DNA of 64,000 nucleotides from Arthrobacter sp. ISL-28. GTDB lineage: Bacteria; Actinomycetota; Actinomycetes; Actinomycetales; Micrococcaceae. Where the stretch lies: positions 62,001 through 126,000 of the forward strand of contig NZ_JAGGPJ010000015.1 of the NCBI RefSeq assembly GCF_018613875.1, in the 5' to 3' direction. A program made the position numbers and the translations under genes. The notes under the pieces are model-generated. The model made no database searches, was not told the DNA's origin, and saw nothing but the letters and a program-made list of their open reading frames with translations. Below, piece by piece: positions 1 to 64,000 of the stretch. How positions within the stretch are numbered: the first letter of the stretch is position 1; every line of letters begins with the position of its first letter.

Positions 1-1671
1 CGGGGTGACACCCTGGGTGTATTCCAGCTCGACGGCGGCCCCATGCGCTCCCTCCTGAAGCTCATGAAGCCTGACAACTTCGAAGACATCTCCGCGGTGC
101 TGGCCCTCTACCGGCCCGGGCCCATGGGCGCGAACGCGCACACCGACTACGCGTTGCGCAAAAACAAGATCCAGGAGGTCATTCCGATCCATCCTGAGCT
201 GGAGGAACCGCTCGCCGAAATCCTCGGCGGGACCTACGGCCTGATCGTGTATCAGGAGCAGGTTATGGCCGTGGCGCAGAAGCTCGCCGGCTATACCCTG
301 GGCCAGGCCGACATCCTGCGGCGGGCCATGGGCAAGAAGAAGAAGTCCGAGCTGGACAAGCAGTTCGCCGGCTTCTCCCAGGGCATGCAGGACAACGGCT
401 ACTCCATGGCCGCGGTCAAGACCCTCTGGGACATCCTGCTGCCGTTCTCCGACTACGCCTTCAACAAGGCGCACTCGGCCGCCTACGGCGTGATCTCCTA
501 CTGGACCGCCTACCTGAAGGCGCATTACGCGCCGGAGTACATGGCCGCCCTGCTGACCTCGGTCGGCGACGACAAGGACAAGTCCGCAATTTACCTCAAC
601 GAATGCCGGCGGATGGGCATCACCGTGCTGCCGCCCGATGTCAATGAGTCGGCGCTCAACTTCACCCCTGTTGGCAACGACATCCGCTTCGGCATGGGCG
701 CCATCCGGAACGTCGGCGTCAACGCCGTCGAAGCCATGGTGGCCGCGCGCGAAAAGGAAGGCGCCTACACCTCCTTCAAGGACTACCTGATGAAGGTGCC
801 GGCCGTCGTGTGCAACAAGCGCACGATCGAATCCCTGATCAAGGCCGGGGCCTTCGATTCCCTCGGGCACCACCGGCGCGCGCTGGCGTTGATCCACGAA
901 GAAGCAATCGATTCCGTCATCACGCTCAAGCGCAATGAGGCGATCGGCCAGTTCGATCTCTTCGCCGGTTTCGACGAGGCGGAATCCGAGGCGTCACTGA
1001 GTATCGAGATTCCCGATCTCCCGGAATGGGAGAAGAAGGACAAGCTCTCGTTCGAACGCGACATGCTCGGCCTCTACGTCTCCGACCACCCGCTGCAGGG
1101 GCTCGAAGGGCTCCTGAGCCAGCACGCCGATCAGTCCATCACCTCGATCATCGCCGAAGACGGGCCGCAGGACGGTGCGATCGTGACCATTTCGGGCATG
1201 ATCACGTCGCTCAGCCGCAGGATCGCCAAGGCCAGCGGCAACGCCTATGCCAGGGCCGAGATCGAGGACCTTGGCGGTTCCATGGAAGTCATGTTCTTCG
1301 GCCAGGTGTACGGCCCCATCGCGTCGGTTCTCGCCGAGGACCTCATCGTGGTGGTCAAGGGCCGCCTGCAGCGGCGCGACGACGGCGCCGTCACCTTGAA
1401 CTGCATGGAACTTTCCGTGCCGGACCTGAGCCAGGGCACCAACGGCCCCCTCATGATCACGATGCCCACGCACAAGGCCACGGAGGCAGTGGTCACCGAA
1501 CTGGGGGAGGTGCTGCGCAACCACCGGGGAAACTCCGAGGTGCGGATCAACCTGCAGGGCGACACGCGCGTAGAGGTCATGGGCCTGCCCGTGCACCTGC
1601 GCGTCAACCCCAACCCGTCTCTCTTCGGGGACCTCAAGGTGCTGCTCGGCCCTGCCTGCCTGGACGTCTAG
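1..1671 (+). CDS. dnaE: DNA polymerase III subunit alpha, C-terminal part (5' end outside window)
   Basis: Replicative polymerase subunit. The frame is open from base 1, so the start lies upstream and 556 residues are visible. Family landmarks are GVFQLDG just inside the window, the YRPGPMG segment, IVYQEQVM, the helix-hairpin-helix region (PPDVNES), and a late OB-fold (about residues 380-460, starting VTISGMITSLSRR) before the C-terminal tail. The PHP domain and the catalytic palm aspartates would be upstream and cannot be checked. No intrinsic terminator is obvious before the convergent flavin reductase gene, which ends 17 bp away. Identity is very secure; it could be DnaE1 or a paralogue, and DnaE1 is the likely one in this core context. 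Confidence 0.97.
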   Translation, partial: RGDTLGVFQLDGGPMRSLLKLMKPDNFEDISAVLALYRPGPMGANAHTDYALRKNKIQEVIPIHPELEEPLAEILGGTYGLIVYQEQVMAVAQKLAGYTLGQADILRRAMGKKKKSELDKQFAGFSQGMQDNGYSMAAVKTLWDILLPFSDYAFNKAHSAAYGVISYWTAYLKAHYAPEYMAALLTSVGDDKDKSAIYLNECRRMGITVLPPDVNESALNFTPVGNDIRFGMGAIRNVGVNAVEAMVAAREKEGAYTSFKDYLMKVPAVVCNKRTIESLIKAGAFDSLGHHRRALALIHEEAIDSVITLKRNEAIGQFDLFAGFDEAESEASLSIEIPDLPEWEKKDKLSFERDMLGLYVSDHPLQGLEGLLSQHADQSITSIIAEDGPQDGAIVTISGMITSLSRRIAKASGNAYARAEIEDLGGSMEVMFFGQVYGPIASVLAEDLIVVVKGRLQRRDDGAVTLNCMELSVPDLSQGTNGPLMITMPTHKATEAVVTELGEVLRNHRGNSEVRINLQGDTRVEVMGLPVHLRVNPNPSLFGDLKVLLGPACLDV

Positions 1672-1688
1672 GGCTAAATTTCCTGGCG

Positions 1689-2219
1689 CTAAATCTCGTA
1701 GTCGAGCGGCATGGGCTGGCCGTACGCGCCGGAATGGTAGAGCAGCGGTGCTCCGTCCTCGCCAACCTGGCCTTCCACCACTTCCACTACAACCACCGCA
1801 TTGTTCTCGAAGGAAAGCCGCATCTGGATCTTGCCGATCAGCCAGCCGGAAACATCCTTGAGGATGGGCACCTCGTAGGGTCCGAGGGCCCAGTGGTCCC
1901 CGCTGAAGCGCTCCTTGGTGCGGGCGAAACGGTCAGCCAGCTCCTGGTTTTCCAGGCCCAGCATGTGCACGCCGATGTACGTGGTGTTGGCCACAGCGGG
2001 CCAGGAACTCGAACTGCGTGCCATGTTGAAGGTGAAGCGCGGCGGCTTGGCTGACAGCGAGGCCACGGACGTCGCCGTGAAGCCGTGGGGAACCCCGTTG
2101 TAGTTCACCGTGACAATGGCAACTCCGGCTGCGTGCCGCCGGAACATTTCCTTGAACGTGCCCTCGAAGGCGTCATCATCTGAGGCCACTGTGATCGATC
2201 TCCCTGCTGAACTGTCCAT
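1689..2219 (-). CDS. flavin reductase family protein
   Basis: 176 aa, matching the flavin reductase-like (FMN-binding split-barrel) family. The N-terminal part has the typical FRRHAAGVAIVT and GFTATSVASLS segments, followed by PPRFTFNMARSSSSW, which contact flavin in this family. Such proteins reduce FMN or FAD with NAD(P)H, often for a two-component monooxygenase, but no oxygenase partner is adjacent. The gene is convergent with dnaE and divergent from the next membrane protein gene. The ATG at 2219 has only a weak upstream GGGA. The substrate is unknown. Confidence 0.85.
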   Translation of the reverse strand: MDSSAGRSITVASDDDAFEGTFKEMFRRHAAGVAIVTVNYNGVPHGFTATSVASLSAKPPRFTFNMARSSSSWPAVANTTYIGVHMLGLENQELADRFARTKERFSGDHWALGPYEVPILKDVSGWLIGKIQMRLSFENNAVVVVEVVEGQVGEDGAPLLYHSGAYGQPMPLDYEI

Positions 2220-2327
2220 AGTTTCGGTCCCTACTACAAGAGTATTGGCCTTCCGGGATGTTGCGTGATTTCAATGCGGTGCACGCCGTTTGCCGCAACA
2301 CTCGCCAACATTTGTTAACGTTTCCTC

Positions 2328-2906
2328 ATGACCCAGCCCGCTGCCTCATCTCCGGCCCGCCATCAGGACCAGGCGGGCAACGTCCGCGCGAACAGTTCCC
2401 TGGGGCAGCAGCGGAACCCACGCAGCCGGCTGTGGACGGCGGGAATTGCCGCTTCCGGACTACCTGCCGGCCTCCTGTGGTGGCTGCTGGCACCCGGCGG
2501 TCTGAACCTTGGTTCGGGCAATGCCGCCCTGGCATCGGGAGCCAACACCCAGGGCTGGCTCGCGCGGGATCTTGTTCTCGCCGGGCTGTTTGTCTTTGCG
2601 GGCTGCCTTGTCGCGGTCCTGCTGTCCGGCAGGAGGGATGCGGGATCGAGCCGAACGCTGCTGCTGTCTGTGGGTGCCAGCGGCGTGGCGGCCGTCCTCG
2701 CCTGGCAGACCGGGCTGTTGGCCGGACTCTGGCTTGGCGGGCCCCAGGACACCTCGGTCAGCGAGAGTGTGGCGTTTTCGCTGAGATCGTACTCGGTTCT
2801 GCTCCTTTGGCCGGCAGCTGCTGCGTGCGGTTACTTCGCCATCAGCGTGTTCGAATTGCTGCACCGCCCGCGGGACGGCCAGCCACCCGCCGGCGACCAC
2901 GTGTGA
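2328..2906 (+). CDS. hypothetical four-helix membrane protein
   Basis: 192 aa, no family recognised. A Gln/Ala-rich cytoplasmic N-terminus (about 30 residues) precedes four hydrophobic segments at about residues 36-58, 82-102, 112-133 and 150-172, and the protein ends in a short polar tail. The start is supported by a TAACGT hexamer at 2316-2321 exactly 6 bp before the ATG, with no Shine-Dalgarno sequence, as expected for a leaderless mRNA. hisD follows 43 bp downstream but has its own promoter-like hexamer, so co-transcription is uncertain. Confidence 0.75.
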   Translation: MTQPAASSPARHQDQAGNVRANSSLGQQRNPRSRLWTAGIAASGLPAGLLWWLLAPGGLNLGSGNAALASGANTQGWLARDLVLAGLFVFAGCLVAVLLSGRRDAGSSRTLLLSVGASGVAAVLAWQTGLLAGLWLGGPQDTSVSESVAFSLRSYSVLLLWPAAAACGYFAISVFELLHRPRDGQPPAGDHV

Positions 2907-2937
2907 CAGCGAGACGGCGGCGCCGGTCCCGGGACCG

Positions 2938-2943
2938 TAAAAT
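2938..2943 (+). promoter_or_regulatory. -10 hexamer of hisD
   Basis: TAAAAT ends 6 bp before the hisD GTG, so transcription would start at or next to the start codon. No clear -35 element is seen. The same spacing recurs at many genes in this window. Confidence 0.5.
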
Positions 2944-2949
2944 AAACCG

Positions 2950-4329
2950 GTGACCACTTCTCCGGACAGCCCCGTACGCCCGACTTCCTCCGCCGTCGAC
3001 TTCCGCACCGTAGATCTGCGGGGCCGCCGCCTGAGCCTTGCAGAGCTCCGCGGGGCGGTGCCTCGTGCCCGACACCAGACCGTGGCCGACGCCGAGCAGA
3101 AAGTCACCGACATCATTTCAGCGGTCCGGGAGCGGGGCTTCGCGGCCCTGGCGGATTTTGCCCGCCGCTTTGACGGTGTGGAGCAGGCGCATCCCCGCGT
3201 GCCGGCAGAGGCGCTCCAGTCCGCGCTGGACGGCCTGGACCCGGCTGTGCGTTCGGCGCTTGAGGAGTCCATCAGCCGTGCCCGGCGGTTTGCCGACGGC
3301 CAGCGCCCCGCCGACATCGACGTCTCCCTCGGTGACGGGGCCGTTGTCAGCCAGAAGTGGGTGCCCGTGGCCAGGGTTGGCCTCTATGTACCGGGCGGGC
3401 TCGCCGTTTACCCGTCGTCGGTCATCATGAACGTTGTTCCTGCGCTGGCAGCAGGGGTGGAATCCATCGCGCTGGCGTCGCCGCCGCAGAGGGACTTCGG
3501 CGGGCTCCCGCACCCCACGATTCTGGCGGCGGCGGCGCTGCTGGGCATTGGCGAGGTGTATGCGATCGGCGGGGCCCAGGCCATCGCCGCGTTGGCATAT
3601 GGTGTGCCGGGAGGAGTAGCGGATGAAGCAGCCCTGGAACCAGTGGACGTGGTGACCGGCCCCGGGAACATCTTCGTGGCCACGGCCAAGCGCCTCGTCA
3701 AAGGAGTCGTGGGAATCGACTCCGAGGCGGGCACGACGGAGATCGCCATTCTGGCCGACGCCACGGCCCGGCCGGCCTTCGTTGCCGCAGACCTGATCAG
3801 CCAGGCCGAACACGACCCGAAGGCAGCATCGGTCCTGATCACTGACTCGGAGCGGCTTGCCGCCGACGTCCGCGGGGAGCTTGAGCGTCAGGCTGCGGCC
3901 ACCAAGCACGGCGACCGCGTGCGTGAAGCGCTCTCCGGCCCGCAGTCCGGGGTGGTGCTGGTGGACGACCTTGAGCAGGGCATTGCGGCGTGCGACGCCT
4001 ACGCGGCCGAACACCTTGAGATCATGACGGCGGACGCCTCCGCCGTCGCCGCGCGGATCAGAAATGCCGGCGCCATTTTCGTGGGGGACTACAGCCCCGT
4101 GAGCCTTGGCGATTACTGTGCGGGATCGAACCACGTCCTGCCCACCAGCGGGACCGCCGCTTTCTCCTCCGGACTTAACGTGACAACGTTCCTGCGCGCC
4201 ATCCAGGTCATCAACTACACGGAATCCGCGTTGGAAGAGGTCAGCGGGCACATCGTGAGCCTGGCCGGAGCGGAAGATCTTCCCGCCCACGGAGATGCTG
4301 TAGCTGCCCGGTTCAGGGCAGGCCGCTGA
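2950..4329 (+). CDS. hisD: histidinol dehydrogenase
   Basis: 459 aa. Catalyses the last two steps of histidine synthesis, L-histidinol to L-histidine, with NAD+ and zinc. Predicted zinc ligands are Q285, H288 (in QAEHDP), D388 (in GDYCAGSNH) and H447. The catalytic Glu-His pair is E354-H355 (AEHLEIM). The NAD-binding stretch [14 protein letters not shown] is intact. The GTG start lies exactly 6 bp after a TAAAAT hexamer (2938-2943), so the mRNA is probably leaderless. hisC/hisB, often next in actinobacteria, are absent; nrdR follows instead with its own control region. Confidence 0.97.
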
Positions 4330-4377
4330 CCACTACATGTGGTAATTACAGGATTGTTATTCGGCTACATCTGGTCG
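4330..4377 (+). promoter_or_regulatory. tandem NrdR-box-like repeats upstream of nrdR
   Basis: Two 16-bp elements, CCACTACATGTGGTAA (4330-4345) and CGGCTACATCTGGTCG (4362-4377), share a CTACATNTGGT core. They are spaced 32 bp apart, about three helical turns, which is the usual layout of paired NrdR boxes. The second lies between a possible -35 (TTGTTA, 4354-4359) and -10 (TAAACT, 4378-4383). This suggests nrdR autoregulation. The match to the published consensus is partial, so this is inference. Confidence 0.55.
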
Positions 4378-4449
4378 TAAACTGGTTCCGGGAAGAGGCA
4401 TCGGGCACCATGCCCGGGCCGCCGCTGCGCACCAGGGGAAGGAACGAAC

Positions 4450-4947
4450 ATGTACTGTCCGTTTTGCCGTAACCCCGACTCGCGCGTGGTCGACAGCCGC
4501 ATGGCCGATGACGGTTCAGCCATCAGGCGGCGCAGGCAGTGCCCTGAATGCGGCCGCCGGTTCACCACGGTCGAAACCACCAGCCTCTCCGTGATTAAGC
4601 GGTCCGGCGTGGGCGAACCGTTCAGCCGCAGCAAGGTCATTAACGGTGTCCGCAAGGCCTGCCAGGGCAGGCCCGTCAGCGAGGATGACCTCGCCATGCT
4701 CGCGCAGGAAGTCGAGGAGAATATCAGGGCGTCCGGGGCAGCGGAAATCGACGCCCACGAGGTTGGCCTGATAATCCTCGGTCCGCTGCAGAAGCTGGAC
4801 AAGGTGGCATACCTTCGCTTCGCCAGCGTGTACCAGGCCTTCGAATCGCTGGAAGACTTCGAGTCCGCCATTGCACTGCTGCGCCACGAGGGCGACGTCG
4901 AGGCCAAGCGGCCCGAAGGCAAGAGCTCCGAAAAGAGCCCGCTCTAA
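4450..4947 (+). CDS. nrdR: transcriptional repressor NrdR
   Basis: 165 aa. Represses ribonucleotide reductase genes in response to ATP/dATP. The N-terminal zinc ribbon has C3, C6, C31 and C34. An ATP-cone domain spans about residues 46-136. The ATG is preceded by a good Shine-Dalgarno sequence (AAGGAA). Length and domain order are standard. No ribonucleotide reductase gene is in the window, so targets are elsewhere, apart from possible autoregulation through the tandem boxes upstream. The charged Lys/Glu/Ser tail after residue 150 is a dispensable-looking extension. The gene ends before a bidirectional terminator shared with ppgK. Confidence 0.97.
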
Positions 4948-5005
4948 GCTCCGGTGGCGGCAGTGGAGGGGAAGCCGCAGCCGCCACCGGCTCCAGGAAA
5001 ACGCA

Positions 5006-5034
5006 AAGGCGGCAGACGTTGTGTCTGCCGCCTT
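5006..5034. terminator. bidirectional intrinsic terminator between nrdR and ppgK
   Basis: AAGGCGGCAGAC (5006-5017) pairs perfectly with GTCTGCCGCCTT (5023-5034) around a 5-nt loop. The flanking A and T bases serve both strands. The two genes converge here. Confidence 0.85.
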
Positions 5035-5071
5035 CTACGTGCAGCGTGCCGGTGGTCCGCCGGCCGGTGAA

Positions 5072-5917
5072 CTACTTGGCGAGCTCGTGCTTGACCGCGA
5101 TTTCAAGGGCCGCGCCCACAATGCCGGCCTCATTCTTCAGCTTGGCCGGAACGATCGGGGTGCGCAGGCGCAGGCGCGGCAGGTACTCGTCCGCGCGCTT
5201 GGAGATGCCGCCGCCCACAATGAACAGTTCGGGGGAGAAGAGGAACTCCACATGCGAGAAGTAGCGCTGCAGGAGGACGCTGTACTCCTCCCAACTGAGG
5301 CCATCCCGTTCGCGCGCCACAGCTGACGCCTTGCTTTCGGCGTCGAAACCGTCGATCTCCAGGTGGCCTAGTTCGGCGTTGGGGACGAGGTTGCCGTTGA
5401 AGATGAAGGCGGAGCCGATTCCAGTACCCAGGGTAATCACCAGAACGGTGCCGCCGATTCCGGCACCGGCACCGTAGCGCGCCTCTGCAAGGCCAGCAGC
5501 ATCGGCGTCGTTAATGACCTCCACCGGGCGGCCCAGCCGCGCAGTGAGCAGTGCATCGATATCCGTGTTGATCCAGCTCTTGTCCACGTTGGCGGCGGAG
5601 TGGACCACGCCGTGCTGGATGATGCCGGGGAACGTCACGCCGACCGGGCTGTCTGCTTCGGGGGCGTCGGGGCGCGCGGAGAGCTCTTCGACGACCTTCG
5701 CCACGACCTCCACGACCGATTCAGGCGTGGCCGGCTGGGGCGTCGCCAGGCGGAAACGATCGCCGATCAGCTTGCCCTTCTTCAGGTCGACGATGCCGCC
5801 CTTGATTCCGGTCCCGCCGATGTCGATGCCGATCAGCGGTGCGTTCTTGCGGGTCTTTTCGTCCTTCTTGACCAATGGGTTTCCGTTCGTGGCAGGGTTG
5901 GGGCTCGGGCAGGGCAA
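5072..5917 (-). CDS. ppgK: polyphosphate glucokinase (ROK family)
   Basis: 281 aa from the longest start. Phosphorylates glucose using polyphosphate (and usually ATP). The phosphate-binding motif IGIDIGGTGIKGG, the LGTGIGSAF segment and a C-terminal GGGISKRADEYLP are typical of actinobacterial PpgK. Only TTG starts are available: 5917, or 5875, which has a GGA-containing site upstream and begins closer to the conserved domain; the latter may be the true start. The gene follows map on the same strand (43 bp gap), so the two are probably co-transcribed. In Mycobacterium ppgK sits beside sigA; here it does not. Confidence 0.93.
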   Translation of the reverse strand: MPCPSPNPATNGNPLVKKDEKTRKNAPLIGIDIGGTGIKGGIVDLKKGKLIGDRFRLATPQPATPESVVEVVAKVVEELSARPDAPEADSPVGVTFPGIIQHGVVHSAANVDKSWINTDIDALLTARLGRPVEVINDADAAGLAEARYGAGAGIGGTVLVITLGTGIGSAFIFNGNLVPNAELGHLEIDGFDAESKASAVARERDGLSWEEYSVLLQRYFSHVEFLFSPELFIVGGGISKRADEYLPRLRLRTPIVPAKLKNEAGIVGAALEIAVKHELAK

Positions 5918-5959
5918 GGGCGACTTGCCGGGGGAGTCAGGGGCCGGTACCGGCGGGGG

Positions 5960-6838
5960 TCAGGGAAGAGTGAGGATCTCGGCACCTGATTCGGTGACGA
6001 GGAGGGTATGTTCGAACTGCGCGGTGCGCTTGCGGTCGCGCGTCACAACGGTCCAGTCATCCGCCCACATGTCCCATTCAATGGCGCCCAGCGTGAGCAT
6101 GGGCTCGATGGTGAAGACCATGCCCGCCTCAATAATGGTGTTGTAGGCCGGCGCGGCGTCGTAGTGGGGAATGATCAGGCCGGTATGGAACGCCTCGCCG
6201 ACGCCGTGGCCGGTGAAATCACGGACTACGCCATAGCCGAAGCGCTTGGCATAGGATTCGATGGCTCGGCCGATGACATTGATCTGGCGCCCCGGGGCCA
6301 CTGCCTTGATGGCGCGGTTCAGGGACTCCTTGGTGCGCTCCACGAGCAGGCGCGATTCCTCGTCAACGTCCCCCACGAGGAAGGTGTAGTTCGTGTCGCC
6401 GTGTACTCCGCCGATGAAGGCCGTGATGTCGATGTTAATGATGTCGCCATCCTGGACCATGGTGCTGTCCGGAATCCCATGGCAGATCACTTCATTCAGC
6501 GACGAGCAGAGTGACTTGGGGAAGCCGCGGTATCCGAGGGTGGAGGGATAGGCCTTGTGGTCAAGAAGGAATTCGTGGCCGACGCGGTCCAGTTCGTCCG
6601 TGGTGACGCCCGGTGCGATGTATTTTCCGACCTCGACGATGGCCTGCGCCGCGATCTTGCTGGCCACGCGGATCTTCTCGATGGTTTCAGCAGACTTCAC
6701 TTCGGAGCCGGTGAATTTGGCCGGGCCGGGCTTGCCGACGTACTCGGGCCGCGGGATTGACGCGGGGACCAGCCGCTGGGGGCTGATAACTCCCGGGGTC
6801 AGGGTGCCGGTGGGTGCGGTCGAGGCTAAGGAAGGCAT
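5960..6838 (-). CDS. map: type I methionine aminopeptidase
   Basis: 292 aa. Removes the initiator Met from nascent proteins. The five metal-ligand contexts are present: [29 protein letters not shown] and FEHTLLV. An N-terminal extension of about 40 residues contains [11 protein letters not shown], as in actinobacterial MetAP1c-type enzymes, which carry an SH3-binding-like extension. I chose the ATG at 6838 rather than 6871 because a TATGAT hexamer (6845-6850) ends exactly 6 bp before it, giving a leaderless transcript. The upstream ATG would lie inside the promoter. ppgK follows. Confidence 0.95.
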
Positions 6839-6844
6839 AGATTG

Positions 6845-6850
6845 ATCATA
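6845..6850 (-). promoter_or_regulatory. -10 hexamer of map
   Basis: TATGAT on the minus strand, one base from the consensus, sits 6 bp before the map ATG. A TTTACA-like -35 lies about 20 bp further upstream. This placement decides the start codon. Confidence 0.6.
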
Positions 6851-6958
6851 TAAGGCAGTGCAGATCGCCATGTAAATTTATGCGGCCACCGGTCACGGTT
6901 GCGGTTTACGTTACGTGGATCACGCGGCCCGCGGTCAAACCGGAAGCGAGGAACGTCG

Positions 6959-7123
6959 ATGCCTGAGTACTGGTACAACGTGAAGACCCATGAGGTGGAG
7001 GAAGACGCGATGTCTGACTGGACCCAGCTCATCGGCCCCTACAAGACCAGGGAAGAGGCCGAGCACGCAATGGAGAAAGTCCATGCCCGCAACGAGGCCT
7101 GGGAAAAATACGACGAGGACTGA
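6959..7123 (+). CDS. small SPOR-like protein
   Basis: 54 aa, very acidic. The sequence YWYNVKTHEVEED, then WTQLIGPYKTREEAEHAMEKVHARNEAW, resembles the short actinobacterial SPOR-domain-like proteins: an aromatic first strand, a G-PY-TREEAE turn and an amphipathic helix. The true ATG at 6959 has a GCGAGGA ribosome-binding site 8 nt upstream; the longer TTG reading lacks one. Peptidoglycan binding is known for full SPOR domains, but this protein has no membrane anchor or signal peptide, so its role is unknown. It is divergent from map and convergent with panB. Confidence 0.85.
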   Translation: MPEYWYNVKTHEVEEDAMSDWTQLIGPYKTREEAEHAMEKVHARNEAWEKYDED

Positions 7124-7145
7124 TGACCCCCGCGGCACGGGATAT

Positions 7146-8051
7146 TTAGAACGAGTGTTCCGGGCCGGGGAACTGGCCTGACCGGACATCCTCGCCGTAG
7201 GCCTTGGCTGCATCGCTGAGGGTAGTCCGCAGGTCGGCATACTGCTTGACGAACTTGGCCATTTTGCCGCCACGGAGTCCGGCCATGTCCTGCCAGACGA
7301 GGACCTGGCCGGTTGTCCTGTTCCCGGCACCGATGCCGACCGTTGGAACGGAGACGGCGGCGTCGACAGCTGCCGCCGTCTCCGCCGGGACCATCTCCAT
7401 GAGCACGCAGAAGGCTCCGGCGTCAGCCAAGGCGACTGCGTCATCGATCAGCCGCTGCACGTCGTCGCCGCGGCCCTGCACACGGTAGCCGCCCAGCGAG
7501 TGTTCACTCTGCGGCGTGAAGCCGATGTGCGCCATGACTGGAATGCCGGCCTGGACCATGGCCCGAACGGTCTCGGCGTAGAACTTGCCGCCCTCGATCT
7601 TGACGGCGTGTGCCAAGCCTTCTTTCAGGAAACGGACGCCGTTGGCCACTGCCTGCTGCGGCGAAACCTCATAGCTGCCGAACGGCAGGTCCGCCACCAC
7701 CAGGGCCCGCTTCGCCGAACGTGCGACGGCCCGGCACAGCGGCAGCAGCTCATCAACGGTGACGGGGAGGCTCGTTTCGTTGCCGAAGACGTTGTTCGAC
7801 GCCGAATCTCCGATCAGCAGCACCTCGATGCCGGCCTGGTCGAATATCTCCGCCGTGTACTGGTCATAGGCTGTCAGCATCGCAAAGTGCCCGCCGTTGA
7901 CTTTCGCCTGCTGCAGGTGGTGCGTGCGGACTTTCGCCACGGGCTTTGTACCGGTTTCCGACGACGGCGCTGCGGCCGCCGCGGGACCGTTTCCGTAGGG
8001 GGCGGGTACTTCCGCGGACATGCTTGAGTCGGGACTGCTGCTGGAGGCCAT
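7146..8051 (-). CDS. panB: 3-methyl-2-oxobutanoate hydroxymethyltransferase
   Basis: 301 aa. First committed step of pantothenate synthesis: transfers a hydroxymethyl group from methylene-tetrahydrofolate to 2-oxoisovalerate. Family motifs seen are [54 protein letters not shown] and VLMEMVPAE. An Ala/Ser/Pro-rich N-terminal extension of about 40 residues precedes the TIM barrel. A TACGCT hexamer lies 7 bp before the ATG with no Shine-Dalgarno sequence, so it is probably leaderless. Other pan genes are not nearby. Confidence 0.95.
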
Positions 8052-8305
8052 AGGCTAGAGCGTAATCCGAGACCGGACGTCCTAGCCACCGGGCAGCGGC
8101 GGCCTGGTGGTGATTCCCGTCACAGCCGCACGCTGCGTGTTGCCCGCCAAGGGGCTTTCCGGCCCTTCCCCGTGTTAACGCTGTGTTACGGGCCGCCCCT
8201 GCGCCAGCATCAGGCGTGAATGCTTAGTAAAGTGATTCGTGAGCTGCCGCCGGCTCCGTCGATGTTGGGCCGCGGCGTGAACGTTGACCCGGAGAAGAGG
8301 CCTTC

Positions 8306-9646
8306 ATGGACCGCCAGCAAGAGTTTGTCCTGCGCACGATCGAAGAGCGTGACGTACGGTTCGTGCGCCTCTGGTTCACCGACGTCGTGGGTTCACTCAA
8401 GTCGGTGGCGCTTGCTCCGGCCGAAGTTGAGGGCGCCTTCGAAGAGGGCCTGGGCTTCGACGGGTCATCGATCGAGGGCCTGGCCCGCGTCTTCGAATCC
8501 GACATGCTGGCCCAGCCGGACCCCGCCACGTTCCAGATCCTGCCTTGGCGCGGCGAAACCGAACAGACGTCCAGGATGTTCTGCGACATTCTGACCCCCG
8601 ACGGCGAGCCTTCCGCCGCGGACCCCCGCAACGTCCTCAAGCGCACGCTGGCCAAGGCCGCCGACATGGGCTTCACGTGCTACACGCACCCCGAAATCGA
8701 GTTTTACCTCCTGAAATCCCAGGAACCGGGTCCCGACGGCGCCCCGATCCCCGTGGATGAAGGCGGCTACTTCGACCATGTACCCGGCGGTGTGGCACAG
8801 GACTTCCGCCGGACCGCAGTGACCATGCTCGAATCGGTGGGCATTTCCGTAGAGTTCAGCCACCACGAGGCCGGGCCGGGGCAGAACGAAATTGACCTCC
8901 GTTACGCGGACGCACTCCAGACGGCGGACAACATCATGACGTTCCGCACCGTCATCAAGGAAGTTGCGCTCCAGCAGGGGACGTACGCGACGTTCATGCC
9001 CAAGCCGTTCACGGCGCATCCGGGCTCGGGCATGCACACGCACTTCTCGCTTTTTGAGGGCGACACCAACGCCTTCTTTGAAGCTGGCGCTGAATTCCAG
9101 CTGTCCGAAACAGCCCGTCAGTTCATCGCCGGCATTCTCAAGCACGCCCACGAATTCACGGCCGTGACCAACCAGTTCGTGAACTCCTACAAGCGTCTCT
9201 GGGGCGGGGGAGAGGCGCCCAGCTACCTGAGCTGGGGCCACAACAACCGCTCCGCCCTTGTGCGGGTGCCCCTGTACAAGCCGGGCAAGGGCCAGTCAGC
9301 CCGCATCGAATACCGCGGCATTGACTCTGCGGCCAACCCGTACCTGGCGTACGCGGTGCTGCTGGGTGCAGGGCTCAAGGGAATCGAGGAGGGCTACCAG
9401 CTTCCCGCGGCGGCAGAGGACGACATCTGGTCGCTGAGTTCGGCCGAGCGCCGGGCCATGGGTCACGACCCCCTGCCGGCCAGCCTGCACGACGCCATCC
9501 GCAGCATGGAGGAATCCGAACTCATGCCGCAGATCCTGGGGGAGCAGGTATTCGAGCACTTCCTGCGCAACAAGCGGGCCGAGTGGCAGGACTACCGTCT
9601 GCAGGTGACGGCCTATGAGCTGCAGCGCAACCTCGGAATTCTTTAG
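8306..9646 (+). CDS. glnA2: type I glutamine synthetase, GlnA2-like
   Basis: 446 aa. Makes glutamine from glutamate, ammonia and ATP; Mycobacterium and Streptomyces GlnA2 proteins are accessory forms, some specialised for other substrates. Landmarks are LGFDGSSIEG, HPEIEFYLL, SHHEAGPGQNEIDLRY, MPKPF, GSGMHTHFSLF and RIEYRGID. The adenylylation loop reads DDIWSLS: the target Tyr of GlnA1-type enzymes is Trp, so control by the adjacent GlnE is unlikely. A GGAGAAGAGG ribosome-binding site precedes the ATG. glnE begins 9 bp after the stop, a likely two-gene operon. Confidence 0.93.
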   Translation: MDRQQEFVLRTIEERDVRFVRLWFTDVVGSLKSVALAPAEVEGAFEEGLGFDGSSIEGLARVFESDMLAQPDPATFQILPWRGETEQTSRMFCDILTPDGEPSAADPRNVLKRTLAKAADMGFTCYTHPEIEFYLLKSQEPGPDGAPIPVDEGGYFDHVPGGVAQDFRRTAVTMLESVGISVEFSHHEAGPGQNEIDLRYADALQTADNIMTFRTVIKEVALQQGTYATFMPKPFTAHPGSGMHTHFSLFEGDTNAFFEAGAEFQLSETARQFIAGILKHAHEFTAVTNQFVNSYKRLWGGGEAPSYLSWGHNNRSALVRVPLYKPGKGQSARIEYRGIDSAANPYLAYAVLLGAGLKGIEEGYQLPAAAEDDIWSLSSAERRAMGHDPLPASLHDAIRSMEESELMPQILGEQVFEHFLRNKRAEWQDYRLQVTAYELQRNLGIL

Positions 9647-9655
9647 GCGATTGCG

Positions 9656-12600
9656 GTGAGCCTCGCCCGCCGCCTCATCTCGGCCGGCTTCAGTGACCTG
9701 GAGAAGGGCGAAAGGTTCCTTGCTGCCCCTGAGCTTGAGGGCATCGACCAGGACTTGCTGTTCGCAGGCCTGCAGTTGGCTGCCAGCCCGGACGCCGCAC
9801 TGCAATCCCTGGTCCGGCTGATTGAGAAACATCCCGACCTGAGGAAGCTGGCGGCGGCTGATACGGATACGAGCGAGCCGCTGTTCCGCGTCCTGGGGGC
9901 GAGCGAGGCGCTCGGCGAGTTCCTCATCCGCCATCCCGAGCACCTGGATGCGTTCGATGTAACCGCGAGCCCGGAGCCTGTCCAGGCGGAGGCGGCTGAG
10001 CTGCGCGCCCACCTGCTCAGGTCGGTGCGCGCGGACCCGAAGTCGGCGCGGCCCGTGGCCGGCATAACAGGCCCGGATGCGTACGAGGCGCTGCGTACTG
10101 CATACAGGCGGGGCGTGGTGGACCTGGCCGTGAAGGACCTTTGCGCAGCCGACCCGCTCGACTTCATGCCCGCCGTCGGCGCCGAACTTGCCGATCTGGC
10201 CGGTGCGGCTATCGAAGCAGCGTTGGCGGTTTCCCGGGCAGAGGCGGCGGCGAAGTTCGATCCTGAGGAGGTTGCCGACGTCGCGCTTGCCGTGATTGGC
10301 ATGGGTAAGTGCGGTGCCCGCGAGCTGAATTACATTTCCGACGTCGATGTCATTTACGTCGTGGAAGCCGGGCAGCCAGACGATGCCAGGGCAAATACGA
10401 TCGGCACAGCTCTGGCCAGCGGTATTTCACGCGCCATTTCGTCTCCCGCCCGCGAGCCAGGCCTGTGGGAGGTGGACGCCAACCTTCGGCCCGAGGGCAA
10501 GTCGGGCCCCCTGGTCCGCACGCTCGACTCCCATCGGAGCTACTACGCCCGGTGGGCCGAGAGCTGGGAATTCCAAGCGCTGCTCAAGGCCCGGACGATC
10601 GCCGGCGACGCGGATCTGGGCGGCCGGTACGAGGACGCGGTTTCACCCTTGGTGTGGGCATCCGCCAGCCGGGACGGCTTCGTCGAATCCGTGCAGGCCA
10701 TGCGCCGCCGCGTGACCGAGCATATCCCCGCCGCAGAGGAGCAGCGCCAGATCAAACTGGGCAGGGGCGGGCTCAGGGACGTCGAATTCACGGTCCAGCT
10801 CCTGCAACTGGTGCACGGAAAGTCCGACGAAACACTCCGCCGTCGCGACACCACGTCGGCGATCGCAGCCTTGTCAGCCGGCGGATATATAGGCCGGGCT
10901 GATGCTGCCGCGTTCGACCACGCCTACCGCTACCTTCGGCTGCTCGAACACCGCATCCAGCTGTTCCAGCTCCGCCGGACCCACCTGATGCCCGTGAAGG
11001 AGGACGCGCTGCGCGCCCTGGCCAAGGCTGTCCTGGGCCCGTTCTCCACCGACCGGCCGCACCCGGACGCGCTCATGGCGGCGTGGCACAAGACAAAGCG
11101 TTCGGTGCGGGAGCTCCATGACAGAATCTTCTACCGTCCGCTGCTGAACACGGCTGCCAAGCTGAGCAGTGAGGACGCGCGCCTCACCCCGGAAGCCGCC
11201 CAGGGCCGGCTCGCGGCGCTCGGCTACCGCGATCCGCAGGGTGCCATGAGGCACATCGAAGCGCTGACGGCTGGCGTCAGCCGGCGTGCCGCCCTCCAGC
11301 GGCAACTGCTGCCCATCCTGCTGGGCTGGCTCGCCGAAGGCGTGGATCCCGACGCCGGGCTGCTCGCCTTTCGCCGCATCAGCGAAGCCTTGGGCACGAC
11401 GCACTGGTATCTGGGAATGCTGCGGGACTCCGCCGCGGCGGCCGAGCGGCTTTGCCACATGCTGTCCAATTCCCGGCTCATCGCCGACCTGCTGGAAGTG
11501 TCACCGGAATCGGTGGCCTGGCTGGGTTCGGACAAGGACCTCACGCCCCTGACCTTCGAGGCCCAGTGGCAGGAAATCGCGTCCAAGATGTCCCGCCATG
11601 CCGAGCCGGAAAGCGCCATGAGGCTGATCCGGCTGATCCGGCGCCGGGAAATCCTGCGCATCGCCATAGCCGACAGTGCCGGCCTGCTCGCCCAGGACCA
11701 GGTGGGTGCGGCCTTGGCCGAAACGGACAGGGCAGCCATCCTCGGGGCGCTGCGGGTGGCCGAGAACATCGTCTCCGCGGCCGGTCCGTTGAAGACTTCA
11801 GTGCTCGTGGTGGCCATGGGCAGGCAGGGCGGCCGGGAAATCGGCTACGGCTCCGATGCCGACGTGCTGTATGTCCACCGCGCCCTGCCGGGCGCCGCGG
11901 ATGATGAAGCCCAGCATCAGGCGGCGAAGATCGTGGGTCACATCTCGAGTCTTCTGACCCAGCCACTCAAGCCCGCCATTATGGCTGAGCGGGTGCTCTC
12001 CGTGGACGCTGATCTCCGTCCGGAAGGCAAAAGCGGTGCGATGGTGAGGTCGCTGGAGTCCTACGCCGAGTACTACCGCAGGTGGTCCCTGGTCTGGGAA
12101 GCACAGGCCCTCCTGCGGGCCCTGCCCATTGCGGGCGATGACCAGCTCGCGGACAACTTCCTCAGGCTGATCAACCCCATCCGCTACCCGGAGTCGCTGT
12201 CTGAGACTGATATCCGGGAGATCAGGCGGATCAAGGCCCGGGTGGAATCGGAGCGGCTGCCCCGCGGCGCCGACCCCGCCCGTCACCTCAAGCTCGGTCG
12301 CGGCGGCCTCAGCGACGTCGAGTGGCTTGTGCAGCTTCTCCAGCTCCAGCATGCCGGACGTTATCCGGAGCTGCGTACTACGTCCACCCTCAAGGCGCTG
12401 GACGCGGCCGCCTCGCTGGGCCTCCTCGACGCCGCTGACGCCGGACTGCTTTCCGACGCGTGGCGGCTTGCCAGCCGGATCCGGTCCGCCAATGTGATCT
12501 GGACGGGCCGTGCCTCAGACCTGCTGCCTTCCTCCCGCCGGGACCTGGAGGCGGTGGCCCGCTGGTGCGGTTATGAGGAGGGGATGGCCGCAGCCCTCGA

Positions 12601-12667
12601 GGAGGACTATCTGCGGGTCAGCCGGCGCGCCCGCGGCGTCTTTGAGAAGGTCTTTTACGGCCAGTAG
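9656..12667 (+). CDS. glnE: bifunctional glutamine synthetase adenylyltransferase/deadenylylase
   Basis: 1003 aa. Adds AMP to, and removes it from, a Tyr of glutamine synthetase, tuning nitrogen assimilation. Both nucleotidyltransferase cores are intact: IGMGKCGARELNYISDVDV in the N-terminal half and MGRQGGREIGYGSDADVLY in the C-terminal half, each with the Asp-X-Asp metal site. The GTG start lies 9 bp after the glnA2 stop, so translational coupling is likely. The only glutamine synthetase in the window with a modifiable Tyr is glnA1, about 2.6 kb downstream on the other strand. Confidence 0.97.
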   Translation: MSLARRLISAGFSDLEKGERFLAAPELEGIDQDLLFAGLQLAASPDAALQSLVRLIEKHPDLRKLAAADTDTSEPLFRVLGASEALGEFLIRHPEHLDAFDVTASPEPVQAEAAELRAHLLRSVRADPKSARPVAGITGPDAYEALRTAYRRGVVDLAVKDLCAADPLDFMPAVGAELADLAGAAIEAALAVSRAEAAAKFDPEEVADVALAVIGMGKCGARELNYISDVDVIYVVEAGQPDDARANTIGTALASGISRAISSPAREPGLWEVDANLRPEGKSGPLVRTLDSHRSYYARWAESWEFQALLKARTIAGDADLGGRYEDAVSPLVWASASRDGFVESVQAMRRRVTEHIPAAEEQRQIKLGRGGLRDVEFTVQLLQLVHGKSDETLRRRDTTSAIAALSAGGYIGRADAAAFDHAYRYLRLLEHRIQLFQLRRTHLMPVKEDALRALAKAVLGPFSTDRPHPDALMAAWHKTKRSVRELHDRIFYRPLLNTAAKLSSEDARLTPEAAQGRLAALGYRDPQGAMRHIEALTAGVSRRAALQRQLLPILLGWLAEGVDPDAGLLAFRRISEALGTTHWYLGMLRDSAAAAERLCHMLSNSRLIADLLEVSPESVAWLGSDKDLTPLTFEAQWQEIASKMSRHAEPESAMRLIRLIRRREILRIAIADSAGLLAQDQVGAALAETDRAAILGALRVAENIVSAAGPLKTSVLVVAMGRQGGREIGYGSDADVLYVHRALPGAADDEAQHQAAKIVGHISSLLTQPLKPAIMAERVLSVDADLRPEGKSGAMVRSLESYAEYYRRWSLVWEAQALLRALPIAGDDQLADNFLRLINPIRYPESLSETDIREIRRIKARVESERLPRGADPARHLKLGRGGLSDVEWLVQLLQLQHAGRYPELRTTSTLKALDAAASLGLLDAADAGLLSDAWRLASRIRSANVIWTGRASDLLPSSRRDLEAVARWCGYEEGMAAALEEDYLRVSRRARGVFEKVFYGQ

Positions 12668-12733
12668 GATCCAAGCAGGAATCCCGCACCGGGAGGGGCT
12701 GACACGTTTTTTGGCAGGTGTTAGGTTGGGCCC

Positions 12734-13168
12734 ATGGCTACCCAAATCTTCGTAAACCTTCCCGTCAAGGACCTCGACAAAGCAGTGGAGTTCTTCAGTG
12801 CGCTTGGGTTCTCGTTCAACCCGGACTACACCGACGAGAATGCCACGTGCATGATCATCAACGACGACGCTTTCGTCATGCTCCTCGTGGAGGGCTTCTT
12901 CAAGACCTTCACGTCCAAGGACATTGCGGACGCCAGCGGCAGCACAGAAGCGATCATGGCCTTCTCCGTGGACAGCCGCGAGGGAGTGGACGACATGTTC
13001 AACAAGGCGCTTGCTGCCGGCGGCAAGGAGTCCCAGCCGGCCCAGGATTACGGTTTTATGTACAGCCACAGCTTCCAGGACCTGGACGGCCACCTGTGGG
13101 AGGTCATGTGGATGGACCCGGCCGGTCCCCCCGCTGACGCCGGGGCAGCCGCCGCAACGGCTGGATGA
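12734..13168 (+). CDS. VOC (glyoxalase/bleomycin-resistance fold) family protein
   Basis: 144 aa. One VOC unit: IFVNLPVKDLDKAVEFFSALGF at the N-terminus, then MYSHSFQDLDGHLWEVMWMDP at the end, where DGHLWEV carries the usual Glu. This resembles the PhnB/glyoxalase-like short VOC proteins of actinobacteria whose substrates are unknown. A disordered Ala/Pro tail follows. TAGGTT (12722-12727) is exactly 6 bp before the ATG, so the mRNA is probably leaderless. Confidence 0.85.
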   Translation: MATQIFVNLPVKDLDKAVEFFSALGFSFNPDYTDENATCMIINDDAFVMLLVEGFFKTFTSKDIADASGSTEAIMAFSVDSREGVDDMFNKALAAGGKESQPAQDYGFMYSHSFQDLDGHLWEVMWMDPAGPPADAGAAAATAG

Positions 13169-13259
13169 ACACCCTGAACGAACCAATTTGAAACACGGCG
13201 ACGGCGGCTGCCCCGGGGAGCGGTCTGCCGCAGCTTCCGTTCGTGGGTAGGCTCAGAAC

Positions 13260-13775
13260 ATGCTTCCCGATGTATGGCTGATCTCCCTTAAGGACCTCGA
13301 TGCCGATGCGCGCGCCATCCACCTGGGCGAAGTGGCCCGCATGGAAGTGGGTCCCGGCCAGGACGCGTTCGTCGGAGATCCGCTGCGGATGATGCTCGTT
13401 GGCCTCGAGGAGGAGTCCCGCCATCCCTATGTGATTGAGGCAGACGGGGAAGCCGTTGGAGTGCTCACGCTCCAGTCAGGTGCAGCAACGCTCGCGGGAT
13501 GGCCTGACGATAACTCTGTCTGGCTGCTCCGCGGTTTCCTCATCGACCATCGCCGCCAGGGGCGGGGACTGGGAACAGCCGCCGCAGCGGCAGCCGTGGC
13601 AACCGCCGCAAAACTCACGGCGAGGCAGGGCAGCGGCCAGGCCGGCGTCGTACTGTCCGTCAACGAAAGTAACAGCGCCGGCATGGCCGCCTATCTCAAG
13701 GCCGGCTTCGAGGACCGCGGACAGTACTTGGGCGGCAACGCCGGTCCGCAGCGGACCATGTATGCGGCAACTTGA
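13260..13775 (+). CDS. GNAT family N-acetyltransferase
   Basis: 171 aa. Acetyl-CoA-dependent acetyltransferase of unknown substrate. The signature region reads WLLRGFLIDHRRQGRGLGTAAAAAAV (pyrophosphate loop RRQGRGLG), followed by VNESNSAGMAAYLKAGFEDRGQY, the usual late-fold motif. The N-terminal 40 residues (WLISLKDLDADARAIHLGEVA) are less typical. The ATG is exactly 6 bp after TAGGCT (13248-13253), consistent with a leaderless mRNA. It stands alone between the VOC gene and a small unknown gene. Confidence 0.85.
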   Translation: MLPDVWLISLKDLDADARAIHLGEVARMEVGPGQDAFVGDPLRMMLVGLEEESRHPYVIEADGEAVGVLTLQSGAATLAGWPDDNSVWLLRGFLIDHRRQGRGLGTAAAAAAVATAAKLTARQGSGQAGVVLSVNESNSAGMAAYLKAGFEDRGQYLGGNAGPQRTMYAAT

Positions 13776-13916
13776 CGTATCCACCTGGCAGCGCCATCGG
13801 AGGTTTCAGGATTTTCATTCTCCATTCTCCATTCGATGGGGGTGTTTCGCTCGGCTGGAGGAGCGCCGCTTATAGACTGCTGGGGTACGTGTCTCTCGAC
13901 GATTAGGAGAAAGATC

Positions 13917-14270
13917 ATGAACTACAGCGGAAGCCAGTCTGAGAAGGCAGTGGCTGCTGGTGACCTTGACCGGAGCCATGTCGGCCAGTCCGTAAGCTTT
14001 CAGTCGAACGATTTCACGGTCGTCTTCGGAAAGATCGCCGGCATTGCACGCACGGAAGCACAGGTCTACCTGGCGCTCGAAGGAGTCGGAGGGGGAACAC
14101 ACCTGAAGGATGAATACGATCTCCCTGTCGGTCAGAACGTTTACCTGCAGCTGGATCCCTTGAGCAGCGCGGGGAAGACAATTTCTGACGCGGAGAAGAT
14201 CATCAAGGAGAAGCTGGACGAGATCAAGAAGAACCTCCTGGACCGCGAACAGAAGGCCGATTCCCAGTAG
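13917..14270 (+). CDS. hypothetical protein with C-terminal amphipathic helix
   Basis: 117 aa, no family recognised. The start is set by TTAGGAGA 8 nt before the ATG at 13917; the longer reading lacks such a site. The N-terminal two thirds look beta-rich (VGQSVSFQSNDFTVVFGKIAGI, then TEAQVYLALEG). The last 40 residues (DAEKIIKEKLDEIKKNLLDREQKA) form a charged amphipathic helix. There are no membrane segments or Cys. It is followed by a long imperfect hairpin and then about 490 bp without a convincing gene. Confidence 0.7.
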   Translation: MNYSGSQSEKAVAAGDLDRSHVGQSVSFQSNDFTVVFGKIAGIARTEAQVYLALEGVGGGTHLKDEYDLPVGQNVYLQLDPLSSAGKTISDAEKIIKEKLDEIKKNLLDREQKADSQ

Positions 14271-14297
14271 CGGAATCTTCCTTCAGGGCCAGATAAA

Positions 14298-14353
14298 GGA
14301 GAGTCCGCACGTGCTGCCGTGGTCGAAATGCCGGCAGCGCGGGCGGGCTCTCC
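14298..14353 (+). terminator. large imperfect hairpin after the 13917 gene
   Basis: Outer arms GGAGAG (14298-14303) and CTCTCC (14348-14353) enclose CCGC/GCGG and an inner 7-bp stem GCTGCCG/CGGCAGC (14313-14319 with 14332-14338). There is no T-tract, so it is a weak or Rho-aided terminator, or an RNA structural element. Confidence 0.45.
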
Positions 14354-14559
14354 GCGCGTTAGGCCATGTCCGGCTGGTCAGCTCTTGCCTGGTTGGCTCC
14401 TTGTGCCTACGCTGAGCCTTGGGAGTGTCCGTCAACCCTTATGGGGGAAGGCTTGCACGGGTCTTCGTGGAGGGGGACGCTGCCATTAGAGGGCTGGCTC
14501 CACGGTCTCTCCCGCAGCTGGTGGGGCCAGCTCCATAACCTCCGTGAACAGGTGGCATG

Positions 14560-14600
14560 AAAAAAGCAACCCCCGCACATGGGGGACATGCGGAGGTTGC
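14560..14600 (-). terminator. intrinsic terminator reading leftward with no gene upstream
   Basis: On the minus strand GCAACCTCCGCA (14600-14589) pairs with TGCGGGGGTTGC (14577-14566; one G-T pair) around an 11-nt loop, followed directly by TTTTTT (14565-14560). This is a textbook terminator, but the nearest minus-strand gene on its right is glnA1, which has its own terminator. A TTGAGT/TAGCTT pair with an 18-bp spacer lies just upstream, so it may end a very short transcript. Confidence 0.7.
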
Positions 14601-14765
14601 CGCCTATAAAGCTACTGGGTCGTAGGTAAATCACTCAACTTTACTTCCGGCATGTCCGCGCGGCGAGAAGAGTTGATCACCTGGGCGGCCGGGCGAACCC
14701 CATTCAACGAACTGAGTTACGAACAAAGCCTGCCTATGCGCCGGACCGTCGGCTAGTCTTTTGCC

Positions 14766-14975
14766 ATGGCTGACGACGAATTCAAGACGCGTTTGGACCG
14801 CGTGGAGGCGCTGTACGACGAAGTCGTTGCATTACGGGAAGGCAAGGGCGTCGGGCCGGGCAAAGAGGCGCTCGTGCTGGCGGAACTGCGGTTGGATAAC
14901 GCATGGCGGGAGGTGTACGAGTTCATGGACCTTCCTCTTTCCCGTGACGTTGGAGCAACTGACAGTCCTGAATAG
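14766..14975 (+). CDS. small hypothetical protein
   Basis: 69 aa, acidic and mostly helical: FKTRLDRVEALYDEVVALREGKG, then GKEALVLAELRLDNAWREVYEFMDLP. Heptad-like hydrophobic spacing suggests a helical hairpin. No family recognised. TAGTCT (14754-14759) ends exactly 6 bp before the ATG, supporting a leaderless start at this position and a real gene. It is followed by a 12-bp perfect hairpin at 15080-15119. Confidence 0.6.
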   Translation: MADDEFKTRLDRVEALYDEVVALREGKGVGPGKEALVLAELRLDNAWREVYEFMDLPLSRDVGATDSPE

Positions 14976-15079
14976 TCTGTCCGCCGGCGTGATTCTTGGT
15001 GAAACCTTCTGTTCATCTTCCCGTCGTATGATCCGTTTACCGTTGTCGCAATGGCCCTCGTTCTTCTGCGGCTTCGGTA

Positions 15080-15119
15080 GGTGGCCCGCTCTGCTGTCTG
15101 GGGGACCGAGCGGGCCACC
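15080..15119. terminator. perfect 12-bp hairpin without T-tract
   Basis: GGTGGCCCGCTC (15080-15091) pairs perfectly with GAGCGGGCCACC (15108-15119) around a 16-nt loop. It lies about 105 bp after the 69-aa gene and 24 bp before the glnA1 terminator. Without a U-run it may be a transcript-end or processing structure rather than a classical terminator. Confidence 0.45.
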
Positions 15120-15142
15120 GTGTGCAGTTGTTAGAGGCCACA

Positions 15143-15189
15143 AAAAGGGAGGTTGCCACCGGCATTGCGCCGGTAGCAACCTCCCTTTT
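15143..15189. terminator. intrinsic terminator of glnA1
   Basis: AAAAGGGAGGTTGC (15143-15156) pairs with GCAACCTCCCTTTT (15176-15189), with a nested ACCGG/CCGGT stem inside. On the minus strand it is followed by a T-run, about 65 bp past the glnA1 stop. It would also work for plus-strand transcripts. Confidence 0.88.
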
Positions 15190-15253
15190 CATTCTCGGAA
15201 TCCCAAACTGCGGACTCCTTGTGGACTAAGCGTGGCTTAGCCCTGCAGTCTGA

Positions 15254-16678
15254 CTAGACGCCGTAGTAGAGCTCGAACTCGTGGGGGTTCGGGCGGAGGG
15301 ACAGCGGGCGGATCTCGTTCTCGTACTTGTACTCGATCCAGGTGTCGATGAGGTCCTGGGTGAACACGCCGCCGGCCTGCAGGAACTCGTTGTCCTCAGC
15401 CAGTGCGTCCAGTGCCTCTTCGAGGGTACCCGGAGCCTTGGGGATGTCCTTGGCTTCCTCGGCCGGGAGCTCGTAGAGGTCCTTGTCGATGGGAGCCGGC
15501 GGTTCGATGCGGTTGCGGATGCCGTCGATGCCGGCCATCAGCTGGGCAGCGAACGCCAGGTACGGGTTGGAGGAGGGGTCCGGAGCGCGGAACTCAATGC
15601 GCTTGGCCTTCGGGTTGGAGCCCGTGATCGGGATGCGGATACCGGCCGAGCGGTTGCCCTGCGAGTAAACCATGTTGACCGGAGCTTCGAAGCCCTTGAC
15701 GAGGCGGCGGTAGGAGTTCACCGTCGGGTTGGTGAAGGCCAGCACTGCGGAGGAGTGCTTCAGCAGGCCGCCGATGTACCAGCGGGCCGTGTCGGAAAGG
15801 CCTGCGTAGCCCTTTTCGTCATAGAACAGCGGCTCGCCGCCGTTCCACAGGGACTGGTGGCAGTGCATGCCCGAGCCGTTGTCACCGAAGACCGGCTTCG
15901 GCATGAAGGTGACGGACTTGCCCCAGGCGTCGGCGGTGTTCTTGACGACATACTTGAATTTCTGCAGGTCATCTGCCGCGTGCGTCAGGGTGGTGAACTT
16001 GTAGTTGATTTCAGCCTGGCCGGCGGAACCGACCTCGTGGTGGCTGCGCTCGACCTCGAGGCCTGCTTCGTCCAGGGCGACGCACATGGCGTCGCGCAGG
16101 TCCGACTGCTTGTCCGTGGGGGAAACCGGGAAGTAGCCGCCCTTGACGGGGGTCTTATAACCGAGGTTTCCGCCTTCTTCTTCACGGCCGGTGTTCCAGT
16201 GAGCTTCTTCGGAGTCGATCTTGTAGAAGCTGCCCTGCGGGGAGGACTGGTACTGGACGTTGTCGAAGACGAAGAATTCTGCTTCGGGAGCGAAGAAGGC
16301 GGTGTCTGCGATGCCGGTAGATGCGAGGTAGGCCTCGGCCTTCTCGGCAACGCCGCGGGGATCGCGGTGGTAAGGGTCTCCGGTGCGGGGGTTCACGATG
16401 GAGAAGTTCAGTGCAAGGGTCTTCTCCATGCGGAACGTGTCGACGAAGGCGGTGGTGACATCCGGGATGAGCTGCATGTCGGACTCGGCAATGCCCTGGA
16501 AGCCGCGGATGGAAGATCCGTCGAAGAGCTGGCCGTTGACGAAGAAATCAGCATCCACGCTCTTGGCCGGCACATTGAAGTGCTGCTGCACGCCAGGAAG
16601 ATCGGTGAAGCGGATATCGACGAACTTAATATCTTCGTCATTGATGAACTTGAGGACTTCGTCCGCAGTCTTGAACAT
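15254..16678 (-). CDS. glnA: glutamine synthetase type I (GlnA1)
   Basis: 474 aa, full length for GSI-beta. Main ammonia-assimilating enzyme. Motifs seen are [70 protein letters not shown] and KRIEFRAPD. The adenylylation site is Tyr402 in [10 protein letters not shown], a substrate for the GlnE encoded nearby. AAGGAG lies 6 nt before the ATG. Transcription is probably controlled by GlnR through the four-part box at 16827-16864, 150-185 bp upstream of the start. The gene ends at a strong terminator. Confidence 0.98.
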
Positions 16679-16826
16679 CTATGCTCCTTACGCATATGTA
16701 TTAACTGGCTGGAATGCCAATGTGGTCCAGCGCAATCGTGGCCCAGCGCAGTCCGACGGCGCGAAAACACAAGAAATGTCTCCGCTCCCAGCTCGCTAGC
16801 AACTGTTACCACCCTAGGGACGAGGG

Positions 16827-16864
16827 GTTTCCCGTCCATGTCCGCTTTGTTTCCAGCAGGTTAC
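16827..16864 (-). promoter_or_regulatory. GlnR box upstream of glnA1
   Basis: Minus strand, 5' to 3': GTAAC-N6-GAAAC-N6-GACAT-N6-GAAAC. The actinobacterial GlnR consensus is gTnAC-n6-GaAAC repeated twice with 6-nt spacers. Three of four half-sites match perfectly, one is degenerate, and all spacings are exact. It ends 149 bp before the glnA1 start. Confidence 0.75.
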
Positions 16865-16932
16865 AGAACCGCCTGATATGTAAACGCTATACGGTGTCCA
16901 CACTGTGGTCCATCCTCATCCACACTCTGAGC

Positions 16933-16949
16933 GTTCCGGAGTGCGGAAC
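16933..16949. repeat. inverted repeat in the glnA1/RDD divergent region
   Basis: GTTCCG-GAGTG-CGGAAC, a 6-5-6 dyad, lies just upstream of the TAAACT hexamer of the RDD gene, over its -35 position. It may be an operator; no regulator is recognised. Confidence 0.4.
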
Positions 16950-16965
16950 CCGGTAAACTTGGACA

Positions 16966-17403
16966 GTGGTAGATCGAAGAGACATTGGCTCCTGGCTTAG
17001 CGGGCCCGACACATCCGGCATTTCAAAATATCCGGGGGAGCGCCTGGGGCTCCCGGAATCAGGTCCGGGCTCTATAGCCCGTGCCGGACGCAGGATCCTT
17101 GCGATCATGATCGACTGGACCATAGCCCTGCTGATCAGCAACTTACTGTTCGCCGGTGATTCCTGGGGCACGCTGGCTGTCTTTGCCGCCGAACAGATCC
17201 TGCTGATCGGCACCCTCGGCTACAGCATCGGTCACCGCGTCCTGGGGATCCAGGTGGTGAGGCTCGGCGGGGCTCCTGCAGGCCCGCTGGCCGCTGTGGT
17301 CCGCACCCTGCTGCTTTGCCTGGTGGTTCCCGCCGTCGTCTTTGATCCGGACCAGCGCGGGCTCCATGACAAGGCCATGAACACCGTGCTTATCCGGAGG
17401 TAG
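16966..17403 (+). CDS. RDD family membrane protein
   Basis: 145 aa. The RDD-type membrane domain begins with GRRILAIMIDWTIALLISNLL (about residues 41-63), followed by a second hydrophobic stretch (VFAAEQILLIGTLGYSIGHRVLGI) and a third (VVRTLLLCLVVPAVV), and ends with DPDQRGLHDKAMNTVLIRR. Function is unknown for the short actinobacterial RDD proteins. In Mycobacterium a related gene is also next to glnA1. The GTG start is exactly 6 bp after TAAACT (16954-16959), so it is probably leaderless. It diverges from glnA1. Confidence 0.88.
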   Translation: MVDRRDIGSWLSGPDTSGISKYPGERLGLPESGPGSIARAGRRILAIMIDWTIALLISNLLFAGDSWGTLAVFAAEQILLIGTLGYSIGHRVLGIQVVRLGGAPAGPLAAVVRTLLLCLVVPAVVFDPDQRGLHDKAMNTVLIRR

Positions 17404-17437
17404 ACCTCCTGAATCGGGCCTGGCCGGATGGATCCGG

Positions 17438-17818
17438 CTAGACGTCCGCAGTTTCTTCCGCCGCCGGTTCCCAGGCGCCGCTGCCCGCGGCCGTAGCCTC
17501 GTCGGCGGCCGCAAGGTAGCCCCGGCGCCCTGCCCAGCGCTCAAAGAGCACCGTGGCGAACGGCAGGACGGCCGAGAGACCGGCGAAAAGCGCGACGAGA
17601 AATGGCCAGCGCTGCAGGCGCCACAGGATAAGGGCCATCATGCCATAGGCGATGAACAGGGCGCCATGAATCGGCCCGGCAATTTCCACACCTAATTCAG
17701 TGCTTTTGGCGATCCACTTGAAATACATTCCCGACAGGAGTGCCGCCCAGCTAAATGCCTCGGCGAGGGCAAATATCCGGAAGATACGGATGACGGCGTT
17801 TCTTGTCGGTGGTTTCAC
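17438..17818 (-). CDS. DUF3817-type membrane protein
   Basis: 126 aa from the GTG at 17818 (140 aa from the ATG at 17860). The sequence FRIFALAEAFSWAALLSGMYFKWIA, then GPIHGALFIAYGMMALILW and PFLVALFAGLSAVLPFATVLFERW, gives three hydrophobic helices with the GPIHG motif of the DUF3817 family; function unknown. I prefer the GTG because GGAG lies 6 nt upstream. The ATG sits 4 bp after a terminator stem, leaving no room for a promoter or ribosome site. The Ala/Glu-rich C-tail is cytoplasmic. Confidence 0.8.
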   Translation of the reverse strand: MKPPTRNAVIRIFRIFALAEAFSWAALLSGMYFKWIAKSTELGVEIAGPIHGALFIAYGMMALILWRLQRWPFLVALFAGLSAVLPFATVLFERWAGRRGYLAAADEATAAGSGAWEPAAEETADV

Positions 17819-17864
17819 AGAGGCTCCGGCTTCACTTGGTATTTCGCGGTTCAGGCACATGAAA

Positions 17865-17904
17865 CCGCCCCGGCGGCTGGAGGTGAGTCCGGCCGCCGGG
17901 GCGG
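17865..17904 (-). terminator. hairpin after the DUF4191 gene
   Basis: CCGCCCCGGCGGC (17865-17877) pairs perfectly with GCCGCCGGGGCGG (17892-17904) around 14 nt. On the minus strand it is followed by TTTC only. It lies 12 bp past the DUF4191 stop. Confidence 0.7.
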
Positions 17905-17915
17905 ATCAGGATGTT

Positions 17916-18665
17916 CTAGCGTCCGCGCTGCGGGCGGGCTTTATAGGGATCGATGCCCTTGGGGATGGGGAGCCGGTTGCCCAGCGAAGAGATCCGCTTG
18001 GAAACCGCGCTCACCTCGATCTTGGTGAGTTCCTTGTCCAGTTTGTTCATCTTCTTGGCAACCTGGCTGATGGGCGTCTGGCCGTCGCCGCGGCCGCTCT
18101 CAATCACGTGGATGGTGACATTGGGAAGAATCCGCGCAAGCTTCTTGCGCTCCGCATCCAGCAGCGGCTTTACCCGGTGGGAGGGGCCTTCGCTGACCAG
18201 CACGACGCCGGGACGGCCGATGGCGCGGAAGACGGCGTCCTGGGTGCGGGGGTTGACCGCCACGGGCTGTTCCTCGGTGATCCAGCCGCGCTTCAGTGTG
18301 CTGAGGGCGGCCCCGGATGCGCCCGGCTGATTCTCGATCTGCGCGAAGGCCGCGCGTTCGGCGCGCCTGGACAGGATGAAGGTGGCAGCGAGCAGGCCCA
18401 GCGGGATGCCGATAATCAGGGCGGTAATCCAGTTTTCCAGCAGCAGGCCCACAACGAGGCTGACGGCCACGATACCCAGGAAAGCCAGCAGCATGAGCCA
18501 CGGAACCATCGGGTCGTGGCGGCGCGTCATGTTGAAGACTTCGCCCATCTGCTTGAGCCGGCTGGGCTTCTTGACCTTCGGCTCTTTTGGCTTGCGTGAA
18601 AAGAGGGCACGCTTGCGAGCTTCAGGCACGGGGGTGCTGTTACTGGAATCAGGGGATTTCGCCAT
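17916..18665 (-). CDS. DUF4191 family membrane protein
   Basis: 249 aa. A basic N-terminus (FSRKPKEPKVKKPSRLKQMGEVFNMTRRHDP) precedes two adjacent transmembrane helices (about residues 53-72 and 75-96) and a soluble C-terminal domain containing PGVVLVSEGPSHRVKPLL and ending in basic residues. This is the conserved actinobacterial DUF4191 family (Rv2219-like), which lies beside lipA and glnA1 in Mycobacterium; function unknown. TAGAAT sits 9 bp before the ATG, giving a very short leader. It is downstream of lipA but separated by a terminator. Confidence 0.9.
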   Translation of the reverse strand: MAKSPDSSNSTPVPEARKRALFSRKPKEPKVKKPSRLKQMGEVFNMTRRHDPMVPWLMLLAFLGIVAVSLVVGLLLENWITALIIGIPLGLLAATFILSRRAERAAFAQIENQPGASGAALSTLKRGWITEEQPVAVNPRTQDAVFRAIGRPGVVLVSEGPSHRVKPLLDAERKKLARILPNVTIHVIESGRGDGQTPISQVAKKMNKLDKELTKIEVSAVSKRISSLGNRLPIPKGIDPYKARPQRGR

Positions 18666-18693
18666 AGTGCCTTAATTCTACGTGATGCACGAC

Positions 18694-18733
18694 AAAGGGC
18701 TGGACTCCGGAAGGCTCCGGTGTCCAGCCCTTT
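18694..18733. terminator. intrinsic terminator of lipA
   Basis: AAAGGGCTGGAC (18694-18705) pairs with GTCCAGCCCTTT (18722-18733), with an inner CCGG/CCGG stem. T-runs flank both sides. It separates lipA from the DUF4191 gene. Confidence 0.85.
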
Positions 18734-18751
18734 TCTGCAAGCAGGGTGGTG

Positions 18752-19759
18752 CTAGGAGTGCGCCGCGAGAAGCGAGCTCGCCTCCTGGCGGGTGCTTCCG
18801 GAGCTTTCGATGTGTGCGAGCTCGGCGGGGATTTCCCAGCCCTTCTTGCGCATCGCCGTCGCCCACAGCCGTCCGGCCCGGTACGAGGAGCGAACGAGGG
18901 GACCGGACATGACGCCCAGGAAGCCGATCTCGTCCGCTTCCTGCTGCAGGTCCACGAATTCCTGCGGCTTGACCCAGCGGTCCACGGGCAGGTGGCGTTC
19001 GCTCGGGCGCAGGTACTGCGTGATGGTGATGAGGTCGCAGCCGGCGTCGTGCAGGTCCCGGAGTGCCTCGGAGATCTCTTCCCGGGTTTCCCCCATGCCG
19101 AGGATGAGGTTGGACTTAGTGACCATGCCCAGGTTGCGCCCCTGGGTGATGACGTCCAGGGACCGCTCGTAGCGGAAGGCCGGGCGGATGCGCTTGAAGA
19201 TGCGCGGCACGGTTTCTACGTTGTGGGCGAAGACCTCAGGCTTGGAATCGCAGATCGCCTGGATGTGTTCGGGCTTGCCCGAGAAATCGGGAATCAGGAG
19301 TTCGACGCCGGTGCCGGGGTTGAGCTCGTGGATCTTGCGGACGGTTTCGGCGTACAGCCAGACTCCCTCGTCTTCGAGGTCGTCGCGGGCGACACCGGTG
19401 ACCGTGGCGTAGCGCAGCTGCATGGCCTGGACCGAGCGGGCCACCTTGGTGGGTTCGAAGATGTCGACCGGTGAGGGCTTGCCGGTGTCGATCTGGCAGA
19501 AATCGCAGCGCCGTGTGCATTCCGATCCGCCGATCAGGAAGGTCGCTTCCTTGTCCTCCCAGCACTCAAAGATGTTGGGGCAGCCAGCTTCCTCACAGAC
19601 GGTGTGCAGGCCTTCCTTCTTGACCAGGTTCTTGAGCTGGACAAACTCCGGGCCCATCTGGACCTTGGCTTTGATCCAATCCGGCTTGCGCTCCACCGGG
19701 GTGGCCGCATTCCGCTGCTCGATGCGCAGCATTTTTCGGCCTTCTGGTGCCAGTGTCAC
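18752..19759 (-). CDS. lipA: lipoyl synthase
   Basis: 335 aa. Radical-SAM enzyme that inserts two sulfurs into octanoyl groups on lipoyl domains. The radical-SAM cluster Cys are C81, C85 and C88 (CTRRCDFC). The auxiliary cluster Cys are C55, C60 and C66 ([12 protein letters not shown]). The C-terminal [11 protein letters not shown] contains the usual RSSY serine. The GTG start overlaps the lipB stop by 4 bp (GTGA), so the pair is translationally coupled. Its products serve the E2 encoded at 28-30 kb. Confidence 0.98.
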
Positions 19760-20424
19760 AGTAGAGCTCCTTCGGGGGTTGCAACTAGGGCGTCTTCATT
19801 GTTGCGCAGTTCCTCGATGATCCGCGAAACGAGATCAGCCGGCGCCACATCGCGGCCGGTCTCCTGGGCGATGGTAGTTACGTCGGCATCGGTGATTCCG
19901 CAGGCAATGATCTGGGCGTAGGGGGCCAGATCATTGTTGCAGTTGATGGCAAAGCCATGCATTGTGACTCCCTGGGAGACCCTTATGCCAATGGCGGCGA
20001 TCTTGCGGTCGGGGCCCTTGTCGTCCGCGGTAATCCAGACGCCAGCGCGGCCCTTGATCCGGACACCCGTAATTCCGTAGTCGGCCAGGACCGCAATGAT
20101 CACGGCCTCGAGGCGCTCAACGTAGTCGCGGATCCCGGCCCTGTTCTTCAGCCTGATGATGGGGTAGCCCACGAGCTGCCCCGGTCCGTGCCAGGTGAGC
20201 TTGCCGCCTCGGTCCACCGGTACAACAGGGGTGCCGTCGAAGGGGCGCTCGTGATCCTCCGTGAGTTTGCCGGCGGTGTAGACGGCGGAGTGTTCGAGCA
20301 GAAGAACTGTGCTGCGGGCCTTGCCGGCCAATACGTTCTCGTGGATTTCGCGCTGGAGGTCCCAGGCGTGCGAGTAATCCACGAAATCCGGGGCAAGACC
20401 CAGCTGTGTGAACTCAAGAGTCAT
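19756..20424 (-). CDS. lipB: lipoyl(octanoyl) transferase
   Basis: 222 aa. Moves octanoyl groups from acyl carrier protein to lipoyl domains. Motifs are [29 protein letters not shown] and [12 protein letters not shown]. Catalytic residues are C175 (ACGITDADV) and K141 (DRKIAAIG). The ATG at 20424 starts at the conserved N-terminus, and a TAAGCT hexamer lies 7 bp upstream. The longer reading adds 19 unrelated residues. It is the first gene of the lipB-lipA operon. Confidence 0.96.
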
Positions 20425-20561
20425 GGCATCCAGCTTAGACCCCGGCCAGCGTCCTGCCCGATAGTGTGCCCAAGCTCTCACCCGGCTGCGGAGTCGAGGC
20501 GGCCCGCCTCCCCTGTGGATAACTTCTGCAGGCTTCGCCGGTTTCCGGTACTCCTTAAGCC

Positions 20562-22226
20562 ATGGACGAGGTGAGGCAGGAAGCTGATCATTCTACGGAC
20601 GGTGAACCCACTGTTTCCGGCTACCGGGTATGCCGCCGGCTGGGGAGCGGAGGGAGCGCCACAGTCTGGCTGGTGACCAAGGAGTCCAGCGGGCAGAAGC
20701 TGGCCCTTAAGTGCTTGGCCGGGGTGCCGGGGCGCCTAGCGGAGGAGGATGCCCAGGAGGATGTCCGCCGGGAGATCCTGGTGATGTCCGTCCTGGACCA
20801 CGAGCACCTGGTCAAGGCGCACGACGTGGTCAGGCTCGGCGAAGCCGGGGAAAACACGCTCGCGATCCTCATGGACTACGCTCCGGGCGGCTCCTTGGGC
20901 CAGCTGGTCACTGCGCGGGGAAGGCTCAGTGTGGGGGAAACCGTGACCGTCCTGACGCCCATCGCCCGGGTGTTGGGCTACCTCCACGGCAAAGGGTTCA
21001 CTCACTCGGACGTATCCCCGGGAAACGTACTCTTTTCCGGGCATGGAAAGCCCCTGCTCGCCGACCTCGGGGTGGCGCGGATGGTGGGCGATCCGGCCGG
21101 TTCTCCCGACGTCGGGACGGCAGGTTTCAGGGATCCTTCGCCCGTGGACGCCATCCGGGCGGGACTGCAGCCGTGGCGCGATGTCTACGCAGTTGCCGCG
21201 CTTGGCTGGTACTGCCTCACCGGAGCGGCGCCCCCGCCCGCACGGGACAGGGCGCCCCTTTCACTGTTGGTTCCGGACGTTCCCGCTGAGCTTGCCGCCG
21301 CCCTGGAGGCAGGCCTGGGCGAGGACCGGCGGCAGCGGCCGGACGCCGCGGATCTGGCCATTGCCATCTACCGGAGCGCCAGTGCAGTTCCCGTGGACCT
21401 TTCGCGCTCGGCGCACCCGGCCGTCCTTCCGGAGTTGCTGACACGCAGGCCGGAGCCGCCATCCCGGAGGCGGCAGCGGGAGCGGATCCGCGCGTGGGGG
21501 AGACGGGTGTGCTCGTCCCCACCTGCCAGGGCGTTCCGGCAACGCCGGTGGGCGGTCAGGATAGACGACCGGCGGCGGAGTCATCCAAGGCATGCCGCAG
21601 CGGCCGCGCCGCACCGCCGTCGGGCAACCGCCTGGGGCCGCCTTCTCGCCGTTCCCGTCATTGCAGCCGCATGCCTGCTCCTGGCGCTGCACCTGCCATT
21701 GAATGAGCCTCCGGGGCCTGTGGCAGCCTGGCAGGCAATGGGTGGAGCGCCCGCGACCCAGGACCCGGGATCCGAGCCGGGCGGGGCAGCTGATCCGAAG
21801 CGCACACCGGTTCCGGAGGCTGTCCGCAGCCAGCTTCAGTCCGGCGATCCCGCTGAAGCTGCCAAAGGACTGGCCTGGCTCCGCTCGCTGGCCTTGAGCG
21901 AGGGAAGGCTGGACCTGCTCGGCGAGGTCAACGCCGGGAACTCGCCTGCGGCAGCCGCGGACTTCCGGATCAGCAACCGGCTGCAGCGATCCGGGACCGT
22001 ACTGGCCGGGTTCACCACGAGCCTCACGGGCATCCGGCGCCTGCCGGAAAGCACAGGGACGCGGGCCGTGGTCGCGGTGGCGGCTGAGGCGTCCGGTTAT
22101 GAGGAGCGGACCGTAGCCGGGGCTCTGGTCGCCACTGGCGCACCGCAGGCGGGCCGTGAGCTACGGCTGGTCCTGCTCCGGGTGGACGGCAAGTGGCTGA
22201 TCTCGGAGATCCTGCCAGCCGACTGA
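20562..22226 (+). CDS. membrane-anchored Ser/Thr protein kinase-like protein with atypical catalytic loop
   Basis: 554 aa. Kinase domain about residues 18-275: glycine loop LGSGGSATVWLV, VAIK-type Lys50 (LALKCL), and catalytic loop HSDVSPGN at 148-155, where Asp150 and Asn155 are kept but the usual Arg and Lys of HRDxKxxN are Ser149 and Ser152. The metal-binding DFG is DLG at 168-170. A basic juxtamembrane stretch and one transmembrane helix (about 358-380) follow, then a soluble outer domain of about 170 residues with no PASTA repeats. It may be a weak kinase or a pseudokinase. No PP2C phosphatase is adjacent. Confidence 0.85.
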   Translation: MDEVRQEADHSTDGEPTVSGYRVCRRLGSGGSATVWLVTKESSGQKLALKCLAGVPGRLAEEDAQEDVRREILVMSVLDHEHLVKAHDVVRLGEAGENTLAILMDYAPGGSLGQLVTARGRLSVGETVTVLTPIARVLGYLHGKGFTHSDVSPGNVLFSGHGKPLLADLGVARMVGDPAGSPDVGTAGFRDPSPVDAIRAGLQPWRDVYAVAALGWYCLTGAAPPPARDRAPLSLLVPDVPAELAAALEAGLGEDRRQRPDAADLAIAIYRSASAVPVDLSRSAHPAVLPELLTRRPEPPSRRRQRERIRAWGRRVCSSPPARAFRQRRWAVRIDDRRRSHPRHAAAAAPHRRRATAWGRLLAVPVIAAACLLLALHLPLNEPPGPVAAWQAMGGAPATQDPGSEPGGAADPKRTPVPEAVRSQLQSGDPAEAAKGLAWLRSLALSEGRLDLLGEVNAGNSPAAAADFRISNRLQRSGTVLAGFTTSLTGIRRLPESTGTRAVVAVAAEASGYEERTVAGALVATGAPQAGRELRLVLLRVDGKWLISEILPAD

Positions 22227-22243
22227 CACAGTGCGCACAAACA

Positions 22244-23137
22244 TCAGGTGCCGCTGGCAACCCACTCGGCGGCCCGCCGCAGGTCGGGATGCTGCCACTC
22301 GAAGCCGGCGTCCTTCAGGAGGCCCGGTTCCATCCGTTGGCTGGCCAGCAGGAGCTCGTCGGCCAGCTTTCCCATCACCAGCCGAAGTGCGGGCGCCGGA
22401 ACACGGAACACGGCGGGCCTGTGCAGGGCCGATGCGAGTTCGGCCACCAGGGTGTTGACGTCGGTGGGTTCGGGGGCCGAGACGTTGACGGGACCCGAAA
22501 GGGTGGATGCAAGGAGGAAACTGAAAGCGGCGGACAGGTCCGGCAGCGTGATCCATGGCCAGTACTGGCGGCCGCTGCCCAGCGGGCCGCCCACGCCCAG
22601 GCGCAACAGCGGCAGCAGCCTGCCCAGGGCCCCTCCAGAGCGGCTCAGCACCACCGCCGTCCGCGGTGTCACCAGCCGGATACCGGCAGGGGCCTCATGG
22701 GCGGCGGCTTCCCACTCGACGCAGATCCGGGCCATGATGCCGGCCCCGGCGGGTGATCCCTCGTGCAGGACAGCAGTCCCTGCGTCACCGTAATAGCCGG
22801 CTCCGGACTGGCTGAGGAACGTTGACGGGGGTGTGGCGAGGTGCTTCATGGCAGTGGCAAGGGTCCGTGTCGGATCCAGCCGTGACCGGAAAAGCTCATC
22901 GATCCGGCGGCGCGTCCATGGCCGGTCACCGATACCGGCACCGCACAGGTTGATGACGGCGTCGGCGCCCTCGAGGCAGGCAGGGTCGAGCTGGCCGGCG
23001 GACGGGTCCCAGCGCACCTCCGCTGCAGAAGCGGGCGCCCTCCGGACCAGCCGTATGACATCGTGGCCTTCCGAGACCAGGCGGGAGGAGAGATGAGTTC
23101 CGATGAGCCCGGAGGCGCCGGCCATGACGATTCGCAT
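22244..23137 (-). CDS. TIGR01777 (SDR39U1-type) NAD(P)-dependent epimerase
   Basis: 297 aa. Extended short-chain dehydrogenase: the nucleotide loop GASGLIGTHLSSRL is at the N-terminus, an SGAGYYG segment lies mid-protein, and a C-terminal DUF1731-like tail contains RVPAPALRLVMGKLADELLLASQRMEP and LKDAGFEWQHPDL. Physiological substrate unknown. In Mycobacterium its homologue (Rv2216) lies between dlaT and lipB; here the kinase gene intervenes. The ATG at 23137 begins directly with the Rossmann strand MRIVMAGASG; the long upstream extension is not credible. Confidence 0.92.
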   Translation of the reverse strand: MRIVMAGASGLIGTHLSSRLVSEGHDVIRLVRRAPASAAEVRWDPSAGQLDPACLEGADAVINLCGAGIGDRPWTRRRIDELFRSRLDPTRTLATAMKHLATPPSTFLSQSGAGYYGDAGTAVLHEGSPAGAGIMARICVEWEAAAHEAPAGIRLVTPRTAVVLSRSGGALGRLLPLLRLGVGGPLGSGRQYWPWITLPDLSAAFSFLLASTLSGPVNVSAPEPTDVNTLVAELASALHRPAVFRVPAPALRLVMGKLADELLLASQRMEPGLLKDAGFEWQHPDLRRAAEWVASGT

Positions 23138-23200
23138 GATCCATCTCACCACGCCCCGGCACAGTTGCAGCACCTCCCGGCTGCCCCTGTTGACTTTGAC

Positions 23201-23206
23201 TATGAT
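23201..23206 (+). promoter_or_regulatory. -10 hexamer of the Tricorn-like gene
   Basis: TATGAT ends exactly 6 bp before the ATG at 23213, with no Shine-Dalgarno sequence. This indicates a leaderless mRNA and sets the start codon. Confidence 0.6.
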
Positions 23207-23212
23207 CGTACG

Positions 23213-26200
23213 ATGACCTCTTCGAGCTACTTCCGTTTCCCGCATCTTCACGGCGATCTGGTCACCTTTGTGGCCGAGGACGACGTCTGGATCGCGCCCC
23301 TCGGCGGGGGCCGTTCGTGGCGAGTTTCCTCCCTGCAACAACCTGCCCGCAATCCCCGGTTCACGCCGGACGGCAAGAAGCTCGTCTGGACAGTCCTGCA
23401 GGGCTCGGCGCCGGAGGTTGTCATCGCCGACGTCGACGGCGGCGGGTACCGCCAGCTGACCTTCTTCGGGCACAGCACCACCAGAGTCAAAGGCTTCACC
23501 CCCGGGGGCGACGTGGTGGTCACCAGCGCGTTCCGCCAGGCCGAGGGACGGCACACACACGCCTACCGCCTCTCCACCGAGGGCGGTTGGGCCGAGGAAC
23601 TGCCCTTCGGACCCGTTGAATCCGTGGCATTCGGCCCGGAAGTCGGAGACGAGAAGCCCGTGGTGGTGGCCAGCGTCCTCTCACGCGAACCCGCCTGGTG
23701 GAAGCGCTACCGTGGCGGCACGGCCGGCAAGCTCTGGATCGATGCGGACGGCAACAGCGAGTTTGAACGGCTGCTGCCGGACCTTGAGGGCAACCTGGCA
23801 GACCCCATGTGGGTGGACGGACGTATTGCCTTCCTCTCGGACCACGAAGGCTACGGCAACCTGTACTCGGTCCTGCCCAACGGCAGCGACCTCCGACGCC
23901 ACACAGACCATGAACACTTCTATGTTCGGCACGCGTCCACAGACGGTAAGCGGGTCATCTTCGAGTCCGCCGGTGAACTGTGGATCCTTCATGACCTGGC
24001 CTCCGACGCCGTCAGGCTTGAGGTCTCGCTGGGTTCGGCTTCGCAGGGACGCCGTCCGTCGCTGCTTGCAGTCGCCAAGCACCTGGGCGATGTGCGCCCG
24101 GACGCCACCGGGGTGGCAAGCGCCGTCGAGGCCCACGGGACCATCCACTGGCTGCGGCACAAGGACGGCCCTTCCCGCGTGGTCGAAGCCACTCCTGGCG
24201 TCCGGGCCAGGCTTCCCCGCCCCCTGACGGAGGGCCGGATCGCCTATGTGGCGGATCATGACGGCGAGGAGGCCCTGTTCATCAGGGAGATAGCCCCGCA
24301 GCTCGACACCACGGCGGCTGCCGCGGCCCGGCCCGCCAGTGCACACGAATCAGGAACTGCGGCGCGGCCGGAATCACCTAATTCGGCGGCACCCGTTCCC
24401 GTTCTGCCGAGTCCTGTCTCGGCTGCCGGCGTGGTGGGTCCAGATCTCGGCGTCAGCATCGTGGACGATTCACAGGCCGACGTCGCTTCCGCTGCCGCGG
24501 CAGAGGTGACCGACGGCCCGGCGGCGGGCGGTTCCGCCTCGGCCGGCACCGCAGCCGCCAGGGCGGCATCCAGCTGGATCGCTTTCCCGAAGCCATCGCG
24601 CGCCAGCGCCCTGGAGGCCAGCCCGGACGGCCGCTGGATTGCCATCGGAACCGCCTTCGGCGATGTTTACGTGGCGGATACCCGGGAAGGTACTATCACG
24701 GCCGTGACGAGCATCGGCGAAGGCAGCATTGAAGCGCTGTGCTGGTCGCCGGACTCGGCTTGGCTGGCGTGGTCGGAACCGGTGACCTCCTTCGGCTCCC
24801 GCAGCCGCCTGCGGCTGGCCCGCCTCGGCGCGGAAGAGTCGGGCACCGGGGCACTGGGCACCGGGGCACCGGGCGTTGCGGCCGCCGGAATCGTTGACGT
24901 GACTGACGGCCGCTTCCGTGACCAGTCGCCGTCGTTCACGCCGGACGGCAAGTTCCTCGCCTTCCTGTCCAACCGCAGTTTCGATCCGGTGTACGACGGG
25001 CATTCGTTCGACCTCTCGTTCCCCAGTCCGATCAAGCCCTATCTCGTGGCGCTGGCCGCGGACACGGCGTCGCCCTTCGGCCCCAGCGTCGACCTGTCGG
25101 TTGAGGCGGAGGGCCAGGACGGCGACGGCGGACAGTCCGGCAAGCCGGCGGAGGTGAGGGTCGATCCCGAGGGGCTCTCGCACAGGGTTATCAGCGTTCC
25201 GGTCCCGCAGGGCAACTACTCCTCACTGACCGCGGTTGACGGCGCGCTACTGTGGCTGGACAGCCCCCTTGCCGGAGTCACCGGCGACGGCAAGGCCAGC
25301 CTGGAAGACAAGAACGAGCCACCCGCCCTGGTCCGGTTTGATCTGGCCAAGCGCAAGAGCGCCACGATTGTGGACGCCCTTGACAGCTACGTCGTCTCCG
25401 GCGATGGCCGGAAGGTGGTGCTGGTCCACGACAAGCAGGTCCGCGTGGTGCCTTCCGATGCCAAGGCCGACGACGAATCCGGCCAGTTGGTCAAGGTGGA
25501 CCTCACGCGCATCCGGGTGCTCATGGATCCGCTCAGCGTCTGGGGGCAGGCGTTCGACGAAGCATGGCGGCTGCAGCGCGACTTCTTCTGGACCGAGGAC
25601 ATGGCCGGCCAGGACTGGGCGTCGATCCACAAGCGCTATCGGCCACTGGTCGACCGGCTCGGTTCGCATGATGACCTCGTTGACGTCCTCTGGGAGCTGC
25701 ACGGCGAACTCGGCACATCCCACGCGTACGTGCGGCCGGTTGAAGCGGAAAATGGCAGCAACGGCCAGGGCCGCCTTGGCGCCGACCTGGCCTTTACCGG
25801 GGAGGGCTGGGAGATCCTCCGCATCCTCGCCGGCGAATCCTCCGACCCGCTGGCGACGTCTCCGCTGTCCCGCCCCGGCGCCGCTGCCAAGCCCGGTGAT
25901 GTCCTCCTCGCCGTCGACGGCGTGCAGCTCACGGAGACCGTGACGCCCGCCGTGCAGCTGGTGGGTGCCGCCGGCCGCGCCGTTGAGCTGACCATCCGCA
26001 ACGGTGCCGCCCACGGCGCGGCCGCCGGCGCCCAACGCCGTATCGCCGTCGTCCCGATCAAGGACGAGGAGCGCCTCCGCTACCAGGACTGGGTGGCAGC
26101 GAACCGCCGCACCGTCCGGGAGGCATCCGGCGGAAGCTTCGGCTACCTGCACGTACCCGACATGATGGCGAACGGCTGGGCCCAGCTCCACCGTGACCTG

Positions 26201-26776
26201 GACACCGAAACCGCGCTCGACGGGCTCATCGTCGATGTACGGCGGAACCGCGGCGGGCACACGTCCCAGCTGGTGGCAGAACTGATCGGACGCAAGGTGA
26301 CAGGCTGGAGCATGCCTCGCGGCGAGAAGCCCCGGACCTACCCCCACCACGCACCGCGCGGGCCGGTCATCATCCTCGCGGACGAGTTTGCCGGCTCCGA
26401 CGGCGACATCATCACCCAGGTGTCGAAGCTTCGGGGGATCGGGCCGGTGATCGGGACCCGCACCTGGGGCGGCGTCGTCGGCATCGACAGCCGCTTCACG
26501 CTGGCGGACGGCACCGGAGTCACCCAGCCCCGCTACGCCACGTGGTTCGGCGGCGGCGTCGGCTGGAGCGTGGAAAACCACGGCGTTGCTCCGGACATCG
26601 AAGTGACGTTCCCGCCGCACGCCTATGCCGCCGGCCGCGACCCGCAGCTGGAGTATGGAATCGGCGCGCTGAAGGAAATGGTCCAGGAGCTTCCCACCGA
26701 CCGGCCGCCATTGCGTGAAGGCTACCGCCAGCTCCGGCCTGAGCCGTTGCCTGCCCGCCGGAAGACGGACGGCTGA
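23213..26776 (+). CDS. Tricorn-like S41 family peptidase
   Basis: 1187 aa. Resembles archaeal and actinobacterial Tricorn proteases, which degrade peptides released by the proteasome. An N-terminal beta-propeller (about residues 1-365) and a second propeller (about 450-760) with repeated FTPDGKKL/SPDSAWLAW-type blades precede the core, a PDZ-like domain and the S41 fold. Predicted catalytic residues are His837 (GTSHAYVRP) and Ser1062-Asp1063 (FAGSDGD). Between the propellers is an unusual Ala/Ser/Pro-rich insert of about 85 residues. No signal peptide, so probably cytoplasmic. PepA and a PAC2 protein are encoded within 8 kb. Confidence 0.92.
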   Translation: MTSSSYFRFPHLHGDLVTFVAEDDVWIAPLGGGRSWRVSSLQQPARNPRFTPDGKKLVWTVLQGSAPEVVIADVDGGGYRQLTFFGHSTTRVKGFTPGGDVVVTSAFRQAEGRHTHAYRLSTEGGWAEELPFGPVESVAFGPEVGDEKPVVVASVLSREPAWWKRYRGGTAGKLWIDADGNSEFERLLPDLEGNLADPMWVDGRIAFLSDHEGYGNLYSVLPNGSDLRRHTDHEHFYVRHASTDGKRVIFESAGELWILHDLASDAVRLEVSLGSASQGRRPSLLAVAKHLGDVRPDATGVASAVEAHGTIHWLRHKDGPSRVVEATPGVRARLPRPLTEGRIAYVADHDGEEALFIREIAPQLDTTAAAAARPASAHESGTAARPESPNSAAPVPVLPSPVSAAGVVGPDLGVSIVDDSQADVASAAAAEVTDGPAAGGSASAGTAAARAASSWIAFPKPSRASALEASPDGRWIAIGTAFGDVYVADTREGTITAVTSIGEGSIEALCWSPDSAWLAWSEPVTSFGSRSRLRLARLGAEESGTGALGTGAPGVAAAGIVDVTDGRFRDQSPSFTPDGKFLAFLSNRSFDPVYDGHSFDLSFPSPIKPYLVALAADTASPFGPSVDLSVEAEGQDGDGGQSGKPAEVRVDPEGLSHRVISVPVPQGNYSSLTAVDGALLWLDSPLAGVTGDGKASLEDKNEPPALVRFDLAKRKSATIVDALDSYVVSGDGRKVVLVHDKQVRVVPSDAKADDESGQLVKVDLTRIRVLMDPLSVWGQAFDEAWRLQRDFFWTEDMAGQDWASIHKRYRPLVDRLGSHDDLVDVLWELHGELGTSHAYVRPVEAENGSNGQGRLGADLAFTGEGWEILRILAGESSDPLATSPLSRPGAAAKPGDVLLAVDGVQLTETVTPAVQLVGAAGRAVELTIRNGAAHGAAAGAQRRIAVVPIKDEERLRYQDWVAANRRTVREASGGSFGYLHVPDMMANGWAQLHRDLDTETALDGLIVDVRRNRGGHTSQLVAELIGRKVTGWSMPRGEKPRTYPHHAPRGPVIILADEFAGSDGDIITQVSKLRGIGPVIGTRTWGGVVGIDSRFTLADGTGVTQPRYATWFGGGVGWSVENHGVAPDIEVTFPPHAYAAGRDPQLEYGIGALKEMVQELPTDRPPLREGYRQLRPEPLPARRKTDG

Positions 26777-26848
26777 CGCCCGACTGAGCCGGTGAACTGA
26801 GCTGACGCCGACACAGGATCAGCTCTGTCCACCGGTGGCGGGCCCACA

Positions 26849-26878
26849 GTGTGCAAAAGGTACATAGTGCGCAAAAGG
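26849..26878 (+). repeat. 13-bp direct repeat before a terminator
   Basis: AGTGTGCAAAAGG and AGTGCGCAAAAGG are spaced 18 bp apart, the second running into the terminator stem. They differ at one base and have no recognised function. Confidence 0.4.
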
Positions 26879-26922
26879 CCCTGTGCCCGGTCGGGTTTCC
26901 CGACCGGGCACAGGGCCTTTTT
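26872..26922. terminator. very strong bidirectional terminator
   Basis: A perfect 24-bp stem (26872-26895 with 26899-26922) around TTT, with A-run and T-run flanks. It serves the Tricorn-like gene on the plus strand and the convergent OsmC gene on the minus strand. Confidence 0.95.
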
Positions 26923-26963
26923 GCTGCGTGGCTACGGGCTGCTCACCAGCCAGGCTCCGGAGG

Positions 26964-27395
26964 TCAGGAGGCCGAGAGCGTGGCGTCCAACGTGATGTCG
27001 ATGCTGGCCAGTGCGCCGGAGACCGGGCAGCCGACCTTGGCTTCCGCTGCGATCTTCTGGAATTCATCGTCCGAGATGCCGGGGATCCTGGCGTTCACCG
27101 TCAGGTGGCTGCCGGTGATGCCGGTTCCCGGCTTGAACGTGACGTCCGCCTTGGTGTTGACCTCTTCCGGAGCGTGGCCGGCCTGGGCGAGTGCGTGGCT
27201 GAAGGCCATGGAGAAGCAGGCGGAGTGTGCGGCGGCGATCAGCTCTTCCGGGCTGGTCTTGCCTTCCGCAGCCTCGGTGCGGGCCTTCCAGGTGACGTTA
27301 TAGGTGCCCAGCCCGGAGCTGTCGAGCGTCGTGTTGCCGGCACCCGTCATCAGGTCGCCGTTCCATACCGTGTGTGCGGTGCGTGTTGCTGCCAT
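26964..27395 (-). CDS. OsmC family peroxiredoxin
   Basis: 143 aa. Thiol-dependent reduction of organic hydroperoxides. The two redox cysteines are C60 (HSACFSMAFS) and C123 (KVGCPVSGAL). The overall pattern (AAHSACFSMA, then LTVNARIPGISDDEFQ) fits OsmC rather than Ohr. AAGGAG lies 5 nt before the ATG at 27395, which is preferred over the GTG two codons upstream. It is a single-gene unit with terminators on both sides. Confidence 0.93.
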   Translation of the reverse strand: MAATRTAHTVWNGDLMTGAGNTTLDSSGLGTYNVTWKARTEAAEGKTSPEELIAAAHSACFSMAFSHALAQAGHAPEEVNTKADVTFKPGTGITGSHLTVNARIPGISDDEFQKIAAEAKVGCPVSGALASIDITLDATLSAS

Positions 27396-27540
27396 GTCCA
27401 CTCCTTAGCTTGGGTTCAGTTCAGGATCCGGCTAAAGGCCCGATCCTTCCTGCCCAATCCTATGGATTACCCGGCGCCGGTGCACGGGTTGTCCGCTGTC
27501 AGAGGATTATGACCGGACCGCTGCGAATTTAAGGCAAAAC

Positions 27541-27582
27541 GGCGACGGCGACGCACGCGTGGAAGGGTGCGTCGCCGTCGCC
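27541..27582 (-). terminator. intrinsic terminator of the 116-aa membrane protein gene
   Basis: GGCGACGGCGACGCAC (27541-27556) pairs with GTGCGTCGCCGTCGCC (27567-27582). On the minus strand it is followed by a T-run (complement of 27537-27539). Confidence 0.8.
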
Positions 27583-27603
27583 GTCTGTTCGGGGGAGCGG
27601 CCG

Positions 27604-27954
27604 TTACTGCCAGAGCGTGGCGATGGCGACGTTGAGCAGGGCCAGTCCGCCGACGCTGTGGGCGAGGCCGGTGGAGATGGGCTCGTTCTTCTTGTATTTG
27701 CGGCTGCCGATGAAGGCCAGCACGCCGACGGCCAGGCCGATGGCGAACTTGATGCCGAGCTTGGCGTAGTTGGCGTCCATGTCCAGTGCGGGAATCAGGC
27801 CCATCATGACGATGCCCGTGATCAGCTGGAGCGCAGCACCGTCGAACTGCCGCGGGTGGACGGTGGGCTTCTTCATGTTGCCGATCCAGATGCCGACGAT
27901 CATGGCGGCGCCGACCACGTGCAGGAAGACCATGATGTTATAGACGATGTTCAT
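27604..27954 (-). CDS. small hypothetical membrane protein
   Basis: 116 aa, four hydrophobic helices: about residues 5-25 (VFLHVVGAAMIVGIWIG), 40-57, 65-83 and 93-114. His12 in the first helix and the FLHVVGAAM pattern recall CopD/DUF2269-like small membrane proteins, but no family is assigned. TACACT (27961-27966) is exactly 6 bp before the ATG, so it is probably leaderless. A dyad of the kind found before cydA covers its -35 position, hinting at shared control with cytochrome bd oxidase. Confidence 0.78.
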   Translation of the reverse strand: MNIVYNIMVFLHVVGAAMIVGIWIGNMKKPTVHPRQFDGAALQLITGIVMMGLIPALDMDANYAKLGIKFAIGLAVGVLAFIGSRKYKKNEPISTGLAHSVGGLALLNVAIATLWQ

Positions 27955-27975
27955 GGGACCAGTGTAGCCAGATCC

Positions 27976-27992
27976 TTCTACGCCTCGTAGTA
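27976..27992 (-). promoter_or_regulatory. BlaI-type dyad upstream of the small membrane protein gene
   Basis: TTCTAC-GCCTC-GTAGTA: same length and format as the three dyads before cydA, with one mismatch in one arm. It overlaps the expected -35 region of the minus-strand gene starting at 27954. Confidence 0.5.
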
Positions 27993-28034
27993 GGCTCGTC
28001 CGCGGGTCGGGGCAGGTAAATCAAGCACGAAAAA

Positions 28035-28086
28035 GCGGCGGCCACCCCGGCCGGTGGTTTCCCACCGGCAGCCGAGTGGCCGCCGC
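28035..28086 (-). terminator. intrinsic terminator of sucB
   Basis: GCGGCGGCCAC (28035-28045) pairs with GTGGCCGCCGC (28076-28086), with a nested CCGGTGG/CCACCGG stem. On the minus strand it runs into TTTTT (complement of 28030-28034). Confidence 0.88.
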
Positions 28087-28104
28087 CTTTACAGGTACTG
28101 GCGC

Positions 28105-29850
28105 CTAGAGTCCCAGATCCGATTCGAAGGCGCCCTCTTCGAGACGGGCCTTCAGCGTCTGCAGGAAGCGTCCGGCGTCCGCGCCATCCACCAGGCGGTG
28201 GTCGTACGTGAGCGACAGGTACATCATGGAGCGGACGGCGATCGAGTCGTCGCCGTTGGCGTCCTGCACCACCACGGGGCGCTTGACGATGGCGCCGGTG
28301 CCCAGGATGCCGACCTGCGGCTGGTTGATGATCGGAGTGTCGAACAGGGCTCCCACGGAACCGATGTTGGTGATGCTGAACGTGCCCCCGGAGAGCTCGT
28401 CCGGGCCGATCTTGCCGTTGCGCGTGCGGTCTGCAACGTCGGCGATCTTGCCGGCCAGGCCGGCAAGGTTCAGGGTGCCGGCGTCGGCGATGACCGGAAC
28501 CAGCAGGCCCTTGTCAGTGTCGACGGCGACCGCCAGGTGCTCGGCGTTGTGGTAGGTGATTTCCTGCTTGTCTTCGTCATAAGCAGCGTTGAGCTTCGGG
28601 TGCTGCTTCAGGGCCTCGGCCACGGCCTTCGCAATGAACGGCAGGAACGTCAGCTTGACGCCGTTCTGGGCCTGGAACGAGTTCTTGGCCTTGAGGCGGA
28701 GCTTGGCCACCTTGGTCATGTCCACTTCGTGCACCTGCGTCAGCTGCGTGGAGACATCCAGCGATTCGCGCATGCGGCGGGCAATGACCTGGCGGATGCG
28801 CGGGGCCTTCTGGGTGGTGCCGCGCAGAGACGACGCTGCTGCCGGGGCTGCTGCCGACGGAGCGGCGGAAGCCGCGGCGGGCGCTGCCGCTGCTGCGGGT
28901 GCAGGCTTTGCCTCGGCCGCCGCCAGGACGTCCTGCTTACGGATGCGGCCGCCGACGCCGGTGCCGGACAGGGAGGTGATGTCCACGCCGTGCTGGTTGG
29001 CCAGCTTGCGGACCAGGGGAGTGACGTAACCGGATTCGCCGCCTGCTGCAGGAGCCTCGGCGGCGGGTGCCTGGGCGGCGGGAGCCGGGGCTGCCAGTGC
29101 TTCGGAGGGAGCCGGGGCTGCCGGTGCTTCGGCCGGCTCTTCGGGTGCGGCGGCCGGTGCCGGGGCAGGAGCCTCAGCCGGCTTCTCGGGGGCAGCGGCC
29201 GGAGCAGGCGCGGCGGCGGGGGCAGCCGCGCCGGAGCCGATTACAGCGAGAACGGAGCCAACCTCGGCCGTTTCGTCTTCGTTGACGCGGATTTCCTGGA
29301 GCGTGCCGGCAACCGGGGACGGGATTTCGGTGTCGACCTTGTCGGTGGAGACCTCGAGCAGCGGCTCGTCCACTTCAACGGTGTCGCCAACAGCCTTGAG
29401 CCACCGTGTGACGGTGCCTTCGGTGACGCTCTCGCCCAGAGCGGGGAGGGTCACTTCACGGGATTCGCCGGAGGCTGCGGGTGCCTCGGCGGCAGGTGCT
29501 GCTTCTGCAGGGGCCTCTTCGGCGGGGGCCGGCGCGGCGGCAGCTTCTTCGGCAGGAGCCTCGGCGGGTGCTTCTTCAGCAGGGGCAGCCGCGGGGGCTG
29601 CGCCTCCAGCGGAGCCGTCACCGATGCGGACCAGGGGAGCACCAACTTCTGCGGTCTCGTCTTCGGCAACGAGGATTTCCTCGATGACGCCGGCGATCGG
29701 AGAGGGGATTTCAGTGTCTACTTTGTCGGTGGAGACTTCGAGCAGCGGCTCGTCCACCTCTACCCGGTCACCTACCTGCTTGAGCCAGCGGGTGACGGTT
29801 CCTTCGGTGACGCTCTCACCGAGGGCGGGCAAGTTAACGGATTCAGACAT
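28105..29850 (-). CDS. sucB: dihydrolipoamide acyltransferase (E2) with two lipoyl domains
   Basis: 581 aa. Two lipoyl domains (about 1-78 and 131-206) carry Lys43 and Lys171 in [12 protein letters not shown]; Ala/Pro/Glu linkers follow. Next are an E3-binding domain ([30 protein letters not shown]) and the catalytic domain with [13 protein letters not shown]. Often annotated as succinyltransferase, but in actinobacteria this architecture corresponds to DlaT (Rv2215), E2 of pyruvate dehydrogenase, since 2-oxoglutarate dehydrogenase has its own fused E2. I chose the ATG at 29850 because the lipoyl domain begins there and AAGGAG lies upstream. lpd precedes it on the same strand. Confidence 0.93.
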
Positions 29851-29907
29851 GTCGTCCCCGTTCTCCTTATTGATCTTTTTTGTGCGGATGATTGCTGGCA
29901 TGTTCGA

Positions 29908-29946
29908 GCTTAGTGCACCCTGCGGATCATGCCGGGTGCACTAAGC
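29908..29946 (-). other. perfect 13-bp hairpin between lpd and sucB
   Basis: GCTTAGTGCACCC (29908-29920) pairs perfectly with GGGTGCACTAAGC (29934-29946) around a 13-nt loop, inside the 118-bp gap between two genes on the minus strand. There is no T-run on either side. It may be a Rho-aided terminator, an mRNA-stability or processing element, or an operator. Confidence 0.6.
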
Positions 29947-29968
29947 CCTGTGGTATTGGGGAGCTGCT

Positions 29969-31351
29969 TTAGCCGTGGAGGGCTTTGCCCGCCAAGGCGA
30001 GGTGGGCTTCGCCCAGCGCCTCGTTCTGTGTCGGGTGGGCGTGCAGCAGCTGGGCCACATCCTCCGGGTAGGCTTCCCAGTTCACGATCAGCTGGGCTTC
30101 GCCGATCTGCTCACCCATGCGGGAGCCGATCATGTGGACGCCCACGACGGGGCCGTCTTTCTGGCGGACCAGCTTGACGAGGCCGCCGGTGCCCAGGATG
30201 GAGCTCTTGCCGTTGCCGGCGAGGTTGTATTCCTGGATCTCGACCTGGTCGTCGCCGAACTTGGCCTTGGCGCCCTTTTCCGTGTAGCCGACCGTCGCGA
30301 TTTCAGGCTCGCAGTAGGTGACCTTGGGAATGTTGACGTCTTCGACGATGACGGGCTTCAGGCCCGCGATTTCCTCGGCGACGAAGATGCCCTGCTGGTA
30401 GCCGCGGTGGGCCAGCTGGACACCGGGGACAATGTCGCCCACGGCGTAGATGTTGCCGACGCCGGTGTGCAGGCGCTCGTTGGTGATGACGAAACCGCGG
30501 TCGATGGTGATGCCGGCTTCTTCGTAGCCCAGGTTGGCCGTGACCGGGCCGCGGCCCACTGCCACGAGGAGCAGTTCCGCTTCGAAGGTCTTGCCGTCAA
30601 CCAGCGTGACCTTGACGCCGTTATCGTCCTGCTCAACGCCCTGGAAGAAGGTGCCTGTGGAGAACTTGATGCCGCGCTTCTTGAATGCGCGCTCCAGGTT
30701 CTTGACGATCGTGGCGTCCTCGTTGGGGACGAGGGACGGCAGGCCTTCGACGATGGTGACATCGACTCCGAAGGAGTTCCAGACGGATGCGAATTCGACG
30801 CCAATGACGCCGCCGCCAAGGACGATGACGCTCTTGGGGATGTAGTCCATGGTCAGGGCTTCGTCGGACGTGATGACGCGGCCGCCGATTTCCAGGCCGG
30901 GCAGGGAACGGGAGTAGGAACCCGTGGCGAGGACGATGTTCTTGCCCTTGTAGGCATGGCCGTTCACGACGATGGTGTCGGTGCCCTGGAGCTTGCCTTC
31001 ACCCTCGATGACGGTGATGCCCTTGGACTTGATGAGGCCCTGCAGTCCCTTGAACTTGCCGGCGACGATTCCGTCCTTGTAGGCGTTAACGGCCGTGATG
31101 TCGATGCTGTCAAGGGTGACGTTCACCCCGTACTTGGCAGAGTCGCGGGCGTGGTCGGCCAGTTCGGCCGAGTGCAGCAGTGCCTTGGTGGGGATACAGC
31201 CGTTGTGCAGGCAGGTTCCACCAAGTTTGGCCTTCTCCACGAGGCCGACAGTGAAGCCAAGCTGAACGGCCCGGAGGGCCGTGGCGTATCCGCCGCTGCC
31301 GCCACCGAGTACCAGGATGTCGAATTCTTGCGCAGTTGCCTGATCGGCCAC
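29969..31351 (-). CDS. lpdA: dihydrolipoyl dehydrogenase
   Basis: 460 aa. FAD enzyme (E3) that reoxidises dihydrolipoyl groups with NAD+. FAD loop GGGSGGYATAL at residues 16-26; redox disulfide C47-C52 (GGTCLHNGC); NAD-binding GGGVIGVEFASVW; C-terminal active-site HAHPTQNE. The GTG start has GGGAG 7 nt upstream. It lies upstream of sucB on the same strand, separated by a hairpin, so the two may be co-expressed at unequal levels. Confidence 0.97.
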   Translation of the reverse strand: MADQATAQEFDILVLGGGSGGYATALRAVQLGFTVGLVEKAKLGGTCLHNGCIPTKALLHSAELADHARDSAKYGVNVTLDSIDITAVNAYKDGIVAGKFKGLQGLIKSKGITVIEGEGKLQGTDTIVVNGHAYKGKNIVLATGSYSRSLPGLEIGGRVITSDEALTMDYIPKSVIVLGGGVIGVEFASVWNSFGVDVTIVEGLPSLVPNEDATIVKNLERAFKKRGIKFSTGTFFQGVEQDDNGVKVTLVDGKTFEAELLLVAVGRGPVTANLGYEEAGITIDRGFVITNERLHTGVGNIYAVGDIVPGVQLAHRGYQQGIFVAEEIAGLKPVIVEDVNIPKVTYCEPEIATVGYTEKGAKAKFGDDQVEIQEYNLAGNGKSSILGTGGLVKLVRQKDGPVVGVHMIGSRMGEQIGEAQLIVNWEAYPEDVAQLLHAHPTQNEALGEAHLALAGKALHG

Positions 31352-31538
31352 TTAGACGCTCCCTCGCGTGAACGATGACACGAGAGTACGCATCATCTGG
31401 TCTTGGAACTTGCTCTGCCGTGATTATGCCAGCAGGCCTGTTCCCTTTCATTTGTGACTACCGTGGTTCACCTTAGCGAACCACTTATCCATGCTCCACC
31501 TTGCCGCGACATTTGTGGAGCGCTTGTGTCCAGTGTCA

Positions 31539-31583
31539 CGCGGCGTTGTGACAGGCGGATCAGCTGCCCGTCACAAAGCCGCG
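31539..31583 (-). terminator. hairpin downstream of pepA
   Basis: CGCGGC and TTGTGAC (31539-31552) pair with GTCACAA and GCCGCG (31570-31583), with one internal mismatch and a 17-nt loop. It lies 10 bp past the pepA stop and has no T-run, so it is a probable Rho-aided end. Confidence 0.55.
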
Positions 31584-31592
31584 CGTACCGGG

Positions 31593-33116
31593 TTAAGCCT
31601 GGTCCAGGAGATCCTCGACATAGGCCACGAGGGTGCGGACCGTGCACGCGGTGCCCTGCTTCGGCGTGTAGCCGTAGGGTGCACCATTGTTAAAGGACGG
31701 GCCGGCAATGTCGATGTGCGCCCACGGGATGGGCTGGCCGTCCTTTGCCTTGCCCACGAATTCGCGCAGGAAGACCGCCGCCGTCATCATGCCGCCGTGA
31801 CGTTCGCCGATGTTCGCGAGGTCCGCAACCTGGGAGTCGAGGCTAGGGCGAAGTTCCTCCGGCAGTGGCATGGGCCAGACCAGTTCGCCGGCGCGGTCCG
31901 CAGCGGCCTTCAGCGGACCGGTGACACTGTCGGCACCCATCACGCCGGCGGTGCGGTTTCCGAGCGCGATCAACTGCGCCCCCGTCAGTGTGGCGACGTC
32001 AATGATGGCGTCCGGATACTCCTGGCTCGCGGCGACGATGCCGTCGGCCATGACGAGGCGGCCTTCGGCGTCGGTGTTCAGCACCTCAACGGTCTTTCCG
32101 CCGAACATGGTCAGAACGTCGGCCGGGCGGGAGGCTGCGCCGGACGGCATGTTTTCGGCGATGCAGAGCCAGGCGGTCGCCTTGACCGGCAGACCCAGGC
32201 CTGCGATGGCCAGCACTGTATTAAGAACGACGGCGGCGCCTGCCATATCGCTCTTCATGTCACCCATGCCAAGGGCCGGCTTAATGGAAATGCCGCCGGT
32301 GTCGAATGTGATGCCCTTGCCTACCAGGGCAATCTTGCGGGTCGCCTTCGCCGGCGAGTACTCCACTTTCACCAGGCGGGGCTGGCGCGCGGAGCCCTTG
32401 CCGACGCCCATGATGCCGCCAAAGCCTTCCTTCTCGAGGCGCTTCTCGTCCCACACCGTCACTTTGACGGGCAGGCCCTTCGACAGTTCTTTGGCGGCTT
32501 CGGCGAAGGACTCCGGGTAGAGGTGGCTTGGCGGCTGGTTCACCAGGGAACGCGTGGCGTTGACGGCCTTCCCGAGGAGGGCCGCCCGCTTGAGCGCTGC
32601 CTCAAGCTCCTTATCGCCGGCGAGGTGCGTGAAGATGACGGCGTTGCGGACGGGATCCTTGAGTCCGTCCTTGGAGGACCGGTACTCCGTGAAGGAATAG
32701 GCACCCAACGCCGCGCCTTCGGCGACGGCGGCGACGTCGGCTACATCCGCCGTCGGGAAAGCGAGCGTGACCGTGCCGAGTCCTGCCAGCTGCCGGACCG
32801 CCGAACCGGCGGCGCGGCGCAGCGCCTCCCGGGTCAGCCGCTGGCCGTTACTGACCTTGCCGACGCCTGCCAGCACAACGACGCCTGCCCCGGTCTCAGG
32901 AAGTCCGGGAAGGCGGACGGTCTGGTCCGCCGCTCCTGTGATGCCAAGAACCTTCAGGGAGTCGGCCAGCGCTTCGGCCGACTTGGCGGTCAGCGGGTTC
33001 TCGAGCAGGACAGGACCGTCCGCGCCCTGCATTACGCCGATGACGACGGCGTCGCTGGCAGCCTTCTTGAGGTCGCGCGCAATGGCGCTAATGTTGATTT
33101 CACTATTCTTGACCAC
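31593..33116 (-). CDS. pepA: leucyl aminopeptidase (M17)
   Basis: 507 aa. Dizinc aminopeptidase releasing N-terminal residues from peptides. The C-terminal catalytic domain has GKGITFDTGGISIKP (Lys and Asp ligands), KSDMAGAAVVLNT and NTDAEGRLVMADG. The N-terminal alpha/beta domain is standard. The GTG start has a GAGG about 10 nt upstream. The homologous gene in Mycobacterium (pepB) is also near dlaT. It could act downstream of the Tricorn-like protease in peptide recycling (inference). Confidence 0.95.
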   Translation of the reverse strand: MVKNSEINISAIARDLKKAASDAVVIGVMQGADGPVLLENPLTAKSAEALADSLKVLGITGAADQTVRLPGLPETGAGVVVLAGVGKVSNGQRLTREALRRAAGSAVRQLAGLGTVTLAFPTADVADVAAVAEGAALGAYSFTEYRSSKDGLKDPVRNAVIFTHLAGDKELEAALKRAALLGKAVNATRSLVNQPPSHLYPESFAEAAKELSKGLPVKVTVWDEKRLEKEGFGGIMGVGKGSARQPRLVKVEYSPAKATRKIALVGKGITFDTGGISIKPALGMGDMKSDMAGAAVVLNTVLAIAGLGLPVKATAWLCIAENMPSGAASRPADVLTMFGGKTVEVLNTDAEGRLVMADGIVAASQEYPDAIIDVATLTGAQLIALGNRTAGVMGADSVTGPLKAAADRAGELVWPMPLPEELRPSLDSQVADLANIGERHGGMMTAAVFLREFVGKAKDGQPIPWAHIDIAGPSFNNGAPYGYTPKQGTACTVRTLVAYVEDLLDQA

Positions 33117-33327
33117 GAGGATCAGTCCTCAATTCTGTGTGACGAATTCGGGCAGGATGTGCCTGTAACCCTGCCATGGGTACCCGGGCGCCGTCCGCAT
33201 GGGGACCGCCGGAAACGCTGGCCCTCAGCAAAGGCCAGTTCCGATCGTAGTCTCTCGGCGGCTGCAGAGCCGGATTGAGTGAGAGCCGCGCCACAGGGGG
33301 CCGAGGAATTCCGCGGAGTCCAGTGGC

Positions 33328-33342
33328 GTTATGCAGAATAAC
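33328..33342. repeat. dyad upstream of the PAC2 gene
   Basis: GTTAT-GCAGA-ATAAC, a 5-5-5 inverted repeat 25 bp before the PAC2 GTG, overlapping the likely -10 region. It may be an operator. Confidence 0.35.
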
Positions 33343-33367
33343 CCGCCGATCATGAAAGGAACTCGCC

Positions 33368-34306
33368 GTGTTTGAACGGATTTCCGGCTCGCTGCTGGAC
33401 CCCGATGCGCTCTATGCCAAAAACATTGAGCTGTTCCACAGCCCCGAACTCCGCGGGCTGAATCTGGTGATGGGCTTTACCGGTTTTGCCGACGCCGGCC
33501 ACGTGGTCAAGCAGATCACGGCCGAGCTCCTCGACACCCTCGACGCTGATCTCGTGGCGGCATTCGATGCCGATCAGCTGATCGACTACCGCTCCCGCCG
33601 TCCTCATGTGTCCTTCGTGGAGGACCACCTCGAGGACTACCAGGCTCCAAGCCTCGCGCTGTACCGGCTCGTTGACGGCCTGGGCAAGCCCTTCCTCTTC
33701 CTGGCGGGGTTCGAGCCTGACCTGCAGTGGGAACGGTTCGCCCGCGCCGTGGTGAAGATCGTGGAATCCCTGGACGTCAACCTGGTCACGTGGATCCACG
33801 CCATCCCCATGCCCGTGCCCCACACCCGGCCGGTGGGCGTGACGGTGCACGGCAACCGCCCTGAACTGATCGAAGGCATCTCCGCCTGGAAACCCACCGT
33901 GGAAGTGCCGGCAGCGGTGGGGCATCTGCTGGAGCTCCGCCTGACGGATGCCGGTCGGAACGTGGCCGGCTACGTCATCCACGTGCCGCACTACCTCGCC
34001 GAGGCGGAGTATCCGACGGCGGCCGTCGCCGGCCTGGAGTACCTCGGCGCAGCGACGTCCCTGATGCTCCCCACCGACAGGCTGCGGGAATCCGGCCGCG
34101 AAGTGGGACGGCAGATCGCCGAACAGGTCGAGGCCTCGGCCGATGTCCAGCAGGTGGTGTCAAAACTCGAAGCCCGCTACGACGAGAAGGCCGAGGGCAC
34201 CGTCCGCCGGTCCCTCCTTGCCGACGAAAACGACGAACTGCCCGACGGCGATGCCCTCGGCGCGGCCGTGGAGGCCTACCTGGCCCGCGAAAATCCGACG
34301 CCATAA
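33368..34306 (+). CDS. PAC2 family protein (proteasome assembly chaperone-like)
   Basis: 312 aa. The PAC2 fold is recognised by LNLVMGFTGFADAGHVVKQITAELLDTL, the ADQLIDYRSRRP segment and VTWIHAIPMPVPHTRP. Archaeal and eukaryotic relatives help assemble proteasomes; the actinobacterial role is not established. The C-terminal quarter is a charged helix region (AEQVEASADVQQVVSKLEARYDEK). The GTG has GAAAGGA upstream. No proteasome genes (prcBA, mpa, pup) are in the window, though a Tricorn-like protease and PepA are nearby. Confidence 0.9.
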   Translation: MFERISGSLLDPDALYAKNIELFHSPELRGLNLVMGFTGFADAGHVVKQITAELLDTLDADLVAAFDADQLIDYRSRRPHVSFVEDHLEDYQAPSLALYRLVDGLGKPFLFLAGFEPDLQWERFARAVVKIVESLDVNLVTWIHAIPMPVPHTRPVGVTVHGNRPELIEGISAWKPTVEVPAAVGHLLELRLTDAGRNVAGYVIHVPHYLAEAEYPTAAVAGLEYLGAATSLMLPTDRLRESGREVGRQIAEQVEASADVQQVVSKLEARYDEKAEGTVRRSLLADENDELPDGDALGAAVEAYLARENPTP

Positions 34307-34367
34307 TATGGGTCACTAAAGGCCCGAATTAAATAGGATTTTTGCGGGCTGCGGGCATAATAAAAAG

Positions 34368-35711
34368 GTGACTGCACCCCGCGCCTGGCTCATTTGGTCC
34401 ATTGGCATTTTCTCGTACCTGGTGGCTGTGACCCAGCGTACGTCCTTTGGTGTGGTCGGTCTCGAAGCGACGGAGCGGTTCCACGCCAGCGCTTCGGCCA
34501 TTTCATTTTTCACGGTGCTGCAGCTCCTCGTTTACGCCGGACTCCAGATCCCCGTGGGTGTGCTGGTGGACAGGTTCGGGTCCCGGGCCATGATTGCCGG
34601 CGGCGCCCTGCTCATGGGGCTGGGCCAGCTCCAGCTCGCCTTCGCTGAAAGTGTCCCGGCCGGCGTGCTCGGGCGGGTACTGGTGGGCGCCGGGGATGCC
34701 ATGACCTTCATCTCGGTCATCCGGCTGATCCCGCTCTGGTTTGCTCCTGCCCGCGTGCCGCTGCTGACCCAGCTCACGGGAATGTCCGGGCAGCTCGGGC
34801 AGCTGCTGAGCGTGGTGCCGTTCGCCTTCGTTCTCCATGCCGCCGGCTGGAGCCCTGCCTTCCTGTCGCTGGCGGGACTGTCCGGTGTCGCGGTCGTCCT
34901 GGTGGTCCTGCTGCTGCAGGACGTGCCGCCCGGCACTCCCCGGCAGGAGTCAACAAAGGGCCTGCGCGCCACCGGTGTTTCGCTGTCCCGTGCCTGGAAG
35001 CAGCCGGGCACGCGGCTTGGCATGTGGAGCCACTTCACCATCCAGTTCAGCGGCACCGTGTTCGCCATGACGTGGGGATACCCCTTCCTCATTTCAGCGC
35101 AGGGCCTGGCTTCAGGGACCGTGGCTTCGCTCATGTCCCTCTACGTGGCCGGGGCCATCGGTGCAGGACCCCTGATCGGGCGGTTTGTTTCACGGCATCC
35201 CCTCCGGCGTTCAACCATGGTTCTCCTCCTTGTCGCCGCCACGGCTGTGGCCTGGGCGGCCGTGCTCCTCTATCCGGGCCGCTCTCCGCTGTGGCTGCTG
35301 GCCGTGCTTGTGGTGGTGCTGGCCATTGGAGGTCCCGGCTCCATGATCGGCTTCGATTTCGCCCGCACCTTCAACCCGGCACACCGGATTGGCACCGCCA
35401 CGGGCATAGTGAACGTCGGCGGCTTCTTCGCAGCGCTCATCGCCATCTACCTGATTGGCGCCGTCCTCGACATCCTCTATTCCACCGGGTTCTCCAACGG
35501 GGTGCTCTACGGCCTCGATCCCTTCCGCCTGGCCCTGTGCGTGCACTTCCTGATCCTGGGAACCGGGTCCGCCGCCATGCTGGTAGTCCGGCGCAAAGTG
35601 CGCCGGCAAATGGCAGCCCAGGGAGTGGTGGTTCCGCCGCTGTTCCAGGCGATGGCCGAGCAACGCAGGGCGCGGAATGCCCGGCGGAAGAAGTCCGCGT
35701 CCCGCGGCTAG
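34368..35711 (+). CDS. MFS transporter
   Basis: 447 aa, about 12 transmembrane helices. The loop between helices 2 and 3 reads GVLVDRFGSRAMI, the MFS motif. The C-terminus is strongly basic (RRKVRRQMAAQG, then RRARNARRKKSASRG) and cytoplasmic. Substrate unknown; the family includes nitrate/nitrite-like and general efflux or uptake permeases, and nothing nearby decides it. The GTG start is exactly 6 bp after CATAAT (34356-34361), so it is probably leaderless. Confidence 0.92.
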   Translation: MTAPRAWLIWSIGIFSYLVAVTQRTSFGVVGLEATERFHASASAISFFTVLQLLVYAGLQIPVGVLVDRFGSRAMIAGGALLMGLGQLQLAFAESVPAGVLGRVLVGAGDAMTFISVIRLIPLWFAPARVPLLTQLTGMSGQLGQLLSVVPFAFVLHAAGWSPAFLSLAGLSGVAVVLVVLLLQDVPPGTPRQESTKGLRATGVSLSRAWKQPGTRLGMWSHFTIQFSGTVFAMTWGYPFLISAQGLASGTVASLMSLYVAGAIGAGPLIGRFVSRHPLRRSTMVLLLVAATAVAWAAVLLYPGRSPLWLLAVLVVVLAIGGPGSMIGFDFARTFNPAHRIGTATGIVNVGGFFAALIAIYLIGAVLDILYSTGFSNGVLYGLDPFRLALCVHFLILGTGSAAMLVVRRKVRRQMAAQGVVVPPLFQAMAEQRRARNARRKKSASRG

Positions 35712-35808
35712 CTCTGCACCTCTCCTCAACAGGACCAAAGTGGCGGCGTTGTCCACATGGATCAGATCGGGCCTGCCCAGCGGTGCGGGACTCGCCAAAA
35801 CTGGGTGC

Positions 35809-37104
35809 ATGAAAGCATCAGCGCACCTGACAATCAACGGCCCTGAAGACATCCTCGGATACATTCCGCACACTCTGGGCTACTGGCCGTCCCGCAGCCT
35901 CGTGGCCATGACCATGCAGGGCAAGCGGCTCGGGGCCACACTCCGGGTCGACCTGCCGGAGGGCCCTGCAACAAGACGCCGGCGGGAGGAGTTCGCCCGC
36001 ACCGTGGCTGACTACCTCCTTGCCGACACCGACGCCAACGGCACCCTGCTGATGTTCTTCACGAACGACGGCTGGTCGGAGCCTGCCGGTCCCCACATCA
36101 GCAGGGATTTGCTGGCTGATCTTGAGTCCGCTCTGGGACTGGCCGGAATGCCGGTCCGGGACGCCTGGTACGTGGGCGACGAGTACTGGCGGAACGTCTA
36201 CTGCACCGATACCGGCTGCTGCCCCCTGCCCGGCCGGTCGGTGGCCGAGATTCGGGACAGCCGTCTCAACGCGGAGATGGTCTATCTCGGCAGCAGTGTC
36301 GGGGAGCCACCCGGAGCCCTATCCTTCGACGGCCGGGGGCCGGAAGAAAAACCAGAAGTGGTGGCGGCGGAGCGGCGCTGGGCGGATCAGCTCCATGCCA
36401 GACGCGCCAGCAGGCCGCAGTTCGACCGCGTGCTGGATACCTGGGAGCTGGCCATGAACGCTGAGCCCCGCCGCGAACTGCCACACGAGCTTGCCGGTTT
36501 CCTGCGCGCCACGCTGGGCGTTCCATCGTGGCGGGACGCTGTCCTCGTCATGGCGGCTGCCGGGAGGCCGGCGGCGGTGGCCGGTGCCGAGCAGTTCGGC
36601 ATCTTCTCGCCCCGGCCGGGGCTTCAGGCGACCGGTCCGTCGCTTGAGGGACGGCCCGGGACCTCAGCAGGGCCTGCGCCCGCGGAACCGGCAAGTTCGG
36701 CTTCCGCGGTCCCGGGCACCGATGGTGCGACAGTCCCGGCGGATGCGGTGCCCTCTGGGGAGTCCGCGCCCGCACCCATTCCCGGCTATGGCGAGGTCCT
36801 CCTGGGCCTGCGACCGGAGCTGCCGGACTGGAACCGGATGAAGAGCCTTGAAGAGGTGATGTTGCTGCTCGTGTCCGGCGGTCCGGGGGAAGCGCAGGCA
36901 GCGGCGTGGACAGCCAAAGGTTGGATCGAATGGTGCCGGGGGAGGGGCTCCTTCGCACACGCCTCGCTTGACCGGGCGCTGGCGGCAACCCCTGGCTACC
37001 GGTTGGCGGAATTGCTTTCCGAAGTAGTGCGCCGTGGAACCATCTGCGGCTGGGCGGCGCGGCGGGAGGCGGCCTGGCAGAAATTCGGAACGGACGCCGC
37101 CTAG
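35809..37104 (+). CDS. DUF4192 family protein
   Basis: 431 aa. The N-terminus ITINGPEDILGYIPHTLGYWPSRSLV-type pattern and DAWYVGDEYWRNVYCTDTGCCPLPGRSV identify the actinobacterial DUF4192 family, of unknown function. A low-complexity Pro/Ala/Ser linker (about residues 275-322) precedes a conserved C-terminal helical domain. I chose the ATG at 35809 because the conserved ITINGPED segment begins right after it; an AAAACT hexamer lies 6 bp upstream. The longer reading adds 44 unrelated residues. Confidence 0.88.
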   Translation: MKASAHLTINGPEDILGYIPHTLGYWPSRSLVAMTMQGKRLGATLRVDLPEGPATRRRREEFARTVADYLLADTDANGTLLMFFTNDGWSEPAGPHISRDLLADLESALGLAGMPVRDAWYVGDEYWRNVYCTDTGCCPLPGRSVAEIRDSRLNAEMVYLGSSVGEPPGALSFDGRGPEEKPEVVAAERRWADQLHARRASRPQFDRVLDTWELAMNAEPRRELPHELAGFLRATLGVPSWRDAVLVMAAAGRPAAVAGAEQFGIFSPRPGLQATGPSLEGRPGTSAGPAPAEPASSASAVPGTDGATVPADAVPSGESAPAPIPGYGEVLLGLRPELPDWNRMKSLEEVMLLLVSGGPGEAQAAAWTAKGWIEWCRGRGSFAHASLDRALAATPGYRLAELLSEVVRRGTICGWAARREAAWQKFGTDAA

Positions 37105-37442
37105 CCTTATTGACCTCGCCGTCGTTCCGGCGGAAGGCGCCAGCTGACTCCTCGACACTCACTGCCCCACCTACGCCGGCGTCCTACGACGGCGCCGTTC
37201 CATTACGGTCCCGTCGGCTCCTGACTGGCAAAAACATGAGACAATGGTTGCCGAGACCCGGTTGGGTCCGTGAATCAGTGCTTGCAGTGGGACCGGAAAC
37301 GGGAACATTGCGGCCACCCCGGCAGTTCTAGTTAATGGCTCTGTCGGCCGTGGTTGCACATGATGTCAATCACGGACTTGACAGGGTCATAGTGGTGTTG
37401 CCCGTATGGTGATTCCACAGACCGCCGCTAGAAAGGTTTTCT
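37105..37442 (+). other. 338-bp promoter region of sigA
   Basis: No convincing gene; the best reading is 31 aa (37236-37331). It contains a GGAAC-N18-GTT element (37302-37327) and a TTGACA (37378-37383), with TATGGT 21 bp beyond, which is too far for a good housekeeping pair. The leader from the first element to the start codon would be about 105 nt. Confidence 0.5.
37302..37327 (+). promoter_or_regulatory. possible sigma-R/sigma-H-type promoter of sigA
   Basis: GGAAC (37302-37306), 18 bp, then GTT (37325-37327). The actinobacterial sigma-R/H consensus is GGAAT/C-N18-19-GTT. Streptomyces hrdB, the orthologue of sigA, is known to have a sigma-R-dependent promoter. Inference from a short motif. 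Confidence 0.45.
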
Positions 37443-38768
37443 GTGACCCCGTCTTCCGAGAAGAAGGAACCCGCCGCCCAGGCCGATGTGTCTGCCGAGG
37501 ACAAGAAGGCGGCAACCAGCGCCAAGCGTGCAGCCACCCGTGCCGCCAATAAGTCCGTCAAGGATGCCGCTGGCGGTGACGTCACGTCTGCCGCCGCCAA
37601 GCCCGAACCGAAGAAGCGCGGCCCCAAGCCCGGTGCCAAGGCCGCAGCTGAAGCTGCCGGAAGCCGCTCGACGTCGGACGACGACGTCGATGTGGAAGTC
37701 GAAGAGGATCTCGAAGACGTATCGCCTGATCCTGCCGACCTCATTGAAGAAGGCGACGAGGCCGGCAAGATTGCCGCTGCGCCCACAGGTTCGGGATTCG
37801 TGTACTCCGATGCTGACGACGACGACGCCCCTGTCCAGCAGGTCATGTCGGCAGGCGCCACCGCCGACCCCGTCAAGGACTACCTGAAGCAGATCGGCAA
37901 GGTCGCACTGCTCAACGCCGAACAGGAGGTTGACCTCGCGCTCCGGATCGAGGCCGGCCTGTTCGCTGAAGAGAAGATCAACGCCGACGACGGCTCCATG
38001 GACCCGAAGTACAAGCGTGAGCTCGAATTCATCATCCATGACGGCAAGCGCGCCAAGAACCACCTCCTCGAGGCGAACCTCCGCCTCGTGGTGTCCCTGG
38101 CCAAGCGCTACACCGGCCGCGGCATGCTGTTCCTGGACCTCATCCAGGAAGGAAACCTGGGACTCATCCGTGCAGTCGAGAAGTTCGACTACACCAAGGG
38201 CTTCAAGTTCTCGACCTACGCCACTTGGTGGATCCGTCAGGCCATCACGCGTGCCATGGCGGACCAGGCCCGCACGATCCGTATTCCGGTGCACATGGTG
38301 GAGGTCATCAACAAGCTTGCCCGTGTGCAGCGCCAGATGCTGCAGGACCTCGGCCGGGAACCCACCCCGGAGGAGCTGGCCCTCGAGCTGGATATGACCC
38401 CTGAAAAGGTTGTGGAAGTCCAGAAGTACGGCCGCGAACCGATCTCCCTGCACACGCCCCTCGGCGAAGACGGGGACTCCGAGTTCGGCGACCTCATTGA
38501 GGACTCCGAAGCGGTAGTTCCGGCCGATGCCGTGAGCTTCACGCTGCTGCAGGAACAGCTCCACTCCGTGCTGGATACGCTGTCCGAGCGCGAAGCCGGC
38601 GTGGTCGCCATGCGCTTTGGCCTCACGGACGGCCAGCCGAAGACTTTAGACGAAATCGGCAAGGTCTACGGTGTCACGCGTGAGCGCATCCGCCAGATCG
38701 AATCCAAGACCATGTCCAAGCTGCGGCACCCGTCACGGTCCCAGGTCCTGCGGGACTACCTGGACTAA
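37443..38768 (+). CDS. sigA: principal RNA polymerase sigma factor (RpoD/SigA)
   Basis: 441 aa. Group 1 sigma-70: a Lys/Ala/Asp-rich N-terminal extension (about 1-135) typical of actinobacterial SigA/HrdB, region 1.2 ([16 protein letters not shown]), region 2 ([17 protein letters not shown] and [14 protein letters not shown]), region 3 ([15 protein letters not shown]), and region 4 with the helix-turn-helix [22 protein letters not shown]. The GTG start follows AGAAAGG. A possible stress-sigma promoter lies upstream and a bidirectional terminator downstream. No coding anomaly is seen. Confidence 0.98.
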
Positions 38769-38786
38769 GAACGTCGTGTGAGGACA

Positions 38787-38831
38787 AAAGCCAGGGCCGC
38801 CACCGGACACACCGGTGGCGGCCCTGGCTTT
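38787..38831. terminator. bidirectional terminator between sigA and the monooxygenase
   Basis: A perfect 20-bp stem (38787-38806 with 38812-38831) around ACACA, with A/T ends. The outer arms read AAAGCCAGGG/CCCTGGCTTT, matching those of the terminator at 40528-40563. Confidence 0.92.
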
Positions 38832-38853
38832 ACCAGTGGTTTCAGGGCATTCA

Positions 38854-40341
38854 TCACGGTCCAAACCAGGCGGTCAGCGCGTCCTTGAGCCCCACTTGGG
38901 TCCCGTCTCCCACCCAGGCCACATGCCCGTCGGGTCGAATCAGCACGGCGGCGGGAGCAGCGACTGCCCCGAGCGCCGGAAGGTCCCACCTGCCGACGTA
39001 TTTGGCGTCGATCAACTCAACCCGATCTGCCCATGGGGTGATGTCCATCCCGCCGGGCTCGCCGAGGTTGAGCAGCACCGCCCGGGCATGATGCAGCAGG
39101 GTGAAGACCCGAAGCGGACCGTCGGCGGTGACCAGGTCGAGATCGGGCATCCGACGTCCGAGCAGCGGGTGTCCCTCACCGAGGTCGTAGTGGATGTCCA
39201 AGCCGGACATCATTGCCGCGAATCGCCTGCGTGGTTCGTCCATCCCCAGCAACTCGGAGACGGTGTCGCCCAGGGCCTTGATGCGCTCGTCGGGTCGGCC
39301 AAGAGCGACTTGCGCCATCGTGTTGCGCAGCACGCGGGCAGCGACCGGGTGGCGCTCGGCATGGTAGCTGTTGAGGAGATTTTCCGGGGCTGTCTCGTTG
39401 ACCACCTGGGCCAGCTTCCATCCCAGATTCACCGCATCCTGCACGCCGGTGTTGAGTCCCTGCCCGCCGACCGGGTAGTGCACGTGCGCGGCGTCGCCGG
39501 CCAGCAGGACCCGTCTGTCCCGGTAGGCCTCGGCCTGCCGGGTCATGTCGGTGAACCTGGAGAGCCAGGTGGGGCTGTGGATCCCGTAATCGGTCCCGCA
39601 TGCGGCGATGAGAGCTTCGCTGAGGTCACGCAAGGTGGGTTCACCCGCGGACCCGACGTGCTCTTCCGTCACCATGACACCTATTGGCCCGCTATCCAAG
39701 TAGACCACTTCGCCGTCGCGGATCTCGTACTCCCTCCTGCCGAAGGCATAGACGCCAACAGCACTGCGGTGGATGCCCAATTCCGGCTCCTCGGCCATCT
39801 CGACCTCGGCAATGAGGCTGCTGGTCGTCGGATCCCAGCCGGGAAAGCCGATGCCGGCCGCCTTGCGGACCAGGCTTCGGCCTCCGTCGCACCCGGCGAG
39901 ATATTGCGCCCGCAGCGGCTGGCCGTCTGACAGTTCGACATCGACGCCGGTTTCGTCCTGCTTGAAGCCGGTCACCTCATGACCGTAATAGATCGGAACG
40001 CCCAGCTCGCGGACCCAACCGGCAAGGATGCGCTCGATGTGGTTCTGCCACAGCCCGAGTCCGTAAGAGTGCCGAGTGGGAAAGTCGCTGATGTCCAGGG
40101 GGATGCTGGCGAACCCCGCGACCTGAGCCGGCGTTCCTTCCGAGAGGAACCGATCCGCGATTCCACGCTGGTCGAAAACCTCAATGGTGCGCGAATGCAG
40201 ACCGCCTGCGCGCGAACCGGCAAGGTCCTGGTTGCTGCGCCGCTCGACGATGACCGCGTCGACGTGCGCCAACGCCAGCTCGCCCGCCAGCATGAGCCCT
40301 GCGGGCCCTCCGCCGACGATCACTACCGCATGCTCCTTCAT
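38854..40341 (-). CDS. class A FAD-dependent aromatic monooxygenase
   Basis: 495 aa. FAD loop VVIVGGGPAGLMLAGELAL at the N-terminus, the DG motif AGCDGGRSLVRKAAG, and GDAAHVHYPVGGQGLNTGVQDAVNLGWKLA, which binds FAD ribityl. A C-terminal thioredoxin-like domain (LIRPDGHVAWVGDG) follows. The family hydroxylates phenols and antibiotics; PgaE/MhpA/rifampicin monooxygenase-type enzymes are the nearest known kinds, and the substrate cannot be told from sequence. The ATG at 40341 has GGGAG upstream and begins at the FAD strand. It splits sigA from DUF7455-parE, suggesting later insertion. Confidence 0.9.
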   Translation of the reverse strand: MKEHAVVIVGGGPAGLMLAGELALAHVDAVIVERRSNQDLAGSRAGGLHSRTIEVFDQRGIADRFLSEGTPAQVAGFASIPLDISDFPTRHSYGLGLWQNHIERILAGWVRELGVPIYYGHEVTGFKQDETGVDVELSDGQPLRAQYLAGCDGGRSLVRKAAGIGFPGWDPTTSSLIAEVEMAEEPELGIHRSAVGVYAFGRREYEIRDGEVVYLDSGPIGVMVTEEHVGSAGEPTLRDLSEALIAACGTDYGIHSPTWLSRFTDMTRQAEAYRDRRVLLAGDAAHVHYPVGGQGLNTGVQDAVNLGWKLAQVVNETAPENLLNSYHAERHPVAARVLRNTMAQVALGRPDERIKALGDTVSELLGMDEPRRRFAAMMSGLDIHYDLGEGHPLLGRRMPDLDLVTADGPLRVFTLLHHARAVLLNLGEPGGMDITPWADRVELIDAKYVGRWDLPALGAVAAPAAVLIRPDGHVAWVGDGTQVGLKDALTAWFGP

Positions 40342-40468
40342 TCGCCACTCCCATGTCCGCAGGTCCTGTACTCGATTCTGAGGCTCACCGGGGGTCTTGC
40401 CACAAGCCACCCTGTGCGCTGTACGTTGGGAGTGGCAGGGAGTTCACGCTCCTTGCCGGCATTCCGGT

Positions 40469-40521
40469 CAGTAGAAGCCGTTCAGCAGTAGAAGCCGTTC
40501 AGGGCAGTAGAAGCCGTTCAG
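40469..40521 (+). repeat. three copies of a 17-bp direct repeat
   Basis: CAGTAGAAGCCGTTCAG occurs at 40469-40485, 40486-40502 and 40505-40521, with a partial fourth (CAGTA) at 40523. The first two are contiguous. It lies between the monooxygenase start and a terminator and has no coding frame. Confidence 0.9.
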
Positions 40522-40527
40522 GCAGTA

Positions 40528-40563
40528 AAAAGCCAGGGCCCCTTGCCGGGAACCCTGGCTTTT
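40528..40563 (-). terminator. intrinsic terminator of the DUF7455 gene
   Basis: AAAAGCCAGGG (40528-40538) pairs with CCCTGGCTTTT (40553-40563), 14-nt loop, with a T-run on the minus strand. Arms match those of the sigA terminator. Confidence 0.85.
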
Positions 40564-40588
40564 ACTTTGCGCTTTTCAGGTGCTTGGT

Positions 40589-40810
40589 CTAGTCGACCGG
40601 GACCGGTTCCTTCTCGTGAAGCCGGCCCGTCTCGTCGTGCCAGTCCGAGCTCAGCGGCCTGAGCGTCGCTTCGACGGCACGTGAATGGTGAGCGCAGAAA
40701 AGCAGCTCACCGCCGGAGGACTCGAGTACAACCCGGACGTATGCCTGTGCACCGCAACGGTCGCACCGGTCAGCTGCGGTGAGTGTGCGGTCGGCAACTG
40801 CTGTTGTCAT
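40589..40810 (-). CDS. DUF7455 small zinc-ribbon-like protein
   Basis: 73 aa. Cys16 and Cys19 (RCDRCGAQAYVRV), then Cys39 and His42 (LLFCAHH), form a likely metal site in this actinobacterial family. The gene usually sits between the principal sigma factor and parE, as here. The ATG at 40810 has AAGGAGG 6 nt upstream, so the longer reading is wrong. Upstream is a TATATA-containing AT-rich stretch with the dyad AGATGTACAGATCT. Function unknown; a nucleic-acid or RNA-polymerase link is only suggested by its neighbours. Confidence 0.9.
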   Translation of the reverse strand: MTTAVADRTLTAADRCDRCGAQAYVRVVLESSGGELLFCAHHSRAVEATLRPLSSDWHDETGRLHEKEPVPVD

Positions 40811-41034
40811 GTCGGCCTCCTTAGTAGATCTGTACATCTATATAACCAGCATTCGGAACCAAACCATGGCAAGGATGTGTCACTTTCGCTGTCCGCGTAT
40901 CACGTCTGAGTAACGAACCGGCGGTTCCAGGGGCCACCGGGGAAGTGGAAAGCGGGTGAACAGGGGCCGTACGACTAGGCTAGAGGGAGTTTTTTAAGCC
41001 TTAGCCGGCCTGCCGCTGAAGGAGCGCACCACCT

Positions 41035-43143
41035 GTGACACCGAGTTCTGACTACACCGCACGCCACCTTTCGGTGCTGGAGGGCCTCGAGGCTGTCCGC
41101 AAGCGTCCCGGCATGTACATCGGTTCCACGGATTCCAGGGGACTCATGCACTGCCTGTGGGAAATCATCGACAACTCGGTGGATGAGGCACTGGCCGGCT
41201 ATGGCCACGACATCAAGGTCATCCTTCATGCGGACAACTCCGTGGAGATCCATGACGACGGCCGGGGCATCCCGATCGACGTCGAACCCAAGACAGGCCT
41301 GACCGGCGTGGAAGTCGTCTTCACGAAGCTGCACGCCGGCGGCAAGTTCGGCGGCGGCTCCTACACTGCATCGGGCGGCCTGCATGGAGTGGGCGCCTCG
41401 GTGGTGAACGCCCTGTCAGCGCGGCTCGACGCCGAAGTCGACCGTGGCGGCAAGACGTACAAGATGTCCTTCCGGCGGGGAGAGCCGGGCCGGTTCAAGG
41501 ATTCCGGCACCCGCCCGGACCCGGCCGCCACGTTTACGCCGTTCGTCGACGATTCCGTGCTGGATGTCGTCGGCAAGGCGAAGCGGGGGGTGACCGGCAC
41601 CCGGATCCGGTACTGGGCAGACCGGCAGATCTTCACTCCGGACGCCAAGTTCTCCTATGAAGAACTGGCCGCGCGTGCCCGTCAGACCTCCTTCCTGGTT
41701 CCCGGCCTGAAACTGACCGTCCGTGACGAACGCAAACTTCCGGGCACGCCGGGGGAACAGGGCCCCCACGAGGAAGTGTTCCACCACGACGGCGGAATCT
41801 CGGAGTTCGTCGAGTTCCTGGCCGTTGACCCGGGCGTGACGGATGTCTGGCGGCTCCACGGAGCCGGAAAGTTCAAGGAAACGGTCCCGGTGCTGGACGA
41901 CAAGGGGCACAGCAAGCTCGCCGAAGTTGAGCGCGACTGTGAAGTGGACGTCGCCCTGCGCTGGGGAATCGGCTATGACACCACCGTCCGCAGCTTCGTC
42001 AACATCATCTCCACGCCGAAGGGCGGTACGCACCAGGCCGGCTTTGAGCAGGCACTGGTCAAGACGTTCCGCAAAGCCGTGGAGGCCAACTCCCGGAAGC
42101 TCAAGGCGGGCAACGACAAAATCGAGAAAGACGATATCTTTGCCGGCCTCACGGCCGTCCTGACCGTCAGGCTCGCCGAACCGCAGTTCGAGGGCCAGAC
42201 GAAGGAAATCCTGGGCACCTCGGCCGTCAAGGCGATTGTGGCAAGGGTGGTGGAGCGGGAGATCGCGGCCAGGCTCAATTCCGCGAACCGCAACGACAAG
42301 GCGCAGTCAGCCCTTCTCCTTGAGAAGATCGTCAGCGAGATGAAGTCGCGCATCTCGGCGCGCGTCCACAAGGAGACGCAGCGCCGCAAGACCGCGCTCG
42401 AGACCTCCTCGATGCCCACCAAGCTGGCGGACTGCCGGACGGACGATGTCGCCCGCTCCGAGCTGTTCATTGTTGAGGGTGACTCCGCCCTTGGCACAGC
42501 GAAACTGGCCCGGTCCTCGGACTTCCAGGCGCTGCTGCCCATTCGCGGCAAAATCCTGAACGTCCAGAAGGCCTCGGTGGGGGACATGCTCTCCAACGCC
42601 GAATGTGCGGCGCTGATCCAGGTAGTCGGGGCAGGTTCGGGACGCAGCTTCGCGATCGAGGCCGCCCGCTACGGGAAGGTCATCCTGATGACTGACGCTG
42701 ACGTCGACGGCGCCCACATCCGCACCCTGCTGCTCACGCTGTTCTTCCGCTACATGCGTCCGATGGTGGAGGAGGGCAGGGTGTTCGCGGCCGTGCCCCC
42801 GCTGCACCGGGTGGAAGTCATCAACCCTGGCCAGAAGGCCAACGAGATGATCTACACATACTCGGAAGCAGAGTTGCACGCGCTCCTGGCCACCCTTGCC
42901 AAGGAAGGCAAGAAGTACAAGGAATCCATCCAGCGCTACAAGGGCCTGGGAGAGATGGACGCCGAGCAGCTTGCCGAAACGACCATGGATCCCCGGCACC
43001 GGATGCTCCGCAAGGTGAACATCGAAAACGCCCAGCACGCGGAAGCCACCTTTGACTTGCTGATGGGCTCTGACGTGGCGCCGCGGAAGGACTTCATCAT
43101 TGCGGGCGCGGCCAGCCTGGACCGGGACCGTATCGACGCCTGA
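41035..43143 (+). CDS. parE: DNA topoisomerase IV subunit B (type IIA, GyrB-like)
   Basis: 702 aa. ATPase subunit. GHKL domain with EIIDNSVDEALAG and DDGRGIPID, ATP-lid GGLHGVGASVVNALS, and TOPRIM domain EGDSALGTAKLARS, PIRGKILNV and TDADVDGAHI. TOPRIM has Leu-Gly-Thr where GyrB usually has Gly-Gly-Ser. Length fits ParE/short GyrB. A GTG start follows GAAGGAG at 10 nt. Its partner subunit A is encoded at 51.9-54.4 kb. gyrB/gyrA proper would be near oriC, outside this window. Confidence 0.95.
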   Translation: MTPSSDYTARHLSVLEGLEAVRKRPGMYIGSTDSRGLMHCLWEIIDNSVDEALAGYGHDIKVILHADNSVEIHDDGRGIPIDVEPKTGLTGVEVVFTKLHAGGKFGGGSYTASGGLHGVGASVVNALSARLDAEVDRGGKTYKMSFRRGEPGRFKDSGTRPDPAATFTPFVDDSVLDVVGKAKRGVTGTRIRYWADRQIFTPDAKFSYEELAARARQTSFLVPGLKLTVRDERKLPGTPGEQGPHEEVFHHDGGISEFVEFLAVDPGVTDVWRLHGAGKFKETVPVLDDKGHSKLAEVERDCEVDVALRWGIGYDTTVRSFVNIISTPKGGTHQAGFEQALVKTFRKAVEANSRKLKAGNDKIEKDDIFAGLTAVLTVRLAEPQFEGQTKEILGTSAVKAIVARVVEREIAARLNSANRNDKAQSALLLEKIVSEMKSRISARVHKETQRRKTALETSSMPTKLADCRTDDVARSELFIVEGDSALGTAKLARSSDFQALLPIRGKILNVQKASVGDMLSNAECAALIQVVGAGSGRSFAIEAARYGKVILMTDADVDGAHIRTLLLTLFFRYMRPMVEEGRVFAAVPPLHRVEVINPGQKANEMIYTYSEAELHALLATLAKEGKKYKESIQRYKGLGEMDAEQLAETTMDPRHRMLRKVNIENAQHAEATFDLLMGSDVAPRKDFIIAGAASLDRDRIDA

Positions 43144-43257
43144 CGGCCGGCGCTTGACGGCTGGCCAGCCGGCTCAGCAGGCGGGCGAGACCTGCGGCAC
43201 GAGGCCCGGCACCAGGCCGCCGGCGGCAGACCGACGAGGCTCAACCGGGCGTGCGGC

Positions 43258-44244
43258 TCAGCCGAGCAGGCCGGGAACTATCAGCAGCGCGGTGGGCATG
43301 GCCAGCAACAGGAGGCACACGGTCAGTACGCCAGCCCGAAGGACAGCCGGAAGCGGTGGGCGCGGTGAGAGAAGACGGCTGACGCGGGACGCCGTCGTGC
43401 TCGCCGGTTCGGCGCCGCCGGCACCTTCGGGCAGCTGCAGGCCCGAATCACCGTGACCTTCCCGGCCCAGGGTGGGTGCGGACTGCGGGACGGCGGAACC
43501 GCTGGCAACGATCGCGATCGCTTTGATCAGTGTGGCTTTGCTCTCGGTCTTGAGGGCTACGTCATCGGCGAGCATCTCGATCAGTGAGTTGACGGCCTCC
43601 TGGGCCAGGCGCGTCGTGGGCAGCCAGGGAAGCGCCTGCCGCCACGCGGCAAACGCCCACAGCAGGAGGTGGTGGCGCTGGTTCAGGTGGGCATTCTCGT
43701 GAATCAGCACAGCGCGCAGTTCGGCCGGCTCGAGGGCTGCCATGAGCCCGTCGGAGAGGACGGTGACGGACCGCGCACCACCCGGCAGGCAGTAGGCGAC
43801 CGGTGAATCGTGGTTGATCACCACGGTGCCCGTGCCGTCCGTGGATGGCGAGGCCAGCAGCGCCAGCAGTTCACGGTGGCGCCGGCGCTGCCGCTCAATC
43901 TTGTAATAGGTCAGCAGGAGCGTGAAGACCAGATGCGCTGTCAGCAGCGCCGCCGCTGAGAGCGCGAAGAGGTGCCAGAAACCGAGGGCTGTGGTGGGCG
44001 CGTTCTGGAACACCATTCCGGCCAGTGCCTGCAGCCCGGCGATCAGGTTGTCGCCGATCGGCTCCAGGCCGTACACCAGCATGGCGCCGATCATGGAGAG
44101 ACCGCCGGCCAGGCCGATGGCCTGCCACAGCAGCATGGCTGTGAACGGATCCCGCGCCGGCCAGTGGGCGCGGGAAAGGAGGATAGGTACCGGCCAAGCC
44201 AGTACTATCGCCAGGACCGCCAGGAAGTATGAGGTCCAGAACAT
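43258..44244 (-). CDS. M56 family (BlaR1-like) membrane metallopeptidase
   Basis: 328 aa. Zinc motif HENAH at 182-186 (VLIHENAHLNQRHH). Three hydrophobic helices in the first 115 residues, then a cytosolic protease loop, one more helix near the C-terminus (VLTVCLLLLAMPTALLIV), and no penicillin-binding sensor domain. BlaR1/MecR1 relatives cleave or release their BlaI-type repressor after sensing a signal. The blaI gene is directly upstream (6 bp gap). The signal is unknown; with cydABCD opposite, a redox or respiratory cue is possible (inference). Confidence 0.92.
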   Translation of the reverse strand: MFWTSYFLAVLAIVLAWPVPILLSRAHWPARDPFTAMLLWQAIGLAGGLSMIGAMLVYGLEPIGDNLIAGLQALAGMVFQNAPTTALGFWHLFALSAAALLTAHLVFTLLLTYYKIERQRRRHRELLALLASPSTDGTGTVVINHDSPVAYCLPGGARSVTVLSDGLMAALEPAELRAVLIHENAHLNQRHHLLLWAFAAWRQALPWLPTTRLAQEAVNSLIEMLADDVALKTESKATLIKAIAIVASGSAVPQSAPTLGREGHGDSGLQLPEGAGGAEPASTTASRVSRLLSPRPPLPAVLRAGVLTVCLLLLAMPTALLIVPGLLG

Positions 44245-44250
44245 CGTCCG

Positions 44251-44637
44251 CTAGCTGTGGCCAAGCAGCTTGCGCAGCGTTTCCGCTTCACCTTCCGTCA
44301 CGGAACCAATAAAGCGGGCCAGTACCGCTTCACGGTCCGGAGCCGATCCCAGCACTTCATGCATGAGCTCGGCGGTGTGATCCTCACGGCTGGAGACTGC
44401 ACGATACCGGTGTGGCCGGGTGCCGCGTTCGCGTTCCACCAGGCCTTTCTTTTCGAGCCGCGAGAGCACTGTCAGGACCGTGGTGACCGCCAGATCCTTG
44501 CCCACATGCCCTGCCGCTCCGTCGTGTGCTGCCGTGCTCTGCGCCAGCATGTCGCGCAATGTATTGGCAGTGGCTGCTTCCTGGCCAGCCCAGAGCAGAT
44601 CCATCACTGCGCGTTCCAGTTCCCCAAGACTTGCCAT
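44251..44637 (-). CDS. BlaI/MecI/CopY family transcriptional repressor
   Basis: 128 aa. Winged helix: LGELERAVMDLLWAG at the N-terminus, then DLAVTTVLTVLSRLEKKGLVERERGTRPHRYRAV, the family's recognition helix and wing, then a dimerising C-terminal region. The ATG at 44637 has AAGGATG upstream. It forms an operon with the M56 protease and diverges from cydABCD. Three TTCTAC-N5-GTAGAA dyads between the two units are its likely operators. Confidence 0.95.
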   Translation of the reverse strand: MASLGELERAVMDLLWAGQEAATANTLRDMLAQSTAAHDGAAGHVGKDLAVTTVLTVLSRLEKKGLVERERGTRPHRYRAVSSREDHTAELMHEVLGSAPDREAVLARFIGSVTEGEAETLRKLLGHS

Positions 44638-44736
44638 CTGTACATCCTTTGACAACGCACCAGCAGCGGCCGCTTGGCCGCCGCGTACTCTGATTCCAAT
44701 ACTTCGTCTCCAAATCTAGCGTGTTTCCGCCTTTGT

Positions 44737-44865
44737 TTCTACGTGAGGTAGAACATCCGGCGCGTCGCCCGGCATTGCAGCCCGGCTGGGGCAGTGTCAG
44801 GCTGTTTACAGCGCAGGGGCATTGTTCTACACTCGGTAGAAGTTGATGTTCTACGCGATGTAGAA
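44737..44865. promoter_or_regulatory. three BlaI-type operators between blaI and cydA
   Basis: O1 (44737-44753), O2 (44825-44841) and O3 (44849-44865) all read TTCTAC-N5-GTAGAA with perfect arms and different 5-bp centres (GTGAG, ACTCG, GCGAT). O2 and O3 centres are 24 bp apart. O1 overlaps the -35 position of a TAGATT -10 for blaI; O3 ends 46 bp before cydA. Confidence 0.75.
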
Positions 44866-44911
44866 AACATCACTTGAGAGCTTTGAGACCTAGCCGACAG
44901 TAGGGACCGCC

Positions 44912-46513
44912 TTGGAAGCCTTGGAAATCGCACGCTGGCAATTCGGAATCACCACCGTGTACCACTTCATGATGGTGCCGCTGACGATCGGCCTCGGCCT
45001 TGTCGTGGCGGTGATGCAGACCATCTGGTACCGCACGGGCAACCCGACCTACCTGCGCATGACCAAGTTCTGGGGAAAGCTTTTCCTCATCAACTTCATC
45101 ATGGGCGTGGCCACCGGCATTGTGCAGGAGTTCCAGTTCGGCATGGCGTGGAGCGAATACAGCCGCTTCGTTGGTGACGTCTTCGGGGCGCCGCTGGCAC
45201 TCGAGGCGCTGCTCGCCTTCTTCGTCGAGTCCACCTTCCTGGGGCTCTGGATCTTCGGCTGGAAGCAGCTCAAGAAGGGCGTCCACCTGGCCTGCCTCTG
45301 GATCGCAGTGATCGGCTCCTTCTTCTCCGCCTACTTCATCATCGTCGCCAACAGCTGGATGCAGCACCCCGTGGGCGTGGAAATGATCGACGGCAGGCCC
45401 GTCATGACCGACGCCTGGGCCGTCTTCACCAACAACACTGCCCTCGTGGCCGTGCCGCACACTCTCTTCGGAGCGCTTGCCGTGGCTGGCGGCTTTCTGC
45501 TCGGTATCGCGTGGTACCACCTTTGGCGGCGGCGCCGTGACGGCATTGACACCGTCGGGGCGGACGGCAAAGTCATCGCCGGTTCGGCGGACATTCCGGG
45601 CCGGGACCGCACCGACCACACCGTGTGGATCCGTTCCCTGCGCATTGGTGCCGTCGTTGCCATGATCTCCTTCGCCGGCACGGCCCTTACCGGGGACCTG
45701 CAGGGAAAGCTGATGTTTGAACAGCAGCCCATGAAGATGGCCGCCGCCGAAGCCGCCTGCCACGACGGCACCGGCTTCTCCGTCCTCAGCGTCGGCAACG
45801 TTGGATCCCGGAACTGTGATGACATTGTGGCTCTCATCGAGGTCCCCGGCATCCTCTCCTACCTGGCCAAGGGCGATTTCACCACGGAGGTCAAGGGGGT
45901 CAACAGTCTGATCGAGCAGTACAAGTCGGACTACGGCACGCACGTGCCGGACAATCCCATCTATGGCGAGCGGGCCGGCCAGGAAATTCAGTACGTTCCG
46001 GTCATGGAGGTCACTTACTGGGGGTTCCGCATGATGATCGGATTCGGCGGAGTGGCGGCGCTGGCTGCACTCTTGGCCCTCTGGGTCACCCGCAGCGGCA
46101 CGGTGCCGGAGTCCCGCTGGCTGATGCGGCTGGCCGTGTTGGGCATCCTGGCCCCGTTCGGTGCGAACGCCGCGGGCTGGATCTTCACGGAGATGGGCCG
46201 GCAGCCGTTCGTCGTAGCGCCCAATCCCGACCTTAACGGCATCGACCAGGTCTTCATGTTTACCGCCGCGGCCGTTTCCCCCGGGGTCTCCGCCGGAGAG
46301 ATCCTCACGTCCCTGGTCGTCCTGACCGCCATCTACGCGGTGCTCCTGGTGGTGGAGGTGAAACTCCTCGTCAAGTACGTCCGCGGCGGCGTCGTTTCGG
46401 CCATGCCCGAACTGGCCAACGCCCCGGTCGACGAGAACGAAGACGCTACCCCCGGCCCTGGCGGATCCGGGAAATCCGGAACAGCCGACGACGTCCTGGC
46501 ATTCGCCTACTAA
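44912..46513 (+). CDS. cydA: cytochrome bd oxidase subunit I
   Basis: 533 aa. Quinol oxidase subunit holding the three hemes. The N-terminus ARWQFGITTVYHFMMVPLTIGLG includes heme-ligand His18. A long Q-loop region follows the fifth helix (residues about 230-360). About nine transmembrane helices. TTG start at 44912 with TAGGGA 5 nt upstream. First gene of cydA-cydB-cydCD, probably repressed by the divergent BlaI. Known role: high-affinity oxygen use under low oxygen, nitric oxide or respiratory stress. Confidence 0.97.
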   Translation: MEALEIARWQFGITTVYHFMMVPLTIGLGLVVAVMQTIWYRTGNPTYLRMTKFWGKLFLINFIMGVATGIVQEFQFGMAWSEYSRFVGDVFGAPLALEALLAFFVESTFLGLWIFGWKQLKKGVHLACLWIAVIGSFFSAYFIIVANSWMQHPVGVEMIDGRPVMTDAWAVFTNNTALVAVPHTLFGALAVAGGFLLGIAWYHLWRRRRDGIDTVGADGKVIAGSADIPGRDRTDHTVWIRSLRIGAVVAMISFAGTALTGDLQGKLMFEQQPMKMAAAEAACHDGTGFSVLSVGNVGSRNCDDIVALIEVPGILSYLAKGDFTTEVKGVNSLIEQYKSDYGTHVPDNPIYGERAGQEIQYVPVMEVTYWGFRMMIGFGGVAALAALLALWVTRSGTVPESRWLMRLAVLGILAPFGANAAGWIFTEMGRQPFVVAPNPDLNGIDQVFMFTAAAVSPGVSAGEILTSLVVLTAIYAVLLVVEVKLLVKYVRGGVVSAMPELANAPVDENEDATPGPGGSGKSGTADDVLAFAY

Positions 46514-46530
46514 CAGCTGAGGATCAAAGC

Positions 46531-47580
46531 ATGGAACTGCTGCCGACCATCTGGTTCATCGCCATCGCCGTCCTGTGGACCGGGTACCTCTTCCTCGAGG
46601 GCTTCGACCTGGGCGTGGGAATGCTGATGAAACTCTTTGCCCGGGACAACACCGAGCGCCGGGTGCTGCTGAACACCATCGGGCCGGTGTGGGACGGGAA
46701 CGAAGTCTGGCTCCTGACCGCTGCCGGCGCCACGTTCGCGGCCTTCCCGCTCTGGTACGCGTCCCTGTTCTCGGCCCTGTACCTGCCGCTCCTCCTCGTT
46801 CTGGTGGCCCTCATCTTCCGGGCAGTGGCCTTTGAATACCGGGGCAAGGTGGACACTGACCGTTGGCGGAACACCTGGGACTGGGCGATCGCCGTCGGCT
46901 CCTTCGTCGCTGCCTTCGGCGTGGGCGCAGCTCTGGCCCTCACTACCACCGGTCTGCCACTGGATGCCAACGGCGACCGGGACGGCGGACCATTCTCCTG
47001 GTTCAGCGGGTATGCTCTGCTCGGCGGCTTCGCCGTGGCAGGTTTCGCACTGCTGCACGCGCTGGCGTTCCTGGCACTGAAGACCGACGGCGATGTCCGC
47101 CACCGGGCCCGGCGCTGGTTTGTGCGGCTGCTTCCCGTCCTGCTCCTTCCCATGGCCGGCTGGGCCGCCAGCGTCCAGCTCCTCAGCGGGGAAGCTTGGA
47201 CGGTGATTCTTCTCGCCGCCGCCGGGGTTGCCGCAGCCGCCGCCTGGCTCCAAGGCCGGAAGGGCAACGAAGGCCGGGCTTTTCTGGCCGTCGGCGTGCT
47301 CCTGCTGTGCGGAGCAATCTCGATCTTCGGGGCAGTGTTCCCGGTGGTCCTTCCCTCCACCATTGATCCCGCCTTCAACCTCACCGTCTCCAACGCCTCA
47401 TCATCTGACTACACCCTGGGCCTCATGAGCATCGTGGCCTGCGTCGGACTGCCGCTGGTCATCGCCTACCAGGCATGGACTTACTGGATATTCCGGCGCC
47501 GGGTCAGCGCCGCGCACATTCCGGAGGCCCACAGCTTCCTGCCGGCGATCGCCGCCAAGGCGTTCACGCGGAACGACTGA
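46531..47580 (+). CDS. cydB: cytochrome bd oxidase subunit II
   Basis: 349 aa, about eight or nine transmembrane helices. Typical openings are WFIAIAVLWTGYLFLEGFDLGVGML and IGPVWDGNEVWLLTAAGA. Forms the heterodimer with CydA in the membrane. The ATG has TGAGGA upstream, 17 bp after the cydA stop. cydCD starts 6 bp after its stop, so the three genes form one operon. Confidence 0.97.
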   Translation: MELLPTIWFIAIAVLWTGYLFLEGFDLGVGMLMKLFARDNTERRVLLNTIGPVWDGNEVWLLTAAGATFAAFPLWYASLFSALYLPLLLVLVALIFRAVAFEYRGKVDTDRWRNTWDWAIAVGSFVAAFGVGAALALTTTGLPLDANGDRDGGPFSWFSGYALLGGFAVAGFALLHALAFLALKTDGDVRHRARRWFVRLLPVLLLPMAGWAASVQLLSGEAWTVILLAAAGVAAAAAWLQGRKGNEGRAFLAVGVLLLCGAISIFGAVFPVVLPSTIDPAFNLTVSNASSSDYTLGLMSIVACVGLPLVIAYQAWTYWIFRRRVSAAHIPEAHSFLPAIAAKAFTRND

Positions 47581-47586
47581 GGTCCT

Positions 47587-50500
47587 GTGAAACCGCAATT
47601 CCCCGCCGGCCCATCAACGCGGCGTGCCCTCTACGGACTTGGCCTGCTCGCGGCGCTAAAGGCCCTCGCGCTGGTGCTCATGGGCCAGGCCGTCGCTTCA
47701 GTCCTTGCCGGGCTCATGCTGCAGGATCCCGGATGGGGCGACCAGCTGGGCTGGGGAATGGCCGGCGCGGTCCTCCGGTCAGCCACGGTCTGGGCGCAGG
47801 GCGTCGCTTCCCGCCGGGCAGCCCTTGGCGTCAAGGAGGAGCTGCGCTCGCAGCTCCTGGAGAACGCCCTGCGCAACGGCGTCCGCTCCTCGGGGCCCGC
47901 CGACGGCGGCCTGGCGGTGCTTGCGACGCGAGGCCTCGATGCCCTGGACAGCTACTACACCCAGTTCCTTCCCGCCCTGGTCAATTGCGCCGCCATCCCG
48001 CTGCTGCTCGGCGCCCGTATCCTCTTCGCGGACTGGGTCAGCGCGGTGGTCATTGTGCTGACCGTGCCACTCGTTCCGCTGTTCATGGTGCTGATCGGCC
48101 GCTACACCGAAGACAGGGTGGAGGACGCGCAGGCTGCGCTGTCCCGGCTGTCCGGGCACATGCTGGAACTCGCCAAGGGCCTTCCCGTACTGGTGGGGCT
48201 GGGCCGGGCCTCCGCCCAGCACCGCGCTCTGGAGGACATCTCCGAAGAGTACCGGTTCCGCACCATGGCAACCCTCAGGACCGCGTTCCTCTCGGCCCTG
48301 GCGCTCGAGCTGATCGCGACGATCTCGGTGGCCGTGGTCGCCGTATTTATCGGCGTGCGGCTCGTCCACGGCGATATGGCACTGGAGGCAGGCCTCCTCG
48401 CGCTGGTCCTGGCACCCGATTGCTATCTTCCGCTCCGCGAGCTGGGAACGGCGCACCACGCGAGCGACGACGGCCGCGCAGCGCTCGCAGAAACCACGGC
48501 GGTGCTTGACGCACCGGAGCAGCAACGCCTCAAAGTTGAGCCGGCCCCCGTGTCACCCGCATCCGGGCCGCTGGCGGCATCGCCCACTCCCTCTGGCCAG
48601 GTGGCAGAAGTGCGCGGGCCACACGACCTGACCGTCAAGGAACTCACAGTCAGCTACGCCGGGCGGCAGGGCGCCGCCGTCGGCCCCCTCAACTTCACCG
48701 CGGCGGCTGGCCGGATTACCGCACTCGACGGGCCCAGCGGGGCGGGCAAGAGCTCGGTCCTCGGCGTGCTCGCCGGAACCATTGGGTCCGGCGGCGGCAC
48801 TGTGGTTGCCGGTACCGTGAGCGGCTTCTCCCCGGCGGATGTGGCCTGGGTGCCCCAGCATCCTGTCATGGTCGCAGACACGGTGCGGGAGGAGATCCTG
48901 CTGTACCTCACAGCGGGCGCCCCGGCAGGAACCGGCGCCACCGCTGACGGTGCACCAGCGGGATACTCCACAGCGGAAAACTCCCCGGCGGAAAACTCCC
49001 CGGCGGCCAACGATCACCTGGCCGGCGCAGTCCTGCGGTGCCTCGCGGCGGCCGGGGCAGCGCACCTGGCAGGGAAGCACCAAGCGGAACTGAGTCCCGG
49101 CGAGCTGCGCCGCGTCGCACTGGCCCGCGGTCTCGCCCGCGTCGAAGCGGGCTCCACCGTGCTGCTGCTCGACGAACCTACCGCCCACCTCGACCGGGTG
49201 TCCTCCAACATCGTCCAGGACGCCATCCGGGACCTTCGCGGCAGGGCTACGGTGATCCTTGTGGCCCATAACCGGCAGACCCGCGAACTTGCCGATCAGC
49301 TGGTTCCGCTCGCAGCACCCGGGCACGGCTCAGCCGGCTCCGGCAGCGTCGCTGCCCAGGCCGGAACCGCCGTGGCCGCCGACGCGGCAGGTCGGGTGAA
49401 CCCCGGAGCCCGCGATCGCAGCGAAAGCGTCCAAGCCGCACACATCGTTGAAACAGAGCAGCCAGTCCAGCCCTCGCCTGCGGCTGACCTGCCTGCGGCT
49501 GACCTGCCGGCCGCGGCCGCGCTGCTGGGCAGGCTTCTCGCCCCGGTGCGGGCCAGGTTCGCCGGTGCCGGGATCGTGGGAACCCTTGCATCCCTGTTCG
49601 CGATTGGGCTCTCCGGGCTCTCCGGCTGGCTCATCCTGCGGGCCAGCGAACAGCCCCCTATCATGTACCTGCTCACGGCCATCGTGGGCGTTCGGTTCTT
49701 TGGCATCGGCCGGGCAGTCCTGCGCTACTGTGAACGGCTGGTGCTCCATGAAGCGGTCTTCGCATCGCTGACTATGCTGCGCGGCCGGCTCTGGCAGTCG
49801 CTGAGCCAGCGGGCACTGTCGCTCAGGCGTCTGCTCCAGGGCGGCAACGTCCTGGGAGCCGTGATCGACGACGTCGACACTGTCCGGGACCTCCTGCCCA
49901 GGGTGGTGCTGCCGCCGATCGTAGCGGTGGCTGTGGCCCTGGCCGCCGCCGGTACATCCGCCTGGCTGGTGCCTGCCGCCTTGCCGGCGGTCCTGGCTTC
50001 CGCGGCCATGAGCCTGGCCGCGGCACCCGCGGCGGCACTGCTTGCGGACCGGATGTCGGCCGCCACGGAGCAGCGGCTGCGGTCGGGGGTCCTGCGCCGC
50101 GTCGCCGCGGCCATCGATGCCCGGGCGGAACTCCACGCTAACGGTGCCGCGTCTCCGGTCCTGCACCGCATCCGGGCGGAGGACCGTGCAGCAACCCGGG
50201 CCTCCCAGCGTTCGGCATGGGCTGAGGGACTCGGCCAGGCGATTACCGTCGCCGCCTGCAGTGCCTCGGCGCTGGCCAGCGCCGTGCTTGCAGCACCGCA
50301 GGTCCTGTCAGGCATGGTCGCTGCCCCGACGGCCGCCGTCGTAGTCCTGATGCAACTGGCGCTGGTGGAGCCGTTTGCCGCCATGACGACGGCGGTACGC
50401 CAGTTTCCGGCACTGCGTTCCGTGCTGCGCCGGATCGGCGAATCCGGTGTCCTCGGCGCCGACGGACGGGACACGGAAGCAGTGGTCCGGCCGAACCCGC

Positions 50501-51186
50501 GGGACGGCGACCGTCCGGGCGTCGAATTGAGGGGGCTGACGGCTGCCTGGCCCGGGGGTGCGGACGTCTTCAGCGGCCTGTCCGCAGTGGCGGAACCGGG
50601 CCGTTGGTTGGCCGTCACTGGCCCCTCGGGGGCCGGGAAATCAACCCTGCTCGCGGTCATGCTTGGTTTCCTGCCGCCTCGGAAAGGAAGCATCGCGGTC
50701 ACGGGAGCTGCCGCGTGGTGTCCGCAGGAGGCACACCTCTTCGACTCCACCATCAGGGGCAATCTGCTGCTGGGGCGCCCGGAAAAGCAGGCTTCGGTGG
50801 CTGCGGACGCCGAACGTGACATGCGGGAGGCCCTCTCGGCCGTGGGCCTGGAGCCCCTGCTGGAGCGGCTCGAAGACGGGCTGGACACCAGGCTCGGTCC
50901 CGGCGGCGCGTTTCTCAGCGGCGGCGAAAGGCAGCGGCTTGCCGTGGCGCGCACCCTGATGACGAAAGCTGAGGTGATCCTGCTGGATGAGCCCACCGCC
51001 CACCTCGACGCCGAATCCGGCCGCGTGCTGATGGCCGACCTTCGTGCGGGCCTCCGGTCCCGGACGGTGGTCCTGGTGACGCACAACCCCGCAGACATCA
51101 GCTCCGAGGATGCGCTCCTGGCCCTCCGCCAGAACGGGGATTCCCCGGCACAGCAGGTGATGGCGCCGGCACTGTCCGCCCATTAG
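47587..51186 (+). CDS. cydCD: CydDC fusion: heterodimeric ABC exporter in one chain
   Basis: 1199 aa. Two ABC half-transporters fused: a CydD-like half (about 1-605) and a CydC-like half (about 640-1199). Each half has six membrane helices and a full ATPase: Walker A at 382-389 (GPSGAGKS) and 1012-1019, signatures LSPGE and LSGGE, Walker B LLLDEP and ILLDEP. CydDC exports thiols or heme-related cargo and is needed to assemble cytochrome bd. The fused form is common in actinobacteria. Ala/Pro-rich linkers contain in-frame 15-bp tandem duplications. GTG start. Confidence 0.96.
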   Translation: MKPQFPAGPSTRRALYGLGLLAALKALALVLMGQAVASVLAGLMLQDPGWGDQLGWGMAGAVLRSATVWAQGVASRRAALGVKEELRSQLLENALRNGVRSSGPADGGLAVLATRGLDALDSYYTQFLPALVNCAAIPLLLGARILFADWVSAVVIVLTVPLVPLFMVLIGRYTEDRVEDAQAALSRLSGHMLELAKGLPVLVGLGRASAQHRALEDISEEYRFRTMATLRTAFLSALALELIATISVAVVAVFIGVRLVHGDMALEAGLLALVLAPDCYLPLRELGTAHHASDDGRAALAETTAVLDAPEQQRLKVEPAPVSPASGPLAASPTPSGQVAEVRGPHDLTVKELTVSYAGRQGAAVGPLNFTAAAGRITALDGPSGAGKSSVLGVLAGTIGSGGGTVVAGTVSGFSPADVAWVPQHPVMVADTVREEILLYLTAGAPAGTGATADGAPAGYSTAENSPAENSPAANDHLAGAVLRCLAAAGAAHLAGKHQAELSPGELRRVALARGLARVEAGSTVLLLDEPTAHLDRVSSNIVQDAIRDLRGRATVILVAHNRQTRELADQLVPLAAPGHGSAGSGSVAAQAGTAVAADAAGRVNPGARDRSESVQAAHIVETEQPVQPSPAADLPAADLPAAAALLGRLLAPVRARFAGAGIVGTLASLFAIGLSGLSGWLILRASEQPPIMYLLTAIVGVRFFGIGRAVLRYCERLVLHEAVFASLTMLRGRLWQSLSQRALSLRRLLQGGNVLGAVIDDVDTVRDLLPRVVLPPIVAVAVALAAAGTSAWLVPAALPAVLASAAMSLAAAPAAALLADRMSAATEQRLRSGVLRRVAAAIDARAELHANGAASPVLHRIRAEDRAATRASQRSAWAEGLGQAITVAACSASALASAVLAAPQVLSGMVAAPTAAVVVLMQLALVEPFAAMTTAVRQFPALRSVLRRIGESGVLGADGRDTEAVVRPNPRDGDRPGVELRGLTAAWPGGADVFSGLSAVAEPGRWLAVTGPSGAGKSTLLAVMLGFLPPRKGSIAVTGAAAWCPQEAHLFDSTIRGNLLLGRPEKQASVAADAERDMREALSAVGLEPLLERLEDGLDTRLGPGGAFLSGGERQRLAVARTLMTKAEVILLDEPTAHLDAESGRVLMADLRAGLRSRTVVLVTHNPADISSEDALLALRQNGDSPAQQVMAPALSAH
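48975..49004 (+). repeat. 15-bp tandem duplication in cydCD
   Basis: GGAAAACTCCCCGGC occurs twice in tandem, encoding a repeated Glu-Asn-Ser-Pro-Ala in a loop within the first ATPase domain. In frame, so length variation would be tolerated. Confidence 0.85.
49476..49505 (+). repeat. second 15-bp tandem duplication in cydCD
   Basis: GCCTGCGGCTGACCT occurs twice in tandem in the linker joining the CydD-like and CydC-like halves. In frame. Confidence 0.85.
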
Positions 51187-51240
51187 CCTGTTCCATGACG
51201 CAATCCGAGGCCCCTGCCGCTGCACCGTCGACTTTCCACA

Positions 51241-51342
51241 CTTGACGTCGATTCCGAAAATCCCACAGGAGCACTAGCGCTGTACCTCAAGATGGGCTAC
51301 AAAGCGGTCAACAGGAGCCTGGCCTGGGACAAGTCCCTCTGA
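51241..51342 (+). pseudogene. 3' remnant of a GNAT acetyltransferase gene
   Basis: The frame ending at the TGA 51340-51342 translates as LDVDSENPTGALALYLKMGY, followed by KAVNRSLAWDKSL. This closely matches the C-terminal beta-strand and helix of GNAT acetyltransferases (N-P-x-A-x-x-LY-x-x-GF). The rest of the domain, including the acetyl-CoA loop, is absent, and in-frame stops lie just upstream, so only about 33 codons remain. It sits between cydCD and the DinB-like gene. Confidence 0.65.
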
Positions 51343-51362
51343 TCAGGGGACTCTCCTGGAGC

Positions 51363-51881
51363 TTAGCCGTCCACGTCCACCAGGTGGTGGGTGACGTCGT
51401 GCAGGAAATACTGCGCGAGGGTCAGCACCGTGAATTCCGATCCGTTGCTGCGGAGCCCGGTCCTGCCCCATTGGGACTCCTTGACCCGGGCAAAGGATGA
51501 AGCCACCTGTTCGCCCTCGGCCGTCAGCTCGGCGCTCACCACGGCGGGGTCTGACCCGGCGTAGTTGTTCTCCACGGCCGTGCGGTCCTGGTCCCAGTTC
51601 TCGAACTGTGCGTTGTCATCGGTGAGCATCAGGTTCAGCCGCCGGTCAAAGAGGTTGAAGACGTCGCGGACGTGGCAGGCATATTCGAGCGCCGACCAGG
51701 TGCTGTCGTTGGGACGCTCTGCGGCGTCCGGGCGGCGCAGGACCGCCCGCCAGCGCGGGAGCATGTTCTCGACACTGCCAGGCACGGTGGAAGGCGTGAC
51801 GGTTGAAGCATCAAAGCCGCATTCGCTGCACGGGCGGGAAAGGACCCAGGTCCAGTCTTTTTCATCCGGGATGATAGGCAT
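51363..51881 (-). CDS. DinB-like helical-bundle protein
   Basis: 172 aa. The four-helix DinB/maleylpyruvate isomerase fold is suggested by WSALEYACHVRDVFNLFDRRL and the C-terminal LAQYFLHDVTHHLVDV; the His residues in CHVRD and HDVTHH are likely metal ligands. An N-terminal CSECGFD segment is also present. Such proteins may be mycothiol- or bacillithiol-dependent transferases; activity is unproven here. TAGACT is exactly 6 bp before the ATG, inside the space next to the parC stop, so it is probably leaderless. Confidence 0.85.
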   Translation of the reverse strand: MPIIPDEKDWTWVLSRPCSECGFDASTVTPSTVPGSVENMLPRWRAVLRRPDAAERPNDSTWSALEYACHVRDVFNLFDRRLNLMLTDDNAQFENWDQDRTAVENNYAGSDPAVVSAELTAEGEQVASSFARVKESQWGRTGLRSNGSEFTVLTLAQYFLHDVTHHLVDVDG

Positions 51882-51890
51882 GCCAGTAGT

Positions 51891-54401
51891 CTAGGCCCAG
51901 GTCATGCTGGGACCGATCGCCTCCACGGCCTGGGACAGCGGGATGCCGGATCCGTCCCGGCGTCCGTGCTCCTGCGGCAGGGAACGGGCCACGCCGGCCA
52001 GGGACGAGGCTTTTGCCGGCCCGTGGCCCGCCCAGGCCTGCAGCAGGGTGTCTTCGCCCTTGAGGAACCGGTGCGCCCGGACCCCGCCGGTCGCCCTGCC
52101 CTTGGCCGGGTATTCGGAAAAGGCCGTGACCTTCGCGGCTCCCGGCGCAGTGCCCGGCAGCGCGCCGTCGGTCCCGGAGATGGTGACGACGACGGCGGAC
52201 TCATCGCCGGGGGCGACGGCACCGAAGAAGATCACCGCGTCGTCGGAGGCGAGTTTGATGCCCGCCATGCCGCCGGCGGTCCGTCCCTGCGGGCGGACGG
52301 TCCCCGCCGGGAACCGGAGGAGCTGTGCCTGGCGGGTCAGGAACACGAGGTCGGCGTCGTCGGCCCCAGCGGGCGCCACGCCCACCACCGTGTCGTTATC
52401 CTTGAGCGCGATGATCTCAAAGTCTTCCCGGTTCAGCGGGTAGTCGGGCTGCACCCGCTTGATGACGCCCTGCGCGGTTCCGATCGCCAGCACCTGGTCC
52501 AGCGGCGCGAAGGCGACGAGGGTTTCGCCTTTGAGTAAGGTGATGAAGTCCTTGGCCGCAACGCCGCCGGAGAGGTTTGGCAGTCCGGCCATCGGCGGCA
52601 GGACGGGCATGTCCATGACCTGAATGCGGATCATGCGTCCCTGCGACGTGACGGCGGCGATCTCGCCCCGGGCCGAGGTCTTGACCACAGAGCGGAACAC
52701 GTCGTGCTTGGAGCGCGGCCCGGATTCCGCGAGGCTGTCCTGGTTGGAGGTCCTGGCAATCTGCCCCGAGGCCGTGAGGATGGCCCAGCAGGGATCGTCG
52801 GCGATCTCCAGGGCCAGCGGTGCGGCCTTGCCCTTGACACCCGCCTTGCCCTGGACGCCGGCGGCCGTCGCTGCAACCGTGGGGGAGACAGCCTCGGATT
52901 CCAGGAGCACAGTGCGCCGGGGAGTGCCGTACTTGTCCGCGATTTCCTCCAGTTCGCCCGAGACCAGCTCGCGCAGGAGCTCGTCGGAACCGAGAATGGC
53001 CTCGAGCTCTTCGATCTCGCGACGGAGCTGGTCCTGCTCCTTCTCCAGTTCGATCCTTGAGTACTTGGTCAGCTGGCGGAGCCGGAGTTCCAGGATGTAG
53101 TTGGCCTGGATCTCGGAGAGATCGTAGATGGACATCAGGCGTTCGCGGGCGGCCGACGCTTCGTCCGAGGACCGGATGATCTGGATGACCTCATCGATGT
53201 TGACGATGGCAATCAGGAGGCCCTCCACCAGGTGCAGGCGGTCCTTCTTCTTGCCGAGCCGGAAGGCCGTCCGGCGGCGCACCACGTTGAGGCGGTGATC
53301 CACGTAGACCGTCAGCAGTTTCAGCAGGCCCAGGGTCTGCGGCTGCCCGTCCACGAGCGTGACGTTGTTGATGCCGAAGGAATCTTCCATGGGCGAGTAG
53401 CGGTAGAGCTGCTGGAGCACGGCGTTCGGATTGAACCCGTTCTTCAGTTCGATCACCAGGCGCAGGCCGTGCTTGCGGTCGGTGAGGTCAACGATGTCGC
53501 TGATTCCCGTGAGCTTCTTGCCGTTGACGGCGTCCTTGATCTTCTCGATCACCTTCTCCGGCCCCACCATGTAGGGGAGTTCGGTGATTACAAGACCGGT
53601 CCGCCGGGCAGAGAGCTGTTCCACCTCCACCTTGGCGCGGGTCTTGAATGATCCCCGGCCGATGGCGTAGGCGTCGCGGATGCCGTCCAGGCCGACGATC
53701 CGCCCGCCGGTGGGAAGGTCCGGGCCCGGGATGAACTGCATGATGTCATCCAGCGTGGCGTCCGGGTTGGCGATCAGATGCCGGGCTGCCGAGATGACCT
53801 CCACCAGGTTGTGCGGGGCCATGTTGGTGGCCATGCCCACCGCAATGCCGGTGGCGCCGTTGACCAGCAGGTTGGGGAACGCGGCCGGCAGGACATCCGG
53901 CTGCGTGAGCTGGTTGTCGTAGTTCGGGACAAAGTCGACCACGTCTTCATCGAGGTGGTCGGTCAGCGTGAGGGCAGCCGCTGCGAGCCGGGCCTCCGTA
54001 TACCGCGGCGCCGCGGGACCGTCGTCGAGCGATCCGAAGTTGCCGTGCCCGTCAATCAGCGGTAGCCGCAGGGAGAAATCCTGGGCCATGCGGACCATCG
54101 CATCGTAGATGGCGGTGTCGCCGTGCGGGTGGAGCTTACCCATGACCTCGCCCACCACACGGGCGCTCTTGACATGGCCCCGGTCCGGGCGCAGGCCCAT
54201 CTCGCTCATCATGTACAGAATGCGCCGTTGCACCGGTTTGAGGCCGTCGCGGGCATCGGGCAGGGCCCGGGAGTAGATGACCGAGTAGGCGTACTCCAGG
54301 AAGGAGCCTTCCATCTCGGAAGTGACGTCGATATCTACGATGTTTTCGGTGTAGTCCTGGGCGGATTCCCCTGACGGGGCTGAAGTTTGGCGGCGGGCCA
54401 T
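51891..54401 (-). CDS. parC: DNA topoisomerase IV subunit A (type IIA, GyrA-like)
   Basis: 836 aa. DNA-breakage subunit; catalytic Tyr134 (APRYTEARL). The quinolone-resistance region reads [10 protein letters not shown], with Thr96 at the position of E. coli GyrA Ser83. A coiled-coil tower ([23 protein letters not shown]) and a C-terminal beta-pinwheel with [10 protein letters not shown], a variant GyrA box, follow. Partner of parE at 41 kb. AAAAGGA lies about 14 nt before the ATG. Divergent from the acetyltransferase gene. Confidence 0.95.
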
Positions 54402-54457
54402 GGGGCTGGTGGATCCTTTTTGGGGTGCACTTCGGGAGTCTTAGCTAGGCTAAGCCT

Positions 54458-57148
54458 ATGGTGGAACAGCCCGCGGACGGCATTTATCCGGAATATTGGG
54501 AAGCCGATGTCGTCCTGCGGGATGGCGGGACGGCCCACCTGCGTCCGATTCATCCTACCGATGCGGACGCTGTACAGGCCTTCCACACCGGACAGTCGCA
54601 GAACTCAATTTACATGCGGTTCTTCGCATTCAAGGCACGCCTGTCCAACAAGGAGCTCAAGAGGTTCACGGAGGTGGACTACCGCGACCGGGTCGCCTTC
54701 GTGATCACCATCGGCGGTGAAATCATCGGGATCGGCCGCTACGACCGGCTGGACGATCCGGCCGAAGCCGAGGTGGCCTTCAACATCGCCGATGCGCACC
54801 AGGGCCGCGGCATCGGTTCCATCCTGCTCGAGCATCTTGCTGCAGCCGCCCGCGAAAACGGCATCCGGCGGTTCACCGCCGAGGTCCTGCCGGAAAACCG
54901 CAAAATGCTGATGGTCTTTTCCGACGCCGGCTATGACGTCAAACGACATTTCGACGACGGCGTCGTCAGCCTTGAGTTCAACATTGACCCCACCGACAAA
55001 TCGAGGGCCGTGATGGAAGCCCGGGAACACCGCGCGGAGGCGAGGAGTGTGCAGGACCTGCTGGCGCCGTCGTCGGTTGCGGTGATCGGGGCGAGCCGCA
55101 AGTGGGGCACGGTGGGTTACCAGCTTCTCGAACACATCGTCGAGGGCGGCTTCACCGGTCCGGTTTATGCCATCAATCCGGAAGCGCTGGAGCTGGCCGG
55201 GATGCTGTCCTTTGGCAGTCTTTCTGAGGTCCCCGGGCCGGTGCAGCTGGCCATCGTGGCAGTGCCCTACGAGGAAGTCCCCACGGTGGTGGACGAGTGC
55301 GCGGCGGCGGGCGTCAAGGGGATCCTGGTGGCTTCGGCCGGATTCGCCGAAGACGGTGACCGCGGCCTGGTGCGCCAGCGGGCTTTGGTCCGCCAGGCCA
55401 GGGCCAACGGCATGAGGGTGATCGGCCCCGCATCGCTGGGCATGGTGAACACGCATCCCGCAGTGTCGCTGAACGCCTCCATGGCACCGAGCCTGGCCCG
55501 GCGCGGGGGACTGGGGCTCTTCAGCCAGTCCGCCGCGATCGGCGTAGCCCTGTATGCCGCATCCAGCCGGCGGCGCATCGGCATTTCCACATTCCTCTCG
55601 GCCGGCAACCGCGCCGACGTTTCCGGCAACGACTTGATGCAGTTCTGGGAGGACGACGCCGATACCACCGCCGTGGGTCTCTATCTGGAATCGATCGGCA
55701 ATCCGCGCAAGTTCTCCCGGCTCGCCCGCCGCCTCGCCCTCAGTAAGCCCGTCATCGTGGCGAAGTCCAACTCCATGGGCTTGCAGCTGCCGCCCGGTCA
55801 TGCGGTGCGGACAACCCAGGCGCCGGCCGGCGCCCTGGACGCGATGATGCGCCAGGCCGGGGTGATCCGGGTGGAGACAATTGAGCAGCTCATGGACGTC
55901 GCCCAGATCGTCTCCGGCCAGCCGCTTCCCAAAGGCGCCGGGGTGGCAGTGTTCAGCAACTCACGGGCGCTGGGAAAGGTGGTGGCGGACAGCGCGGCGG
56001 CGCACGGCCTGGGCGTGGAGGAGACCGTGACTGACCTGGACCTGGACGCCGGCATGTCGCAGGCGCTGCCTGCACTGCAGCACCGGCTGCGCGAGGCACT
56101 GGCCCAGGCGACCGTTCACGCAGGGGTGGTGGCTTTCCTGCCGGCCAGGGGACTGACAGTCGAGAACATCGCCGCTGCGCTCGCCGACTGCTCGGCGGAA
56201 GCCGGCAAACCCGTGGTCGCGGCCTTCACCGGCATCCTGGACCCTTCCGTTTACGTGGAAGGCATGGTGGGGGAGGAAGCCCCCGCACCGCCGGTCCCGT
56301 GCTACTCGAATCCGGGAGCCGCCGTCGCCGCGCTCGCCGCGGTGGTGCGTTATGCCGAGTGGGTGAACCGTGACCAGGGGCTCTTCGCAGATCCGGAGGG
56401 CTGCGATGCCGATGCCGCCGCCGATGACCTGGAGGTGCTGCTCAAGGACGTCCCGGGCGAGCAGCTGAAGGAACTCGGCCCCGCGGACGCCTCCCGGGTG
56501 CTGGGCCACTACGGAATCCAGGTGATGCCCTCCGCCGGTTTCGAGACAGCGGATGAAGCCGTGGCGGCCGCAGACCGGCTGGGCTGGCCCGTGGCCCTGA
56601 AGACGACGGACCCGACCCTGCGGCACCGGCTCGACCTCGGCGGTGTGCGGCTGGATATCCAGGATCCGGAATCCCTTCGGCTGAACATCCTGCAGATGCG
56701 GCGTGCGCTTGAGCCCTACGGTTCGTCGTCGCTGGAGGTACAGGCCATGGCCCCGGTGGGCCAGGCATGCACTTTCCGCGCGATTGAGGACCCGCTGCTC
56801 GGGCCGGTGGTCTCGTTCGGGCTGGCGGGTGACGCTGTGAACCTGCTCGATGACTGGGCGCACCGGGTGCCGCCCCTGTCCGGCGCCGACCTCCGGGATT
56901 TCATCCGGAGCCCCCGGGCGTCCCGAAAGCTGTTCGGCTACCAGGGGCTCCCCGCCGTCGACGTTGCCGCGCTCGAAGACCTGGCGGCGCGCCTGGCCCG
57001 GCTGAAGGACAGCCATCCGGAAATCGCGCTCGTGGAGTTCAACCCGGTCCTGGCCACGCCCCAGGGCGCGTTCATCCTGGCTGCGGAAGTCCGGATTGGC
57101 AACGCCGCCCAGCGCACGGACAGCGCTCGCAGGGCCATGCGCAGTTGA
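54458..57148 (+). CDS. Pat-type protein acetyltransferase: N-terminal GNAT fused to a degenerate acyl-CoA synthetase
   Basis: 896 aa. GNAT domain about 20-175 (HQGRGIGSILLEHLAAAA binds acetyl-CoA), CoA-binding Rossmann domain about 205-330 (SVAVIGASRKWGTVG), ligase domains about 340-630, and an ATP-grasp domain about 680-885. The NDP-forming CoA-ligase His of the SSHTG motif is Gln454 here (RTTQAPAG), so synthetase activity is probably lost, as in Salmonella Pat. The GNAT-first order matches Streptomyces PatA. Known relatives acetylate acetyl-CoA synthetases. TAGGCT is exactly 6 bp before the ATG. Confidence 0.9.
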   Translation: MVEQPADGIYPEYWEADVVLRDGGTAHLRPIHPTDADAVQAFHTGQSQNSIYMRFFAFKARLSNKELKRFTEVDYRDRVAFVITIGGEIIGIGRYDRLDDPAEAEVAFNIADAHQGRGIGSILLEHLAAAARENGIRRFTAEVLPENRKMLMVFSDAGYDVKRHFDDGVVSLEFNIDPTDKSRAVMEAREHRAEARSVQDLLAPSSVAVIGASRKWGTVGYQLLEHIVEGGFTGPVYAINPEALELAGMLSFGSLSEVPGPVQLAIVAVPYEEVPTVVDECAAAGVKGILVASAGFAEDGDRGLVRQRALVRQARANGMRVIGPASLGMVNTHPAVSLNASMAPSLARRGGLGLFSQSAAIGVALYAASSRRRIGISTFLSAGNRADVSGNDLMQFWEDDADTTAVGLYLESIGNPRKFSRLARRLALSKPVIVAKSNSMGLQLPPGHAVRTTQAPAGALDAMMRQAGVIRVETIEQLMDVAQIVSGQPLPKGAGVAVFSNSRALGKVVADSAAAHGLGVEETVTDLDLDAGMSQALPALQHRLREALAQATVHAGVVAFLPARGLTVENIAAALADCSAEAGKPVVAAFTGILDPSVYVEGMVGEEAPAPPVPCYSNPGAAVAALAAVVRYAEWVNRDQGLFADPEGCDADAAADDLEVLLKDVPGEQLKELGPADASRVLGHYGIQVMPSAGFETADEAVAAADRLGWPVALKTTDPTLRHRLDLGGVRLDIQDPESLRLNILQMRRALEPYGSSSLEVQAMAPVGQACTFRAIEDPLLGPVVSFGLAGDAVNLLDDWAHRVPPLSGADLRDFIRSPRASRKLFGYQGLPAVDVAALEDLAARLARLKDSHPEIALVEFNPVLATPQGAFILAAEVRIGNAAQRTDSARRAMRS

Positions 57149-57191
57149 CGCCTGGTTAGCATGTGCCAAGACGATCTGTGAAAATGGGGAA

Positions 57192-57935
57192 ATGAGCTCC
57201 CAGCCTCCCACCTCGAAGCCTCAAGCGCCCGACCACAGCCCTCACGCTTCCATTCACCACAGCTCACACAATCACACCGCCCAGGGCCAGAGCCTGGACG
57301 GCGCCCTTCAGCAGGCCGCCTTCTACCCGCGGCTCGTGGCCGACGTCGTGGATGACGCACTCGACGGCCGGGACTGCGTGGCGCACCTCGTGCACCTCGA
57401 AACTCATTTTGACCGGGCCGAAGTCCGGCGCCACATCACCGTCCTGGTGCTGACCGAAGACATGCTGGTGATCACGCACGTGGATGACCAGCAGCTCGAC
57501 GAGGCCGGCGAACAGATCGTGGCGCAGATTTCCACGGAGTCAGTGCCCGTGGCGCAGATCCGCTCCGTGGTCCTGAGCTACATGTATTCGCAGCCGCAGA
57601 ACTACAAGCCGTCCGACCCTGTACGCGAGGTCACGCTATCCATCGCCTGGTCCGGCGGCCAGAGGCTCGAGATGGGCCCGGCAAGCTGCGGTGACCCCCA
57701 GTGCGAGGCGGACCACGGCTACAGTGGCACCATCGCCCAGGAGGACATCGTCCTGCGCATCAGCGCAGAGGCCGACGGACTGCAGGCGGTCCAGGACGCC
57801 AAGCTCTTTGCACGCGCACTGCGCGCCGTCAACACCGGTTCCGCCGCTCCCGTTCTACACGGCGCCCCGGCACAGCAGCCGCGTCCCCGCATGGGCGTTT
57901 TCTCGAACCGCCTGAGCCGCGGGCACCAGCGCTGA
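57192..57935 (+). CDS. DUF5998 family protein
   Basis: 247 aa. A His/Ser/Pro-rich N-terminal 45 residues (HSPHASIHHSSHNH) precede a conserved domain: FYPRLVADVVDDALDGRDCVAHLVHLETHFD, ITVLVLTEDMLVITHVDD, and SCGDPQCEADHGY, a possible metal site. The actinobacterial DUF5998 family is uncharacterised. The ATG at 57192 has GGGGA and a GAAAAT hexamer just upstream. The phosphodiesterase gene starts 1 bp after the stop, so the two are coupled. Confidence 0.88.
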   Translation: MSSQPPTSKPQAPDHSPHASIHHSSHNHTAQGQSLDGALQQAAFYPRLVADVVDDALDGRDCVAHLVHLETHFDRAEVRRHITVLVLTEDMLVITHVDDQQLDEAGEQIVAQISTESVPVAQIRSVVLSYMYSQPQNYKPSDPVREVTLSIAWSGGQRLEMGPASCGDPQCEADHGYSGTIAQEDIVLRISAEADGLQAVQDAKLFARALRAVNTGSAAPVLHGAPAQQPRPRMGVFSNRLSRGHQR

Positions 57936-57936
57936 G

Positions 57937-59238
57937 ATGGGTCCGGAACACGACTTTTCCTTTCCCGCAGCCCCGTCAGCGCCTGCCACGCCGTCAGCTC
58001 CTTCTACCCCTTCTACCCAGTCCAACCACTTCACGGCAACCGTGATGCCGCCGGCACCGGCCTATGGACAGCGTTCCATTGCCGAAGTGTTGAGCAGTGC
58101 CGCAGCGAGCATCGGAGTTGACGGCTTCGACAACAGGCTCGGTTTGCCGCAGGCCAAACGGATCTGTGTTGTCCTGGCTGACGGCCTGGGACGCAGCCTG
58201 CTGAAGCAGAAGTCCGCGCACACGCCCTTCCTTCGCGGCGTCATGCAGCAGGGGCAGGGCGGCGTGCCTGTGTGGCTCGATTCGGCATTCCCCTCCACGA
58301 CTGCCGCCTCCCTTGCCAGCCTTGGCACAGGCCTCGCACCAGGCCAGCACGGACTCGTGGGCTACGACGTCCTCGATCCGTCCCAGGACAAAGTGGTCAA
58401 CATGCTGGGTAACTGGGATACCGGCGTTGACCCGTACGACTGGCAGCCTTTCCCGACGGTTTTTGAACGCGCCGCAGAGCACGTTGACGTCACAACCGTC
58501 AGCCTTCCCCAATTCACTGATTCGCCCATGACGCGCGCTGCCCTGCGCGGCGGAAACTTCGTGTCCGCGATCACCTCGCACGCCCGGACCGCTGCTGCTG
58601 CTGAAGCGATGGCGGGTTCCGACGCGGCCCTGATGTACTTTTACGTGAACGACCTCGACAAGGCCGGTCACCGCTACGGATCCCAGTCGCCGCAGTGGGA
58701 ACACCAGCTCGAAGAGCTGGACGCCACAGTCAAACGCCTGGACTCATCACTTCCGGCGGGAACCACCGTGCTTGTCACCGCCGATCACGGCATGCTCGAT
58801 GTGCCCGAGCCGCAGCGGATCGACTACTCCGCCGATCCGGCGCTCGTCGCAGGTGTCCGGCACACCGCCGGTGAGCCCAGGATGCTGCACCTGTACCTTG
58901 AGGAGGACCCCCGGGGCGCGGATGGCGCCGCGGCCCGGCAGCGCCTGCTCGACGCCTGGCGGGGCCGGTTCGGTGACCGGATCTGGGCTTTTACCCGGGA
59001 ACAAGCCATTGATGCCGGCCTCTTCGGGCCGGTTCGACCCGGCGTGGAGCGGCGGGCAGGCGACGTCATGATCGCAGCCCGCGATGCGCTGGCGTTCTAC
59101 GACACGCGCCGCCAGCGGACCACCGCCATGGAGGTGGTGGGGCAGCACGGCTCCCTCACCAAGGCGGAGCGGGAAGTTCCGCTGCTCTGCTTCCAGGCTG
59201 CGGGCAAACCCGCACGACGCAGGGGAGCCCGTGGCTGA
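57937..59238 (+). CDS. alkaline phosphatase-superfamily nucleotide pyrophosphatase/phosphodiesterase
   Basis: 433 aa. Metalloenzyme fold of the NPP type: VVLADGLGRSLL (first metal Asp), nucleophile Thr in FPSTTAASLASLGTG, YVNDLDKAGHRYG, and TADHGMLDVPE. No signal peptide: the first 40 residues are Ala/Pro/Ser/Thr-rich with repeated ATPSAPSTPSTQ-like units and not hydrophobic, so it is probably cytoplasmic. Substrate unknown. The stop overlaps the thymidine kinase start by 8 bp. Confidence 0.92.
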   Translation: MGPEHDFSFPAAPSAPATPSAPSTPSTQSNHFTATVMPPAPAYGQRSIAEVLSSAAASIGVDGFDNRLGLPQAKRICVVLADGLGRSLLKQKSAHTPFLRGVMQQGQGGVPVWLDSAFPSTTAASLASLGTGLAPGQHGLVGYDVLDPSQDKVVNMLGNWDTGVDPYDWQPFPTVFERAAEHVDVTTVSLPQFTDSPMTRAALRGGNFVSAITSHARTAAAAEAMAGSDAALMYFYVNDLDKAGHRYGSQSPQWEHQLEELDATVKRLDSSLPAGTTVLVTADHGMLDVPEPQRIDYSADPALVAGVRHTAGEPRMLHLYLEEDPRGADGAAARQRLLDAWRGRFGDRIWAFTREQAIDAGLFGPVRPGVERRAGDVMIAARDALAFYDTRRQRTTAMEVVGQHGSLTKAEREVPLLCFQAAGKPARRRGARG

Positions 59239-59986
59239 GCTCGTCTTTTTCTCGGGCACCATGGATTGCGGGAAGTCGACGCTTGCGCTTCAGATGGACT
59301 ACAACCACCGTGCCCGCGGGCGCGGCGGAGTCCGCTTCAGCTGCAATGACCGTGCCGGCGGCTACCGGATCTCAAGCCGCCTCGGGCTCGAGACAGACGC
59401 CGTAGAGGTCCTGGACACCACTGATTTCTGGGACGAAGTGGTGCACCGGCGCACGCAAGGCATTCGCGTCGACTACCTCATCTGCGACGAAGCCCAGTTC
59501 TATTCGCCGGCCCAGGTGGAGCAACTGGCACGGGTCGTGGACGAAATCGATGTTGACGTCTTCGCGTTTGGCATCACGGCGGACTTCCGGACACGCCTGT
59601 TTCCCGGTTCGCAGCGGCTCATTGAGTTGGCGGACCGCGTGCAGGTGCTCCAGGTGGAGGCGCTGTGCTGGTGCGGCCGGCGTGCCACGCATAACGCCAG
59701 GACTGTGGACGGCGTCATGGTGACGGAGGGCGCCCAAGTTGTGGTGGGGGACGTCGAGATGGCCGGGGATGCGGCTCCAGGCGGCGCCGATTCAGCCGGA
59801 CATGTGCCCGCTGTGGGCTATGAAACGCTGTGCCGTCGGCACTTCATGCGCCGCGTGACGGCCCACGGCGCAAACATCATGGCCCAGCAGGATCAGTTGC
59901 TTCCGTTCGAGGTTGACGCCTGCCTGTGGCAAGGAGCCGGCAGCCGCACCGGTGACGCGGCAGACACGGTTGACACCGAGGGCTAA
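59231..59986 (+). CDS. tdk: thymidine kinase (type II)
   Basis: 251 aa. Phosphorylates thymidine for salvage. P-loop GTMDCGKS at 9-16, lid region RGGVRFSCNDRAGGYRISSRLG, catalytic Glu87 in CDEAQFY, and a zinc site from CWCGRRATHN and CRRHF. An insert of about 20 residues with PGGADSAGHVPAVG lies between the zinc halves, and the C-terminus is longer than in most bacterial enzymes. The GTG at 59231 has GGGGA upstream and overlaps the previous gene. It converges with sepH, the stops overlapping by 4 bp. Confidence 0.94.
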   Translation: MAELVFFSGTMDCGKSTLALQMDYNHRARGRGGVRFSCNDRAGGYRISSRLGLETDAVEVLDTTDFWDEVVHRRTQGIRVDYLICDEAQFYSPAQVEQLARVVDEIDVDVFAFGITADFRTRLFPGSQRLIELADRVQVLQVEALCWCGRRATHNARTVDGVMVTEGAQVVVGDVEMAGDAAPGGADSAGHVPAVGYETLCRRHFMRRVTAHGANIMAQQDQLLPFEVDACLWQGAGSRTGDAADTVDTEG

Positions 59987-61416
59987 TCGCCCCTGGTGCC
60001 GAAGACGATTTCGTCCCAGCTCGGGACGCTGGACCGTTTGGGCCTGGATGGCTGGCGCTCAGGTTCGTCCCGGTCTGGGTCCTGGCGCGCCTGGTCTTGG
60101 CGTGACTGGTCCTGGCGCAGGGGTGCTCCCGGGTCCGTTATGGCCCTTCCGGTGTCCGGGCGCCGGCGGGTAGTTCCCCGTCCGAGCAGTTCGTCCAGCC
60201 CTGCATTGCCGGCGGCAGGACGGTCGGAACCCTCTGCCGGGCGGTTGACAGGCTTGTCGCCGGCGGCCGGGCCGGCGGTACCCTCCCTGCCCGCATTCCC
60301 AACCGGGCGCAGCGGGGACGGGACAATGGTGATTTCCCGCGTGTCTGTGCTGACGCCGTCGTGGAGCTTGAGCGAATCGTCGGCCGGCTCCTGGTGCTGG
60401 GGCGCGAGGCTGAGGCGGGACAGCATCGCAGGCCGGCCCTCGCGCCGGCGCATCAGCGGGCCGAACTCGGCAGCAGGGGAATCTGGCGCCTCCGTTTCGG
60501 TCGCTTCGTCTTCCGGCTCTTCCGTCTCCGCTTCGGAAGCGGCGGGAACTTCCGCAGGCCGGGGGTGCGCCGCCGGGACACCGTTGGTCAGCAGGAGCGC
60601 CAGAGCCTCGTCGCTGTCCTCGTCCAGGCCCAGCCGCTGGCCCCGCCGGGAGCGCAACATATCGAGCAGGCCGTCCGCTTCCTTCTGCTGTTCGGCACCG
60701 TGCTGGTCGGCGCCCTTCCGGGCCTTGGCCTCGGCGTCGGTTTCAAAGTCGAAGGGGCGGTCCGAAACGGCCGACAGCCGGCGCGCGGGCACGGGCCCGT
60801 CCAAAGGTTCCAGCTCGCTGAGCTGCTGGGCCCAACGGTTGGCATTCTGCAGAGACTTACGCGACGGATTGAACGTCCACATGGCCGGAGGCTCTTCGCC
60901 GATGCTGGCGTGGCCGCCGGGCTGGATTTCGAACCTGGCCACAACCGTCCAGGTCCCATCCGGGCGCCGCCAGGAATCCCATTCAAGCGTGGAGGATGCG
61001 ATGCCGTGGGCGGTCAGGCGGTGGGCCACCATGTCGCCTAGCGTGGCAGGATTGTCGCCGAAAGCGGACCGGTAGATGTCATGGCCGGGGGCAGGAGATG
61101 CGACTTCCACTTTTCGAGCCTGCTGGGCCACGTACTCGCGTTCGGCCAGGACCGGGCCCTCATACCGTTCCACCTTTTCCAGCGGCATGCCGGACGCGGC
61201 GGCGACCTCGGCGGCCGTCGAGCCGCTGCGGATCCTTGCCTGAATATCGCGCGGCGACATGGCGACTACCGGCGCGGCCGAAGCCCGCACAGCAGGCCGG
61301 CTTGCCGCCAGCCGTAAAGCCTCGTTGATCGGCAGCTGGAACATCTCGCCGCCGGTGCCGCTCAACAGGAGATGCTCCCCGTCGTCGTGGACGCCTACAA
61401 GCCGTAGATCCTGCAT
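59983..61416 (-). CDS. sepH: septation protein SepH
   Basis: 477 aa. Actinobacterial cell-division regulator that acts on FtsZ in Streptomyces and Mycobacterium. N-terminal DUF3071 domain: MQDLRLVGVHDDGEHLLLS, then the helix-turn-helix IQARIRSGSTAAEVAAASGM at about 57-78. The C-terminal half is long, disordered, acidic and then Arg/Asp/Gln-rich (repeated QDQARQDPDRDEPERQ-type stretches near the end). The ATG at 61416 is preceded by GTGGAGGA. Divergent from DUF4193. Confidence 0.95.
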   Translation of the reverse strand: MQDLRLVGVHDDGEHLLLSGTGGEMFQLPINEALRLAASRPAVRASAAPVVAMSPRDIQARIRSGSTAAEVAAASGMPLEKVERYEGPVLAEREYVAQQARKVEVASPAPGHDIYRSAFGDNPATLGDMVAHRLTAHGIASSTLEWDSWRRPDGTWTVVARFEIQPGGHASIGEEPPAMWTFNPSRKSLQNANRWAQQLSELEPLDGPVPARRLSAVSDRPFDFETDAEAKARKGADQHGAEQQKEADGLLDMLRSRRGQRLGLDEDSDEALALLLTNGVPAAHPRPAEVPAASEAETEEPEDEATETEAPDSPAAEFGPLMRRREGRPAMLSRLSLAPQHQEPADDSLKLHDGVSTDTREITIVPSPLRPVGNAGREGTAGPAAGDKPVNRPAEGSDRPAAGNAGLDELLGRGTTRRRPDTGRAITDPGAPLRQDQSRQDQARQDPDRDEPERQPSRPKRSSVPSWDEIVFGTRGD

Positions 61417-61718
61417 ACAATCCTCCACCCTGGCATTACTATCAATCGAAACTCTGCCACCGAAGCCCGACTTTTCGGGTTAGGACGAAGGGCGCGCCGC
61501 GAAATTCCGGGACTTTCGGGCGTCTGGACATGATGCCCACCGGCTGGGGCGGGACGTGCCCGTGAAGGTCAAGGCGTTCCTTCCCGCTTGAGCCGGGGCT
61601 ATGGCTTTTCCTTGCGTCTTAGGGCAAAATGTGCCCCTAATCGGGCACTAACTGACCGGGTTCGGCGTTGTGCACGTTGGATTATCCACGCGAGTCGATG
61701 GAGTGAGAGCAGCAGACC
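61417..61718. other. 302-bp divergent region between sepH and the DUF4193 gene
   Basis: No gene seen. It holds the sepH leader with GTGGAGGA and a dyad GTGCCC-CTAATC-GGGCAC at 61631-61648. A GATTAT hexamer at about 61679 could be a -10 for the DUF4193 gene. Confidence 0.5.
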
Positions 61719-62018
61719 ATGGCGACAGACTATGACGCCCCGAGGAAGTCGGAAGAGGACCTCAGCGAGGATTCGATCGAGGAACTCAAGACCCGCCGCG
61801 CCGAAAAACCGACGGCGGTGATTGAGGAGGACGAAACCGACCTCGCCGAGGGATACGAGCTGCCCGGTGCAGACCTGTCGGGTGAGGAACTGCTGGTCCG
61901 CGTTCTGCCTGCCCAGGCCGACGAATTCACGTGTTCCTCCTGCTTCCTGGTCCGGCACCGTTCCCAGATCGCCCGCGAAAAGGACGGCCGACTCTACTGC
62001 CGGGACTGCGAAGGCTAA
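61719..62018 (+). CDS. DUF4193 zinc-ribbon protein
   Basis: 99 aa. An acidic N-terminal two thirds (SEEDLSEDSIEELKTRR, then IEEDETDLAEGYELPGADLSGEELLVRV) is followed by a zinc-ribbon-like tail with C72, C75, C94 and C97 (FTCSSCFLVRHRSQIA and YCRDC). Conserved and usually essential-looking in actinobacteria (Rv2699c-like); function not firmly known. It is next to DUF3093, dut and DUF3710, the same order as in Mycobacterium. Confidence 0.95.
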   Translation: MATDYDAPRKSEEDLSEDSIEELKTRRAEKPTAVIEEDETDLAEGYELPGADLSGEELLVRVLPAQADEFTCSSCFLVRHRSQIAREKDGRLYCRDCEG

Positions 62019-62032
62019 GGCTTATCCGCTGA

Positions 62033-62521
62033 CTACTCCGTGGTGAGCACGGCGACCAGCTCATCCGGACGGCGGCTCGACGTCAGCCAGTACGGTGTGG
62101 GATCCGACGGGTCTTTGAGCTCGATGCGGACCACCGGATCGATCCAGCCGCGGATGCAGAGGTAGGCAAGCCCGTTGAGGCGTGTGCCGCGTTCGGCCGT
62201 TGCTTCCTTGTCGCGGAAGGCCTCCACCTTGCCGATGAGCCCGCGTTCAATGCTTGCCCGGCCCACCTGGAGTGTCCGGGTGGTGACGGTCACGGCCGGC
62301 GTGGACAGGATCAGCAGGGCAGCCTCAACGGCGAAGAGGACGGCCGCGGCCGTGAAGCCGGCCGCCGTACTGATGGGGGCGAACACCAGGATGCCGGCTC
62401 CCGCCAGGCCCGCGGCTACCAGCCAGATCCAGAATCCCGGCCACAGTTTTTCGGTGAATAGTACGGTGTCATCCTGTGACGGCTGATGGTGGGCAGGCAT
62501 GGCTGCGCTTGATTCGGGCAT
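62033..62521 (-). CDS. DUF3093 membrane protein
   Basis: 162 aa. Two transmembrane helices (about residues 23-42 and 47-66: FWIWLVAAGLAGAGILVFAPI and AGFTAAAVLFAVEAALLIL) precede a soluble beta-rich domain ending PYWLTSSRRPDELVAVL, the DUF3093 signature. Function unknown. Start taken as the ATG at 62521; the reading from 62551 adds ten residues without a better ribosome site. Convergent with DUF4193 and divergent from dut, as in Mycobacterium. Confidence 0.92.
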   Translation of the reverse strand: MPESSAAMPAHHQPSQDDTVLFTEKLWPGFWIWLVAAGLAGAGILVFAPISTAAGFTAAAVLFAVEAALLILSTPAVTVTTRTLQVGRASIERGLIGKVEAFRDKEATAERGTRLNGLAYLCIRGWIDPVVRIELKDPSDPTPYWLTSSRRPDELVAVLTTE

Positions 62522-62642
62522 GCACCCAGCTTTCCATCTTTGCCGTGGCATTTCATCCCGGTTGGTTCAGGCCCTGCAGGCCTCCTGCAAGCAGGACTGG
62601 GCAATAGGTTTGCACCGCTGCCGGGCGATAGAGTGAGGAACT

Positions 62643-63185
62643 GTGACTGAGGAAAAAACAGCCCTTAAGCCAACGCTGCAGCCTGCGGCCGCTGGAGCCG
62701 CGCCGCCCGCGGCAGAGTATGGAGCGCCAACTGTGCAGGTGCAACTGAAGATGCTCGACGACGGCCTGGAAGCGCCGTCGTACGCCCACCCCGGTGACGC
62801 GGGCGCCGATCTGCGCGCCCGCGAGGACGTAGTCCTCGAACCGGGCGAGCGGCGGCTCGTTCCCACGGGCGTCTCGATCGCCCTTCCGGACGGGTTCGTG
62901 GCGCTGATCCACCCGCGTTCAGGCCTTGCAACGAAACACGGCCTGACCGTGGTCAACGCCCCGGGAACAGTCGACGCGGGGTACCGCGGCGAAATCGCCG
63001 TGACGCTGCTGAATACGGACAGGGACAAGGCCATCGAGCTCCGCCGCGGCGATAGAATTGCACAAATGGTCATCCAGCGCGTGGAGTACGCGCAGTTCGT
63101 AGCGGTGGGGGAGCTGAGCGACTCCGTCCGCGGCGCCGGCGGCTTCGGCTCAACCGGCGGCTTTGCCGTTCCGGAGCTTAGGTAG
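62643..63185 (+). CDS. dut: dUTP diphosphatase
   Basis: 180 aa. Hydrolyses dUTP to dUMP, keeping uracil out of DNA and feeding dTMP synthesis. All five trimeric dUTPase motifs are present: PGDAGADLRA, HPRSGLATKHG, VVNAPGTVDAGYRGEI, RGDRIAQMVI and RGAGGFGSTGGF. An Ala/Pro-rich N-terminal extension of about 35 residues is extra. GTG start with GAGG and a TAGAGT hexamer just upstream. DUF3710 follows on the same strand. Confidence 0.97.
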   Translation: MTEEKTALKPTLQPAAAGAAPPAAEYGAPTVQVQLKMLDDGLEAPSYAHPGDAGADLRAREDVVLEPGERRLVPTGVSIALPDGFVALIHPRSGLATKHGLTVVNAPGTVDAGYRGEIAVTLLNTDRDKAIELRRGDRIAQMVIQRVEYAQFVAVGELSDSVRGAGGFGSTGGFAVPELR

Positions 63186-63238
63186 TTACGCGCCCGCCGG
63201 GCCGACGCGACAAGATCACAACTAAGGAGACAAACCCC

Positions 63239-63958
63239 ATGGTTTTTGGGCGTGGCAGGAAAGCCAAGAAGCAAGAGGCCGCAGAGCCGGAGGAAATCCG
63301 GGAGGGCATCGCGGCCGATTCAGCTGATGGCGCCACGGAAGCATCGGGCCGGAGCGTCACCGGCCCCTTCGACGTCTCCGAGATCAGCAGCAGGGACGGC
63401 TACGTGGACCTCGGCGCCCTGCTCATTGCGCCCCGCGACGGTCTTCAGCTTCGGCTTGAGGTCGAGGAGGCAACACAGCGGGTGGTGGCAGTGACCATGG
63501 ACCTGGACGGGTCCAGCCTGCAACTGCAGGCTTTCGCCGCGCCGCGTTCGGAAGGTCTGTGGGACGAAATCCGCGAGCAGATCGGCCAGTCAGTGGGCAG
63601 CCAGGGCGGTCAGGTGGAAGAGATCCAAGGCGGCTTCGGCACAGAGCTCGTGGCCAAACTGCCCTCGGGAGCCAGCGACGGCAGCCAGGGATACCGTGTC
63701 GCCCGCTTCATCGGTGTCGACGGTCCGCGCTGGTTCCTCCGTGGCGTGTTCGGCGGGGAGGCGGCGCTGAACCGCGACGCCGCTGCCGGTCTTGAGGAGC
63801 TTTTCCGCCGGATCGTGGTGATCCGCGGTGACAACCCCATGCCGCCAAGGGATCTCCTGCAGCTGCGCCTACCCAAGGATGCAGCAGGACCTGCACCGCA
63901 GGGGAACCCGGAGTTCCAGCAGCCTGAGCGCGGCCCGGAGATTACGCAGATTGGTTAG
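63239..63958 (+). CDS. DUF3710 family protein
   Basis: 239 aa. A basic then acidic N-terminus (RKAKKQEAAEPEEIREG) precedes the DUF3710 domain: GPFDVSEISSRDGYVDLGALLIAPRDGLQLRLEVEE, SLQLQAFAAPRSEGLWDEIREQI and VDGPRWFLRGVFGGEAAL. Conserved in actinobacteria next to dut (Rv2696c-like); function unknown. AAGGAG lies 9 nt before the ATG. Probably co-transcribed with dut. Confidence 0.95.
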   Translation: MVFGRGRKAKKQEAAEPEEIREGIAADSADGATEASGRSVTGPFDVSEISSRDGYVDLGALLIAPRDGLQLRLEVEEATQRVVAVTMDLDGSSLQLQAFAAPRSEGLWDEIREQIGQSVGSQGGQVEEIQGGFGTELVAKLPSGASDGSQGYRVARFIGVDGPRWFLRGVFGGEAALNRDAAAGLEELFRRIVVIRGDNPMPPRDLLQLRLPKDAAGPAPQGNPEFQQPERGPEITQIG

Positions 63959-64000
63959 TGCCGGCAGTCACCCGAACAACGCGCCGGTACCCATCAGCGG

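Follow-up and report, generated by a model that had tools for sequence, protein, structure and literature searches.

The window analysed here, a stretch of 64,000 nucleotides from Arthrobacter sp. ISL-28, contains a regulator operon that faces a cytochrome bd operon across a 256-bp gap. On the minus strand, blaI (44251-44655) encodes a BlaI-family repressor of 134 aa when read from a TTG codon, or of 128 aa from the ATG at 44637, and its product passes the family threshold of PF03965 (Penicillinase_R) with 74.1 bits against a cut-off of 22.6. The only solved relative found, 2g9w (E 3.6e-16), carries the entry title conserved hypothetical protein and is presumably M. tuberculosis BlaI, Rv1846c, while named relatives with 86-94% identity occur in Arthrobacter, Pseudarthrobacter and Paenarthrobacter. 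No other BlaI in the genome looks convincing, and a second PF03965 match (C46) was rejected as a MarR-like protein on reading its sequence. Divergent from blaI on the plus strand lie cydA (44912-46513; cytochrome bd subunit I, PF01654), cydB (46531-47580; subunit II, PF02322) and a cydDC fusion encoding an ABC exporter (47587-51186; TIGR02857 and TIGR02868).

The gene that follows blaI (43258-44244, minus strand) encodes a membrane zinc metalloprotease of 328 aa with a HEXXH motif at residues 182-186 and a glutamate at E223. The preliminary description called it an M56 protease, which the profile scores do not bear out, as it reaches only 23.3 bits with PF05569 (cut-off 31) and is placed above the cut-off by the M48 profile PF01435 (39.6 bits, cut-off 20.3); its predicted fold nonetheless appears nearest to BlaR1, and because the Pfam cut-offs give M48 rather than M56 we call it BlaR1-like. 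The model (pLDDT 81) returned BlaR1 for all six top Foldseek matches, with a best E of 6e-4 and a query TM of only 0.33-0.38. Across 14 aligned rows, some of them partial, H182, E183 and H186 are invariant and E223 is near-invariant, and the HEXXH...E spacing is that of BlaR1, for which an excerpt of PMC9834060 gives the zinc ligands as H201, H205 and E242. The chain ends with its last membrane helix (300-327 of 328), which agrees with the earlier statement that the protease has no beta-lactam sensor domain.

Between the two operons lie three perfect TTCTAC-N5-GTAGAA dyads, O1 (44737-44753), O2 (44825-44841) and O3 (44849-44865), exactly where the preliminary description had placed them, with O2 and O3 starting 24 bp apart as claimed and O1 and O2 starting 88 bp apart. 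The 64-kb window holds no perfect match beyond these three, and the strain's own genome (5.04 Mb in 60 contigs) holds six, compared with two for a reversed-pattern control. As the control counts predict only ∼8e-5 perfect dyads in a gap of 256 bp, the presence of three is not due to chance. Sites with up to two mismatches were also considered and rejected, since they number 83 in the same genome versus 221 for the reversed control; in that genome such degenerate matches are thus uninformative, and the analysis kept to perfect sites.

A single sigma-70-like promoter was detected in the region, predicted to serve cydA (44805-44833, plus strand; TTTACA-17-TACACT; one found, 0.1 expected in shuffles). 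Both O2 and O3 precede cydA as had been noted, and this can now be refined, as O2 contains the predicted -10 (TACACT, 44828-44833) and O3 lies just downstream of the predicted transcription start, where it would occupy about +10 to +26 of the predicted cydA transcript. The O2 spacer begins with ACT in all 35 same-genus loci and the spacers of O1 and O3 are variable, and operator and -10 thus appear to be superimposed at O2. The TTTACA exactly 17 bp before the -10 is retained in only 4 of the 35, so the promoter reading depends mainly on the ACT of O2. On the other side of the gap a TA[AG]ATT hexamer follows the TAGAAN of O1 at a distance of exactly 17 bp in 35/35 stacked same-genus loci, by which O1 overlaps the predicted -35 of blaI, in keeping with the preliminary description, and would be a putative autoregulatory operator.

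This arrangement is well conserved within the genus. O2 and O3 at the spacing of the window were found in 27 of 59 genomes, that is in 27/37 of the same genus and 0/22 others, and all 27 matches fall between blaI-protease and cydA in loci that have all three dyads. Eight of the other ten same-genus genomes also have three dyads, with O2 and O3 spaced 23 or 25 bp apart. The last two are G014, which has a single dyad at blaI-protease and in the 15 kb around it gave no match to cydA, cydB or cydDC, and a genome that is 68% complete and gave no BlaI match. Non-conservation of the dyads in relatives that share the gene order had been proposed as grounds for refutation, and the claim withstood this, with all three dyads in 35/37 same-genus genomes and a dyad before blaI in each of the 36 with a BlaI match, even in the absence of cydA. 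In one genome (G010) the starts of O1 and O2 lie 815 bp apart with ∼730 extra bases between them, and all three dyads are perfect.

Beyond the genus, BlaI is found in 130 of the 297 genomes of the order when distant copies are included (E 1e-8) and cydA in 272, which means that BlaI is not a general regulator of cyd and that many cyd operons do without it. We assembled BlaI loci from matches down to E about 1e-32 (29 new and 60 fetched), 80 named loci and 4 earlier ones, omitting lower-scoring matches, and of these 173 loci 169 remained after removal of duplicates. The named loci span Arthrobacter, Pseudarthrobacter, Paenarthrobacter, Sinomonas, Kocuria, Nesterenkonia, Glutamicibacter, Tersicoccus, Mycetocola and others. 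Divergent cydA is present at 155 of the 169 and the protease lies downstream of blaI at 168, counts that take in close relatives and in which the named and same-genus loci overlap other genomes counted. The link between cyd and dyad, which had been put forward as something to look for in relatives, thus extends with matching dyads through much of the order. Perfect TTCTAC dyads number 294 in the 38,110 upstream bases of these loci versus 2 in 876,945 flanking bases, and dyads of a second form, TAC[TG]AC, number 42 upstream versus 1 in the flanks; neither form is present in 13 of the loci. In one family (f19) the BlaI-linked CydA is ∼44% identical to that of the window in some genera and ∼70% in others, which suggests more than one exchange or joining of cyd, with the linkage to BlaI kept throughout. 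In another (f17; G127, G183, G263 and G303, for example) a BlaI match lies on the strand of cydA and ∼5 kb from it, perhaps directly behind the cyd operon, in what would be a second linkage geometry.

The two dyad forms follow the recognition helix of BlaI. Loci in which the helix reads YTTVM have only TAC[TG]AC dyads (27/35, the other 8 having none) and loci with another first helix residue (non-Y) have only TTCTAC dyads (123/127, the other 4 having none), with 7 of the 169 loci unclassed. We considered this match as proof of BlaI binding and demoted it to consistency, as it amounts to one split on a tree of 83 BlaI representatives; as a single event it is consistent with co-evolution of helix and half-site. 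The number of dyads also follows the presence of cydA. All eight non-Y loci without adjacent cydA have exactly one dyad, and at least two are present in 104 of the 125 non-Y loci where cydA is adjacent (Fisher p 2e-6 for one versus at least two, relatedness ignored); in the remaining 21 there is at most one perfect dyad, and in five of these there is none. Two of the eight, G104 and G146, were checked genome-wide and gave no CydA match. In genomes that lack BlaI, no dyad of either form is found upstream of cydA (0/20; regions taken from the matches listed, eight of them from a single family, other members of which do have BlaI).

The perfect dyads reach beyond the cyd locus and predict a respiratory BlaI regulon, with cyd as its core, that is larger than the preliminary description saw. 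The 37 same-genus genomes contain 273 of them compared with 50 for the control. In the 11 genomes in which every site was placed, 80/80 fall at seven conserved promoters with none left over, 33 at cyd/blaI, 11 at hemQ and 36 in four other conserved loci. hemQ (PF06778) is followed by the ferrochelatase gene and then by hemC, the latter assigned by reading of the sequence, and its dyad is present in 30/30 retrieved loci (of 37 genomes), at a distance of 53-59 bp ahead of where the match starts, with one locus at a contig end read by position. Among the four other loci is a cytochrome c-biogenesis operon (histidine phosphatase, then thioredoxin-like and DsbD/CcdA-type proteins), whose dyad was found in 30/30 retrieved loci (of 36 genomes with a match) and in 10/11 placed genomes; the phosphatase gave no match in the draft genome of the window's own strain. 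The flavohaemoglobin gene hmp has a dyad in 9/11 placed genomes, alongside an Rrf2-family gene that we take to be NsrR-like. A PNPOx-like gene has one in 6/11, with a vsr gene (Vsr-type endonuclease) beside it in five of the six and a contig end at the sixth. The gene of a ∼133-aa membrane-like protein that has no Pfam match has one in 11/11, and from this dyad we predict it to be a conserved member of the regulon.

Some of these predicted targets have a narrower range than cyd. In the window's family, 6 of 11 BlaI-bearing genomes of other genera have a hemQ dyad within ∼260 bp upstream, and a seventh (G104) has one further up; none is found in the 4 BlaI-less genomes of the family or in 15 genomes of other families, a comparison for which 30 of 45 matches were retrieved. 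The cytochrome c dyad occurs outside the genus in 1/12 non-Y, 0/10 Y-class and 0/8 BlaI-less genomes retrieved. As the hemQ and cytochrome c dyads were not found outside the family in the retrieved genomes, these targets appear to be more recent than the core at cyd. Taken by their distribution, cyd and autoregulation appear to form that core, with hemQ as an apparent addition common to the family and the cytochrome c operon as one nearly restricted to the genus.

Four lines, namely the helix class, the dyad number in loci without cydA, the BlaI-less cydA regions and the BlaI-less hemQ loci, point to BlaI as the probable binder of the dyads. By analogy with S. aureus BlaI-BlaR1, the best reading of the locus would be promoter occlusion with release via a membrane protease. 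The sequences themselves show the anatomy of the locus, its conservation, the members of the regulon as judged from their sites, and co-loss and co-occurrence. In the scheme that we infer, from the binding of BlaI and the repression it exerts to its cleavage, the promoters and the nature of the signal, a BlaI dimer would sit on each TTCTAC-N5-GTAGAA dyad, covering the -10 of cydA at O2, the initially transcribed region at O3 and the -35 of its own blaI-protease operon at O1, so that cydABDC and the regulator operon would both be held down. The switch would be the linked membrane zinc protease, activated by a respiratory or membrane signal for which blocked or oxygen-limited respiration, NO and cyanide are candidates; once it is active BlaI would be lost, and cytochrome bd, its cofactor supply (hemQ with ferrochelatase and hemC), Hmp and the cytochrome c operon would come on together. 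We consider it highly probable that BlaI represses cyd and its own operon from the dyads, that the protease releases it and that the haem, NO and cytochrome c genes are co-expressed. Against this explanation count the Y-class loci that have no dyad (8/35), the non-Y loci with cydA that have at most one (21/125), the poorly retained -35 of cydA, the single tree split behind the helix match, the many cyd operons that do without BlaI and the sub-threshold M56 score of the protease.

The sole match of BlaI among NCBIfam profiles is to CopY/TcrY, far under its cut-off, and several of the targets are haem-related, as would be expected if BlaI itself sensed metal or haem in the manner of CopY and the protease did not act on it. 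We regard this as unlikely given that the protease gene is downstream of blaI in 168 of the 169 loci and has preserved its HEXXH...E at the spacing of BlaR1. The trigger is a separate question. The targets serve as bd oxidase, in haem supply, as NO dioxygenase and in cytochrome c maturation, a list that argues for respiratory block or NO over wall stress, and 63 of the 80 placed dyads belong to four places, cyd/blaI, hemQ, hmp and the cytochrome c operon, while no beta-lactamase or wall gene was identified at any of the 80. That BlaI binds as proposed and responds to cell-wall or beta-lactam stress, with cytochrome bd as a tolerance response, has the history of the family on its side, as well as the increase of blaI-blaR and cydAB by beta-lactam/clavulanate in M. 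tuberculosis given in an excerpt of PMC5473688, and is in our estimate slightly less likely again, since a penicillin-sensing domain is absent after the last membrane helix. Least probable of all is that another regulator (Rrf2, CRP or a redox repressor) occupies the dyads and that BlaI is a mere neighbour and target, for although an Rrf2-family gene adjoins the hmp dyad and M. smegmatis cydAB is under Crp (PMC7739888, in part), a dyad precedes blaI in 36/36 same-genus genomes with a BlaI match, also without cydA, is missing at cydA in 20/20 BlaI-less genomes and at hemQ in 4/4 of the window's family, and has a half-site that varies with the helix class of BlaI.

BlaI repression with release by the protease has parallels in known systems. 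M. tuberculosis BlaI-BlaR (Rv1846c-Rv1845c) likewise combines a BlaI homologue with a sensorless protease partner, and as here, where sites lie at the cytochrome bd genes, excerpts of PMC5473688 (citing Sala 2009) and PMC5874750 taken together report BlaI at the promoters of cytochrome bd and ATP synthase, the former paper naming both. Control of ATP synthase by BlaI also appears in the accessible parts of PMC5874750 and PMC12565901, atpH and sigC are among the targets in PMC8265638, blaI is placed in the iron-regulated IdeR regulon by PMC7924339, and PMC4757040, as far as its excerpt goes, gives no BlaI motif. Unlike in the M. tuberculosis report, blaI-protease and cydA here diverge from a gap whose three operators cover the promoters. 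Further dyads are located at genes for haem, NO and cytochrome c functions, whereas the M. tuberculosis targets blaC, atp and sigC (PMC5473688 and PMC8265638, both in part) were not seen among the conserved dyads: no ATP synthase, blaC or sigC gene was identified at the 80 perfect dyads of the 11 genomes, in a survey that covered perfect sites and worked from site to gene. The operator here has TTCTAC half-sites and a 5-bp spacer. In the bla and mec systems of S. aureus divergent genes share operators, an arrangement that this locus resembles. Unlike BlaR1 and MecR1, the protease has no C-terminal beta-lactam sensor domain and no beta-lactamase target was found here. What the locus has in common with BlaI-BlaR1 and MecI-MecR1 is a repressor paired with a membrane zinc protease bearing HEXXH...E (PMC9834060, excerpt). 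In M. smegmatis cytochrome bd is transcriptionally induced when respiration is inhibited, as we propose here; there, the excerpt of PMC7739888 describes CRP-dependent induction of cydAB under respiration-inhibitory conditions, that is activation by the cAMP receptor protein, and here we propose derepression from BlaI.

The preliminary reading of the locus is supported, with the qualifications that the predicted regulon extends past cyd in the genus and that BlaI control of cytochrome bd is in itself nothing new. Such control by a linked BlaI/M56 pair had been called little described. Binding of M. tuberculosis BlaI at bd promoters is already known (PMC5473688, excerpt), and among the matches listed, in a literature search that left subscription journals mostly uncovered, no paper deals with a linked blaI-protease/cyd arrangement or with haem, NO or cytochrome c targets; a Brachybacterium paper matched through the word 'blaIII' only. 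The linked architecture, its order-wide conservation and the haem, NO and cytochrome c targets appear to be new in the literature searched.

We tentatively propose, and rate as slightly less likely than not, that the sensorless BlaI/protease pair may be primarily a respiratory-stress system with a bd core across much of the Micrococcales, to which the Arthrobacter type added the genes of haem synthesis, of NO detoxification and of cytochrome c maturation promoter by promoter, and of which the beta-lactam version would be a specialised relative. If so, the protease would be a membrane sensor of a kind not yet described, responding to NO or to a block in electron transport, and sensorless proteases would be predicted to take respiration, NO or haem state as their input. 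A family best known from penicillin resistance would then offer a respiratory switch that can be tested in soil bacteria amenable to culture, where its operator is defined and its targets are few, and this bears on the contact of mycobacterial BlaI with energy genes.

Loss of cyd and loss of hmp provide natural experiments in which operators vanish or decay with their gene. In the window's own strain hmp is a remnant of which only two stretches match, next to the Rrf2-family gene and a dyad that is one base off (C60:56074-62074, 3001-3265), and here the operator is decaying together with hmp. It is one of six one-mismatch dyads in this genome, of which four match none of the four conserved site clusters. 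The sixth lies in the window itself at 27976-27992 (TTCTACGCCTCGTAGTA) and precedes by 21 bp the start of an ORF of 116 aa (27604-27954, minus strand) that has no Pfam match, is membrane-protein-like and is a possible further target.
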